Assembly (NCBI GenBank): GCA_015499995.1
Contig: JADNRV010000069.1
Coordinates: 186,001-250,000, forward strand
DNA: 64,000 bases
Direction of reading: 5' to 3'
Source: Flammula alnicola
Taxonomy: Eukaryota; Basidiomycota; Agaricomycetes; Agaricales; Strophariaceae
Both the position numbers and the translations under genes were made by a program. The notes beneath the pieces are model-generated. The model was not told the DNA's origin. It did not search any database and saw only the letters and a list, made by a program, of their open reading frames with translations. Positions 1-64,000 of the stretch are shown here, piece by piece (position 1 is the first letter of the stretch; each line of letters opens with the position of its first letter).

Positions 1-515
1 GAGATACTTCTCAACAGTATTAGATGGTATTTTGAGCGACTCTGGTGTGCAATATGAGAAAGCCGGTCGAGACGACTTTAGAGTCGTTTAGACTTGTTTT
101 AGACATCAAGCAAGTACTGATCCCAGGCTGATCGATAATTTCAAATGTAACAAATGTATTCAAATGCTATGTATCTTACCGCCGGCAACTTGATCGAATG
201 TTCGTAATTCAATACAATCGTTGAAGTCTATTAGAGACATCGATCTTTGAATTGATAAGGCACTTGAAGCTCTTGTCAATGTCAATTCAGTTCCCCGAGG
301 CCCCGAAGGCGAATCAATTAAAATTGTATTGACAATATATACTTTAGCAATATGCGTGCGAGAAACACGAGGACGAAAATCAAAGGACGGGCGACTATAG
401 AGTGGATAATACATTAGGAAAACGAAAATGGTACCAACCACCCAACCCATAAAAGAAGAAAAGATGACAAGAATGATAACCCTCAATCCCCCGACTAGTG
501 AACTAGGCTTTTGTT
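1..515. other. left edge, no gene recognised
   Basis: This is the 3' flank of the HMG-box gene. A minus-strand open stretch (160-531) has one hydrophobic segment but no ATG ahead of it and overlaps the HMG stop codon, so I do not call it. Confidence 0.4.
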
Positions 516-2066
516 TTATTCCCTCGACCAAAAAGCTGGCGGTGGATGCCCGTTCCCGGAGGTTGATGAAGAAGATTGTTGCGAGTGTGAATACCCTGAA
601 ACGGTCTGAACTGGGGGCAGGTTCCGCGGCGGGTAGGAAAGAGGGTCTCGCCCCAGCGCAAACGAGGGGAGGGAAGAAGACGAAGGGTACCCCCGTCCGG
701 TGAAGTCTCTTGGCATAGAAGCGGTTTGCATGTGGCTAAGGTGTTCGTAGGACGATGGCGGGGGTGGGAGAGATGGGGACGTTGGGATGTTCGATTGGAA
801 CGGGGACATATGGGGTTGACTAGGATAAAAGGGCGTGTTCAGGGTAGGGAAATAGTTCGGTGAGGTTGGGGGCTGATTAGAACTTGGGCCAGCAGGATGT
901 TCCGCCGAACTTGACCAAGGGCTTGCAGGCGTCGTGGCTGAGTACGGGCTCTGTTTTCGGCCGCCCAATGTGTTTGGCATTCGAGAGTCCTGGCCGCCTC
1001 CAAGCCAGGTGGGCGGTACTCGCTCCATCCTTGGTTGCCAACTTTGGTGCGAGGTAATTGACTCCGTGCCAAAGATAGAGGGCGATTGAGCGCTACCAGG
1101 TGACTGACCATATGCGAAGTGCAGTCCGTCATGGCCGATGGGCAACCGGGGAGATGTGCTCGAGCCCATACTCGGACCCATGCGCTCAGGATGTCCAGAA
1201 CCACCGTAGGAAAGCCTTGAATCGTGCTGTCCGTTGGATCGAAATGGAGATTCCGAGGAAACCTGGTGACCCGGACCGCGTGAGTGCGTCGCATATTTTC
1301 CATGGTCAATCGGTTGCGACATGCTGTACGGTGGGCGGGAGTACGAAGGGGGTAACGAAGCTTCCAGTTGATCGTCTGGCTCGGTAGGTGAGGCGGCTTC
1401 AAGGTCAATACTTCCCGACATGTCGTCTTGATGGTCTGCGAGGAGAGCTTGATCGACCGGTCTCATCGTCCCACCGTCAGAACGTCGGCGTTTCCTCGAG
1501 TTGTTCGGTCGACGCCGATAGACATAATCTGGGTATCTCGTATTAAATGTCTCTTTTAGTTGCTTTGCTTGCTCGAGGTAGAATTGTTTCTCGGACTGGA
1601 AAAGTGTAAGACAAAAATACGAAGACGACATGTTGTGCATTAATCACCGGGGGCATTGAGACCCATTCTTTGCTCAAAATCTTACTGATCTCCCCAGTTC
1701 GCATAGCCTGGTTCTCTGCAGAGACTTGTGGGCGTCTACGGCGAGCGAAAATCATAAAAGCATTCATAGGGCGTTTCGGAGTACCATCTGCATTGAGTGT
1801 TTGGGAGGTCAACGCCGTGTTGGCGTCGTCTGGAAACTGAAATCTATCAATGAGCATGAATAATATGAAGTAGCATGCGCACCTTCGAGGTCTGCCTCGA
1901 TTTTGTGGGATTCAGAATAGAGCGCATAGTTGCCATCCTCTGACCCCGATTGCGATGCGCGTTCGTCGTGTCTTTCGCTGCTGCTGTTGAGACTTGGATT
2001 GAAACCATTTGAGGAGCTTGCACTCGACGCGTGTTGCGGGAGGCCGTAATTGTTGTACCGGCTCAT
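516..2066 (-). CDS. HMG-box transcription factor (SOX/MATA-like)
   Basis: Nuclear DNA-binding regulator. I read three exons on the minus strand: 2066-1883, 1829-1648 and 1595-516, with both introns GT-AG (about 53 and 52 bases) and frame kept, giving about 481 residues. The single HMG box lies at about residues 79-148. It starts KRPMNAFMIFARRRRP, contains SKEWVSMP, and continues across intron 2 into EKQFYLEQAKQLKETF and a basic tail ending RKRRR. The rest is low-complexity Ser/Pro/Gln-rich sequence, as usual for fungal HMG regulators. The box is of the sequence-specific SOX/MATA class, so mating-type or fruiting-body regulators such as Coprinopsis Pcc1 or Ustilago Prf1 are possible relatives; I cannot assign orthology. 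No homeodomain or pheromone-receptor gene adjoins it, so a mating-locus location is not supported. Confidence 0.9.
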
Positions 2067-2456
2067 GATAGAGTAGATGAGCTGTGAATTTGAATAAGAT
2101 CGGTAAGGGCTCTTTGTAGTCGATGCTTGAGGATTGAGACGAAGCGATGGCGAAGGTAGGCGTTTGCACAGTGATCGGTGAAGCGCAAGCTGTCTCAGAC
2201 GAATCGGTGGAAAGGTAAAGGGCGGAACGAAATGCGGATGCAAGCAGAGTTTATGGACAAACGTATACTTGCTGTTCGCTACCACCAGACCACGGATGCC
2301 CCCTTTGTTCTTCCCAACTCCAGTGTTGACGTATTATCCCAGGAAGGGGTGCTTCTGGCAAACAATCCAGTTTGATCGTCGAGTGAATCTGGTTCGAAGT
2401 GCTCATGACATCGCTTGATGAACCCTTGCAACACTGGCTCACAGGCACACAGCGGA

Positions 2457-2880
2457 TTACCACCTCGTCGAATCTTTTCCGAGAATTTTCGACATCTGTA
2501 AGTAGACTGGCCCTCCTTCTGAACTACCAGTTCTCCGGAACTTGGGGTTCCTCATGCGGCTCAGGTGAACAAATAGAGCAACCAATCCACAAGCGCATAA
2601 AACCCCAAATGATCGAATAACGACTCGTGATGTTTCACGATCAGTACGCTGGGCCTCCACGGCCTTTTCCAGATTTTTTGTGGCGCCGTCGCAAGGAAAC
2701 AGTCCTCCAAAACATACACAAATAACCTGCGGACTTTCTCGTGAGCAATTTCAATCAGCGCGAATTTGATGCGGAGTTCCAACTTACCACCGCCAGATCT
2801 CCCGATCTGGCATCGGATCTGGGCCAAAATTCAAATGCTGCGCAGGTGCCTGCAGGTGCGCGTCGCGAATTTCCAATCAT
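2457..2880 (-). CDS. possible small single-pass membrane protein
   Basis: Tentative model of two exons, 2880-2788 and 2726-2457, with a donor GTAAGT and acceptor GCAG, giving about 120 residues. The second exon has a charged helix (NLEKAVEAQRTDRETSR) followed by one hydrophobic segment (FGVLCACGLVALFVHL) and a basic stretch (RMRNPKFRR), the pattern of a single-pass protein with a positive flank. I do not recognise the family. It sits about 400 bases upstream of the HMG-box start on the same strand. A rival reading without this intron gives a different C-terminus, so the model could be wrong or the locus non-coding. Confidence 0.3.
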
Positions 2881-3412
2881 GACGCTCTGCAAGAGGGATG
2901 GGCGTTAAATTGCACTCTGGAAGATATCAACGTGCAGCAAAGGAGCCTCACAGAATTAGGTGAGACGATCTTCGAGACATGTGAGCGCGACATCACTCCA
3001 GATATCCATCGCTGCGATAAATGGGGTGTGCATTCAGGATTGATCACGGCTCCGAAAATAGCGGGAATCGGGATGTTTGAACAGGTTTAAATCTCTCGTT
3101 GTTCTGGTTTGCGTGAGTCAGCATCCTTCACGTCAGTTAACCTTGCCTGAACCCTTTATGGTCCGCGCAACCCTAGGGTCATATCAGTGATTATTATTAT
3201 CTGCGCAATTTTCAACAACCGCGTAGACTCTGATAATCGCAAAGGTGAGTGATCCGAAAAGACCGTCATAAAATTGTTCATGTAGATATCCTCACACGTG
3301 TGCACCTCTCGATATTTCGTAAAGGCTTGAACAGTCAACGTCAACAGACGGCGTCAGAGCCAGCGACTGCTGGAATCAACAAACGTTGTGACGGTTGTCA
3401 AAGCGTGCGAGG
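2881..3412. other. intergenic, nothing recognised
   Basis: No open frame with coding character and no repeat seen up to the MITE. Confidence 0.4.
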
Positions 3413-3414
3413 TA

Positions 3415-3988
3415 CAGTCGGACCCCTCATAACCCATACCCCTCATAACCCATAACCCCTTATATCCCATAGCTCGACCCATCCACCAACTTGGTTCGCA
3501 GGGAATTGCATACCATAACCCATAGGTCCGCAATAACCCATAACCCATACCCCTCCGCAGGCAAAACCCATAGGTTTTGGGTACTATATTTGGTAAAATG
3601 TCGTAAGTTTAACTTTAGGGTTAAATAATTAGTTTACCGGTTGCCCACCAGTTCAAAAATCACCTTTTCGAACCTTCCCGACCAGCAAAATTATCATTTT
3701 CACCTTCAAAACATCCCCACAGCATGATTTTCCCACGATGCTTGTGTCGACAATACGGTCCTTACATGGTTTGACTGAACTTTTTCAGCGACTATGACTC
3801 GCAAAAGCCTACGGTATTGTCGATGATATGCATTAGCAGTGTATTAGCGTGAATCTGTTCTCCATTGTCCATAATTTCTTCGAAGATTTTCTATTCTATT
3901 TTTAGCCTACCTCTCAAAGCCCATAACCCCTCATAACCCATAGCCTGGGCTGTCCACCGAGGGGTATGGGTTATGAGAGGTTCGACTG
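3415..3988. mobile_element. Tc1/mariner (pogo/Fot1-like) MITE
   Basis: A 574 bp element without coding capacity. The ends are 30 bp terminal inverted repeats that differ at two positions: left 3415-3444 begins CAGTCGGACCCCTCATAACC, and the right end read on the other strand begins CAGTCGAACCTCTCATAACC. Each end is flanked by TA (3413-3414, 3989-3990), the target duplication of Tc1/mariner elements. Inside, further copies of CATAACCC lie near both ends (3445-3475, 3525-3575, 3912-3945), resembling subterminal transposase-binding repeats. The superfamily call rests on the TA duplication and the end sequence; no transposase is present. Confidence 0.85.
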
Positions 3989-3990
3989 TA

Positions 3991-5639
3991 TCCAGCTTTT
4001 GTCGATCGCTGGCATCATAATTCCTGTCTCTAAAACTCGACAATCGTCAGCGCTGGTAGTACGTGTGAATGCATCAAATGACATTTTTAGATACAATTTC
4101 TCCCCCGCCTGTGAACCTGCAAGTGTCGAAGACATATGTGAAGCTTCGGCTCGGGAGGAATACAGCCAATGCTCTTTCGAAAATGATGCAACGAACACCC
4201 ATTGTTACTGGGCGATACACCAAAGCTCGAGTTCTCGAGAGAAAAAAAGGGTGTTACTATGCTTTTGGGGTGCGGAAGGAAGATGTGGCAAGAAAGAAAG
4301 ACTCCTTACCTGGTCGCCGTGTGGCGCACTTTCGGTTATCACACTTGCGGGAGTGATGGAACAGACCGCGCTCCTGATTTCGTACGCATAAGTAGCAGAA
4401 CGCGATTCTGATCTGCCATTTAGCCCCGTAGTTTTTTTCACCGTGTAGTTTTGAAATAAACATACCAGATGACGATGCAAGCGTGCTACAATGTTGTGAG
4501 AGTATTATCGACAGCATAGTTAATAAAGGATTTCTCTCCCCAAATTGCACAAGCAGCCTGATGGTGAGAAGATTGAGAGGGTTGCGTGGGCCTTCCGGAG
4601 GAGCTTCAGGAAAGAAGCCTTCGTGTTGGGAGGAAACCCAAGGTCTTCTCTACCGCGCTGCCCGACTGGCAACCGCCCGATCCCAGTGGAGATCATACGG
4701 CACGATGAGATGTTAACATGAGACGAGCTGATGCCAGCTGAGATGGACTGAGCGTTGGCAAGAAATACGTAAAAAAAATTTGCAGCGTACCAATAACGGT
4801 CCTACAGTATATAAGCCAGACGAAATGGCGGGATGAGTCAGAATCGCGCTTATTGGGCGCACTTATTTAGCTTTAGCAAAATATAGCAAGGGAGTCTGTA
4901 CATTGCTTGTCAATATCTGCACCGCTTTAGAATGAGAAAGGTAAATCTTACTTCCTGCCCCGTATGCTGGCTTTCCAATGCAGCAGCACATTGCGACACT
5001 TTGCGGGTATGTCTCCATAGCGGATAAGCTCATAAAAGGCAGTACGAAAGGCAACACCCCTTTTGCTTTTTCGATCAGGGGACGTTCCCGGTGTTCATAT
5101 GATTCTGTCAGCGCGCGGATTTCGAATTCGCGCTAAGCACCTAGACCTTGGATGGATCCCTGACCCTCGATTGCGACCCCATCTTGGCCCAGGGAAGGGC
5201 AGGAAGAAGACTGAGCATGTTAGACCCATAAGAATAATCCCTGTGCTATCCTGCTGCCAGCTGGTTGGCGTCGATCGTCGTTTTATTCATATCAGGTCAA
5301 ATCACCAAGATCAGTGAACGTTGTTCGCGGATCCAAGAATCAAAAATAGCCTGGACTTTTCAGAGAAAACATAAGAGCTACTCACCTCATCGAAAGGGGA
5401 GCTTTCTGACCTAGTCTAACCTCTATACCTTCAGCCTTGGAGCGCGTCGCCAGCGATGTGGATGCGAGAGGAATACATTGTCACAGCCGTGTCACGTCCC
5501 AGCCTGACGACGCCGCTCCAAGCCGGGCGGATAAGATGGATCAGAATCGCTATCCTTGAGCAATATTTGTCGCCTCAGGACCTCAGACGCTTTCCAGAAC
5601 CTGTTCTTATTTGCCTCCCGACCAGAATTGGTGCATAAC
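3991..5639. other. intergenic, no supported gene
   Basis: Several short open frames overlap one another on both strands with no domain, no convincing splice chain and no homology that I recognise. Confidence 0.4.
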
Positions 5640-7320
5640 ATGAAAGATACGTTGACCGATGCTAGTACGTGTTTTCGCTTTTACGAAACCAGGGTTCAAA
5701 GGTGTGATCTCACATTCATCTAGATTTCCCCAGGACAGCAGACCAGCGCGTCTATCATTTAGGTGTCCGTCCTGGTGAGGTGGCCAATCGAATTGTAAGA
5801 AGGATCGACGTAGAAAGCGCAGTGTTATGGCTCTGACGATCTGATCTAGGTGACAGTCGGGTCTCCGTCAAGAGCGAACACTGTTGCAGGACTCCTGGAT
5901 GCCCAACCAAAGCCTTTTGTCCTCTCCTCCGAGCGTGGATTCTTGACAATCACAGGACGCTACAAGGGCACTCCGATTTCTATCATAAGTATCGGTATGG
6001 GCAACCCGAATATGGATTTTTTCGTGCGCGAAATTAGGGAATCCGTCAGCGGCGACTTGGCTATCATTAGGTTCTGAGCATTGCGCCACTCTATATTTTA
6101 TATGAGAACACTTACTGAACAACCAAAAGGTTAGGGTCTTGTGGCGCGCTGATCGATGTCTTACCTGGAACCGTCGTCGTCCCACAGGCCAGCGTAGCAA
6201 TAACTCGGAACTTTGATTTCGACTTTGTCAACCCAGACCATTGCGATGAACCTGCATACCTAATTAGTAAACCTGTAAGCGTGTCTGATCACGATCGAAT
6301 TAAATTGCCTTTTTACCATACCTTTGGTTTTGTAGGTGTCCGCCGATGAAGAACTTACTGAAGAGGTACGGGCGCTAGCGCTTTTCGAGTTACCCGTAAA
6401 TTTTCATATCTTCATATGATATCTCCGACGATAGGTTTGCAAGGCTCTTGAGGCTGCGAAACCACCCTTTCTAGCTCGCGCATAATTTCCAGGACGATGA
6501 ATGCTTCTGCTGACAGGTTCGTCTCCCGCGACCCCCATTCCCACAAAAACACTAACACGGACATTTTTTGCCAGTTTCTATTCGTCCCAGGGAAGACAAC
6601 GTCCTTCCCTGATCACAATGCTGACTTGATTCAGCATCTGCAAGAGAAGGTGGAAAACCTTTCAACGCTCGAAGTCAGCGATTTTTTTGTGTGTGTAATA
6701 TCAGAAGATGTTAAGACCTATCTCTGACAGATGGAAACCTTCCATCTCTTTCATCTGGCCGCTTGTTGGACTGGCCGGACCGTCGTCTCCAAGGTGGCCC
6801 CGACCCCCCTCACCACGGGGCCTGTCAATCCCATTATTGCCCGATCCTCGAATCCCACACACCTTGACCATCCTACTCCACCATCTTTACCGAATACGAT
6901 CATCAGAGCAGCTGCGACGCACATGGTCTTCGCTTCTCGTAAATCCCAGGATTTTATCACACCGCAGCAGGTGGAAGAACTCGAAAATTGGACCGGGAAG
7001 GTAAGCCTTTTTGCCGGTCTTCCTCTTCACTATTGACGAAACTTCGGACTCACATGTGCTATCGGATTGCTCTTCTTTGCAGGGGGTATTGAACGCCTTG
7101 GTAAACATAGAAATCCCGCAAGATGTGAGTGGCCTGTAATGCTTAATCGAGACGACATTTCCCTGATACGCGCCCTGGTTCTTCGCAGCGGGTGCATACG
7201 GACCAAGGCAGCGTTTGGGAATCGTGTAGGCACCACCCTATCGGTGCCAATTTAAATATATCTAGAACGCTTTTGTTTATTGGTACTTATGTACTAAACA
7301 CTTTTGATTTTCGGATTTAG
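5640..7320 (+). pseudogene. uridine phosphorylase (PNP_UDP family), frameshifted
   Basis: The family splits uridine with phosphate into uracil and ribose-1-phosphate (pyrimidine salvage). Exons start at 5640-5664, 5724-5794 and 5850 onward. Visible family segments are VTVGSPSRA, ISIGMGNPNMDFFVRE, GSCGALIDVLPGTVVVP, then METFHLFHLAACW and MVFASRKSQDFITPQQVE near the C-terminus. All introns examined are GT-AG and about 50-65 bases. Two places break the frame by loss of one base: near 6481-6490, between the FLAR and NASAD segments, and near 6596-6602, just after SFYSSQGRQ. No GT-AG intron can bridge either. The last exon reads through to a TAG at 7318-7320, longer than usual. Either the gene is dead or the assembly has two single-base errors here. 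Confidence 0.75.
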
Positions 7321-7784
7321 CCCTTTAATCACTGTGCATTGTGCTCGCGAACTCAATTATTCGCTGTCCGTTGACTCGATTATTCGACGTCGAGTGAGAA
7401 GGTCGCCTACGGTTGGTCCTATGCGTCCAGAATTCCGACAGCTGGATCGGTAACTAATGAGAGACAGGGTGTAGGAAACGGGATATACTCATAAAATTTC
7501 TACCATACGTACACGGTTCAATATTTGGACACCCGTTCTCGCAGATTTCAATCTGTCAACATTTAATCCGAACCAGCCCAGATGACATCCACGACACCAA
7601 GCTCCCTGAAGGACAGAGCATCCTCCCTGTCTACCAGCTTCAATTGGCCACGCGCAAGTAGATGATATGCGCTGGCTGGAATGACTCCTCCATGGCTATG
7701 ATCGTCGACACAATATTTGTCGACGGCGCTGTTGCGCCTGCCTGAGACAGCCCGGGTCTATGTCCGCGCATCTTCCTCAACGGC
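7321..7784. other. convergent intergenic region
   Basis: The 3' ends of two decayed genes face each other here; nothing else seen. Confidence 0.4.
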
Positions 7785-9644
7785 TTAATCTTCCTTCCCA
7801 TCTGGGATTCTCTGTCCTATGACCACCGCTATCGTTCCCATCCTGAGGCTCCCTCGTGACGGTCTCAGTTGCTCCATTCGGTGCACCCTCACCTTTATGG
7901 ACGCATTCCTCTTCAAATCATTCGAGCTTCTGTTCCTGAAGAGAACAACCGCACGCAAACTTGCGCAGTCGACATCCTGGCAGCCCCAAAATGACAAGGC
8001 CTCGAGCCTAGGACAAACCTTGACGCCGCGTCTTGATCGGCCCATTCCCCCGCCTCCTTCAGCAGTGGTTTGATGATTCCGCCGATTTTTTCCTGTAGTC
8101 CCTCAACAATCTTCCCAGTCCAGAACACGAATCGAGGGACAAAGAAGTAAGGACCGGCATGTACCCTAAGATCGCCTCCGCGCGCCCCGGTTCCATCGAG
8201 ATCTTGAAGTGGGACAGCGTGAGATGGGTCAGGTTTAACAGGCGGGGGTCACGAAAGATAGATTCTAGTCGCGGAAATACGGGCAAGGGGGGTGTTTCTT
8301 CAGTGCTATCTCGCGCCGCGGTGTCGACATTGGTAAACGCCACTTTCTCGAGGGCTGGAACCAAAAACTTCCGAGGACGCATGCGGTCGTTTCCTCTCCT
8401 TCGCACTGCAGGCTGATGTCACGTAGGGACGGAAAACTAACGACACCGCGCATATATTTGTGCGGCGATGATGGGAGCGAGTAGCCTCGCAGGAAAACCG
8501 TGTCGTTACGCTTGCAGGAACGTCTTCAACCCAAAGATCGAGTTTTTCCAACTCTGGAGCATTGATCATGGATAAAAAGCGATGGATATCGCCTGTATTT
8601 GGGTAAGTCCAGTCGAACTCTTTAGGTGATTAAGTTTCACCGGGTGCATCTCAATCAACGAATGGCAGTGTTGTCCGCAGGTTCGCCATCCAATGGAAGT
8701 GTGACATCGAAGTACGGAACGGTGTCAGCCAAGGTCAACTCCTCAGAAGAGGGGTGAGGGCTAGGAAACGGCAAAGCGTCGACATCTTGAGGTAATAGTG
8801 GTCTCTCGAGGCGCCATGTTTCCTCGGAGAATAGCTGAGCTCTAGAGATCTCAGATTTGTAACGAGAGTGATTGGGAAATTGAAAATGGGGACTTGTTCG
8901 AGTTTGAGGTGGAGGAGACGCTTGTGCTCGCAGTGGGCTTGCTCGACAGTAATTTGTCGTTTAAAATGGTGGTTCCCTGTCCAACAGGCTTGGTGCTTCA
9001 ATAAAGCTAGGATATGAGGTGGTAATGGCGAGAGCAAGACACCGAAGCTGAGGGAATGTTTTTACGTGGTCGTTTAATGAAGGTAGGAGGTATACCAAAG
9101 GGACGGCCGTCTTGCATTGAGGGATAACTAGCCACTCGACCGAAGTGATGTTGGATTTCGCAAGTAGTTCAGCCATTTGAAAACATTCCTGAGTCGGTAA
9201 AGTGTGAGGTAAAGTGCGGAAGTCGATCTCAAGGGGAGTATTTCTTGAGCGCTTGAGAATGTCTGCGCTGCTTCAGGCTTGCGAAACCATGAAGAGAACA
9301 CGAGCCCAGAGATTGGGCGAATAAAGTGCAATCGTACGCCATTTAGCATACATGCGACAGTATAACTGGGGGTCGGTAGTTGGGTCCTCGAAGTCGAATC
9401 CAATGAAAGCAAGGAAGATTTGGATGAGAAGTTCAGTGGGTAGCCAATTAATGGGTTCTTTCTGTGCTTCAAGCTCGTTACGCTTTCCCTCTAGGGAGCT
9501 CCTTTCGCTGAATACATCCTCTTTCATCCTCCGGAGATCGTTTATAATTCGTTGGAATTCTTCTTCTCGTCGCCCAAGACTTTGGAGTTGGGCAGTGAGA
9601 ACCTCCAATTCAGCATCTATAGATATCCGGCTTCTTCTTCCCAT
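7785..9644 (-). pseudogene. F-box/LRR-like protein, degenerate
   Basis: F-box proteins of Agaricomycetes usually have an N-terminal coiled coil, an F-box and a long leucine-rich-like region, and act as substrate receptors of SCF ubiquitin ligases. From the ATG at 9644 there is a coiled coil (LTAQLQSLGRREEEFQRI), then the F-box (INWLPTELLIQIFLAF) and the usual YSPNLWARV segment. The same frame meets TGA near 9292 but then continues with family-like sequence (LKRSRNTPLEIDF, FPQLRCLALAI). Downstream the conserved pieces jump among frames: LRSLELSYSP, EELTLADTVPYFDV, ELEKLDLWVEDVP, LTHLTLSHFKISMEPG, CPRLEALSFWGCQDVD. Some jumps could be unseen introns, but the number of breaks and the in-frame stop point to a pseudogene. 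Confidence 0.65.
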
Positions 9645-10456
9645 TTTCTGAGATAGCGAGTAGTTAGATATAGAGGTTGCTTTTGTCAAGAAATGAGTCT
9701 AAGCTCGTTGATCCTCACCGTGAACACGCGCCGAAGTTGACGGTCGCGACGATGGCGGGTGTGACAGTTCGTGTTCTCGTCACTACAAGTCATGTGCACT
9801 GTGATTATAACTGACTATCATTTGATTTATAAAGTCTGTTTTTATGTTATAAGAGACTACATACTATCAACAACTTGGAAGTTCGAATTTTCGTCGAATC
9901 AGGAAAGGTCATACCACGTACTTATGTATGTCAAGTAATGGCATATTAGTACGTGAAATGTAACTGTCTTAATCCTTAACTGATAACCGATGGGAGGCGT
10001 TTCTCGCTTCTTGCATCCTGTGATTTGATTAAGCATCGCGGAGAGGGTCAAAACCATATGCACAGAGAGCCGCGACATTGAACAAAGCCAGTCGTATTCC
10101 CCCGAGGTCTGCACTCATACAAGTATATGTCTCCAGACAATGAAATAAATAAACGTTCTTTTCACTATAGCAATCCGGACTGAAGCCTGGGTAATTCCTT
10201 TGTTCGCCACCTACGATTTTTCGAACATTGGACTCCTGACCTTGGCTTCTTGCTTCCAATTTCAAAGCTCCAAACCTCGTTCTCTCGCTTATCGGCCGAG
10301 TCGTCGAAGCAAAGCTTACAAAGTGCTCAAGCCCATGCGGCTGATTCTAAAAATTGGCGACGCCAGTGAGCAGGTGACACCGAGCTCATATGATGGAAGG
10401 TGCCAAAACTCACGTAAAATGTCACTTTAATTCAGTGCTCTTCGTTTCCTTCCACA
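9645..10456. other. divergent intergenic region, upstream of GH31 gene
   Basis: No coding signal. It should hold the promoter of the alpha-glucosidase gene; I saw no decisive motif. Confidence 0.4.
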
Positions 10457-13400
10457 ATGTGCACTACCATCCGACGCCTTGCATGGGGTCTAGCTGCCTA
10501 CGTGGCCCTCGTTCACGCTGTGCCGCAAACACCACCTCAAGTAAACTTATTGCCCGACCGTGCCAGCAGCTTCACTCCTAGTCATGATATCTCGAATTGT
10601 CCTGGTACGGAGACCCACAGCCTCTATCCGAAACCTCCTGACACACCTCTTTATAGGGTACATGTTACGCTCGCTTCAACAAAGAAGTGTGGGCCTCAGT
10701 GCTCAGCTAACCCTTTCCGGACCAGCATGTAACGCATTTGGACACGATGTAGCTAATCTGACGATCGAGGTCACTTACGAGAGCCACTCTCGGTGAGTGC
10801 CTGAAGAGTTTTGAGCTTCGTTTGTTTTTTGACGTCACTTGAAATGAAGCCTCCATGTCAATATTTTCGATACCGCCAACAAGCAATATACGATTCCGCA
10901 ATCCGTCGTGGAGCGTCCTCCGGCACCTACTAAATCTTTCAAAAGCACATCCGACCTCGTGTTCAACTACGAGTCATCTCCTTTCGCGTTCTGGATCACT
11001 CGTCGATCTCAGCCTCATGCTACGCCCCTGTTTGACACGAGAATCGCCTCATTCCCGAAAACACCCATCGCTCCGGTCATTGCGAGCGATAACTCGACAG
11101 CATTAGACGGGTTTCCTCTTATATTTGAAGATCAGTATCTCCAGGTTAGCCTTCTAGAAACTCTCATTGGCCATAGTAGATGAACGTGTCTCAACAGCTG
11201 GCGTCTGTTCTTCCCTTGGATACAAACATTTATGGCCTGGGTGAAGTTGTTTCCAGTTCTGGATTCCGCAGAAACGTTGGACCTGTTGGTGGAACTATTC
11301 AGACTATGTGGGCGCGAGACATAGCTGACCCAGTCGATGAAAATATGTGAGTTCTTTCTTTCGTCGCGTCTCTCACGTGATGGCGTTTTGATGGCGCTTT
11401 GTTCAAGTTGGCTCGACTGAAAACCTTTCTTCAGATATGGTTCGCATCCAGTTTACCTGGAGCACCGATTCGATCCAACCACCAATAAATCTCAGTCCCA
11501 TGGTGTATTCTTGCTCAGGTGCTACACGAAGTTGTGATCATATATTCGCTAGTTCTAACCTCATCCTCAGTGCCGCAGGTGGTGATGTCCTTCTTCTGAC
11601 GCCCCCATCGTCCAACGTGTCTCTTATCGAGTACAGGATGATTGGCGGGGTTTTGGATTTCTACTTCTTTTCAGGCCCTACCCCGAACGCCGTGATCGAG
11701 CAATATGGAGCATTGATCGGTCTGCCCACTTGGCAGCCAGTTTGGGGATTCGGTTTCCATCTTTGCAGGTAAAGTCATGCTTTGCCTTCGTGTGTCCTTC
11801 TTGAATAACTTGATTGTACCTCGATAGGTGGGGCTACAAAGACATTGCGGAGACCCGTGAGCAGATGACTAACATGCGTAATGCCAACATCCCATTGGAA
11901 GGTGCGTATCCGAGTGTTGTGTATCATATCAGGGTTGGCTTGACGTTGTCCGTACCCCACAGTTATGTGGAATGACATTGATCTGTACCACGCTGTTCGT
12001 GACTTCACTTCGGACCCTGTCAGCTTTCCTGGCGACGAGATGAGGACTTTTATACAAGAACTGGTATGTCAATACTGCCCGTATTTATAGACCGCTGGCG
12101 CTAACCTTCACGTCAGAATGCGAACAACCAGCACTGTAAGGACGCGCTTTCCGAGATGATCCAGCGTGAAATAAAGATCTGACAGCCCATCACCAGACAT
12201 CCCCATCGTTGATGCAGCAGTTGCAAAACAGGTTAACGCAACTGACATCGTACGTTATCTAATCTCACTCGGGTAGATAGGCACCCTCTAGTCTCGCAAA
12301 GTGACTGATTTGATTATGTTTTTTGTATCTAGTACGATCCTTACACTAAAGGGGTTGAAGAGTGCGTAAGCCCTCGATCATGCTCCATCCAGTCTCCCTA
12401 TTTACCTCACCGCTTTGATTCCCGATGAGCACCACAATCTAACCTGTTATCTTTTCTTCTGCGTTTTAGAGGGGTCTTTATCACGAATTTGGATGGCACA
12501 GAGTATATTGGACAGGTTTGGCCGGGATACACGGTACGTTACTTTGGATCGCGGATAAGCCAGACGTCCAGTGCTCATATTTTTCACCACAGGTATTCCC
12601 GGATTGGTTCCAGAAAAATACGGGAAGTTGGTGGACAGAAGCCCTTCGCAACTGGAGCGTATCTGGAATCGAGTTCTCTGGGATTTGGCTCGATATGAAC
12701 GAGGCTAGCTCGTTCTGCGATGGATCTTGGTTGGTTTGCTTCTTCAGATATCAATTTAAGTTCGGTCCTGACTTACACTCCTCAGCGGTACTGGTGCAGA
12801 TCTCTCGAATACGAGCGTACCCTTCCTCTTGCCGGGCGAACCGGGCAACCCAGTTTTGGGTACGGTATTTTTGTCTATTTGTTGCAATCCGGCTGCTGAC
12901 CTATTTCTGTAGATTACCCAGAATGGTACTATCCATGCTTAGTTTTTGGGATGCAGCATGCTGAACGCAGAGATACAGTTATAATTCGACAATCTTTGGT
13001 CCTACCGGAAACATAACAGTTAATGGAACATTGACATGCCACGTCGATACGTCCACCGCGTTATTGTTGACCATCAATAAGCGAGGCCTCGGCGCGGGAA
13101 AGCAGCAGGATGTGGATCTCAACACCCCACCTTATGCGATTCATAACGGTAATTATTGTTTGCAAGACATTAATGTCTGCAAATGAAACTAAACAAATTA
13201 ATATCATAGGTAATGGACGGTTATCAATACACGCTTTGGCGACAAACGCATCACACGCTGATGGCCAAGTCGAACTGGACGTTCATAATCTTTGGGGTCT
13301 GATGGAAGAAAAGACCACTCATCTAGCCGTCCAGGATATTATTCCCAAGAAACGTCCATTCCTGATCAGCCGCTCGACGTTTCCCTCGTCAGGCAAGTGG

Positions 13401-14666
13401 ACCGGACACTGGGTGAGTTTACGGGGACCGTCCTTCCATATTCTGCCACATGTTAACTTGTGCTTCGAAGTTGGGGGACAATTTCAGTTTATGGTCGTAC
13501 CTCCGTTACAGCATAGCCGTAAGCTCCAGTAAATTGGCTCACTTTTCTTCGTGTAATATTGATATTCCCTATCAGGGCGTGCTGCAATTCCAATTATTTC
13601 AGATTCCCTTTGTTGGTGCGGACACGTGTGGTTTCAGTGCGCTTTTTTCCGACCGTGTTTCGTCCGAAATTATCTGACAACTGGCTCCTAGATGGGAATA
13701 CCGATGAAGAGTTGTGCAATCGCTGGATGCAACTTTCTGCTTTCACTCCATTCTTTCGTAATCACAATATTAAAGGAGCGATATCGCAAGAACCATATCG
13801 ATGGGATAGTGTTGCCAACGCCTCCCGCACGGCCATCGCTACTCGCTACTCTCTGCTGCCCTACTGGGTGAGTTCTATTTCCGCTCACTCGACGCCCAAA
13901 TTCTGAAGCATCATACACGGGTAGTACACATTATTCGCGAATTCTTCCACTAGCGGCACTCCGCCGGTGCGGGCACTATTTTACGAGTTCCCTAACGAGC
14001 CGGAGCTGTTTGGTGTAGATTCTCAATTCCTCGTTGGTAGAGATATCTTGGTTACTCCGGTTTTGGAACCGAATGTCTCCACTGTATCAGGCAAGTAATT
14101 TTATGTGATGTACGTCTTATCGCTCATCGTTGTTCGAATGTTGTTTAGGATTATTCCCTGGACGAGGATCCGTGATCTGGCGTGATTGGTATACTCATGA
14201 TGTCATCAAGACTAACGCTGGTCAGCCCAATGTGCTTTCTGCACCTCTCGGACATATCAACGTTCATATTCGTGATGGCTCCGCAATTCTTGTGCACGCT
14301 GCACCCGCCTATACAATCGAAGAGACGCGCAAAGGTCCCTATTCTCTCCTTGTATCGCAGTCCTCCCAAGGTCTCGCTCATGGCACTGCGTATATCGATG
14401 ACGGAATAAGCAACCCTCCTGGTCCTAATCGGATCCTGACATTTACCTCAACGAAGAACCAGGTTTCTATCGGCGTCCAAGGTACCTTCCATCTCCAACA
14501 GAAATTGCAGGATATCACTGTCCTGGGAGTCTCCTCCATACCCACCTCCCTCTCGCTCAATGGACGAAAGGTGGCTAAGTGGACGTATGCGCCACACCAG
14601 GGTAAATTGGTGGCGCTCGCAGTTAACGCCGATCTAAATCAACCAATGTCGCTTAAATGGATTTGA
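10457..14666 (+). CDS. secreted GH31 alpha-glucosidase
   Basis: Releases glucose from the non-reducing ends of maltose, maltodextrins and starch; acts outside the cell. The protein starts with a signal peptide (LAWGLAAYVALVHA) and is in the 850-900 residue range after removal of more than fifteen short introns, all of which keep frame. Family signatures in order: PVWGFGFHLCRWGY, VMWNDIDLYHAVRDFT, the catalytic nucleophile motif GIWLDMNEASSFCDGS, the acid/base motif WTGHWLGDNFSLWSYL (the Asp of GDN), FVGADTCGF, and ELCNRWMQLSAFTPFFRNHN. Several N-glycosylation sequons agree with secretion. One intron near 14093 uses a GC donor (GCAAGT) instead of GT; all others examined use GT. The gene looks intact. 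Neighbours give no operon-like context. Specificity for maltose versus other alpha-glucosides cannot be told from the sequence alone. Confidence 0.95.
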
Positions 14667-16343
14667 AAAAGGCTTCTGATAACCTTACAACTGGAATGGA
14701 AAGTTTTCGATCTTGAAACGATCTCTTTCGTAACCTTGTCAACTTCGAATTCGTTTTGTAGACCGATGTACGTACATGAGATGCTCCTTGAAAGTTGAAA
14801 CAAAGAAACCCTTCACACGTCCGGGAATGACAGTCGTAAAATAAGCAAATACTTCCTGGCTGTCTATCCGCTATGACTCTAATACTGCGCCTAGCAGAAG
14901 TGTTTCAAAACGTACTCAGAAGATCGACCCGATCCTCGAAATCAACGCCCACACCTTCGTTTATCAGAAGCAACGCAAGAGCCACAAGGAATATTTTGGG
15001 TAATTTGGCAGTTTTAGGTGAGATGTGTTCTATCAAAGCGACTTGGAAACATGTTGATATGTCATCCCGGTAGCCAATGGTGTCGGGTTCATCCGAGAAG
15101 TTTGAGCCAGAATGATCATTGCGCAATGCTGCCCTATCAACGGTTCGACCATAAGCCAACTTGCTACCAAACCCTTAATTGAGCTCGAAGCTGTTAAAAT
15201 GGACGATGATTGGGTAGTTCGCCTGGAAAGATAGGGTGTCAAAACACCATTCAGGAGATTATTTCCGTGGATGAGTGGGCTGCAACCAGAGCAAATTACC
15301 GTACGAACTAGGCTCGCCGGCTGCCTATTCGCATTCTAGTGAGAGATAGACCTGCATTTTAGTTTTTCGAAAGACTTCATCCACGCGGGAGAACTATCCG
15401 AGAGATTTTTTTCTGTGCAGGATACAGATATCAGAATCCATTCGAACCAGTCATTCGCAGAGGCCGTTTGTTTCATTCCAGCGCGATGATGTGGACACGA
15501 GATCGCCATTGCAGTTCCTCCTCGGAGATGTGAGCAGAAGGTCGGGATCGTTTGGACATTAATGTCTTTTCCATACGATATTTTGGGCTTTCGGAAGCCA
15601 ACCGAAATCCCAGCGAGCGAGTTAAAATGGGGCGATTGCTGTGACGACCAATGGTAACTGAGCTAGCCCACCTTGGGCTGGCATGGGCGTCACTAATTTT
15701 TTTAGACGTGTGAACAGTGCAATGGCAGCCATGAGATGGCAAGGAAGCCAAATCCCACAACGAAAGTCGCAAGCCTATCATGATTGCGAGTTTCTAGAGT
15801 CGTCAGGACCATCTGTCTGCCGGCTAAGTATGACCACGAGGATTTTGGTTAGAAAAGAGACTCGAAGCTCCGGCTTACATCCACTAGGAGGAGTCGGAAT
15901 CAGGATGTCTTGAAAATAGTTGCACAAGTATCCATCCCAGACAATGACCGAGATGAGGCGACGGTCTGAGCCTTCGGAACTGTACCCGAGATATGACTCG
16001 TAAGAGCGTCGATAATAAGTACTGCAAATTTATTCGGCGAGAAAGAGTAGGAAAGAATCGGAACCAAAATTGAGTTTGTGTCATGAGTCATTTACGTTCT
16101 CTTGCTGACTCGAATATTTGGTCGAAAGGCTGTCACCTTCTAGGTTCGGAGCAAGCCGCCTTGCTCCGGTCCGGTTCCCGGACACCTCCGCCAAACATTG
16201 CACCTGTTTTGTGCAGCAACATACAGTAAGTAGTGATCACATGGCTTACGTAATCAAGACAAAGTTCACAGCAAACGAGTGCATGTCTTGTATTTTTTCC
16301 CTTTTCTTCATGGATCCATGATTGTTTTGCTGTCGAGTTGTCC
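14667..16343. other. long intergenic region, no supported gene
   Basis: Short overlapping open frames only. Part of it may be 5' untranslated or promoter sequence of the CDCA7-like gene, whose true start could also lie further upstream. Confidence 0.4.
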
Positions 16344-19300
16344 ATGACGATGAAGAGTTATACGTTAAATAATTGGGACGGCAAGTTCGCGAAACCAGTG
16401 GAAAACACAGCTCAAACGACACAAACACACCCCAACGGTTCAACCAGACTCGATTTGGATGCTCAGCCAGAGACAAGCTCAAACTACGATAAAAATCCGC
16501 TAATCGACGCGCAAGGTACCGGAAGGAACGTTTCTAAAGAGATTATTCATGGATGGAGAGAAAATCTTACTGTATGTCCAGTATTCTCTTCGCTCAGCTT
16601 CTCTTGTTTATAAGCATTGGTGGTACATGTTAGGACGACACATTGAACGAAGTACGCCCTTTGATAGACCCTGAAAACGACAGAAGAACAATTACTCCGG
16701 CGAAAGAACCTCTTTTATTGACTGTGATTATTATTTTGCTTTCGTCCCCGTCATACCGACAATTTCTTCTACATAGGCTGGAAAGAAGGCTGGTCAAGTT
16801 ATGGGGTCTGGATGGCCGGAAATTTGGAATGTATGCATCGTATTCACTTTGCTTAGTTTCTCTCACTTATGAATGTCGACAGCACGACGCGTCAAAAGAA
16901 GTACAGCATATGATCTCACCCGACGTAAACGGAAGCATGGCTACCCTAGACGTGACCGTGCCACAAAATGCTGGAAAGGAGGTTGGGCAAGAGATTATGG
17001 GTGGATTAATGGGAAATCTTGTTGTATGTGGTACATTTCTTCCATCCATTATTTCTTGCTCATTTTGAGCGTTGGCCGTGGATGACAGAGAGATGCGTCA
17101 ATCGAACGATATCCTATAATTGTACCTGAAGTCAACGGAAGGCTGCCTGTCCCAGAGAACTTAGCATCTCCACTGACTGTGATTATTATTTAACTCTTTT
17201 TTTCGCCTTCATACCAATACTTTCTGTTAGATAAAAGCCACCGCTCATCCAAATTCAGACGTTGTTGTTGACGCGTCCAGTCACTTACAGCACATGATGC
17301 CTAAATTCATGCCACTTGCCGATTCGCCTTTGCACGCCAACACGCGACCTGACGCGTCAGTAAATCGGATCAGTCCCACACTATCAAGAATCTTGCGGAA
17401 TGACGTTCCAACTGGTTGTTCTCAAATTTCCGACCGCAGTTTGGACGCGATATCCCTGCACACAGCTGATGCCGAAGGCGATGATGAAGACGAGGACGTT
17501 ATTATTGTTGAAAAACTATTCGTAAGCCGTCATCCAGAGCGAGTAATTAGTCTCTGAATATCTCTCCGCAGTCGTCCCAATCCCCTATAAAATCGCGAGA
17601 CTCTGTGTACGCGGTAAGTCTCGAATTCTTCATGAATTCATTGCAAAGGCTCAAATGTTTCGATGTAGAGCGAAATCCAGCATGAATCCCTTTTCACTCC
17701 TCCCCCTTCAGCGGACGAGCACATCCCCGTCGAACACCTATTCTCGCCGCCACCCATCCGACGGAAAGCCAACCAGACATTTAAAATGTCTCACGTCCAA
17801 GTGCCTCCTCTTCAGCGACCTCGGTCCGACTACAAGAAGTTATTTCGGCCTCCTAGCAAGAAACAACGACTTAATCCGCCTGTCCAAATGCATAATAGTT
17901 TACAAAGTGCTATGCAGGCTTCGTGGGACAACAATGACGGCTTAGGGATTTTACCCATTCATCATGGGAAGACGAAGAAAATCCGATCCCACAAGGATAC
18001 CAATGCCGTGGCTGGTCCTTCCAAGCTGCCACCAGAGTCGGTGTCTGTGGGCAAGAGGAATTCAAATCAGAAACGCCGTCGAAAAGATGATGAAGATCGA
18101 GAGTGGACTTCCAAAGCACCGAAACGGTCGCGTATCACCATCGACTTGACGGTTTCAGACGACGAAAACATCAAACCTGTACTCCCTCGCCCCAAGCCCA
18201 CACCTGCCCGTACGAGATACGACGCTGAAAATGACCTCTTGCGCTTGTTCCTTGGTGTCATCCGACCGATTCCGCACCGCATGCTAGCGTTCAACACTCG
18301 CTTCGTGCGGAGGATCACTAACAAGGAGGGGCCCATCGCTGGATTTGGTGTCGATGACTGGCAAAACGCTATCAAGAGCCGTGAAGCTACCTCAGTCGCA
18401 AAGTCATCATGGCCTCACTTGCAAGCCACGTTTATCGCCAAGCAGGAGCGGCATGAGATATCACTTGGAGGCTCTTTGTCGTGGGACGAGGGTTCTGGTC
18501 AGATCGTAGAGGATGACGTTGTCATCGTTGACTTCGTTCCACGAACGAAGAAAGTCCTTCCTCAGCCTTTATTACCGCCACGACCACCGCCCCCAAAGAT
18601 CGACCTGGCGGCGCAGTTAAAGAAGCGAATGCGGAAAGAGCATGCCCCTCGTGCCCCTCGTTCTCGTTCTTCTAAGGAGCCGTCTCAGCCTGTCAATAGT
18701 GCTGCCACGTCATTGTTCTCGTCGCCAGGTCAGACTTCCGACATACAACAGGAGAGATACTTGACGGCCGACGAGCAGCTTAATGGCAGCGAGACTGCCG
18801 TCAGGACGATACCATCTGCGAAGGCACTCGGCAAGCGTAAAGCTATTAGCCCAGAACCCGCACCCCATCCTCCTTTTCATCCTTCTTCCCCTCGTCACGA
18901 GCAGCCTTCCTCCATTTATACTAACAAAGTTCAGGGTTCGAATGGAAACCTGGACATCTTCATTCACGACTATGGGTCCTCTCCCATTCGGCCTTCCGCA
19001 TCAGCATCTTCAACAACTATCGCATACTCACACATAGAGACCTTCTCGGTCCTTTATCCACATTCTAGCTTCGGCGACATACATAACGACTCTATTCTTG
19101 GAGACGAGCCTGCTACATCACACTTTTACCAGACCGACCTTGCCTCTCAGCAGGAGGGGAGGCTTCCCTCGGAAACTGTTCTTGACAGCCTCGACGGTCA
19201 GCAGCATGACCACTCCGATCCATGGTCGACGCTTGCGGACGACAACGAGCATCAGTTTGATTACATGACCATCGACCCAATTTTGCTTGGAGGCGACTCT

Positions 19301-20650
19301 CTCGAGTCCGTTTTTCCAGAACTTGAACCCGAAACCGAACCAGAGGTAGGAATCCAGCTGGACCTTCACTATGATTCGCCTAAAATTCCTTCATCTTCAT
19401 CTTCTTCCTCTTCCTCCTCTTCAAGCGCCTCGGAGAAAGGCTATGAGCCATCTACGGCGACCACCACTGAACCAGCACCCGAAACTGAACCAGCACCCGA
19501 GTATGTCCAGCCCACGGATGCACCGGCCGACAAAATTACCCATAACCTGCCCCGGCGCAAACACTCACAACGTCGTATGCCCGATATGGTCGCTACTGAG
19601 GAGCTTGATATTCCTTCGAACCCTTCGTCGGGATACTTTTCGTCCTCATCCTCGTCCTCGTCGTCATCCTACGCGAGTTCAGAAAGCGAGGCAGTCGTTG
19701 TTGTGAAGAAGCACATGGCCATGACTTCCCCTAAACCTCAAGTTCATAAACCCGCTAGCCAGCCACTCTCCGGTGAAAACTATATTAGTCGTGACCAGCG
19801 AGCTTGGCCTACCTCCAAAATACTCGAATACTGTCATCAATGCCGCAACAAGACATTGATTCTCAAGATGTCATGTTTCTGTGGTAAACTATATTGTGCG
19901 CGGTGTCTTGCTAATCGGTATGTTCTCTTACACAGAGTCTCGTCAATACTGATTTCCCTCTTTCTTAGCTACCCCGACAAGAGTTTCGAAATTAAGGCAA
20001 AGCAGGCAAATTGTCCATATTGTCGAGGTTACTGCAACTGTACTATTTGTTGCCAGAAACGAGGTGTCACATATGTATCCTCTCGTGGCAAAGGCAAGCC
20101 TGGGCCTGGGAGAAGCACAACTATGCGACCACTCTCCGAGCGTGTCAGTCTTGGTGGAAAGACCAATCTTCCTCCTCCTCTGGTAATTCCACCGGAATCT
20201 GTACAATATTGGGGCACAATATATTCCCTCAGCGGGCAGAAAATAGGCACTACCTTTGCCACCCCCAGCGGAGACGCCCTCCCTCCTGTTGTTTTTGCTC
20301 CGGCAGCTACGCAACCGCGCCCTCCAAAGAAGCCAAGGCGGATCTTTGTGGGTGCAGTCCAACCATCCTGGGGCTTGGGCAGGCATCCACCGAAGGAATT
20401 TAAGCCTGCGCCTCGTCTGAAGATTTCTAAGAAATCTAGCAAACACGGTAGCACACGCTGGATCATCGGAAACCCTGCATTTCTCCGATATCGCCTCACG
20501 CAACCCTACTATGGCGTCCGAGAGGAGGATCTTTTGGCCGGTTTGTCTCCTCTTTCTTCCCTCGACGAGTCGGACGAACCTGAGGGGGTTGAACCACCAG
20601 AAGGTACGAATCAGATCAGCCTCTTACCACTTCCGCTCCTCGCAAACTAA
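16344..20650 (+). CDS. large protein with CDCA7-type zinc finger (zf-4CXXC_R1)
   Basis: Proteins with this finger, such as vertebrate CDCA7, bind DNA and recruit the HELLS/DDM1 remodeller for DNA methylation upkeep; that role here is inference. I read nine coding exons: 16344-16571, 16634-16723, 16777-16830, 16883-17023, 17089-17178, 17231-17521, 17572-17613, 17669-19917 and 19969-20650, about 1288 residues. The first seven introns are all phase 0. The finger spans the last intron: CHQCRNKTLILKMSCFCG, CARCLANR, then CPYCRGYCNCTICCQKRG. The intron at 19918-19968 is 51 bases without a stop, so retention would insert 17 residues between two zinc ligand pairs. The rest is disordered, with acidic, Pro-rich and poly-Ser tracts. 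The N-terminal exons are internally repeated. The start at 16344 is the first ATG of the open exon and may not be the true one. Confidence 0.85.
16500..17290 (+). repeat. multiplied exons at the 5' end of the CDCA7-like gene
   Basis: Exons at 16634-16723 and 17089-17178 are both 90 bases, both phase 0, and encode related 30-residue peptides (pattern D..x.E..P.I.PE.N.R ending in LT). The introns after them both open GTGATTATTATTT and end in similar pyrimidine-rich tracts, so intron was copied along with exon. The exon at 16883-17023 looks like the same unit fused to the following small exon (AGKEVGQEIMGG against AGKKAGQVMGSG), and the end of the first exon carries a weaker copy. Confidence 0.65.
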
Positions 20651-21460
20651 GTTTGCGGCTACATAATAGAGGTCTTTACACCGGGAAGCCTCGGAGAACA
20701 CGATGTTGCCCGCGCCATCGCTGCTAGTTATCAAGTACTCGGTATCCAAGCTGTTGTCGAACAAACTTAGCCCTAACAAATTCTTGTTGGAAGGTCATTC
20801 TTAATTCTCACTGTACCGTACTATCTGTCCTATACATCTCTATACATATCCATGCGCCACCGTACATATATCAAGCTGAAGCCTGATCCTTTCATCTCGA
20901 GGTCGAGGTTGTCTGTAAATAGTGTATCTATAGGTCCTATTGCTTGCCTATTGCTCGTCGTACTATATTTCTTCAGCGTAATCAATCAGTAATCTTGTCT
21001 CATGAAGAGATCAACCTGGGATCGTTTCTAAATCATTTCCGAACCTTTTGGCAATGTTAGCAGGTCTCTGATTATCGATTGTCTGCGACGATGGGAAGCA
21101 AAACCGAAACTTGACCGAAACCGTCAAGCTACAACTGGTATAATTAGAGCGGAGATGCAAGCAGGTACAGGTGTTGGGATGTTCGGCATTTAGAAATGTT
21201 TGAATCTCTGGGCAACCACGACAATGTTTAACAGGTGAGCAGTATTTTATTCTCCAGGAGCCCAGTGAAGCTTTTGTTCAAATTTTCCATGGCCTAGTCC
21301 TCCCTATCGTTCAGCCTGGTTAGCGTCATCTCCTATCTTTGCACAGAATCGTTGATCACGATGAGGTCATGCGCTGAGAGTGTGGACCGTGATATTCGAG
21401 GACCTGCTTTATAATATTCCCTCGCAGCGACACCCTAAGAATTCAGCCTTACTGTCAATT
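20651..21460. other. intergenic, 3' flank and promoter region
   Basis: No coding signal seen between the CDCA7-like stop and the dehalogenase start. Confidence 0.4.
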
Positions 21461-22618
21461 ATGGACAATGTCAAAGCCTTGATTTTCGACGTGTTCGGGA
21501 CTGTCGTGGACTGGCGATCCAGCGTGGTCGCAGAGCTTGAGGTACTAGGCAAGCAACACGGGGTAGCATCAGGTGTGTCTCATACTTGCTTTCAGACTCG
21601 GAATTTCAGATGGAGTTGATTGGTTTCTAGACACCGATTGGAACAAGTTTGCTCAACAATGGCGCAGCGGTTATATCAAGAACACGTCCGTACTCGACCT
21701 CCTCCACGCTTCTCGATACTGTGCTGACTCGACCTGTGGTGAAATCCAGACGACGCATTGCAGCTGGCGCTTCAGGCCCCCTCAATGTAGACGCCATGCA
21801 CAGAGAGGTCAGCTATTCTCATCTTTGTCGCATGGCATTCATTAATCCAAGTTGTCCTCACTAGATCCTTGAAGACCTCCTAAGCTCTTCGGAATGGTCC
21901 CATATCGGTCCTCTGTGGGATGAAAAGACACGCCAGCACTTGAATCTCGTCTGGCATCGTCTGAACGGTCAGGACTCCCTTCCGAATTTCATCGAATCAG
22001 ATTGAGCCAGCAGCTAACCGCGCGACTCATTGAAGGCTGGCCGGATGCTGTCGAAGGTTTACACGCGCTTAAAAAGCAAGCCATCATTGCGACCTTGTCA
22101 AACGGCAATGTTCGCCTGTTGATCGACATGGTGATCGCCAGCTCCTTCTCTTCTTCTGGCTAAGAAGCTTAAATCATATGTCATGTTTAGGCAAAGCACG
22201 CCGGCCTGCCTTGGGACATGGTATTCTCCACGGAGCTCTTCAACACTTTCAAACCGTCAGTTTTATCCTTATCCCATCCTTATTTTACATTCATCATCAT
22301 CATGCCCCTTTCTAAACAAAAACTGATCCGTTTAATCCCATCAGGAGCCCCAAAGCCTATCTTGAAGCCATGCGTCACCTATCCCTGCCCCCAGAGAACT
22401 GCGCCATGGTGGCGGCACACATCTACGACCTGAGGGCTGCGGGGAGCCTGGGAATGACCACGATATATGTGCGCCGGCCACACGAGGACGGCGACGCCAT
22501 ACAGCTGGATCTGGACGTCAAGAGCAAGGAGGACGGCGGAGAGGTGGACTGTGTCGTCGATTCGTTCACGGAATTGGCCGAGATTCTCGCTCGTGCTGCT
22601 CCGGCTGGAGAGAATTGA
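21461..22618 (+). CDS. HAD-superfamily 2-haloacid-dehalogenase-like hydrolase
   Basis: Cytosolic hydrolase of the L-2-haloacid dehalogenase subgroup of the HAD superfamily. Motif I is ALIFDVFGTVVDWR, with the nucleophilic Asp before VFGT; motif II is TLSNGN; motif III is the Lys of SPKAYLEA; motif IV is MVAAHIYDLRAAGSLGM. Six exons join in frame across short GT-AG introns; the first intron is only about 37 bases, at the low end. There is no signal peptide or membrane segment. The substrate is unknown: many fungal members of this subgroup hydrolyse phosphate esters or other 2-substituted acids rather than halogenated ones. It is flanked by unrelated genes, so context does not help. Confidence 0.9.
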
Positions 22619-23598
22619 GATTGTAGCCTGAAGTGAAGCGGACGGGGTGAGTCAATGTTTGTATGTATGTATGAAATATGAAAATAGATTCATGTAGTAT
22701 CATCCCAAATGAATGGACGAGTTCTCTCCTTCATCTTGGGTAAAGTAATATGCACGCACAATCAGTAAGTGGAGTTATCGCAAGCTCCTGGCCATTGGCC
22801 ATTGGACGAAGCTGTTAGTCAGGGGAAGGAACTGTTCTATAAATATCGACCATGCGTACCCCGCACTCCAGACAGCGGCAAGAAGTTAGAATGCACAGAG
22901 AACGCTGCCTCCAGAACGAATGTATTACAGCCTCGTGCCCCTCCCTGTACTCATAGTCCGGAAGCTCACGGACTCTTCTCACCTGTCCGTTCTTATCTCA
23001 CCCCAATTCCATCCTCCATTCGAAGGGGTGTCTATATCTTCTCAGGAGTCAGTGTTCAAATCTTCGAAGGTTCTTCATGGCCTGTTGCAAAAAGAAACTG
23101 CACACATATTATAAATTGTTTTTACAATGCCCTGTATTACACCCAATCCTATATAAAAAAACCAAAGCCGTAAACGACAGTAAGTAAATACAGTAAATAG
23201 AAAGCGTATAACGTAGATAAGTGTACGAGGCTCAGTCGTTAACTTCATAAAGCGGGGCTACGTTAATGACATGTACATGGCGAAAAGCATTGGAAGCGAT
23301 CCCCTTGACCTGTGCGGATAGGTGGTTGCATGTATGATACAGAGAAGACCGAGGTGTGGATGGTGGTACAGTTCGTGTGCGTGCTCGTCATAGAAGTACA
23401 CAACGGTCAACGTCTTGAGGGAGGCGCCCATTACAATTGAGTCTACGGGGGTTGGGCGGTTTCAGCCGCTGGCATCGGGGTTTGCGTGTTCGTATCAAGA
23501 TGGGGGGTGGTTTCACAGGAATGGAGTATAACGGATTGTATGGAATGATGCCGGCATCTGAAGGAAGGGGGTAGCCATGATAGATCGAGCAACCAAAA
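22619..23598. other. convergent intergenic region
   Basis: No supported gene. One open stretch (22769-23173, plus) has no recognisable domain and ends in A/T-rich sequence. Confidence 0.4.
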
Positions 23599-24651
23599 TT
23601 AATGGATGCTCTGCTCGAAGGCGAGTCTCCGCATGATGCGGCTGAAGTGGCGCGGGCGGACGACGAGGAGGTCGGTCCCGTTCGTCGCAGCGCGCTTCTT
23701 GATCTTGCAGGTCTTGCCCGACGACGTGGTGGACGACGCGGCAGGTGGGCTCGACGCGGTGGGCGATGATGTGCTGTTTCCTCCGGCGGTTGTAGGTGTG
23801 CCAGAGCCACCGCCAGAGATGAAGCTGGCGATGGGAGGCCCAGGGAAAACGTACGGTGCATTGGGGTCGAACACGTTGGGGTCGAAGATGCCGGGGTCGT
23901 TGTCGCTGTAGGCGCCAGGAAGGCTGACGAGCTCGCTGGCCTGTGGAGCGCCCGTTTGGCTGCCGCCAACAGTGATCTGGGCGCAGGCGGGGTAGAACTC
24001 GGCGCCTCCGAGCGACGTAGCAAGATGCAGAGCGATGATCTCGTGACGTAGGAGGTAGTTTCCTGGTGCCAGATTCGAGGGAAGGGTAGCAGTAGCCACA
24101 CCGCCGGTCACTGGAGATGGTTAAAAAAAGCAAAACATAGAGAGAAAATAAAACATACTGAGATCAGCCTGAGCCCAGACAGAGTTGTCTCCACTCTTCT
24201 TTCCGACCTGTTGGATCTTGAACCACTTGGCGTTGGAGGCATCGAATTTATCGCAGGTGGTTGAGCCACAGGAGGCCATGTAGGTCAACATGGGTCCAGT
24301 GTTATGAGGCCACTATAAATAAAAACGTCGATCCAAGAACGAGAAGGACGATCGAGAAGAACGTACGTTGCTCAGATCTTCACCCTTCCAGCTGAAAGTG
24401 AGCGCATCTCCGGGATTTGCATTGGCAACCAACGATCCAGCGGTTGCGTTGGGCCCGCAGGTCAAAGCGACGTTGTCTGCTCCCTTGTTGGGGTCCGGAG
24501 TGCTGATCTGTCGGATGATGCTCGGGGAAGTGCTGCCAGCTGGGATATTTCCAGTGAATGCCTGGCCATTAATGGTGACGGTGCGCAAGAAACCGTGGGC
24601 GGATACATAGGCCGCTGTGAAGAGTGGGAAGAAAAGAGATGTAGTTTTCAT
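23599..24651 (-). CDS. AA9 lytic polysaccharide monooxygenase
   Basis: Copper enzyme that cleaves cellulose or other beta-glucans by oxidation; secreted. Exons 24651-24367, 24312-24159 and 24110-23599 join in frame to 316 residues. The signal peptide ends ...AAYVSA and the mature protein begins HGFL, giving the N-terminal His of the copper-binding histidine brace. The second brace His is in WPHNTGPMLTY. The axial/second-sphere region is LRHEIIALHLA and GGAEFYPACAQI. At the position where most AA9 enzymes have Gln (GAQFY), this one has Glu. The catalytic domain is followed by a Gly/Ser/Thr linker, but there is no CBM1 cellulose-binding module; instead the protein ends in a basic tail with RIMRRLAFEQ. 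A TATA box lies about 180 bases upstream. Confidence 0.93.
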
Positions 24652-24831
24652 TGTAATGGGTGGAGAAAAGAATATGGGAATCGTTCAAGGACTGGGTTAT
24701 GAGAGGGGGTGAGGCCAATAGGGATCGCACTGCGAGAACTAGAGAGCAAAAGAATCGTAATAAATGAGTGGCGTGGATAGAGAATACAGGCAAGCTGTGG
24801 TGGACTTAAAACTAACCTGGCGATTCCCTGG

Positions 24832-24839
24832 CTTTTATA
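24832..24839 (-). promoter_or_regulatory. TATA box of the AA9 gene
   Basis: TATAAAAG on the minus strand, about 180 bases ahead of the ATG at 24651. The placement fits a core promoter with a moderate leader. Confidence 0.5.
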
Positions 24840-26586
24840 CAGTTCTCGACGCTTGGAGTGGGTCTTCATTGTGCTAGGCCCCTTTTATTGTCCCCAGGGC
24901 GGTTACAATGTGTTTTTTGTTCCCCATCAGTCCATCGTGCCCGGTGCAGCCCAAATGCGGCTCCGTGCCCACAATGGGCGTTTATTTGTAATTATTTGGC
25001 GTCCTTCGGTTACAAACAATTGCCTTGCTGGACAACGCCATTGTGCACCCAATTTATTGGACAAAAGAATTTTAATTTTGGCATGACCACAGAACAGGTA
25101 CAGCAACCATTACTTCGACGACGACCACTCCTGTGACTGCGACAAAGTTCAGGAAAATTCTGAACGTATGGCCACTTCGAGCACTTTACTTGATGGAATT
25201 GCCAGCAAACATCGCACCCAGGCTTGGGCCGTGGAAATACTGCTCGCAGCCCCACAGTGAAACTGCTTCTTTTGCACAAGTATGTTGCCTATGTTCTCGA
25301 ATGTGCCAGTTGATTCTGAGTCTGTTGCAGGCGGCTCGCGGCCAGGGCTCCAGAACAATTTAAATGTTAGAAGATCTGTCAACACGTTCCAAATGCCCAA
25401 CATACCAAAGTTCATCTCACTTTGAGAGAACACTGGGACTTGCCCGGAATTTGGATCACCTCCGCAGCCGCCTCGTGTTGTTCGCTCATGATAGCGATTC
25501 GTTTACATAAATTCAGCCCATGGACGTGTCCACGAATCCCGACGCTTTCCACGTTCCATCCCTTCTCCTCGAGGCTCGCAGGTTTGCCTCGAGGCGTTTA
25601 AATGTTCGTACCTCCCATTCACCACATGCACTCGGTCTCAACTATGAACCCAGGATTTTTTAACGAACTAGTTGCCTCCGCTCTCATATCTCAGTACCCT
25701 CAAATCAAAGATATACTTAGATCGTGCGCTATTCATGGTTATCCAGCAGACTCAACTAGGCCTCCATTCAGTTCACTCTTGCTCGAGACTCACTCCTACT
25801 CGAGAAAGAAGCTTCTCTAGAACGTTCGGATGGATGGTCGGCTGGCGGGATATTCATATCGATGTACCTTCATTCTCGAAGATCCATCGCAAAACATGCT
25901 TATCCAGCTTATCGCAACCTTGCAAGCATAATGTTACATCATGAAGGGACCGAGACCGATCAGAGCATGTATGTCATAATCTCGTCTTGTCTGTGGAATG
26001 CGTCACTTGGGTGATGCAAACGCAGTCCAAGTTCAGCAGGGCTGGAAGGCGGAGGTTTGGTGACGGTGACGAGGATACTTGCGCACGCATCATACATGCT
26101 TCAAGATGCGCGCCGCCCGGGAATCACGGAGAGGACGTAAACCCCTCTGGACTGTGGAACGCGTCGCTATACTGATACCAGCGTAGTCCAAGCCATTAAA
26201 GCTCGACGGCATACGTTGGTGATCACCTCATACCGGGGATGTACTACAGTATACATGTATATGCAAGTTAATTAACGAAACACCTCTCAGGCTTGAAATC
26301 ATCTTGTCCAGTGGATCGACAAATCTTGATTAAGTACGCATATGCTGATAGAATAGTTTCGAGTCCAAACGTAGGACTTATATACGTGAAACGAAAGCAT
26401 TTACGAAAAAAAATGTGACGTAGGATTACTGAAGAACAAGAAATTAACTAATAAGGTATCAAAAAGGATCGGATCAGCTAACGCACGGTATAACGGAGAG
26501 AACATAGAAGAAACCCCGATGAAAGCAAAATATAAAGAGAGAGAACAACAAAAAGATCATGCATATGGCGTTAAGGAAGGAACACG
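24840..26586. other. long intergenic region with an 84-codon open remnant
   Basis: No complete gene. On the plus strand 25760-26014 is open for 84 codons with protein-like composition (LLLEKEASLERSDGW, SMYLHSRRSIAKHA) but has no early ATG or domain that I recognise; it may be an exon relic. Around 25985-26025 and 26150-26195 a roughly 40 base sequence (TGTGGAAYGCGTC..., ending CAGTCCAAG or TAGTCCAAG) occurs twice in degenerate form. Confidence 0.35.
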
Positions 26587-27258
26587 TTAACAATCGATGT
26601 CTTGGTTCCAGAAGGGTTGTTCCTTCAACAGCCTTGCCTCTCTGATAACTTCAGAGGGCCATCGCGCGAGGCGATCTATGTATTCCGCTGAGACAAGCAG
26701 AGAATAAGCGAGTTATCGATAGCGGAATCACGAAATAAACCATACCTTTTGGTCCTCGACCACCCGGCGAGCTTAGCAGGGTAATGATCTCATCATAATT
26801 GTCATACCCAGGAAGTAACACATTCCCCTCAGGCCTAGGATCCTCGCGCCCCTCCTTGATCAAGTTATCCCAGTCGTACACCATCTGGAAATCATCTTGG
26901 TTTACACCGGCTTGTTCCCACTTTTTCAAAATCTGCTCAATAGTGGCTTCTGCTTGCTTCGTTGGACATTCACGGCAGCGGAAAAGAGGGCCGATCCACC
27001 ACCACGGTCCATCAGGGATCGAACAATCGTGCATACACGTTGATGCGGGTAAGTATCATCCATCCATGCCCTAGCTTCACACTCACGCCCGCAGAATGGC
27101 ATAGTACGACAACGCGTACTAGGCTGGAGATTCTTCCCGACGCCTGGAATGATGGAGTTACGACATCCGTACGCAGAACAGAGGTCTTGCGCATAAAATG
27201 CTAAATCTTCATATGTGTCCTCCTGCGTCGGATTGTTGTTTAAACCGAGATTGGGCAT
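26587..27258 (-). CDS. MYND-type zinc finger protein
   Basis: MYND fingers bind two zinc ions and mediate protein contacts. From the ATG at 27258 the finger is visible at about residues 27-78: CSAYGC, then CRTMPFCGREC, then HQRVC after AWMDDTYP. The following sequence (ATIEQILKKWEQAGV, YDWDNLIKEGRED) is typical of short agaricomycete MYND proteins. The last intron ends at 26688 (acceptor CTCAG) and exon 26687-26587 ends in TAA. Between 27000 and 26950 the frame changes. A 50-base intron with poor sites (donor GTGGTG, acceptor GCAAG) would fix it; otherwise there is a one-base deletion and the gene is broken. The borders in that part are therefore uncertain. Confidence 0.65.
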
Positions 27259-27395
27259 GTTGGGATCGGAAGATAGATAGAATGGAGAAAAGCTGTACTA
27301 TCTTTGTCTCGAAACCTCTAAGTAGTTCCTCCTGATAATTCGGCAGTTAGAGCCTGACACAATGGAAGTAACGATAGAAATATAAGGCGCCGTAA

Positions 27396-28061
27396 CTAAC
27401 AGAATCTTCGTGCAGCACCTCCGCGTACCGCTTTTTCATCTGAGCGAATGTCAACCAAGGTAAGGTCAACAAGCCGTCTTGTTGAGTTGACTATTGTGTC
27501 GAGGAACCTGTACTTCACCAGACTTGGGATGATGAAGGATTTGCTGAGACGCAAAACTTCAGCCGTGACTTGACATATGACGGTGTCCGGTACGAAGCGA
27601 TACCACTGCAACATAGTCTGGACGAACCTGTCAGCTCCATGTGGCATGAGGTCGGTAAAGCGAGACGGCCAAGGTTTTGTCAACCCCTTCGTGACTGACG
27701 TGAGGCCTTTAGGCCCTATGAAGAGGCCGAGGACACAGAATAGGTTCACGATTAAAGCACACCGTCCCAAGGAAAACATAGCTTTGTCGCGCCCGGTGCC
27801 AGCTTCTTGCGTATACATATGCGCTCTCGACATCGATTGTTCGGCCTGTTTCAATCCTTTCATATGATACCCTATAATGTGCGGGTTTACAACTTGACAT
27901 GAGCATGTCGACAGAAGGATCAACAGCCTGTCCAGTTGTTCATCCGTGCGTGGCAATAATAAAAACCTGACAACGGCACCCCAGAGCTCTGGGCGTTGAT
28001 TTACTGCAGGAGACTTCCTGAGAGCACCCTGATTTAAGGGCACGCCTCTCTCTGTCACCAT
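27396..28061 (-). CDS. hypothetical protein upstream of the MYND gene
   Basis: A single open frame of 221 codons beginning MVTERGVPLNQG. I do not recognise the family. It is mostly helical in appearance, with a hydrophobic stretch around residue 100-120 (CALIVNLFCVLGLFIG) and a basic C-terminus. It lies 137 bases upstream of the MYND gene on the same strand. In several agaricomycete proteins a helical N-terminal region precedes a MYND finger, so these could be parts of one gene, but I found no splice pair joining the two frames. Confidence 0.45.
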   Translation of the reverse strand: MVTERGVPLNQGALRKSPAVNQRPELWGAVVRFLLLPRTDEQLDRLLILLSTCSCQVVNPHIIGYHMKGLKQAEQSMSRAHMYTQEAGTGRDKAMFSLGRCALIVNLFCVLGLFIGPKGLTSVTKGLTKPWPSRFTDLMPHGADRFVQTMLQWYRFVPDTVICQVTAEVLRLSKSFIIPSLVKYRFLDTIVNSTRRLVDLTLVDIRSDEKAVRGGAARRFC

Positions 28062-28536
28062 GCACTCGAGAAGGCCCCATTAATACATATGCCGCAGTGT
28101 GTCGGGTTGTGGGGGTCACGGACCGAGGAAAGAAAGAAGTCGAGTGGTGCAAATGGTAATTCTGTTGTACGACCTTTTGCCGTTGACGTCGTTTTAGGCT
28201 GTGACATGATAGAGGAACGAGCAATGGGATACAGAGACAAAGTGAACTTCGGCGTGGGGGTATTGAGTGAACAGAAGTAAGTTGGAACGTTATGTAAAGT
28301 TTCGTACCAAGTTGCTGGCACGACTACGTACGTACAAATTTCGTAATTCATAATTCGACTCCGACAATCTTCGCAATGGGCGCCGTACTTAGGCAAAACA
28401 AATGTATACGCACCGCCACTGCAGTGAACCTTCAAACTCCTGGAACTTTTCAAACTCCTGGATTTGGATAGTAAGCATTGGCCTCGCTGATCACAACGCG
28501 AATGAGTGGTTTAAGTACTTGTGACTTGATTTGAAC
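28062..28536. other. intergenic, nothing recognised
   Basis: No coding signal. Confidence 0.4.
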
Positions 28537-28659
28537 AACGGGCGCCTAACAAAACTTTCTGCCGCAGTGGGACTCGAGCTATAAATACCCCGCGGCAGGG
28601 ATCCGCGTACCTATTCCGACACCTTGCAGTGTACACGACCCCAGAGGGAGTTCTGGAGG
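28537..28659 (+). repeat. TATA-containing repeat, copy 1
   Basis: Shares ordered blocks with 30657-30759 in direct orientation: AACGGGCGCCTAACA, a TATAAATA box, AGGGATCCGCGTA (copy 2 AGGATCCGCGTA), CCTTGCA and GAGGGAGTTC followed by GGAGG. It looks like a duplicated promoter or a short retroelement end. Confidence 0.6.
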
Positions 28660-28870
28660 CGGGCGCTTCTCCCTGCTTACCAAGCTGAACTGTTTAACGG
28701 CCCTCAGGTGAAAATCAGGAGCTAACCCTACTCACAAACGAACGACCTAAAAAGGCTAGAAGGATTTCTTTGCAATCAATGTACATTCGTAGCTGAAATT
28801 CAATATCTGCCTCCAAAAGTTCCAATATCCTCCATTCCCCTCAGGCTTAGGCCTATATATCACTGCAGCT

Positions 28871-30311
28871 TTAGAGCTTCGACCTCGTTGCAGCACGCCG
28901 ATGCTGCTCCCAATTCTGACATGCATACTCATATGCATCTCTCCACCCGCTGCCCACCTTGTCCAATATCAATCCCTCCCCCCACACCTTCTCCATAACT
29001 GAAGTACACCCTTCTAGCAGCAACCCATGGGCGGACGGGGCATCAATGTAGTGCTGCCCACTGCGTGTGCGGTCAAGGAAGAAGTCAGCTATGGATGAGT
29101 CAATGAACTGGACGGGAGTTCGATTGCCATTATCTTCCTTGTTGTCTTCCAATTTGGGTAGGAAGATCAAAGGATGAGCTGGCAGAAGTATCCATTTCAC
29201 ATATTGTGCGTCCTCTAGTCCCAATAGCGCCGCAATCATCATGAGGGAAAGAGGGGAGAATGAAAACAGAAGTGCCTTTAAAATGCACTTGAACGAGCGG
29301 AGGTTACCCGTTGGTGGCAGTGGATAACTCGATAGCACATTGAAGATGACTTCGTCAGTTGGGATTTCATTAGTGGATGAAGTGGTGATACCGCTTTGAA
29401 TGGCGTGTCGCGGCTGTTTTTCCACTTCCTCGTCTGATTCCTCCTGCTTGGAAAGGCGATCGATGAGAGAGTCGAGGCATTCGGTCTCAAGGGACGAGCC
29501 TGACATGCTATTATTTCGGCCTCCTTCCCCTGCTTCTTCCTCGTGTGCCATTCCGCCTTCACGGTCACCCAACCAACATCTTGTATCACATGAGAGGTCA
29601 TCTCCGTTCTCGCTTCCCTGCGTCTGACAGTTTAGCTGCTCTCCAACGTTCGCGGGAATCATAACTTGATTGGAGACGTGTTGGTACTGCCATAAGTGTG
29701 TGATACTTGTTGAATTGTCATGACTGGCATCTATTAAATAATGTTATTAACTGTCATGAAGACCACGGTAACAAAGGGAAAATCTCACCGATGCTCATGC
29801 TCCCTGCTGCGTTGTAGAACTCCCCACCGCTAATACAGACTTCGCGAGCTTGCTCGAACATGCATGCCGATGGTGCGAGCGAGGTGGCGATGCGTTGTTC
29901 GGGTGTGTCTTCGATGTCAGAACTCGGCAGTGGTGGAGGTGTGGCCACGGAAAGCGAGGGGGGTGGTTGGCCGTATGTTCCGCCTGAAAGAGAATAAAAA
30001 GACGGAGAATCGTCGCATGGCGAGGAGATACCTCCCTCTGGAGCACCAGAGGGAATTTCGGCAGCCCAGGCAGAGATACCTGTGGAATCATTGGTCCACT
30101 GTGAGTGATGTGGTGTGGGCGTCGCATTGTCCTCCTCTTCTTGATAATAATATGGGGGCTGGATTGAGGGACCGGCGAGATCCTGGCAGTGTGGAGAGCA
30201 ATATGGGCTGGAACCTTGCTAAAAGGCAATGAATACAGGAAACATAGAGGAAAGAAGAGGACATACAATACGCTTTGAACAAGTCAAGCACCAGTCCACG
30301 TCGATGTCCAT
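28871..30311 (-). CDS. chimeric protein: Ecl1-like N-terminus joined to truncated NLR
   Basis: Three exons join in frame: 30311-30267, 30218-29789 and 29730-28871, 444 residues, introns GT-AG. The N-terminus MDIDVDWCLTCSKRI followed by SSPYCSPHCQDL has the CxxC...CxxxC arrangement of the Ecl1 (life-span regulatory factor) family. After a Pro/Ser-rich stretch comes MFEQAREVCISGGEFYNAAG, close to the peptide found near the start of many agaricomycete STAND/NLR proteins. The last ~150 residues (LRSFKCILKALLFSFSPLS, IAALLGLEDAQYVKWILLP, PVQFIDSSIADFFLDRTRSG) match the region just after the NACHT domain in such NLRs. The NACHT P-loop and the repeats are absent. So it is either a real fusion gene or an Ecl1-like gene whose 3' part was replaced by NLR remains. 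Function cannot be stated. Confidence 0.6.
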
Positions 30312-30656
30312 GGTTAGTAGAAAGGGCGGCATGTGCTTTCGACCCGTCTTATAAAAAGCGCTAGGACCCATATTAGGTTTATGATCTTGCTTCTTTTATT
30401 TGCATAAAGCTGTTCACACCGCCATTGGCTAGATCACGTAGAATTCAAGCGCCGTTAAATACGCGTATGCCGCATGTACACTGCATGTACTTCAAAACCT
30501 TTTTTTTTTTGACTTCGGCGCCATTTTATCTATGAAGATTCTATACTAACTTTGGCCATTCTCCCTGCATTACCATCTCAGGTGAAGTAATTTATCGAAA
30601 TATTTTCTTTACCCCTATTTAGAGTCAGTGGAAATAAGTGTTTTATGTTGAGCAAT
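30312..30656. other. upstream region of the chimeric gene
   Basis: No coding signal; A/T-rich patches. Confidence 0.4.
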
Positions 30657-30759
30657 AACGGGCGCCTAACAGATTCCCAGGCGAGATATAAATAGTCTAC
30701 TAGGATCCGCGTATTCTGTCAGCTGACGCCTTGCAACTGCTCCTGAGGGAGTTCGGGAG
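30657..30759 (+). repeat. TATA-containing repeat, copy 2
   Basis: Direct, diverged copy of 28537-28659, with GAGATATAAATA at about 30686-30697. Homology fades on both sides. Confidence 0.6.
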
Positions 30760-31214
30760 GTATGTAGACTACCTTCTCTCCTATTGACAGCCATTCTACA
30801 CCCCCCTTACATTCGGCCAGAAAATCTTGCATCAAACGAAGGTACGCCAAAGGCTAGTACATTGCTTCAAATCTATGTGATCTTCGACAGGAGCTTTCGA
30901 GACCTCTCGAGCTCATTAAAAAAGATGCTCCGGAAATACAATCAATCAAGTCTTGTGTTGTAAATTAAAATGAGATTCATTCGTACGGATACAAGTGAGA
31001 CCTATCTAAGATCTAGATATCTAAATGCTATATGACATGCAGGTATGAATTAATTGCGAAGAACTAGAAAAAGGAAAGCATAGCATAGAGTTAAAAGAAA
31101 AGACAGAAAAAGAGAACGACTAGTAATCTGCATGGTCTACCTGGAATAATTGTGGTCTGTGATCGATGTTCGGTATGTCCATCCTTCTAGATCCGTAACG
31201 TCATCTACAAATTT
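30760..31214. other. intergenic, 3' flank of the MFS gene
   Basis: No coding signal seen. Confidence 0.4.
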
Positions 31215-33492
31215 TCAACGAGCAGCAACAGGTTTGTCGGGAGGGAAGTCGAATTTCTCCCTCTCGTTCTCCCTCTTGGCTTCCTCATCGGTGAGCCTCC
31301 TACCCTGCGAGGCCCTCGAGCTTCTCGCCCTGATTTTCTCTCCATACTTGAAGAAGAAAAATGGGATAGGCGTGATGACGAACCCGATGAGGCCGAGCAA
31401 TAGCCCCGCATATTGGAAGTGCATGTGATGGAACATCTGGTTCACGAACAGCGGGACCATAGCGCCGACCTCGGACCGCAGGAGCGTCTTGGCAGCCATG
31501 GCACTGGCTGCGAAGGCGCTATAGGAGTCAATGATGTAGGAGTTGGCGGAGACGTAGATCAGGATCATGGCGAAGCCGAAGAGGAATCCGGAGATGCACA
31601 CGGCTGGGTGGGAAATCGTAAGGATGGTGAAGAAAGGTAAAAGAATACAGACAAACTCACCAATCCAATGCACATGGGCGTAGGCACCTGTGAAGGCGAA
31701 GATCATCAGCGCGCTAGGGAGGATACTACAATGCGACTTATATCAATATCATACCAGAATAAAAGGTAAACGTGGACGTACAAGCATCCGACCATCATGG
31801 GATACAGCCGCGCTTCAGGGTATGAGCCATTTCGTGTAGCGTTGGCGTAGATGCGCTCCTGCAGGGGCACGAAGAATCCGGCGAAGAAAATTCCCAACTG
31901 AAAGACGTCGTTAGTCACTAGGTAACGCTGGCGAAGTAAATAGCAACATACCATAATGCTAACGAAAGTGAGGCCGGTGATACCGGCGCTAAAGCCACGA
32001 ATTTCGCTGAAGGCGATGGGGAAGGCGAAGAAAAGCAAATCTGTTCGGACGGTCGTCAGTTCTGTTTACTCGTAATTCGCTAGATTCGAATAACTCACAT
32101 AGGAGACTGTAAACGAATGACAAATCTGCGAGCGAATAACGTTAAGATGGAAAAGCTACGAAGGAGACTCGAAAAAGCTTACAACAACTCATGAAGATGA
32201 CAATTGGCTCTTGCACAAGCATCAAAAATGGCCGGATAAGGGCGGCCTTGAGGATTTCTTTGAACGGGCGCTTCTCAAGTTCTTCGAGGGTACGATACCG
32301 GTCATCTCCTGTTGTTTTCCGGAGATTTGCGGCTTTGCGACGGAGGAGAATAGGGGCGAGGGTTTCGGGAATGAACAAAGTGAGTCCGAAGCTGACACCG
32401 AGGAAGATGAAGAGGACCCAGTCTAAATAATGACGTATAAGATTCCAAGGGGTGAAGATGAAATAAGTTATCAAACGTACAAATCCACCGCCAGCCGGCA
32501 AGTTGACCGATCCATCCACCGACCATAGGTCCTATACAGGGACCAGCACTGTGATATTCCGATCAGATATATTCTCCCGAAGCGTAAGCAAGAAGAAAAT
32601 ACCCACAAGAGAGTTGCAGAAAAGACAGCCATGGGGGCTCCTCGATTTTCGACGGCCCAGACATCAGCGATACTAAACGCAGATATAAGTGTTGAGCCAC
32701 GAGCGTCTACAAGAATACTCACCTTCCACCAATGTTACACATCGGAGCACTTGCAGACAGTCCTGCAAGCATTCGCCCAACGACAAGTGTCGCAGAATTA
32801 TGCGCCAGTGCGCTTGGTAGAGTGAAGATGAAATACAAAAACATGCTAAGCATGTAGACAGGTCGACGGCCAAAGACTTCTGAAAGAGGAGCCATAAATA
32901 GCGGACTGTAGTGATAGCGCAAGTTAGCAGATAGAAAAAAAGTACGGATGATTCGATGACTTACCCAATACCGAAACCCATGACGAAACAAGTGACAGTT
33001 AGGTTGGTGATTTCTTGTTGAATCTTCAACTCTTTTGTTGGCCCAACCATGCTGAACAAAAATGTAAATCATACGATGAAGGAGACAGAACTGTGACACA
33101 TACTCTCCAGTGATAATCGAACTTCCAATGGCAACTGCCAAGCATAGTGTGGCTGTTGTAATGGTAATATACCTATAAGGGAGGCGACTTGCATGAGCGA
33201 TGTTCGACCGATGGAATAAGAAAAGAAAGACGCACCATTTTTTGCCATTGCTCCATTCTCTTGGATCTTCACCCTTTCCTTTCTCGAATCCAACTATGTG
33301 ATAGCCCTCCTTCGTTCGAGTTAACTCAAGTTCATGGATAGTGTGTACACGACGGGGAACATGTGTGGTGGCATCGATGTTCGTAAATTCTGGGGAAAGG
33401 TTCTCGACATCAAGTTCCCTGAAGTCTTCCTCCTGCTCTGCAGAGAGCACCGGAGGGAAGGCAAACTCGGCTTCGATGGGTTCAGACGGCAT
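31215..33492 (-). CDS. MFS transporter, DHA1 family (polyamine/drug type)
   Basis: Plasma-membrane proton antiporter of the 12-helix DHA1 group, to which yeast Tpo1 and Flr1 belong. The N-terminal ~80 residues are cytosolic and acidic and end PREWSNGKKW, as in that group. Then follow LCLAVAIGSSIITG, FVMGFGIGPLFMAPLSEVFG (motif A region, GRRPVY after it), ADVWAVENRGAPMAVF, GPMVGGWIGQLAGWRW (motif C region) and FGLTLFIPETLAP. The second half includes AGFFVPLQERIYANAT and FVNQMFHHMHFQYAG. It ends with a charged tail. About ten exons join in frame with GT-AG introns; I see no break. The substrate cannot be told; polyamines and small toxic compounds are usual. Confidence 0.88.
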
Positions 33493-34980
33493 CGAGGAAG
33501 GGGGGGAAGGAGGAGGGGGAGGAGGGGTGAACTGGAAAAAATAGCTCTCATAGTTTTGCGAGCGGGTGGGGGGGTCTTATAGGCCAGTGGTATCCCGCAC
33601 GTCGTCCGATGTACGACGCGAGCGGATGCCTTGCTTACGCGCTACGACCATGTCAAACCGCAAAATGCTTAAAGGAGCGCAAGTGATGGGATATCCTTTT
33701 TCCATACATGCCGGATTTGGCATCCCAGATATTCCGAGTCCCAATATGGACCATTTACGCAAGTGTGTGACCCCGCGCTGATTGTCATGTCGTGATGAAA
33801 TTTCAGAAAACTCAGTGAAAATCTGTACAAATCCGACGGGGAATGTTTCAAATTAAGATATCTAACAGCAGAGCTGTGAAAAATGGATTTTTACGGACCC
33901 TTGACGGACCCCCGACGGATTTACTTGATTTTTGGCCAAATTATCACGCTTTGCTTATATAACTAAATGGTACCAAAGCAGAAGTAGTGGGTCCATTAGC
34001 GTCTTTAAAAAATGTGTGTTCTAAGCATCTGTGCCTATATGCCTATGAGAGTATCGTACATCTTTTTTAAGCAATACGGGGCCACCAGTCGTAGACGATG
34101 TAGAAAAGAGATTTGCAGATGCAGATGAATGAAACAAAGTTGACCAGACCACACCTGAGACGGGCCTGTTTCACCGCCACAATCGGACATAAGTTTGCCA
34201 CGATGTGCCAAGTAAGCCAAGTCCGTGAGTCAATTGGCGGGTTCAAATCTTGCTCACTAAATTTTCAAGCAGTAAATCGATAAAGAACACCCAAGCCATA
34301 TATGTATGTTCACCGGACTCGCCAATTAGTGAATACCCTTGAATACCCTTTCGCTGAATCAAGCTAATTGAATGTGATGCCAGGTTCAAAGATCCCCAGC
34401 TTCAGATCTTGTCAGATCGACCAAGGACACTCGCTTCAAGGTTGTAGCACCGCATTACAGTATAACAGCTTTTACCAGTGGACGATTTGCATTCAGCGTC
34501 ATCGATCTAATCCCCACTTACTGGTGCTTCACAAACTCAGCGCCTCTGACAGAAATCCAGCGCAAGTGACGAGAGAGCCTCAGAAGGTAGCAGGCCTCGA
34601 CCGGAATGTTCCGATTGCCGAATCAGTGTCTCAGCTGGAAATTCCTGGAATCATCTTGACTGCGGTCGGCTCACACATGTGCTATACACCACAAAGGAAT
34701 CCCGGATGGATTATTGCGACATGCGATGCTTTTGTTTGAAGGTGAGTCGGATACCCATTTGGACTACGAGGGCGACGAAGGGCGACGGCCAGGTTGGCCA
34801 ACGATGAACCGTACAGGTCTAACAGGGTCTAACGCATTGTCGGTTGCGAAGGCCGTGCGATAGAGGAAGATCAGCAGTTCCGTGATTCGTCCAGCCAATC
34901 ATTCGTTCTCGCACGTTGGAACTTGTCTCGGGAGCCGAAGCCAAAACATTTCTGTATCGAAAGTGCAAGTAAGTTCACAA
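33493..34980. other. intergenic, no supported gene
   Basis: A few short open frames without domains. Near 33895-33930 the phrase GGACCCTTGACGGACCCCCG shows a small internal repeat. 34225-34260 has a tRNA T-arm look-alike, not supported as a tRNA. Confidence 0.4.
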
Positions 34981-34984
34981 TATT

Positions 34985-36229
34985 ATTATGTAGCTTCTCT
35001 CAATCCAATCTCACTGCCTTATCTCCAAGAAGAAACACTTCTGAAATCGAGGCTACGAACCGATCACCGGTTTACGCAAAGCACGTTCGAGACTTGAACA
35101 CAATCAAAACATGGGCGCTCACCTGCAAATCTGTTCTACCCTCTTGTCGGACCCACATTTTCGCCACAGTTTAACTCGTTCCGGACCACTCGACCCATTC
35201 ATACTGGACTGAGGCCTCGCTGGCCTCTCGCGATTTATCAGCCTGCTCGAGTCCAACCCAGTTCTCGCAGTCTATGTTCGAAATCTCCATTATTTCGTTC
35301 GTCCCATCGACTGTGATGACCCCCCGCCTCCCTCTCATATTCCAGCGCCTCTCTCGTGTGCGAAAATTCCTTCTCATTGCAGGCATCCTGAGGAAGATCC
35401 CTGGAGCGTCGTCTCATCACGCGGCCTGGGAAAAGCTCTCGACCCGTCATTCAATCTCCTTCACTCACTGAACTCCGGTTATGTCCCATTTCCGATTTCC
35501 CTATCAACATCTTGGCTGCTTGTAAGACTCGACTCTCAGCCTCGTCATCCACGAGTCTGCCATTAGCATTAGTGATGACGAGAAGGTATTACATTACCCG
35601 GGACTCCGCATCTACGTTCCCTGACGCTATCAACGCTATCGGCTCCTGGAATTCGCACACTGATGCGTGCCAAACGCGGAGATCGACCGATGATAGACTT
35701 GATGAAAGCTTATCAGATTGGATGTCCCATATGCTCATGTCCAAGAACTAGACGTTGGCCGCTGAAATATTGGAGCAAGCACCCTGCATAGAATCAGCAT
35801 CGCCTCGGGGTAAGTACCCTGCATCTCCCACGTCTTCTTTTCTGATATTCACCCGTCATCCCTGTCCTCTCCACGGCCCATACCCTGAAGACAATGAAAG
35901 CGTTCAGCATCGCAATTCACATCGGTCCTCACCGTCAATCACTCCTTACGCTATGCGATGGTCAGGAATCAACGTCCTAGAACGGATAGAACTCCAGGTC
36001 GGACCAAGCTGACTGTCCGTGGGCGCAGCTCGCGGCTTATCTTGCTGCCCGTGATCGATATCCTGCCTTGCGTCACTTCTCGCTTCGCATTGCCCTTATG
36101 GATTCATCTGAGGCTGAAACTGTCAAGAAGGGCATCGAGGCGCAGCAGGACAAAAACTTCAAAGCATTGATTGACAACGAGAGAATTGAATTCAGCTTCA
36201 CAGTCCAAGTCAATAAGCTTCCTGTATAG
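34985..36229 (+). pseudogene. F-box-type protein remnant
   Basis: Pieces of an agaricomycete F-box protein spread over several frames with stops between: TIKTWALTCKSVLPSCRTHI (the post-F-box segment), then FISLLESNPVLAVYVRNLHY in another frame, and at the 3' end EAETVKKGIEAQQDKN with IEFSFTV before a TAG at about 36229. The order matches that of intact members. There is a TGA just before the FISLLE block and more stops after it. No splice chain repairs these, so I treat it as a dead gene. Confidence 0.55.
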
Positions 36230-36311
36230 GAAAGTGACCACTTTCTTGCTGATTCCGAATCTCCATCTCTGTCGATGATTGGTATTTAGAGAGCGATTAA
36301 TAGCACCTGGA

Positions 36312-37354
36312 TTAGCTAGGTATATCCGCAGGACCTCTATGTAGAGTCCTTCGATACCTCATTTCCAGTTCGTTGAAAACTTCTACTCGTTTTGTAACTT
36401 GGAACCCAAGTTTCTCAAACAATCGAATGCTCGCGACGTTGGTATCCGAGATCCTGGTGAGCAGGCACTGTGGGGGTATTTTCATAGGTGAGTCTTCGAA
36501 AGTGTGTCGGTGAGGCAACGAGGTCAACGGAGGGTCGTTGCTTGTGGGCTGCGTGACAGAAAATGCATGAGGTTGTCCTGTAGCGTATCCGAGCATGAGT
36601 TGAAGGGCTTCGATGGCGAGACCTTTCCGGCGAAAGGATGGCTCTGGTATGGAATAGTTAGGGTTTCTCTGAAGGAAACTGAGATGGTGCAAAACTCATA
36701 CCTGCGATCATAATCTCGACTTCGGCATAGAAATCATCTTCGTCTTCTGTATTGGTCTCGTCTGGCGATGTAGGTGCAATGGATGGCGCATCTCCTTGAC
36801 GAAGGTGAAGGGGTACACCGCTCAAAAAGATGTTTACATCTCCGATCATAGGTAACTTTGTGAGCTGCTCATCGGTAGGCAACAATCTCCCTAACTCGGA
36901 AATTTCTATAGGCAATCCAGGGCCGTTTTCCGGATCGGTGTTGACAGGTTGACGAGAAAGAATGATGAAAGTCAACTTGTCCTCATCGAATTGCCATTTA
37001 CCTGTACAGTACGTTTCCGTCAACTCGAGAGGCGAGTCCGAATACACATACATACCTTGCATCTCGTATTCCTCTTCCAAAGTCAGAGGTTCGCTAGCCG
37101 TAAGTGCGCGTAGCTCTTCGTCAAGCATCCATTCGTGATACCTCTATTGGAATTGGAGTCATAATCGCGTCGAAACGTCATCAAGCAAGCGGTTGAGAAA
37201 GATCGATGACATGGATAATTAGACAAGCAGGTGGTGAGTTGGGGGGTTTCGAGATAGATCCTACTATACGTCCACGCACAGGAACATGCTCGGACCTGTA
37301 TGGAACGAGAATGACTCTTGATCCCACAATTACTGTGTCGATATTGGCTTTCAT
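36312..37354 (-). CDS. N-acetyltransferase 9-like protein (GNAT)
   Basis: NAT9 proteins are GNAT-fold acetyltransferases; animal NAT9 acts on microtubules, the fungal role is not clear. Exon 1 (37354-37280) encodes [20 protein letters not shown] and SEHVP. After an intron of about 136 bases exon 2 starts at 37143 with [20 protein letters not shown], the NAT9 signature, and includes [14 protein letters not shown] and MIGDVNIFL. The last exon, after a GT-AG intron near 36700-36645, holds the acetyl-CoA loop [14 protein letters not shown] and the late GNAT motif [14 protein letters not shown]. An insert of about 30 residues (EDEDDFYAE region) separates the halves. The gene appears complete. Confidence 0.9.
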
Positions 37355-37823
37355 GCAGTGCTGATGGATGGAATTGAATTGGAAGATAGAAATGATCTAT
37401 GAGGATAGCGGCTAAAAATGGCCGGCCAGAGCGGCCCGGACTACGACACTAACGCTCTTCAAAGGAAGGAGAGCCCTCTTCTAGACACACTGCCTGGAGA
37501 ACTAAAGCATTCAATGTAATATCGACATACACATTGTCCGGTTTGTATAAAGAAAAATTCTTTTGCAGGTGTGTAGGGGAATATTTGATTGCGTTGGGAA
37601 TGGGAATATTTATGTTCAAGTTCAAACTTCAAATGGATGAGTCCAGGAGCGGGGGGAAAAAGGAATCGAAATATTGGACTCCGAGTAAAACAGCTCAGGA
37701 AAAAGAATCTGGTTTCCTCTACTGCGGTTTGGCTTCCGTCAGATAATCTCATACCAGAGCGATGTAACGTAGAACTTACTCTCTGAGGGGTCACCTATTC
37801 GACGTATTGCTGATGGAGACAAT
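37355..37823. other. intergenic, nothing recognised
   Basis: Contains short open frames on both strands without domain content. Confidence 0.4.
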
Positions 37824-38519
37824 TTACTCCTGGTACCTGGAAGGGCGCAACTTCCACGGGTTGTCCTTGTAGATGTTCAAGTGGGTGTACGCGTCGGTTT
37901 TGAAGCCGATTTTGCCTTTGACGCCGAGTGTTCGCAACGCCTTCCTCAACGAGTCGACCTCCTCGCGATCGGTATAATCATCCACGTACACGCATATAAC
38001 GTGTCTCTCGCCTTCCTTCCACGTAGAGACCTTCGCCAGGCCCTTTTGGCGCTCGACGCACACGTGATGAAGAATCTTCCCCCAAAGCATGTCGATCTTC
38101 GAAGACTCTTCGAATACCATCCATTTGCCGACTAGAACGTTGTTGGTCTTGGATATCTGATCAAGCGTGTCAACCGTGACATTGTCTCCGGAGAGAAGAG
38201 ACTGAAAGTCTGCCGCAAGCCCGGCGAGGTTAGGCGCGGCACTGGTTGTCTTTCTGCCTCCCCTGTCGCCGACTATCCAAGGTCCATACGTCGATGGTGT
38301 GCGACTAGGCGGCCAACGAGCAAGAAACTGGACAAGCTTTTCTTGTGTCGAATTCTCGCCGGTCCAAGTACTCTCTAAATCACTAGGAGATGCTGGAGGA
38401 GAGACCCAGACCGGTTTTGGTGCCGCGAATAGCTGAAACTGAGGTTTGGGAGCAGGGGTTTGTCCAGACGCAGAGTCGGCCACATCCATCATCACGACAT
38501 CCTGTGATTCTGAGCTCAT
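37824..38519 (-). CDS. DUF1917/Bles03-like protein (eIF4E-like fold)
   Basis: One exon of 231 codons. The C-terminal half matches the Bles03 (C11orf68) family, whose fold resembles eIF4E: NVLVGKWMVFEESSKIDMLW, AKVSTWKEGERHVICVYVDD, then LGVKGKIGFKTDAYTHLNIY. The cap-binding tryptophans of eIF4E are not conserved in this family, so cap binding should not be assumed. The N-terminus is a short disordered Pro/Ala segment. I chose the ATG at 38519 (MSSESQD); an in-frame extension upstream lacks conservation character. It is intronless, unlike most neighbours. Confidence 0.8.
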   Translation of the reverse strand: MSSESQDVVMMDVADSASGQTPAPKPQFQLFAAPKPVWVSPPASPSDLESTWTGENSTQEKLVQFLARWPPSRTPSTYGPWIVGDRGGRKTTSAAPNLAGLAADFQSLLSGDNVTVDTLDQISKTNNVLVGKWMVFEESSKIDMLWGKILHHVCVERQKGLAKVSTWKEGERHVICVYVDDYTDREEVDSLRKALRTLGVKGKIGFKTDAYTHLNIYKDNPWKLRPSRYQE

Positions 38520-39113
38520 CGTAAATAAAGGACGCCTAGCGGAGCTTTCAAAAGGTGCACTATGGGTGGTTGAAAAGAACGCCACTGTGCATCTCATCGA
38601 AATCAGCAAATCGGGATCTTCCTATAATAGAAATTTCCCTCGGCTCATGCATAATCGGGGGTTCATAGACCAACGTTCCGTAAAAGCTATGTAAAGCACT
38701 TAAGCGCCCAAATCAAGAGTATTTTTGCAATATTCGTGCGTTAATATGGCCTATAGTTTGTAGGACTTGAGCGCCTAAATTTTGAGAGATTCCCGAATGG
38801 GGAATCTTTCCCAGGATTTGCATACCTTCCGCTATCAAATGGCACGTGCTCAGCCAGCCAATTACCTACCCCGCATTATAATTTATAGCCTTGGCTCTTC
38901 ATACCACCACGATGGTGGTGCGTGTCTGTGAATATAGTATTAACAGTTCAACGTGGACGAGAAAGTATATTCGTATCTATTCTGTTTAACAATCCCTCTG
39001 ATTCCGCCATAAATTTTCAGATTGAATTTTCATTTGAAACTAAATTGAAACGATACCGGCGGATGACAATGGTGTGGGTGCAACCATCTGAACCATAGGA
39101 ATGCTCGTTCTGA
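38520..39113. other. divergent intergenic region
   Basis: Upstream of both the DUF1917 gene (minus) and the F-box gene (plus). A first small exon of the F-box gene may be hidden here. Confidence 0.4.
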
Positions 39114-39221
39114 TCACCTCAGTTCCGTAGATCAGAAGCATATACCACTGGTGATGCATTCAGCAGTATCAATTCCGGCTACCCAGACCCCACACGCACA
39201 TTTACCCCTCTCTCTGCGCCG

Positions 39222-40769
39222 TTGCTCCATTCATCATTCATACCAGCTCCAGAAGACGAGAGCACCATCCGGGAGACAATAAAAGAGGTCCATCGCACTC
39301 TCACTTCGGTTGATGACGAGATTCATCGACTACGTTCAGCTTTGGCGGGGCTCGAGGAGTACCGAAGTCACCTGCACACGACCTTGAAGCACCGACAAGC
39401 CGTGATATCCCCGATTCGAAGACTGCCGCCTGAAATCCTGGGAGAGATATTCCTATTCGCTGCTGAGGGATGCAGTATGATCTGGCCCCGCCGACATTTC
39501 AATGCGGACGACGATGCGATGCCGTGGCTGCTGGGGAAGATTTGTTCCTATTGGAGGACGGTCGCACTTTCCTTGCCCAAGTTGTGGTCCGAGATACATC
39601 TCGATCTCAATTTCTCTGTCGCAGACCGAGAGTTGGACGACCAGAGCGAGAAGGCAAATGCAGCACAGGAGTTTCTCCAAGCTTGTCTCTTGCGTTCGGG
39701 AAACGAGCTACTGACTTTCACCGTCGACGCCAAAGGGCTGCGAAGCGTCATCAAGCCCATCCTTTCATCGTTGGTGACACACTCCGACCGGTGGAAGGAG
39801 GCCTCTCTCGACATCGATCTCTTCTCTGCATATCATGTGGATCTTGCACCTGCCAAAAACAAGGTCCACAACCTACGAAAACTGCACATCGGAACCTCGG
39901 CAATGGAGGACATCCCCTCGTTTACGCCTCTGGACGCCTTCGAGGACACGCCCAAGCTAAGAGAGGTCTCAATTACCGGAATCGTTCAGCCTTTCCACGT
40001 CCTTCGCATTCCATGGTCGCAGGTTATGCACCTAACCTCGAAAGGCAGCACTTTCCGCGAGGGAGAATTCACGCAGATCATGCGGCACACCACGAACCTG
40101 GTCTCCTTCTCCACCGAAGGCGAGCGTATCCTCGAGGTCGCCTCGTCCCAGCCCGTCCTCCTCTCTCATCTCCAAAAGCTCGACGTCATCAACAAAGGGA
40201 GCTACATCTCGAAGACGTTCCAGTTCCTGACTGCGCCGAACCTGCAGGAGCTGTCCATCCATGCGATCACGCCGTTCGTGGCCGATCAAACCGTGGCCAT
40301 GCTGACCCGGTCGCAGTGCAAGCCCACGCACCTCACCTTCCGCTCCTCGCTGGACGTCAACGCGCTGTGGGAAGAGAACCTCGGGATCGTGTGGATGCTC
40401 CGCGAGCTCTCGTCGGTGGCGCATCTCCGCCTGACCGTCCTGCGATCGGCAGACAACATTATCCCGCGGCTCGTGAACCGCCATCAGGCCGCCGGCGTCC
40501 CGCCTTTGCTCCCGAACCTGCAGACCTTCGCGTTGGAGGATCGGTTCTGTCTTTCGGCGGCGGAGGTGACGGATGCGCTATCGTTGCGCATCAAGGGCTT
40601 ATATACCGATGCCGGCTTCTATGGAGCGTTCACCGATGATCAGCCTGCGGGCCTGCGCTCCATCAACCTCCAGCTTTCGCGCCCTGCCGCTCCAAAGTTC
40701 CCCGAGCTTGACTTGTTGAAGAAGGTTGCAGAGAACCATGGGGTAGAAATCACGATCCAGTTGGGCTGA
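39222..40769 (+). CDS. F-box-like domain protein with LRR-like region
   Basis: Likely SCF ubiquitin-ligase substrate receptor; target unknown. An N-terminal coiled coil (EVHRTLTSVDDEIHRLRSAL) leads into the F-box (ISPIRRLPPEILGEIFLFAA), then the usual LGKICSYWRTVALSLPKLWS and about 380 residues of leucine-rich-like repeats (LRKLHIG, LREVSITGI, LQKLDVIN, LQELSIHA). There is no break over 515 codons. The frame is open upstream to about 39114 but has no ATG before the F-box; acceptor-like sites (CCTCAG at 39120, CCCAG at 39186) suggest a short first exon that I could not place. G+C rises sharply in the second half. It is the only intact member of this family in the window. Confidence 0.85.
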   Translation: MLHSSFIPAPEDESTIRETIKEVHRTLTSVDDEIHRLRSALAGLEEYRSHLHTTLKHRQAVISPIRRLPPEILGEIFLFAAEGCSMIWPRRHFNADDDAMPWLLGKICSYWRTVALSLPKLWSEIHLDLNFSVADRELDDQSEKANAAQEFLQACLLRSGNELLTFTVDAKGLRSVIKPILSSLVTHSDRWKEASLDIDLFSAYHVDLAPAKNKVHNLRKLHIGTSAMEDIPSFTPLDAFEDTPKLREVSITGIVQPFHVLRIPWSQVMHLTSKGSTFREGEFTQIMRHTTNLVSFSTEGERILEVASSQPVLLSHLQKLDVINKGSYISKTFQFLTAPNLQELSIHAITPFVADQTVAMLTRSQCKPTHLTFRSSLDVNALWEENLGIVWMLRELSSVAHLRLTVLRSADNIIPRLVNRHQAAGVPPLLPNLQTFALEDRFCLSAAEVTDALSLRIKGLYTDAGFYGAFTDDQPAGLRSINLQLSRPAAPKFPELDLLKKVAENHGVEITIQLG

Positions 40770-41242
40770 GAGGCTCATTAATGTTGACTTGATTGATAGC
40801 GCAAATGACATTGGATACAGAAAAGAGTCAAAAGTGAAACACTGAGTTTTGCTATCGAACGTTGAATCTTAGATTGGAGCCACCAATTGTGAACGCCAAC
40901 ACCGACACACCAATCACAACGAGACCAAAAGTAGTTCCCATCCCATGTATGTAAACGCCCGCAGAAAGATCCGATATGCTATGGAATCTACTACGGTCTA
41001 TAAAAAGGATACTAATTGCAAAACAATGGTATCTCTGGAAATATGAAATCGAAGAGAAAGCTGTACATTACACTGAAATTGATCGCTGCCGCTGGCCACT
41101 AGTAGTAACTGTAGCCAAAAGTCTTGACTTTGAAATGAAATTCAAGTGTCCTGCTTAAGACGAACTTAGTAGCCTGTGCTTTAAATGAGTCTTCGGAGGC
41201 ATCTCGCACCCCTCCATAACAAGAAGAGGGGACTCCTGCCCT
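40770..41242. other. convergent intergenic region
   Basis: 3' flanks of the F-box and PD-(D/E)XK-like genes; nothing else seen. Confidence 0.4.
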
Positions 41243-42491
41243 CTACTCCAACGCAAACAGACCAATCGCAGTGGGCCTCAGCTAAAGAAATTGACGCCAT
41301 ACATTAGAAACAGATATGCGCACTGATAGAAAGGCTTACCCATTCACAAAGGAGCTGCACAATCTCGCGTAACGGCATGTCGGAGTTCTCCACAACTTCT
41401 CTGCTCAGACGGCGCGTCGCCGATTCATAGTATGTCAGTTTCCCGTTTTCCGACTTCAAGACAAAGAAAATCCATGTCTGCCCATTAGATAGACAGAAAC
41501 GGACCTCCGGAAGGCTGGAAGGCAATGCTCAGATGAAGAAGTAAAACAGGCAGTGCTGACGTACTTTGCGGACTTCAGCAATGCGATCGCCTGACTAACG
41601 GCTTCAGGGATATAGGAGACGAAAGTTTGTTCGAGACTCTGGCATTTGGCTTCAACTACTAGGAACAGGCGACCCTTTGCAATATCGAATGCATCATCTC
41701 TGGATCCACCAGGGCCGAGCAAACGGTCTGAGAAGGCCATTAAGCAATTCGCGGAGCGAAGATGTATGGTAATCTGACTCACCCTTGTAGTCGCTCACAT
41801 CTTCGTACTCAATAACAGCATAATCGACATGGCCACTCAACCACAATTCATGTCCCGAAACGGGGTGAGCGATTTGGACCCCATCTCCTTGAGCAATCCT
41901 CAACTCCGGAAGAATAGCAACACCCCTATGTTCAGCTGAGGCAATCTCCGCCAACGCGAGCAGTATTGCATCAAGAATCATTCGTGAACCTGGTTCATAC
42001 TACGAGCAAGTATTCATTTAGACCGCTGAACACAAAGGCGATTAACGAAAGACACACATCCATGTTAACGCGTGCATAGATCTTCTTGATTCGGGAGTAG
42101 AGATCTGCAATTTCAGCCTCTGCGTTCGTTGTCAGCCCCTTCGCTAACTCGGTTACTTTCGCGTGCTCAAAAATGAGACGCTTCCTCATGACGCCAGCCT
42201 TCTTGAGGTCTTCTGATGCAACGGTCGAGAAAGTCGCTCTCTGGAGCATTACATATTAATAACAACACATAATGCGAGGAATATGAAACATACCGGTTTC
42301 TTGGCACCCTTTAGAATGTTCTCCAGTGCAAGGACATGGTCCAAGATGGTGCGCAATTCTTCCTCCGTTTCTTCAATCCCATCCAACTCCTCCGTGAGGG
42401 CTTCGAGACGATTCAGCGCCATCCTCATCTTTGAAAGGTCGACAGGTGAGTCCTGGAGACTGCGTTTGCGCTTGTGACCGCGTTGCGACAT
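41243..42491 (-). CDS. putative PD-(D/E)XK-fold protein with coiled-coil N-terminus
   Basis: Six exons join in frame from the ATG at 42491 to TAG at 41243-41245, about 330 residues. The N-terminus is basic (RGHKRKRS) then a coiled coil (ALTEELDGIEETEEELRTIL). The second half shows the order helix-Asp-ExK of restriction-endonuclease-like folds: ILDAILLALAEIAS, then LWLSGHVDYAVIEYED with an Asp, then RLFLVVEAKCQS with E-A-K, and a helix EAVSQAIALLKSA, ending in the strand pair QTWIFFVLKSENGKLTYYES. Similar sequences occur in Agaricomycetes as uncharacterised proteins. Nuclease activity is inference; I did not see a restriction-modification or transposase partner. The gene is head to head with UTP7. 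Confidence 0.6.
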
Positions 42492-42824
42492 GCATAGGAT
42501 GGTGACTGAGAGAGAATACGAAGTATACTAGGTCGCCGGGGCTCGAAATGATGTCTGACCACGGATGGCCCAACCCAATCGCACGACTATCTCAAACACA
42601 TTTGACCAACCTCAAACCAACATCGTCTACGTTTTGCGGTGTACGCACTATACCGATATTGAAGCGGGTCCTGTCCACAGGGCTTATTAGTGCAAGGAAG
42701 AAGGAATGGCGGAGTAATTCCCACGGTCGACCTTGACCAAATTTTGCTCCCCGCATAATTTCTTGCATAGAAAACCGTCATTGAAGCTTCAGTATTGCGT
42801 TACACACCAACATTTTATAGCTCT
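42492..42824. promoter_or_regulatory. shared divergent promoter region
   Basis: 333 bases between the start codons of the PD-(D/E)XK-like gene (minus) and UTP7 (plus). No distinct motif picked out. Confidence 0.35.
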
Positions 42825-45036
42825 ATGGACGCGCTAATAGCAAGAGCAGACTCGATTCAACCATTACACAAAAAGCGAAAATTTTCGCATGTGCCTTCGA
42901 CAGGTGGACCCTCAAAACCTCAGAAATCCGACCAAACGTCAAACTCGGTCGCGAAACACGCATCGATCCCAAAATCTCTGCAGGATAGACGTGCATTGCC
43001 TGAAGATGTGCCAAGTTACAAGCATATAGCGAACAAGAAACTTCGGACACAGTTGCATCGCCAGTCTGCACAGGGCGCGAGGGCGCAGGCGTTGCTGGAA
43101 GATGCGGAGATGCTATTGATGGACGACGCGGGTGGATTGGAGGTGGAAGGGGAGATGGACAGGACATGGAGGGTTGGGCAGAGCGACATTGTGCAGTCAG
43201 CCGGACAAGAGGCAGCGAAGGGTCGACGGGAATATAAATTGGATGGTGGCCCGTATCGGTCAAGATACACAAGAAATGGACGGTGAGGCTTCCTTTTGCT
43301 AGCAAAGGGCACCATGCGTTACCTACCTGCCTCCAACACTAATGCTTGATTTTTGAACAGGCATCTCGCCATAGCTGGACGGACAGGGCATGTCGCAACC
43401 TTTGACTGGCAAACGGGCACAATGCACGCCGAATTGCAGCTACAAGAAACATGTCGAGACATCACGTTCGTGTTTTGAGATTATTTTCCTTATCTTTTAT
43501 CGCATGCTCATTTATTATCAAGGTTTCTACAAGACCATGCATATTTTGCTGTTGCTCAGAAGAAATATGTTTTTATCTACGACCGGGATGGCGTTGAGCT
43601 GCATTGTTTGAAAGGTCACGTTGAGCCGACGCGGTTAGAATTCTTGCCATACCACTGGCTATTGGCGACTGTGGTAAGCAGATCTATATTATTTCGTCTC
43701 CTTGACCGTTGCAATAACACTCTTTACCTTTCCTCCCGTTCAATAGGGAAATCCAGGTTACCTAAAATACCAAGACACATCCACGGGTCAGCTCATTGTC
43801 GAGCATCGAACCAAACTGGGCGCATGCTCTGCCATGACCCAAAATCTACACAACGCCGTTATACACCTCGGGCACCAAAATGGTTGCGTAACGCTATGGA
43901 CGCCTAACCTTCCTCACCCGGCAGTGCAACTGCTAGCACACATGGGCCCTGTAGTCAGTGTGTCCGTCGACCCGAGTCAAGGTGGCAGATACATGGCGAC
44001 CGCTGGCAGAGACGGGACGGTGAAGGTCTGGGATTGTCGGAATTGGAAAGGAGCTGTCAGAGATTGGACGGTCAGAGGTGGCGGAGATCCTGAGCTGGAG
44101 TGGAGCGCCCGGGGTTATCTAGCTGTGGCGAGCGGTGGAACCGTCAACGTACGTCTAATTTTTTAAAATTATTATTTCAAGCGTTTCCTAAACAACAATA
44201 ACATTCGTAGGTATACAATCCCCCTTCAATACATGCTCCTTTCAATGCCAGGACACCACCGCCATTATACATGACCCATCCCATCCCACACCGTCCTCTC
44301 TCATCTGTACGATTTGCCCCCTTCCAAGATATCCTCACAGTTGGTCACTCTGCAGGATTGTCGAGCGCACTCGTTCCTGGCAGCGGAGAGCCCAACTTCG
44401 ACAGCCGAGAGGCCGATCCATTCGAAAAAAAGAAAGCGAGAAGTGAGAGGGAGGTTAAAGCGCTGTTGGACAAGGTCTGTTGTCATTTTATTCTGTCTAA
44501 ATTTCTTTTTAACCAGCGATGACAATAGATCCAACCTGATCTGATCTCCCTCGACCCGGAAATGGTCGGCAATCTCGCTCCTCCTTCAAAATTGACGACG
44601 ACAACATTCGACGGAAAACCTGCTGTGGAAGTTCCCTACGCCCGGCTACCGCGTATAGAGCGACTACGAGTGTCTGGTAAAATCGATGAGACGGAAGAAA
44701 ATAGCGGAGAAGAGGAAGGCGAGGATGAGGAGAGCAAGAAACATTCGAAAGAGGAGCGAGAGAAGAGGAAGATGAGAGGAAAGGGCAAGAGTCTGAAGAG
44801 GTATCTCCGGAAACAGAGGAAGAATGTTATCGACCCTGCTGCTGTGCGCTCCTCTTTTTCTTTCCTACAAAAGGCGTCGTAGCTAACCCACGATTTTTTG
44901 CTTACAGCTCGCCATTCGTGCCAAGCTAGAGAAACAAAAAGAGGAAAAGAAAAGAGCGGCTGTGGCTGCTGCGGCTGGTGACAGTGGCGAAAAGAAGAAA
45001 CCATCCGCCCTGGATCGTTTCAAACGTTCAAAGTAG
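42825..45036 (+). CDS. UTP7: U3 snoRNP protein Utp7 (WDR46/BING4)
   Basis: WD40 protein of the SSU processome; needed for 18S rRNA maturation in the nucleolus. The basic N-terminus ([10 protein letters not shown]) and a helical arm ([20 protein letters not shown]) precede the family signature [19 protein letters not shown]. Then come the WD repeats ([65 protein letters not shown]) and the BING4 C-terminal region ([36 protein letters not shown]). The tail is highly charged and ends [10 protein letters not shown]. The frame is continuous through all introns; one has the donor GTTCGT (about 43475). Puf6 follows on the same strand. Confidence 0.93.
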
Positions 45037-45454
45037 ACCACTCTCTGTCCCAACTCTGTCCCACTTGGGAGTTCATGAGCAACCACACTACATGGAAGGA
45101 GCGATCAAGCCATTCACGATTATCTTTAACTTCGAAACCGGGTATCTTGTTTCGATGCATGAAACCCCTGGTATCTAAATTTTGAAGATTTAAATTAGAG
45201 GATATAGACCCGAACAGAGGGTAAAATTTCAGACACGAGAACGACGATTGGAAGTCTTGAAACAGGTTGAAATGGTTAAATTTAATGTAGGGCGACGGCC
45301 CCACGTTGATACATCCCTGTCACGTGCGATCTTGTCACCAGCGTGACAAAAAGTTCTGAAGAGGAGGAATAAAATAGAGAAATACTATTCTCATCTTGCT
45401 CTCGTTTGAAGAACCTCCGAACGTTCAACCTGGCCATCTAAACAAGGCTTCAAT
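45037..45454. other. intergenic, UTP7 3' flank and PUF6 promoter
   Basis: No coding signal seen. Confidence 0.4.
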
Positions 45455-47821
45455 ATGGCCGCTTCGCAGAAGTCGAACAAGAAACGCTCAGCGCCCTCCC
45501 AGGCTGGCCCGAAGGCCAAAAAAGCTCACCTTGAGAGCACGAAAACAGATAAGAAGCGAAGTCGGCCCATTACACAACCTTTGGTTGTTGAAGACGCTGG
45601 TTCGGATTCTGAAAGTGGGACTGATAATATTGGAGACGAAGTGGAATTTGAGGATGATGACGCAGAGGATGCTGAACAAGCCATGGAGGTCGATTCAACG
45701 CCGGACCAAAGGCCGAAAGATCCAAATGGTACGCCTTTGCTATTCAAAGAAAAAATATAAGACTGATTCAAGGCTTCGAAAACAGCTGCTCGTGAATCAC
45801 ATAAAGCCCAAAAAGTGCTGCAAGACCAACGACGTGCTGCAAAACCACATTCAACACTTCTTGTAGACGCCAAAAAAGTGTGGTCCCTCGCACGACAGAA
45901 AAATATTCCATCGGCGGAACGGCAGAAACATGTCAAGGATCTGATGAATGTCATTCGCGGCAAAGTCACCGACATTGTGTTTAAGCACGACGCCAGTCGT
46001 ATCGTTCAGACGGCAGTGAAATACGGAGGTCAGAAGGAAAGGGACGAGATCGCAGCCGAACTCAAGGGGAAGTATAAGGAATTGGCGCAAAATAAATATT
46101 CAAAAGTGAGCTTCCTCTTGTCCATCTCCTTGCAGAGTATCTCATCTGTCTGTTTCTTAGTTCCTTGTAACAAAACTCATCAGACTTTGCCCTACACACC
46201 GCCCCTCCATACTCCTCGAATTCCAATCATACGTTCTCCGATTGCTCCTTCATCGTGAAGCATCCTCCGTCCTCGCCGATGCCTTTGAGCTGTACGCCAA
46301 TGCCTACGAACGGACTATACTGCTACGAGAATTTTATGGCAAAGAGGCTGCCTTGTTCAGCCTTACGAGCGGCAGCGAGGGAGAGAAGGAACGCGCCAAG
46401 AAAGGACTCAACGGCGTTCTGGAAGGCTCTGATATCGAGCGAAAGCGAAGGATTCTCGGAGCCGTCAAGGAAAATCTCATTACAATGTACGCTTATCACC
46501 CACCATTCGTGCTAAAACTGACACTGCCGCCCATAGCTTCAATAATTCCGACAAAGGCGCTGTTACACACGGAGTAGTCCATCGTGCTCTCTGGGAGTAT
46601 TTGACTGCAGTCACCACCCTGCCCGAAGAGGCTGAACAGGAAAAGCTCAGACGCGAAATGTTTGACAGGTAAGATAACTTCGACTTCGTGTCTAGAGTCT
46701 AGCTCACCGATTTACAGTTGTCAAGAAGTGCTTGCTGAGATGGTGCACACAAAAGACGGAAGTCGAGTTGTCCGCGAGTTCCTTGCGCAAGGAACTGCTA
46801 AAGTACGTTCTCCTCGACCAGCTCCATTCTCGCACGTCTAAATTTTATTTCGTTTCTCTAGGACCGGAAACAAATCTTGAAAGTTCTGAAACCTCATATC
46901 GAGCGAATGTGTCTCGATGATGAGGCGCAACTTGTCCTCTTCACTGCAATCGATGTCATAGAGTCGGTCTTTTTTCCGTTCAGATTCTCTAATTCGTGCT
47001 TACAAAATTTTAGTGATACCAAACTTCTCTCAAAGAGTCTGATCTCCCTCATCACAGCGTCTGCCACAAAACTATATACCAGCACGCAAGGCCGTCGCAG
47101 CTTGCTATATCTTCTAGTTCCTCGCACTAGACGCCATTTCACCCCTGCCCAGGTTGCTTCCTTGTCAGAAACCGACGAAGTTCGATCACGAACAAGCAAG
47201 AAAAACGCAACGAGTAGGGAGGAGGAAGTTCGGCGAGCGGCGAGCGAAGATCTCATCCATTGGGTTGAGCAATCAGGAGAAGAATTGATCCGAGAGCCAA
47301 CTGGATGCTTGATCATTGCCGAGATTATGCTTTATGGTGAAGGAGGTACGTTTGAGCCTCCTCTAGGCCTTTGACATTGTTGAACTTACGTCGCTTCTTC
47401 AGATAAATCCGGCGCAATACAGATGCTCCTCAAAACCCTCGCCTCACCATCAATACCAGATCCCCACCCCATCGACCTACCCCCTACATCTCGTCTATAC
47501 AAATCCCTTCTCCAAGGCGGCCACTACAATCACACCACCAACACCATCGAGCGGGTACCTACGACGTCATGGGACTCGTCTGCGTTCGCAGATCAGTTTG
47601 TGAGGGTTGTTGGACGCGAGCCATCCGTCGCTATGTGTGTCGGAAATGGGAATGGTGCATTCCTGGTCGCCGAACTTTGTGAAGCTCTCATCCGAGGAGA
47701 GTCGAATTATGGACGACAGAAGGTGAAGGAGTGGTTTGGATCACCAGATGTTGTCAAGCAGATTGAAGCAAGTGAGGTGAAGGGCAAGAAAGTTCTACTA
47801 GAGAAGTTGGAATTACTTTAG
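45455..47821 (+). CDS. PUF6: Pumilio-family protein Puf6 with CPL domain
   Basis: RNA-binding nucleolar protein for 60S subunit assembly (also ASH1 mRNA repression in yeast). A basic, Lys-rich N-terminus (KKRSAPSQAGPKAKKAHL) and an acidic stretch (VEFEDDDAEDAEQAMEV) come first. Then PUF repeats: VIRGKVTDIVFKHDASRIVQ, KGKYKELAQNKYSK, REASSVLADAFELYANAYER, EVLAEMVHTKDGSRVVREFL. The CPL region includes GRRSLLYLLVPRTRRHFTPA and the C-terminus CVGNGNGAFLVAELCEALI. The first intron runs from GTACGC at 45730 to an acceptor AACAG at about 45786, which skips an earlier AAG that would break the frame. All exons examined are in frame. Confidence 0.92.
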
Positions 47822-48024
47822 ATTTTCTTGATGTACTACAACCTACCTATGGTTTTCCTGGTGTCTTATCTTCACCAGACCTATGAACTTTGCGGTCATT
47901 TGCAAACGTGGTAACCAGGTCCTTGAACGTTTGAACTTTGTTGCAGTACAACGGACGGGCCGGCCCGTTGCAGCCGAGGTCTATTTGTTTTTATTTGAAA
48001 TGAAAGACGATAACCTCCAAGTTG

Positions 48025-48919
48025 ATGGCCTCTGACGTCGGACGCGATGTCGACAACGATTGCGAACAGTCTGCTGCTTCTACTAGGCGCGTCTTTCCAA
48101 AGAAATGTTAGGCACCTCTCTACTTGCACCACGTTTGCTGAGAATTATATTGACAGTTCTCTTGTAGGCCTCCCAAAGGCGGTTTCAAGAAGAAACCTCC
48201 TTCCGACGGTACATCGACGCCATTGACACCGGTGAGCACAAAACATTTGTGCTCCGTCAGAGCAAAGGAACTGAATTTTAGGACTACAAGTCTTTGGCTG
48301 TACAACTGTCATATCTCCATCAACCTCGACCCTTCAAGAACCCCCACTATACCAAAAACATTAATCGCAGGGCTAAGAACCTTAAAACAGTACTCGCCCA
48401 GGAACGAGAACGAGAGAGGGTAGAGAGGGAGACGAGAAAGTCTGTAAGAGATGAACCAGAAGTAACTGCCCCACAAAGGATGGTTGATGCTCCTGAGGAA
48501 GTTCCGACCTGTGAGTGTCTGAATAACGTGTTATGTCTTCTCCGCATGTTGATTTTATACTTCCAAGACATAACGATAGAGGCACCACCCTCTGTTATAC
48601 CCCATACACATCTTTGCGATATCACAGGACTAGAGGTCTGATTTTTCCGAGTCTTGGCTAAAAGGATAAATACTTACCAAGTGTGACAGGCGCCTTACAC
48701 AGATCCTACCACAGGGCTTCGGTACCACGATAAGAATGTCTATGAGATTATCAAAGGACTGGTATGCTTTTTGTTTCGCTCCATGTACTGTTTCTCATGC
48801 AGCGGGCTAGAGTGCAAGCATCGCAAAGGACTATTTGTCAGGTACGTGATGTTATTCGTATAGCTTGTCCCTTGCTCATCGGGCTTGCAGCTCGGGGCGT
48901 CAATTCTATCGTCAAGTAA
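48025..48919 (+). CDS. IES6: INO80 complex subunit Ies6 (YL1 C-terminal domain)
   Basis: Subunit of the INO80 chromatin remodeller, partner of Arp5. The central part (LAVQLSYLHQPRPFKNPHY, then NINRRAKNLKTVLAQERERE) and the YL1_C domain (PHTHLCDITGLE, APYTDPTTGLRYHDKNVYE, SASIAKDYLSARGV) identify the family, and the size is right. Exons after about 48175 are secure, including one starting at the ACATAACG near 48569. The first exon is uncertain: the ATG at 48025 gives MASDVGRDVDND and ...RRVFPKK, but joining it in frame needs a weak acceptor (CAAAG, about 48178). The stop TAA is at 48917-48919. Confidence 0.85.
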
Positions 48920-49228
48920 CTTGCTGTATTTTATGATTGACGCCGCCGCTGACGGCAATGTATTTCAAATTTCATGTATTGATATAATAATGCTAATTGG
49001 GACCACTGTTATCTGTGCATATTTTAGCTTACCTGAAAGCGACGAACAGACGTAACGCAGCTGTGCTAACGTCTATTATATATTCTCACTCGATCGCCGA
49101 AGAGACCTCGGCCAGCAAAGCAGCTTTTTGAGCTGAGCGTGGCTTGAGTCTCAACGAGAATGGTTCCGGAAAGCTGGTCAAGCCACAGATGCGATGAGAT
49201 TCAAAATTCGCGAACTCAAGAAATTCAC
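48920..49228. other. convergent intergenic region
   Basis: Nothing recognised. Confidence 0.4.
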
Positions 49229-50734
49229 CTACGTGATCGTTCCAGGAGTGTATTCGGACGTGGGCATCACCTCCTTCCCATTCTCGTCAAGCCCAGGGAG
49301 GATATCGCACGTCGCAAGTGTCGTTGCGATGATGGCAAACAACGTTCCCTGTGCAAAATACTGTCCAGGACACACTCGCCTACCAAACCCAAACAGGAGA
49401 TCTGTGACTTTGGCCATCTCGGAATCGCTGCCGTTAAAGCGCTCGGGATAAAATTCCTCGGGATTTGGGAATACTTCTGGGTCATGAAGCATGTGCCTTG
49501 ACGTTAATCAGGATGTGGGCGCGATTTCTTCTCTCCAAAAGATACGTACCACACATTGGGCAAGATCAAGGCACCTTTAGGAAGGTGGAACCCCTCGTAA
49601 ATGTCGTCTTGAGTAAGAGCATGAGGTATACCTGGTCCAGTAAATCAGAAAGGACGAGTGCAGCGGACGAAGAAACAAACCAAGAGGGAGGGGAGGTCCA
49701 CACCGGAAAACCTCCATCATGATGCTTCGAATATAAGGCAAGTTCGGTTTGTCATTGATAGCAGGTAACCGATCCTTGCTTATGGCAGCGTCGAGTTCTG
49801 CTTGAGCTTTCGCCTGAATTCTGGGATACAGTATCATTGCCCTCAGAAATGTCAGCGTAGACGAAATGGTCTTGGTACCATTTTATCGGTCACTAGTGCA
49901 CTGAATATGAAAATCGAGGAGAAAGACTCACAGTTTCCGATCCACCTGCCATGACAGTTATTGCAGTCCACACCAGACTGTGCTCTTCGTCCTTCGAGAG
50001 TTTCCCTCCCGCTTCTTGGATGATTCCTCCACAAAGATTTGGCATCAGACTTTTCCCGGTTTCCTGACGGGAAATTCAAAGCCATCAGGTTTCATTATGT
50101 AAATTCAATGTCACCTCACTTACAAGGTTCTTCTTGCAGCACTCGTAAGGACTCCAGGCTGCGTCACATATAACCTGACGCCATTCCTCCGCCGCCTTTA
50201 GGAAACCAGAGCCTGGCATCCATCGTGGTAAGTACTTAACTAGAGCGTGGATTAATCATTATGAGAACTGAGAGCCTGAGGATTTCTCCGAAAGAGCAGA
50301 CCTACGGGCAGGGACAAAATCGACGAGGAACTTGCCAGGCGTCGATGTCTTGCTAAAAATGGCGACTGCAGCTAGCGGAGTTGCAAGAATGGGGTCATCT
50401 GCAGAGTGCACATAGTATCCATATGTAATTCGGGTAATTATCGTCCCTATCCTCCTGTTTATTTTCAAGCCTCAACGTCAGTGAGGCTCGTGCGAATCAC
50501 CTTCAATTGAAAAACGTACAGCTGAATCTCAGAAACCAGCGACGCTGAGTCCTCGAGCAAGTTCGAGACGAGAACTGCAGCTTCCTTTTCCTGCAAAGGA
50601 TAGTATCCTGGGATCATGCTTGGACTGAAGCCTTGAGCGATTATGCGACCATCAGGAAAAAACGTCCGGGCCGTAGTTAACTGCCAAGCTTTGTTGTTCG
50701 GCATAGGCTTCGGCGGCCGACATTTACACGGCAT
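49229..50734 (-). pseudogene. cytochrome P450 lacking its N-terminus
   Basis: Haem mono-oxygenase of the agaricomycete CYP64-like kind. From residue about 90 of a normal P450 onward the parts are present: RIIAQGFSPSM, TRITYGYYV, the I-helix AGGSET, KAQAELDA, the E-X-X-R segment MMEVFRCGPPLPLG, ALTQDDIYEGFHLPKG, NPEEFYPERF and the haem loop FGFGRRVCPGQYFA with its Cys ligand. Introns are GT-AG and in frame. What is missing is the membrane anchor, the Pro-rich hinge and substrate-recognition start; the piece before RIIAQGF also lacks the W-R of helix C. The frame ends at TAG 49229, some 15-20 residues short. The catalytic core could still fold, but without anchor and helix C the gene is probably dead. 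Confidence 0.7.
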
Positions 50735-52201
50735 GCGGTTATGTTGATCTCCGTTGCCTATTTAGCGTTCCGGGAGCTGTGGCTGATGACACGGTTGTGC
50801 ATTGTTGCCAGGACATGCAGCTACGTTGTTCGGAATAGCCTTCTCTACGAAAATAGAGACTATGATCACTATGAAGGCTACGTATAAATTACTTGCTTAA
50901 ATCTCCAAGTCAGCAGGTTTTATTATACAGATGAACATATCAGTTATTGCTAGCTTATTACATTGCTGTAGGCTACAAGGATTCGAAATGTCGACTCTGA
51001 TTTTGTGCCGGAGTCAGCCTGAGGCTCGCCGCTCTGCTCTGAGTCTTTTAAATTGGAAGTTCATTCTCAATCGAGGACTGCAGCTGATATTGTCCCCTTT
51101 GCGAACGTTGGAATCCAGGTTGCTCGAATTCTGTTCAAGTTAGATCAAACTCCGACACACGTGACTTCGTTGATTGAAGCACAACTTGAACCCGTCGCCA
51201 AGTCAACTTGAACCTCCTGTTCTTCCACCTCCACCACCACCGCTATGCGCCTGCACGCCAACGGCATACACAACCTTTCACCACCGTGACACATTGCTCT
51301 CTTTAGTAGGCCTGGCGTCAACTATGCAACACAACACCTACAAATTATCAAAACAGCAAGCCTGGCATTGCCGAACAACTGTGAATGCGTGACCGCTATG
51401 GTAAGTGGTATGTACTGGAACGGACTCTACACATCTTCACTAACACTCTTTATCCATTGCGCAGGAACAACGGAATATTTGGCGACCTTGAGAAGTAGCA
51501 GGGCCACGGAAATTTTAAGGGTGTATATGGTTGGATCCTGCCAGCCCGGTAAGTTCCAGAGTCCCTCGAGCGTGAAGTATTGCTGATGCGTCTCTTCAAA
51601 GATGTCGGCTGACTCCCAAGCTTATCTGAGTAGAGACCCAATGTATGCCCAACCATCGTTTCCAACCTTGCTTTGACTGGGCCCCCTCACTTGCTCCTTT
51701 GACAGGCTATTTTCTGACAGTGGCCGAGATTTGTTCGCTGCATTGCTTGACAATGCCACGAACAATTATCCATCTGCCACTGCCATTTGTGATCAACTGT
51801 TGCCTCGTCACATCCCGTCCACCTTGTATGCTTTCGACAGTGCTATCCGGGAATCAGCATGGAAGTCATAGTAATGAGCGTAATTAGTTTTTCCATAATC
51901 TACCTTTTCATTAATTTATTTCATTATCTATTTCCCAATGAGACGTGATCTGTAATTCCTGCCCTGCACTATCAGGATTCTTAGTAAAAATCCTACCTAG
52001 TCTATAGATCAACACATAGACTACGTTAACAATTGTGCTACAATGCTACAGGAACAACGTAGATAAATATAGCAGCACTACGGAGCTACATCGCCCTATA
52101 TTTTAGGGGGATGTCGACGGGTCTATAAGTGCTATGTATGCTACATTTTACAATGTATACTTAGGGTTTTTTCCTGATGACGTTGCTTGCGACAATGGTC
52201 A
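50735..52201. other. region between two P450 fragments, no gene recognised
   Basis: Contains an open remnant at about 51700-51870 (plus; RDLFAALLDNATNNYPSA) that I do not recognise and a 10 bp stem hairpin at about 52090-52114 (ATCGCCCTATATTTTAGGGG). No terminal repeats or target duplication were found. Confidence 0.35.
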
Positions 52202-52752
52202 TCATATGGTTGCAGTACGAAGGACTGGTTTGCACCGACGCTGAACATTTGACTTGAGACCCAACACTAGCAGTAAAATAGGCCAGTTCACATACAGCTC
52301 TCCTGCCATAACCTAAGCACAGTTATGACCATTTAACTTCGGAATTCATAAAACTAGCAGCAATGGAGATTGACTCACCATTTGTGGTCGATCGGAATAT
52401 ATGGACGATCTCTTATCCAGTAAATCCTTGGCTATCTTTTCCGAATTTACAACAACCAAGGACCGCCCAAACACATTGAGGTGGATAATGTCGCCTAGGG
52501 GGGGGGGGAAAGAAGACCTTTAATAAGGCAATACTTCACTCTGAGTCCGATAAATATACCATAAGTTTTCTTCCACTCGGATAAGACCAACCAAGGGCGC
52601 TCTGTCGGTATTTGATGAGCATTTCCAACGACTGGCAGGCATCGCGGTCCAGGAGGCAGTCGTTTGTGTTCGGACGATATGTTATAGTAGTATAGGAACA
52701 AGCCTCCCAAAACAGCGACCGAGATGAGAGCATTAGATAGCAAGGCGTCCAT
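52202..52752 (-). pseudogene. cytochrome P450 N-terminal fragment
   Basis: Begins with a membrane anchor (ALISVAVLGGLFLYYY), the hinge LPPGPRCLPVVGNAHQIP, and KKTYG; exon 2 (52494-52379) continues DIIHLNVFGRSLVVVNS and DLLDKRSSIYSDRPQM; exon 3 starts at 52312 with VMAGELYVNW, then loses the helix C motif and stops at TGA 52202-52204. Introns are GT-AG; the first contains an 11-12 base run of C on this strand just before its acceptor. The fragment overlaps in family position with the start of the downstream P450 piece, so the two are remains of two different genes rather than one interrupted gene. Confidence 0.7.
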
Positions 52753-53257
52753 TGAACTGAAAGGTGGAATAGGACTCGTGAGCAATCCTATCAATAAGTG
52801 GCTTGACAGGTTCCTTTCGTGCCGTTGCTATTAATCGGTACCCACGAAGAAGGTTTTGCTGGGCAATTAAATTGAGTCGAAAATCATACAGTTGTCTTCA
52901 ATAATATTACATCTGAAAATTCCATATTTCTGGGTCGAACGCGCTGGCACTTAATGCAATGTAGAGGTCCAAGCAGGTAGAAGTCGAATACAGAGTACAT
53001 ACAAAGTACATACTTACAAAAAGTCCGGAATTACGGCGATCACCGAAGAGCGGCAATTTTCGCCTTGTTCTCCAGATCATGAATTCCATGCAAATTCCAT
53101 GCCATTCAACATCTTTTACAGGAACTTTGCGAGTGCGAGCCTCTCTCTATAAAATTATGCTGTTGCATATCGATGGAGGTCCGCCGGTCATAAACGCCAT
53201 CCTTTTTGCGTTTAACGTTGCAGGACGTTCAGTAGAATTTCCCACTACCCATGTGAC
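52753..53257. other. flank between P450 fragment and satellite element
   Basis: Nothing recognised. Confidence 0.4.
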
Positions 53258-53347
53258 ACCTTGTGTGACTAAGGTGCCATCACTGATGGCATAGCCTCAC
53301 GAGCTCGTGGTGGCTATTTTTACCCATTAACAATGGACGAGCTCGTG
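53258..53347 (+). repeat. left terminal inverted repeat
   Basis: Starts ACCTTGTGTGACTAAGG and contains CCATCACTGATGG and CACGAGCTCGTG, a perfect 12 bp palindrome. Confidence 0.75.
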
Positions 53348-53640
53348 TTAATTAAGGAATGGGCAAGCTTGAGGTAGATCAATGGATGAGCTGGCCATCA
53401 GGGCCAATGGCGGAGCTGTTTGCCCTTGGATGCATGGACGAGCTCTTGTTCCATTGATGGATGAGCTCGTCAAATTGGTGTTTTTGGGCTGGGGGGGGGG
53501 AGGATTTTGTCGATATATTATATAGATTCTGCATTACCTCTTGCTCAGTAATATATTGAATTGCTATGCCGGAGCCATTTTGCATCAGAATTTGCATTGA
53601 ACGCCAAATCCAGTGATTTCTCAGGGAAACCCTCTGACAA

Positions 53641-53876
53641 GTGTGTCTGATCTCTAGGGAAATATATCTGACTTCCGGAAAAGTGCATTTAACTTCCGGG
53701 GAGGTGTGTCTGATCTCCAGGAAAGTGCAGCTGACTTCCAGAAAAGTGTGTCTGACTTCCCGGGAAATGTGTCTGCCTTCTAGGAAAGTGCATCTAATCT
53801 CCGGGGAAGTGCATCTGATCTCTGGGGAAGTGCATCTGACTTCCAGGAAAGTGCATTTGACTTCCAGGGAAACACA
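53641..53876 (+). repeat. 21 bp minisatellite, about 11 units
   Basis: Unit like AAGTGCATCTGACTTCCAGG plus one base. Because 21 is a multiple of three, one frame stays open and spells a 7-residue repeat (KVHLTSR-like); I regard this as a by-product, not a gene. Confidence 0.8.
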
Positions 53877-53877
53877 G

Positions 53878-55760
53878 TGAGTCTCCTGGAATGTATGCAG
53901 AGCTCTGGAGATGCATACAGTCCGCCGGAATGCATGTGGAGCTCTGGAGATGCATGCAGGTCCCCCGGAATGTATACAGAGAGCTGGAGAGGCTTACATG
54001 TCTGCCTAAATTAATACGGAGTCCGGATTTGCTTGTGAATCCGCCAGAATGCACACGGAGCTCTGGAGATGCTTACATGTCCACCTAAATTAATACGGAG
54101 TCTGGATTTGCTTGTAAGTCCGCCGGAATGCACACGGAGCTCCGGAGATGCATGCAGCTCCGCCGGAATGCACACAGAGGTCCGGAGATGCATGCAGCTC
54201 CGCCGGAATGCACACAGAGGTCCGGAGATGCATGCAGCTTCGCCGGAATGCACGCAGAGCTCTGGAGATGCATTTAGGTCCAGAAAAATTTATGCATAGT
54301 GCCAGAGAGGCTTACATGTCTGCCTAAATTAAACTGGAGTCCGGATGTGCTTGTGAGTCTGCCAGAATGCATGCGGAGCTCCTGAGATGCATGCAGGTCC
54401 TCCGGAATGCACGCGGAGCTCTGGAGAGGCTTACATGTCCACCTAAATTAATACAGAGTCCGGATTTGCTTGCAAGTGCGCCGGAATGCATGCAAAGCTC
54501 CGGAGATGCATGCAGGTCCACCGGAATGCACACAGAGCGTTGGAGAGGCTCATATGTCCGCATAAATTAATACGGAGTCCGGATTTGCTTGTGAGTCCGC
54601 CAGAATGCATGCGGAGCTCTGGAGATGCATACAGGTATGCCGGAATGCACATAGAGGTCCGGAGATACATATAGGTCAGCCTAAATTAATACAGAGTCCG
54701 GATTGCTTGTGAGTCCACCGGAATGCACGAGGAGCTCCGGAGATGCATACAGGTCCACCTAAATTTATGCGGAGCTCTGGAGAGGCTTACATGTCTGCCT
54801 AAATTAATATGGTGTCCGGATTTGCTTGTGAGTCCGCCAGAATGCGTGCGAAGGTCTGGAGATGCATGCAGGTCCGCCGGAATGCACGCAGAGCTCCGGA
54901 GAGGCGTACATGTCCACCTAAATTAATACAGATTCCGGATTTGCTTGTGAGTCCGCCGGAATGTGTGCGGAGGTCCGGAGATGCATACATGTCCGCCTAA
55001 ATTAATACAGAGTCCAGATTTGCTTGTGAGTCCGCCGGAATGCATGCAGAGCTCCAGAGATGCATGCAGGTCCGCCGGAATGCATGCAGAGCTCCAGAGA
55101 TGCATGCAGGTCCGCCGAAATGCATGCAGAGCTCCAGAGATGCATGCAGGTCCGCCGGAATGCACACGGAGCTCTGGAAAGGCTTACATGTCCGCCTAAA
55201 TTAATACGGAGTCCAGATTTGCTTGTGAGTCCGCCGGAATGCACATGGAGCTCCGGAAATGCATACAGGTCCACCTAAATTTATGCGGAGCTCCAGAGAG
55301 CCTTATAGGTCTGCCGGAATGCACGCAGAGCTCTGGAGAGGCTTCCATGTCCACCTAAATTAATACAGATTCCGGATTTGCTTGTGAATCCGCCGGAATG
55401 TGCGCGGAGGTCCGGAGATGCATACAGGTCCACCAGAATGCACATAGAGCTCCGGAAATGCATATAGGTCCACCTAAATTTATGCGGAGCTCTGGAGAGG
55501 CTTATAGGTCTGCCTAAATTAACACAGAGTCCGGATTTGCTTGTGACTCTGCCAGAATGCATGCGGAGGTCCGGAGATGCATACAGGTCTGCCGGAATGC
55601 ACATGGCCCTCCGGAGATGCATACAGATCCACCTCAATTTATGCAGAGCTCCGGAGAGGCTTATAGGTCCACCTAAACTTACATAGAGCTCTGGAGAGGC
55701 TTAGATGTCTGCCTAAATTAACACGGAGTCCGGATTTGCTTGTGACTCTGCCAGAATGTA
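53878..55760 (+). repeat. 40 bp satellite array, forward orientation
   Basis: About 47 monomers of exactly 40 bp. Three monomer types can be told apart: A with GCCGGAATGCACACGGAGCT then CCGGAGATGCATGCA; B with CCTAAATTAATACGGAGTCC then GGATTTGCTTGTGA; C with CCACCTAAATTTATGCGGAG then a GGAGAGGCTTACA end. They recur in ordered groups (C or A, then B, then one or more A), a higher-order structure. Local homogenisation is visible, for example near-identical A monomers at 55040-55155. Confidence 0.9.
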
Positions 55761-57060
55761 TATGGACCTTGGGTCTCTAGATTAAAGAACAGACATCTAG
55801 GCACACAACAGGCCGGGTCACGTGAAATTGCCAAAGGCACCGAGGACGTGGAGCAGTGGGGTAAAAGCAGACGCCCATAGATGTGCCTGTAGCAATGCCG
55901 ATCAAAGCTCAGATCAAAGGGATACCTATTTGGAAATATATACCATATCGGGTATGTCTGGCTACAGTAAGATGTCCAGGGTGCATAACACGACATACCG
56001 AGATCCCAGATGCACACTGAGGGTACTAGGTTACAGGGTACAGTCTTAAGTGCTTAAGTTAGCTGAACCGAAGGTGATCTGAGCTCCTGATGCATCCAAA
56101 AATGCACAATCAAGTGAAAGCACATGGAAACTGTACTCCACAGTCTTCCACCCATGCACAAATGCTTATGAATTCTCTATAATCTCGTCATTGTGTCTAT
56201 GTAATAATATTTAATCTCAGTAGTATACAAGTAGCCCTGTAACACTGTAGAAGACAAGCAATTTACCACCCATGAGTTTTGAGCGCTTAAGATCTCATCT
56301 AAGGGTTCCGCCTCTAAGGTATTTCAAAAGCAAGTGTCCCAATATAATAAAAAACCAGTAAACATTCTAAATAAACTGTCTAAGATAAGATGGCATGCCT
56401 AAGTGGTTTACCAAGTTAAAGAAAAGAGAGTTATAAACTGAGGGACTTGTCTAAGTGACTTGTTCAAAACCACCTATTGTCAAAGGACATCTGGGGACCT
56501 GGACTGTAGTGCCAGTAGATGAAAGTGTCTACGTGCCTCTGGCCATCATAGTGTCAGTAGATGAAAGTGTCTACGTGCCTCTGGCCATCGTAGTGTCAGC
56601 AGATAAGACATCTGTGTGCCTCTTTCCACAAGCATAGTTTTGAGATAAGTTAAAGGGCGTAGAGCTATCTTCTCAATTGGAGAACAAGTTAAGACAACAA
56701 GTTAAGACAAGATCAGATAGCAGTTTGTGCATAGAGCACTTCAGAACACCAGTTATGAATATACACAAGTCTATTGGACTTAAAATGACCTATTGACTAT
56801 TAGGCACTTGAGACCTTGTCCAAGCCATTATATAGTTAAGAACCTTCTTTTATAGCAAGTCTACTATCAGGTATTGATATTATAAAACTATTATCCTCCC
56901 CTTGGATGAACTAAGTCAACTAAATATTAATTTGGGTGTTTGAAGTGTAGACTACTAGTATTAGAAGTGAAGCAAGTTAGATTTGATAGTGATCCTGTTA
57001 GTAGACATTACAAAGTCTATTAAATGTGACTACTTTATTATCTAGTAGTTCGCACACACC
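55761..57060. other. unique centre of the palindromic element
   Basis: About 1.3 kb, A/T-richer, no coding signal. It holds a 42 bp tandem repeat (about 2.5 copies, 56514-56610; unit starts AGTAGATGAAAGTGTCTACG). It would be the loop if the two arrays paired. Confidence 0.6.
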
Positions 57061-60015
57061 TGGTACTAAGCATGTTTAACAGAGTCTGGATTTGCTTGCG
57101 GGTCCACTGAAATTTAAGTGGAGCTCCAGAGATGCTTACAGGTCTGCCTAAATTAACACAGCGGTCCAGAAATCCTGTTGCAAGCATCTCCAGAGCTCCG
57201 CATAAATTTAGGTGGACCTGTATGCATCGCTGGAGGTCCCTGTGCATCCTGGCAGACCTGTATGCATCCTCTGCATGCATTCCGGCAGAGTCACAAGCAA
57301 ATCCGGACTCTGTGTTAATTTAGGCAGACCTATAAACCTCTCCAGAGCTCCGCATAAATTTAGGTGGACCTATATGCATCTCCGGAGCTCTATGTGCATT
57401 CTGGTGGACCTGTATGCATCTCCGGACCTCCGCGCACATTCCGGCGGATTCACAAGCAAATCCGGAATCTGTATTAATTTAGGTGGACATGTAAGCCTCT
57501 CCAGAGCTCTGCGTGCATTCCGGCAGACCTATAAGGCTCTCTGGAGCTCCGCATAAATTTAGGTGACCTGTATGCATCTCCGGAGCTCCACGTGCATTCC
57601 GGCGGACTCACAAGCATATCCGGACTCCGTATTAATTTAGGCGGACATGTAAGCCTTTCCAGAGCTCCATGTGCATTCCGGCGGACCTGCATGCATCTCT
57701 GGAGCTCCGCATGCATTCCGGCGGACTCACAAGCAAATCTGGACTCTGTATTAATTTAGGCGGACATGTATGCATCTCCGGACCTCCGCACACATTCCGG
57801 CGGACTCACAAGCAAATCCGGAATCTGTATTAATTTAGGTGGACATATAAGCCTCTCCAGAGCTCTGCGTGCATGCCAGTGGACCTGCATGCATCTCCGG
57901 AGCTCTGCATGCATTCCGGCGGACTCACAAGCAAATCCGGACTCTGTATTAATTTAGGTGGACATGTAAGCATCTCCGGAGCTCCGCGTGCATTCCGGCG
58001 GATTCACAAGGAAATCCGGACTCCGTATTAATTTAGGCAGACATGTAAGCCTCTCCAGAGCTCCGCGTGCATTCCGGAGGACCTGCATGCATCTCAGGAG
58101 CTCCGCACGCATTCTGGCGGACTCACAAGCAAATCCGGACACCGTATTAATTTAGGCAGACATGTAAGCCTCTCCAGAGCTCTGCATGCATTCCGGCGGA
58201 CCTGCATGCAAATCCGGAGCTCCACATGCATTCCGGCAGACTCACAAGCAAATTCGGACTCTGTATTAATTTATGTGGATATGCAAGCCTCTCTGGAGCT
58301 CTGCATCCATTCCGATGGACCTACATTCATCTCCGGAGCTCCGTGCACATTCCGGCAGACTCACAAGCAAATCTGGACTCTGTATTGATTTAGGCGGACA
58401 TGTAAGCCTCTCCAGAGCTCCGCATAAATTTAGGTGGACCTGTATGCATCTCCGGAGCTCCATGTGCATTCCGGCGGATTCACAAGCAAATTCGGACTCT
58501 GTATTAATTTAGGCGGACATGTAAGCTTCTCTGGAGCTCTGCGTACATTCCGGCGGACTCACAAGCCAATCTGGCCTCTGTGTTAATTTAGGTGGACATG
58601 TATGCATCTCCAGAGCTCCGTGTGCATTCCGGCGGACCTGCATGCATCTCCGGACTTTCTATGTACATTCCGGCGGACTTACAAGCAAATCCAGACTCCG
58701 TATTAATTTAGGCAGACATGTAAGCCTCTGTGGAGCTCTGCGTGCATTCCAGCAGACCTGCATGCAAATCCAGAGCTCCACGTGCATTCCGGCGGACTCA
58801 CAAGCAATTTCGGACTTCATCTTAATTTAGGTGGACATGTAGGCCTCTCCGGAGCTCCGCGTACATTCCGGCAGACCTGCAAGCCTCTCTGGAGCTCTGC
58901 GTTCATTCCGGCGGACCTCCATGCATCTCCAGAGCTCCGTGTGCATTCCGGCGGACTCACAAGCAATTCCGGACTCCATATTAATTCATGTGGACATGCA
59001 AGCATCTCATGGAGCTCTGTGTGCATTCCGGTGGACCTGTATGCATCTCCAGAGCTCCACGTGCATTCCAGCGGACTCACAAGCAATTCCGGACTCCATA
59101 TTAATTTATGTCGACATGCAAGCCTCTCTGGAGCTCTGCGCCCATTCCGGCGGACCTGCATGCATCTCCAGAGCTCTACGTCCATTCCGGCAGACTCACA
59201 AGACAATCTGGCCTCTGTGTTAATTTAGGTGGAGCTCTACGCCTCTCCAGAGCTCCGCATAAATTTAGGTTGCCCTGTATGCATCTCTGGAGCTCCACAT
59301 GCATTCCTGTGGACTCACAAGCACATCCGGACTCTGGTTTAATTCAGGTGGACCTCTAAGCCTCTCTGGCACTCTGCATAAATTTACCTGGACCTGTATG
59401 CATCTCCGGAGCTCCACGTACATTCCAGTAGACCTGTATGCATCTCCAGAGCTCCATATACATTCCAGCAGACTCGCAAGCAAATCCGGAATCTGTGTTA
59501 ATTTAGGTGGACCTGTAGACATCTCCGGCGCTCCATGTAAATTTATGTGAACCTCTAAGCCTGTCCAGAGCTCTGGATAAATTTAGGCAGACCCATTAGC
59601 ATCTCCGGAGCTCCCTGTACATTCCGGCAGACTCACAAGACATTCCGGCAGACTCACAAGACATTCCGGCCTCAGTGTTAATTTAGGTGGAGCTCTAAGC
59701 CTCTCCGGAGCTCCATGTAAATTTAGGCAGACCTATAAGCCTCTCCGGAGCTCTGTGTAAGTATATGCAGATCTGTAATTGTCTCCGGAGCTGTGCTTAA
59801 ATTTAGGTGGACCTGTAAGCACATTCGGATCTCTTCTGTTATTTTACGTGGACTCACAAGCATCTCTGGACTCCATGTTAATTTAGGCACTGCAGAGCTC
59901 TATGTTAATTCAGGTGGACTTGTAAGCAATGAGCATCTCCAGTGCTTGGTGTTCATTTAGATAAAATTGCAAGCAACTCCAGAGCTCTGGAATAATTTAG
60001 GCAGACCTATCCGGT
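57061..60015 (-). repeat. 40 bp satellite array, reverse orientation
   Basis: About 73 monomers of the same 40 bp types, reverse-complemented (for example CTCCGGAGCTCCGCGTGCAT then TCCGGCGGAC). Monomers decay toward the right end, where spacing becomes irregular after about 59500. Confidence 0.9.
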
Positions 60016-60336
60016 CTGCCTAATTTGACAGACAGGTCTGGAGGTGTTTGCATCTTGAGACTGAGATGCAGCATGGATTGCAGGTGAAGACCTGATAAAT
60101 TGACATCCTGGATCAGAAATCTTCCAGACCTTACTCAAATTGAAGTCATCATTCCAGGTTTGGAGAAGAAAAAAGGTGACGGGCTTGTGAAGAGCTTTGA
60201 ATAATGAGATGTATTAATAGTATAAATGTTATGATGACTGCCTACAGTACATAAGGAATCCACCTAGCAAGCTATTCCAGCATGACAGGCAAGCTTGGCC
60301 TTGCTGGCTGGACCTACACGAGCTCGCTTGGCCTCT

Positions 60337-60425
60337 CACGAGCTCGTCCATCCTGGATGGGTATTTTTGGCAGCACGAGCTCGTGAGGCTAGGCCATCAC
60401 TGATGGTACTTATGTCACACAAGGT
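60337..60425 (-). repeat. right terminal inverted repeat
   Basis: Reverse complement begins ACCTTGTGTGACATAAG and contains CCATCAGTGATGG and CACGAGCTCGTG, matching the left end in order and spacing. Confidence 0.75.
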
Positions 60426-60697
60426 AATACACTATATATGGTAATTAGCTACAGAACTTTCTGAACGTTGATTATATTGCGCAAAAAAAATCGGCAACCC
60501 CGAACGCTCGTCGATCCGCTTCCATGATCCAGTGGATACAGAGGATAGCCTTGACAAAATCTTGCATGAAGAGCAGTATGGTGGAAATATTGAGGAAAGG
60601 GTTGTTATGCTCCAAAGCTGATTCATCAGGATGAACATTAGCGATCACTGAAAACATGTGTTTAGGTGTTTACCTGACATATCACTCCATAGGATCA
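60426..60697. other. flank between satellite element and 7-TM gene
   Basis: A short minus-strand open frame (60472-60657) has no recognised domain. Confidence 0.3.
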
Positions 60698-62412
60698 TTA
60701 CGCAGTTTGTAGAGGCAGAGGCAGCGTCGCTTTCTCAGCGGCTTCAATGGCAGCTTCAATGTTGTGGACTTCCGAGCCGGAGAGATGACTTTCATCTATT
60801 GAGACCGGATTGAAGCGAATGCTTTCGAGCACTCTTGGGGTACGCCCATTCCGATGGGTCACTGCTCGATCACCCACCGCTTCAATTGAAGGCATGACGG
60901 TGGTGGCAGCTCTTCCTTGAGCGACTTTAGCGATAATAAGATATGGTGATATGACCTAAATAATGATAAGCCATTGATAGAACTAGCACCAAAAAAATAA
61001 TGGAAGCTTACGCATATGTGTGGAAGGATCATGAGTGGGATTTCTAGTGTTGCCAAAGTTCAGTTCAGTTCAGTTCACAGCCCTTTTGGCCGAACTGCGA
61101 ACTGAACTTTTTACAGTGTGGACTGGACTGAACTGAACTGTTTAGAACTGGTTCGAACCTGTTCGAACAGGAGAACAGGTAGAAATTTTTGTTTTGCAAT
61201 TTTTTAGTCTAATACACAAAAAAAAGGTCCCAACCTACTTTTTGACCTCAAAAAAAATAGACCATCACTGCTCTAGTCTATCATAAAATTTTCCTTAGAA
61301 GGGTCATAAAGGGTTGTTACAATAAGTATTAACATATTTCAATCTATTTTCATCCAAAAAAAGTGAATTTTACATGGTTTATTTAGGATTTTATACCTAT
61401 GTTATTTAACAGTTCAGTTCAGTTCTGACAGTCCGAACTGCAGTTCGGACAGAATTTCCAGGTTGGCTGAACTGAACAGAACTGAACAGAACTGTCAGTT
61501 CAGTTCAGTCAGTTCAGGTTCACTGAGTCTGTTCAGAACTGAACTTTGGCAACACTAGGGATTTCCGAGCCATTGGCTTGCTCAAAGAAAAGAACTCCAT
61601 AAATCCCAGTGAATATCACAATCAGAGCGCAGGATTCGATGCACATAGCCATAATTTGTGCATATCCCGAGCCATGTGCAACTCCGAGCAGCTTTCTAAG
61701 ACGCCTTTGATGGTACGCGAGTCGCAACATGATCAGCAGAGCAAGAATTAGGTTGACTAACGCCGTCAATGCTGCGAGAGGAAAGGCTTCCAAGATGGGC
61801 ACTATAAAGAATAATATCGCATTTGCTTATGCGCAATAGAGGTTTCGAGTTAGCTGATATTGTTATAGCTGATAGGAAAGACTCACCCAAAGACGTAAGT
61901 AAGATGAGAGAAAGACAGGTAAAGACGAATATTTGAAGCCGCCGCGATGCTCCTTGGTATAAGACCAGACAGCGCCAGAGCTATCATCATAGACGTAAAG
62001 AAGTTAGCAATCTGTTAGAGACAGTCGTACATTAACCTACCATGAATACATCTGCACCTAAAATAGTGAATGGGAGAAATAGGGTACCATTTTGGAAAAA
62101 GAATTCGATGATGGCCTGAAAGTCGGACAAGCTAAATATTGCGAAGTCGTCCGGCGCACTCCTAAATATAACCAGCGTCATACCGACAGTTTCTTGAATC
62201 CAGGCCAATGTGCTGAGCAAGAACATGACGGTGATGTAGAAAAAGTTAAAGCCCCTCATCCGTTTGGAGTATATGTATGGCGTCTTCAGGAGGAGCCGAA
62301 AGCAATGGACAAACACCATAATGACAGTGCCGTATGCAACCGATGCAAAAATTGTCCCAATGAGCAGCAGCTCCCGTTGAATATCCGGACCAGGAACGAG
62401 CTGGGCTGACAT
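60698..62412 (-). pseudogene. basidiomycete 7-TM protein gene split by a MITE
   Basis: Membrane protein of the large uncharacterised agaricomycete 7-TM group, often loosely called receptor-like. From the ATG at 62412 (MSAQLVPGP): IGTIFASVAYGTVIMVFVHC, FFYITVMFLLSTLAWI, FQNGTLFLPFTILGADVFM, then after an intron LWRCLVLYQGASRRLQIFVF and LSLILLTSL, then LEAFPLAALTALVNLILALL and ALIVIFTGIYGVLFFEQANG. Right after GSEIP the exon is interrupted by the MITE at 61045-61557, which brings an early stop. Beyond it the reading resumes in the same frame with LMILPHIC, an intron, ISPYLIIAKV and the cytosolic tail to TAA 60698-60700. Everything else is intact, so the break is recent. Confidence 0.85.
61045..61557. 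mobile_element. hAT-type MITE with 8 bp target duplication
   Basis: A 513 bp element with matching ends TAGTGTTGCCAAAGTTCAG (left) and its reverse complement (right). It is flanked by GGGATTTC at 61037-61044 and again at 61558-61565, a perfect 8 bp duplication, the length produced by hAT transposases. The subterminal parts are built of AGTTCAGTTC-like repeats in both orientations. No coding capacity. Confidence 0.92.
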
Positions 62413-63247
62413 GTTGTAAACGGCAGTGAACCAATAAGATGTGAGAAGGGGAATCGATGCTTTGCGACAGGTAAGTTGGGAGCGGCTCGCGTCTTTAAAG
62501 CAGAAATTTGAGATCATAGAAGACTGACGGGGGCAGTGACTCACAACCTTGCGTTTCGACTGGAGTGCTAATCGATGCATCAGGCAACCAGAACGAGGTA
62601 TTTTGGCCAGCTCCGAGAGATGATGATGACCCTTAGTTCCGACCAACTCATAATTAATTCGGATCAACGTCAACTCGGCCACGGATGGCCGCACCCCGGC
62701 AGCCTTTTCTTGGTAAATATTTCCTTTTCAAGTTTATCGGCAAGTCGGTAATGACCGTCTGGATGCGAAGGTAGGCTGTGGCAACAACTTTCTAAGTTCC
62801 TAACACCCACTAATTAGCATTCTTTGAAAAATTGGGAACCAGCCATTTAATCAACAATTAATCTTGCCTTATCTTGCCCTTATCACAAGTGCCGAGCAAA
62901 ATTAAGGTAGCTCTAGCTATTTGATCGTTGCTTCACAGCCTCACCCTATATCTACCCTTGCATACTCGATTCGTTGACGCCATCCAGATTTGCAAGCTGC
63001 ATAGGTAAGTCCTTCTCCCGTCATGCGCGGCGATTCTTTACTTACATCTAAATTTTCCATCGGGAATCTGGTCATGAATTCCGCAAATTTATTCACAAGA
63101 AAGGCATGATCGACTGAAAGGCTGCTTAAAGATACAAAGGCAGTGCATCATAGCGGAAAGAATTGAGGACAAAGGTATGTAGCTGAGAAAATGAAGAGTC
63201 TGTGCGTTTCGACGCCTCCAGGCAACCAAGGATCGCGCGGAGTTAAT
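62413..63247. other. intergenic, 7-TM upstream and oxidase 3' flank
   Basis: Nothing recognised apart from short open frames. Confidence 0.4.
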
Positions 63248-64000
63248 TTACAGGAATCTCGCAAGTGCGAGCTCGCTGAGAGCATGCAGATGAACCTCGT
63301 TCTCCTCATCAGGAATCCCCCACTTCTTGATCAACTGTTCCTGAAGCTCAGGTTGACCGATGAGGGAGTTATACACCGCCCTCCAAGCCGAGTTGAGGCT
63401 TCCGAGGACCCAGGCGTGGTGCACAGATGTCGCCTCGCCGGCAATGTGGAACTTGCCATGCGCGGCAGGCGCTTTAATGCTCGCGAACATACTAAACTGG
63501 TCATTAGGATGGCCGAATTGACCTGGGCCGAATAGTGCAAACGCGCCGCGCGCAAGGGGGTCGGCGTAGAAGCTGTGTGCGTAGTGATCAAGCACTGGAC
63601 CGAATTTCTCCTGAGGGATGCCATGCATTTTCGAGAGACTTTTCAGAGTGAGTTCGAGGAGGACGTTGGTTTCCAATTTCGAAGGCGTTACGGGCGCGTT
63701 ATCGACGATGGAACCAAAACGCAGTGCATCTTGCGCCCACGTATAGCTTGCAAGTAAGATGCCTGGCGCTTCCTTGCAGTCAAGGCCGTAAGATGGGTAG
63801 ACACAAGTGCGAGGAGATATATCAGTGCTGGATTGACCGCCGTGAATAGTTGCGTTGCCCATGACGCTAGGGTCCTGCCACCAACGGTTCTGGAACTTGA
63901 TGCCGACTTTGGTTGATGCGTCATATCTGAGGGCGCGTACTGCCTGCTTCTGACTGTAGAGGAGATCGCAGCCATCAACGTCAATCCCTGCAAGGCAGCC
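63248..64000 (-). CDS. flavin amine oxidase, L-amino-acid-oxidase-like (C-terminal part)
   Basis: FAD enzyme that oxidises amino acids or amines to imines with release of hydrogen peroxide. Only the C-terminal ~250 residues are inside the window; the gene continues past the right edge. Visible are SQKQAVRALRYDASTKVGIK, RWWQDP, ILLASYTWAQDALRFG, the near-C-terminal FAD-binding segment FHIAGEATSVHHAWVLGSL followed by NSAWRAVYNSLIG, and a hydrophilic end. This part is uninterrupted. The order is that of fungal L-amino-acid oxidases; a polyamine or monoamine oxidase is less likely. The presence of a signal peptide cannot be judged. Confidence 0.85.
   Translation of the reverse strand, partial: GCLAGIDVDGCDLLYSQKQAVRALRYDASTKVGIKFQNRWWQDPSVMGNATIHGGQSSTDISPRTCVYPSYGLDCKEAPGILLASYTWAQDALRFGSIVDNAPVTPSKLETNVLLELTLKSLSKMHGIPQEKFGPVLDHYAHSFYADPLARGAFALFGPGQFGHPNDQFSMFASIKAPAAHGKFHIAGEATSVHHAWVLGSLNSAWRAVYNSLIGQPELQEQLIKKWGIPDEENEVHLHALSELALARFL

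Follow-up and report, generated by a model that had tools for sequence, protein, structure and literature searches.

The window analyzed here, a stretch of 64,000 nucleotides from Flammula alnicola, contains an element of 7243 bp on the forward strand (53221..60463). It starts with CAGGACGTTCAG at 53221, closes with CAGAACTTTCTG at 60463, and is bordered on the left (53214..53220) and on the right (60464..60470) by the two copies of a 7-bp target-site duplication, AACGTTG. The ends were set at the positions where the flanks of unrelated copies begin. The outermost 15 nt match as an inverted repeat at 12 of the 15 positions, and the termini read CAG...CTG in the element ends listed. Farther inside are two subterminal inverted repeats, 53258..53347 (forward strand) and 60337..60425 (reverse strand), which are 81-82% identical. 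The initial annotation had taken these ~90-bp inverted repeats for the ends of the element. The repeats are there, but the true ends lie 37-38 bp farther out.

About two-thirds of the element is satellite. Behind the left end, a minor tandem array (53639..53872, forward strand) has a 21/63-bp unit, with 3.6 copies of 63 bp according to TRF. It is followed by the left array of a ~40-bp satellite (53888..55769, forward strand, 1.9 kb by TRF), a centre made of a degraded repeat fragment (55770..57078, forward strand), and, on the right, a second array of this satellite in inverted orientation (about 57079..60010, reverse strand, 2.9 kb by TRF and inverted-repeat search). The 40-bp arrays stop ~670 bp short of the left terminus and ~450 bp short of the right one. 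They are in opposite orientation: a 13-mer core, searched with at most two substitutions, occurs 26 times forward and never in reverse in the left array, with counts of 0 and 33 in the right one. TRF and the inverted-repeat search thus agree with the earlier description of two facing arrays around a centre of ~1.3 kb. The unit has higher orders of 79, 119, 159, and 238 bp and a 20-bp sub-periodicity (TRF). The arms pair over 485 nt at 82% identity, 428 nt at 88%, and, near the centre, 298 nt at 98%, with values down to 73% among the 25 pairs listed. A monomer profile built by iterated nhmmer matched both strands inside one array and was unusable because the unit is near-palindromic.

Four of the five ORFs of at least 120 aa in the element were scanned against Pfam; they gave no match and, in particular, no KDZ transposase gene. 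We found no tRNA within the window, nor any non-coding RNA family at the gathering threshold.

Copies and insertion sites

Copies of the satellite element with two ends measure about 5.9-7.6 kb (by hand, including those of C10 and C434), and all 11 have perfect 7-bp target-site duplications, each of a different sequence. They are not MITE-sized. MITEs are internally deleted elements and are short, a few hundred bp. Using joined flanks as query, we found an uninterrupted empty site for two of the three copies tested. For the site in the window, contig C290 is continuous, with a single AACGTTG and flanks about 94% identical. For the insertion in C190, contig C294 is continuous across the same site. 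For the copy in C368, which has a repeat as its left flank, the joined-flank search found no empty site. Other bounded copies and empty sites, proposed at the outset as a check, have both been found, and from these sequence comparisons the satellite element is a mobile family. The lengths of the arrays and the repeated independent insertions exclude chance as an explanation of the layout. All satellite matches listed are on 14 contigs that bear an element end. The satellite seems to be confined to one mobile element, which would spread it.

Coding elements with the same ends

The ends of the satellite element, ~393 bp on the left and ~220-285 bp on the right, are shared with elements of 14-16 kb in the same genome at 88-92% identity. 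The left end (53221..53613, forward strand) is 90.6% identical to that of the coding element of C314 and has GAGCTC at element positions 81, 119, 220, and 243. The right end (60181..60463, forward strand), common to the coding elements, has it at positions 7100, 7120, and 7157, and is 87.7% identical to C314 over 285 columns and 92.2% identical to C257 over the last 217 bp. A 7-bp duplication borders two of the three long relatives: the element of C314 (14.8 kb) has CCTCGAG on both sides and that of C257 (16.5 kb) has GAACAAG. The flanks of the third long pair of ends, in C281, do not match.

The element of C314, the sole long element examined in full, encodes a KDZ transposase (PF18758, 5.1e-41), a CxC2 domain (PF18803, 1.2e-24), and a TET/JBP dioxygenase (Tet_JBP, PF12851, 9.7e-16). 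It has no satellite and matches the window element at the ends only. All 12 satellite-free left ends, that of C314 included, run on past 393 bp into C314-type sequence. Among the 12 contigs with these ends, 10 have TET frames (at least 76%) and 6 have the KDZ core (at least 90%). The TET frame is in two pieces in C740, is a piece of 58 residues in C233, and contains stops in C346.

We also considered whether the satellite arose from the KDZ ends, which is unsupported: the monomer aligns to the ends of C314 no better than dinucleotide shuffles. The observed local-alignment score is reached by 344 and 346 of 500 shuffles for the left 393 bp, and by 332 and 284 of 500 for the right 283 bp. Interior windows of C314 outscore the ends in this alignment (26 and 24 vs 16).

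Since the transposase was found in the same-ended element of C314 and not in the window element, we call the latter a non-autonomous relative and not a coding member. Its copies occupy many sites, which they probably reached with the enzyme of the larger transposon. The shared ends and the length of the duplication lead us to infer movement in trans, in which the transposase of the larger TET/JBP-carrying KDZ elements would recognise the ends of the satellite element. The initial annotation had offered a non-autonomous DNA transposon carrying satellites as one possibility; the bounded copies, the 7-bp duplications, the empty sites, and the same-ended coding partner support it.

The closest known elements are the TET-carrying Kyakuja transposons of Agaricomycetes, which have 7-bp duplications and CA..TG termini (Kojima 2025, PMC12730594). 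Both traits are found in the satellite element, and its same-ended partner likewise codes for a KDZ transposase as well as a TET/JBP dioxygenase. In contrast with Kyakuja as described there, the window element has no coding match found and is largely satellite. It also has imperfect terminal and ~90-bp subterminal inverted repeats, whereas Kojima describes Kyakuja in Laccaria without inverted repeats. The main text of PMC12730594 uses "non-autonomous" once, of the TET/JBP genes themselves.

The centre and recombination between the arms

The centre is 78-88% identical, in two pieces, to a 1.77-kb dispersed repeat. This repeat looks like an LTR, a call made by eye from a PPT-like tract, an adjoining frame, and one solo copy. 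The tract precedes the repeat in one copy (C36), the frame is gag-like and lies behind the repeat in L065, with no Pfam match, and the solo copy has a possible 4-bp duplication. In C117, the ~9 kb that follow the repeat contain no second copy that we could find, and a complete LTR retrotransposon as the source of the centre is thus unsupported. The two inverted arrays probably expanded within the element, on either side of what is left of this repeat, presumably after the genes of the element had been lost.

Two copies document rearrangements. In C434, the segment at window-element positions 2350-4213, centre included, sits inverted at 1749-3614. In C10, a 225-bp piece of the left arm (1077-1301) matches the right arm of the window element at 223 of 225 positions, and none of the left arms tried exceeds 203 of 223. 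Another piece of C10 (1366-1559) was examined as a candidate exchange and rejected, as its matches (192/194 vs 189/195) do not discriminate between the arms. One flipped centre and one arm-to-arm exchange indicate that the arms recombine: pairing between them would flip the centre and swap sequence from arm to arm, leaving copies that vary in length and order.

We conclude with high confidence that the element is a non-autonomous cut-and-paste KDZ transposon, most like Kyakuja, with ends that the transposase of the larger TET/JBP-carrying elements would recognise, a 7-bp duplication, and inverted satellite arrays grown around an LTR-like remnant, whose arms pair, flip the centre, and exchange sequence.

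Alternative explanations and the role of the arrays

One may ask if any mover is needed, since a segmental duplication, or the collapse or expansion of satellite DNA during assembly, could give similar structures. Tandem arrays are hard to assemble, and the present assembly, of 861 contigs, apparently includes some regions as two homologous versions. However, the copies sit at 11 distinct points, every one marked by a perfect 7-bp duplication of its own, and two of the three copies tested have an uninterrupted empty site, which makes such an origin hardly credible. Another explanation, already raised in the initial annotation, is a small-RNA source locus, where read-through of the inverted arrays would produce a long hairpin RNA; once diced, this RNA would silence either the KDZ/TET family or the element. 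In line with this, complementarity between the arms extends over hundreds of bases, at 73-98% in the 25 pairs listed. The CpG observed/expected ratio is 0.31-0.73 in parts of the element, against 0.93 in the left flank and 0.78 in C314, and when copies are compared, 16 of 38 and 34 of 58 mismatches are transitions in CpG context, a pattern consistent with past methylation. Yet, low CpG is equally expected in any silenced transposon, and as the window element matches C314 at the ends only, most of the array RNA could target satellite copies only. We consider this function quite unlikely.

The arrays might instead have been selected because GAGCTC-rich monomers provide extra binding sites that help the element to compete for the KDZ transposase, a role that has been put forward for the tandem repeats of the Galileo arms. 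No hexamer is more frequent in the arrays than GAGCTC (65 copies, rank 1). In the 14.8-kb element of C314, 7 of its 14 sites are no more than 250 bp from an end (binomial p 1.4e-7, in a test chosen after the data had been seen), and it is joint first with CGAGCT among 4096 hexamers for terminal copies. This richness and clustering suggest extra predicted transposase sites, for which there is a precedent in Galileo, where repeated sites in the tandem repeats of the arms bind the THAP domain of the transposase (PMC3688188). On the other hand, the whole monomer is no closer to the KDZ ends than shuffles, and the wider end motif CGAGCT is absent from the arrays. Selection for binding sites is thus a real but minor possibility. 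Going further, the arrays could be an evolved parasitic device, in which a GAGCTC-type contact, present in dozens of copies along both inverted arms, captures the KDZ transposase, so that the element profits from the demethylase while encoding neither. Such a foldback hyperparasite of a methylation-disarming transposon is, in our view, unlikely. The presence of a same-ended coding partner in the same genome makes the role of the arm repeats, whether in transposase binding, in recombination, or as a source of RNA, testable.

Comparison with foldback elements

The non-autonomous KDZ transposon favoured here has a foldback-like design, known from animals. It has the long inverted arms of tandem repeats around a centre. 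Foldback arms of tandem repeats reach to the termini, or nearly so, but here they stop short of them. Inverted arms of tandem repeats are found in Tetris and Galileo, and in the FB element compared with them (PMC4079207, PMC3573991, PMC3688188). Among the matches listed in the open-licence literature, we found no fungal element described with such a design, and nothing on Flammula alnicola and transposable elements. The initial view that the design is undescribed in fungi is hence uncontradicted.

Tetris of Drosophila virilis is also non-autonomous, with tandem repeats in inverted arms, has terminal portions in common with another element, and has repeats that also occur as satellite-like arrays (PMC4079207). 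In the account of its authors, who assign it to Mutator, it differs by its ~220-bp repeats, its 8-10 bp duplications, where the window element has 7 bp, and by the lack of a coding partner found, whereas the partner found here is KDZ; besides, our satellite arms stop before the termini. Galileo of Drosophila has long, internally repetitive inverted arms and structural exchange among copies, as described in PMC3573991 and PMC3688188, but it belongs to the P superfamily, with a P-type transposase, while the window element is KDZ and binding to its arrays is putative. Since these sources describe the design mainly in Mutator- and P-type elements, the present case suggests a further origin, in the fungal KDZ superfamily.

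The element is, in addition, a case of a probable parasite on transposons that carry a TET/JBP dioxygenase, and of a satellite seemingly confined to, and spread by, a mobile element. Elements of the Pacific oyster are similar in the latter respect, as they are non-autonomous and carry and disperse satellite-like arrays, but, as classified in PMC7492417, they are of the Helentron (rolling-circle) type and not KDZ.

Structure, copies, and empty sites

Judged from its sequence, the window element is a foldback-like, satellite-filled, non-autonomous KDZ transposon. Foldback elements were already known from animals; among the papers listed from a mainly open-licence literature, we found neither a fungal foldback element of this kind nor a satellite-filled KDZ element. 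The initial annotation had proposed two facing arrays of a ~40-bp unit around a centre. TRF and an inverted-repeat search bore this out: the arrays, 1.9 and 2.9 kb long and opposed in orientation, lie on either side of a 1.3-kb centre and together make up about two-thirds of the whole. The 90-bp inverted repeats that it took for the ends of the element are present, but they are subterminal, and the true borders, set where the likeness between the flanks of the copies ends, lie at window positions 53221-60463 (CAGGACGTTCAG at the start, CAGAACTTTCTG at the end).

We searched the Flammula alnicola genome (Agaricales, Strophariaceae; 74.4 Mb in 861 contigs, the window being on contig C656) with the left 251 bp and the right 161 bp of the element. 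These gave at least 41 and at least 40 matches, respectively, counting cross-matches to the opposite end and with the best 40 candidates scored for each. Eleven satellite copies have both ends (on C10, C139, C190, C368, C40, C412, C434, C436, C457, C469, and C656) and are about 5.9 to 7.6 kb long, as measured by hand from match positions, with C10 and C434 extracted. All 11 are flanked by a perfect 7-bp duplication, and no two duplications are alike.

Empty sites were searched for three of these 11 copies by joining both flanks with a single copy of the duplication, and were found for two. The join of the window copy aligns with contig C290 from end to end at 91% identity, with AACGTTG present once and no interruption at the insertion point. 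That of the C190 copy likewise aligns with C294 along its whole length (95%), and here too the 7-mer occurs once (AATCAGT against AATCTGT). The search gave no empty site for the joined flanks of the C368 copy, whose left flank is a repeat. Since homology between C290 and the window goes on in pieces of 94-96% identity over 49865-62745 (with one more 71-bp piece at 89%), these alignments mark C290 as either the counterpart of this region on a homologous chromosome or a duplicate that arose long ago. In homologous stretches, C290 and C294 are 91-96% identical to other contigs. This suggests that some regions are assembled as two nuclear haplotypes, in which case empty alleles can be sought within one assembly. 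Two stretches of the window are missing from C290: 50650-52178 (about 1.5 kb), probably another insertion, and 61045-61557, probably a small one of about 0.5 kb in which TTCAGTTCAGTTC-type repeats abound.

A coding partner with the same ends

We classed 26 left ends, namely the 25 best left-end matches and that of C40, leaving out two 79% matches (C434:70951 and C335:300190). Thirteen run into satellite, one (C30), likewise satellite-type, breaks off after about 570 bp, and 12 have only ~393 bp in common with the window element. All 12 satellite-free ends, including that of C314, run on into the sequence of the long C314 element, which past some of them extends for 545-1787 bp, as bounded by contig or likeness. 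The elements on C314 (14.8 kb) and C257 (16.5 kb) each have both ends and a perfect 7-bp duplication; the flanks of a third long pair of ends, on C281, do not match. The right flanks of C281 and C257 are identical (first 25 bases, GAACAAGTTGGCGG...) and their left flanks unlike; duplication, rearrangement, or assembly chimera may each account for the shared flank. At C142:7876-8660, about 0.6 kb of inserted sequence interrupts a coding-family right end.

The C314 element encodes both a KDZ transposase (PF18758, 5.1e-41) and a TET/JBP dioxygenase (PF12851, 9.7e-16), as well as a CxC2 cysteine cluster (1.2e-24). Of its 10 scanned frames, seven have no match to the KDZ, CxC2, or TET/JBP models, one of them weakly matching an unrelated zinc-binding model below that model's cut-off. 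The only tandem repeat detected in it by TRF is a G-rich simple array. Among the 12 contigs with satellite-free left ends, 10 carry TET frames at 76% or more and 6 the KDZ core at 90% or more. More distant KDZ families also occur in the genome (C59, C548, C415, C447, C119, C264, and others), their identity to the C314 transposase being about 48-51%. Several share a contig with TET/JBP frames of about 29-31% identity. Kojima gives 7-bp duplications and CA..TG termini for the TET+ Kyakuja elements of Agaricomycetes (PMC12730594), a description that fits our element family. For Cryptococcus, the insertion duplications given are of 8 bp for KDZ1 and 4-8 bp for KDZ2 and KDZ3 (PMC12810828).

Satellite, centre, and arms

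Querying the genome for the satellite with 538 bp of the right array gave 27 candidate regions, every one scored. The matches listed (151 reported) fall on 14 contigs, three of which show a single end: C102 the right, and C48 and C36 the left. Because all 14 carry an element end, no satellite was seen on element-free contigs among the matches listed for this query, in a search that skips very common words.

The centre has 12 copies at 95% or more within satellite elements. Two pieces of it are also 78-88% identical to a dispersed 1.77-kb repeat that looks like an LTR, the larger piece matching at least 28 further places at 78-80% (best 40 of 258 candidates scored). On C36 (145900-152400), a copy of this putative LTR directly adjoins the left array of a satellite element and is about 97% identical to four of five fetched relatives.

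Over the compared stretch, the C412 copy is nearly collinear with the window copy: the two agree at 5390 of 5428 aligned positions, and the gaps are of 7, 20, 21, 1, and 1 bases. In C434, the counterpart of window-element positions 2350-4213, which contains the centre, lies inverted, and the sequence at one breakpoint (C434 1749-1909) matches both window-copy arms at 98%. A 225-bp piece of the C10 left arm (1077-1301) is identical to the window right arm at 223 of 225 positions, but shares just 203 of 223 with the window left arm. By these alignments the arms recombine, through a flip of the centre in C434 and an exchange between arms in C10, which is the outcome expected from pairing of inverted arms. 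Two inner arm stretches of the window copy are 99% complementary, against 73-89% for most other arm pairs shown.

The arrays may serve as binding sites, GAGCTC being common to them and to the ends of the coding partner, or might conceivably have a hairpin-RNA role. With 65 copies, GAGCTC outnumbers every other hexamer in the arrays, and in C314 half of its 14 sites lie within the outer 250 bp per side, where it ranks joint first among hexamers; Galileo provides a precedent for binding sites within repetitive arms (PMC3688188). However, the likeness of the whole monomer to the KDZ ends is no greater than for shuffles, and the arrays lack CGAGCT, a hexamer that the ends contain. The parts of the element are poor in CpG (0.31-0.73) relative to the 10-kb left flank (0.93) and C314 (0.78), and of the mismatches that separate copies, 16 of 38 and 34 of 58 are CpG-context transitions, a pattern consistent with methylation.
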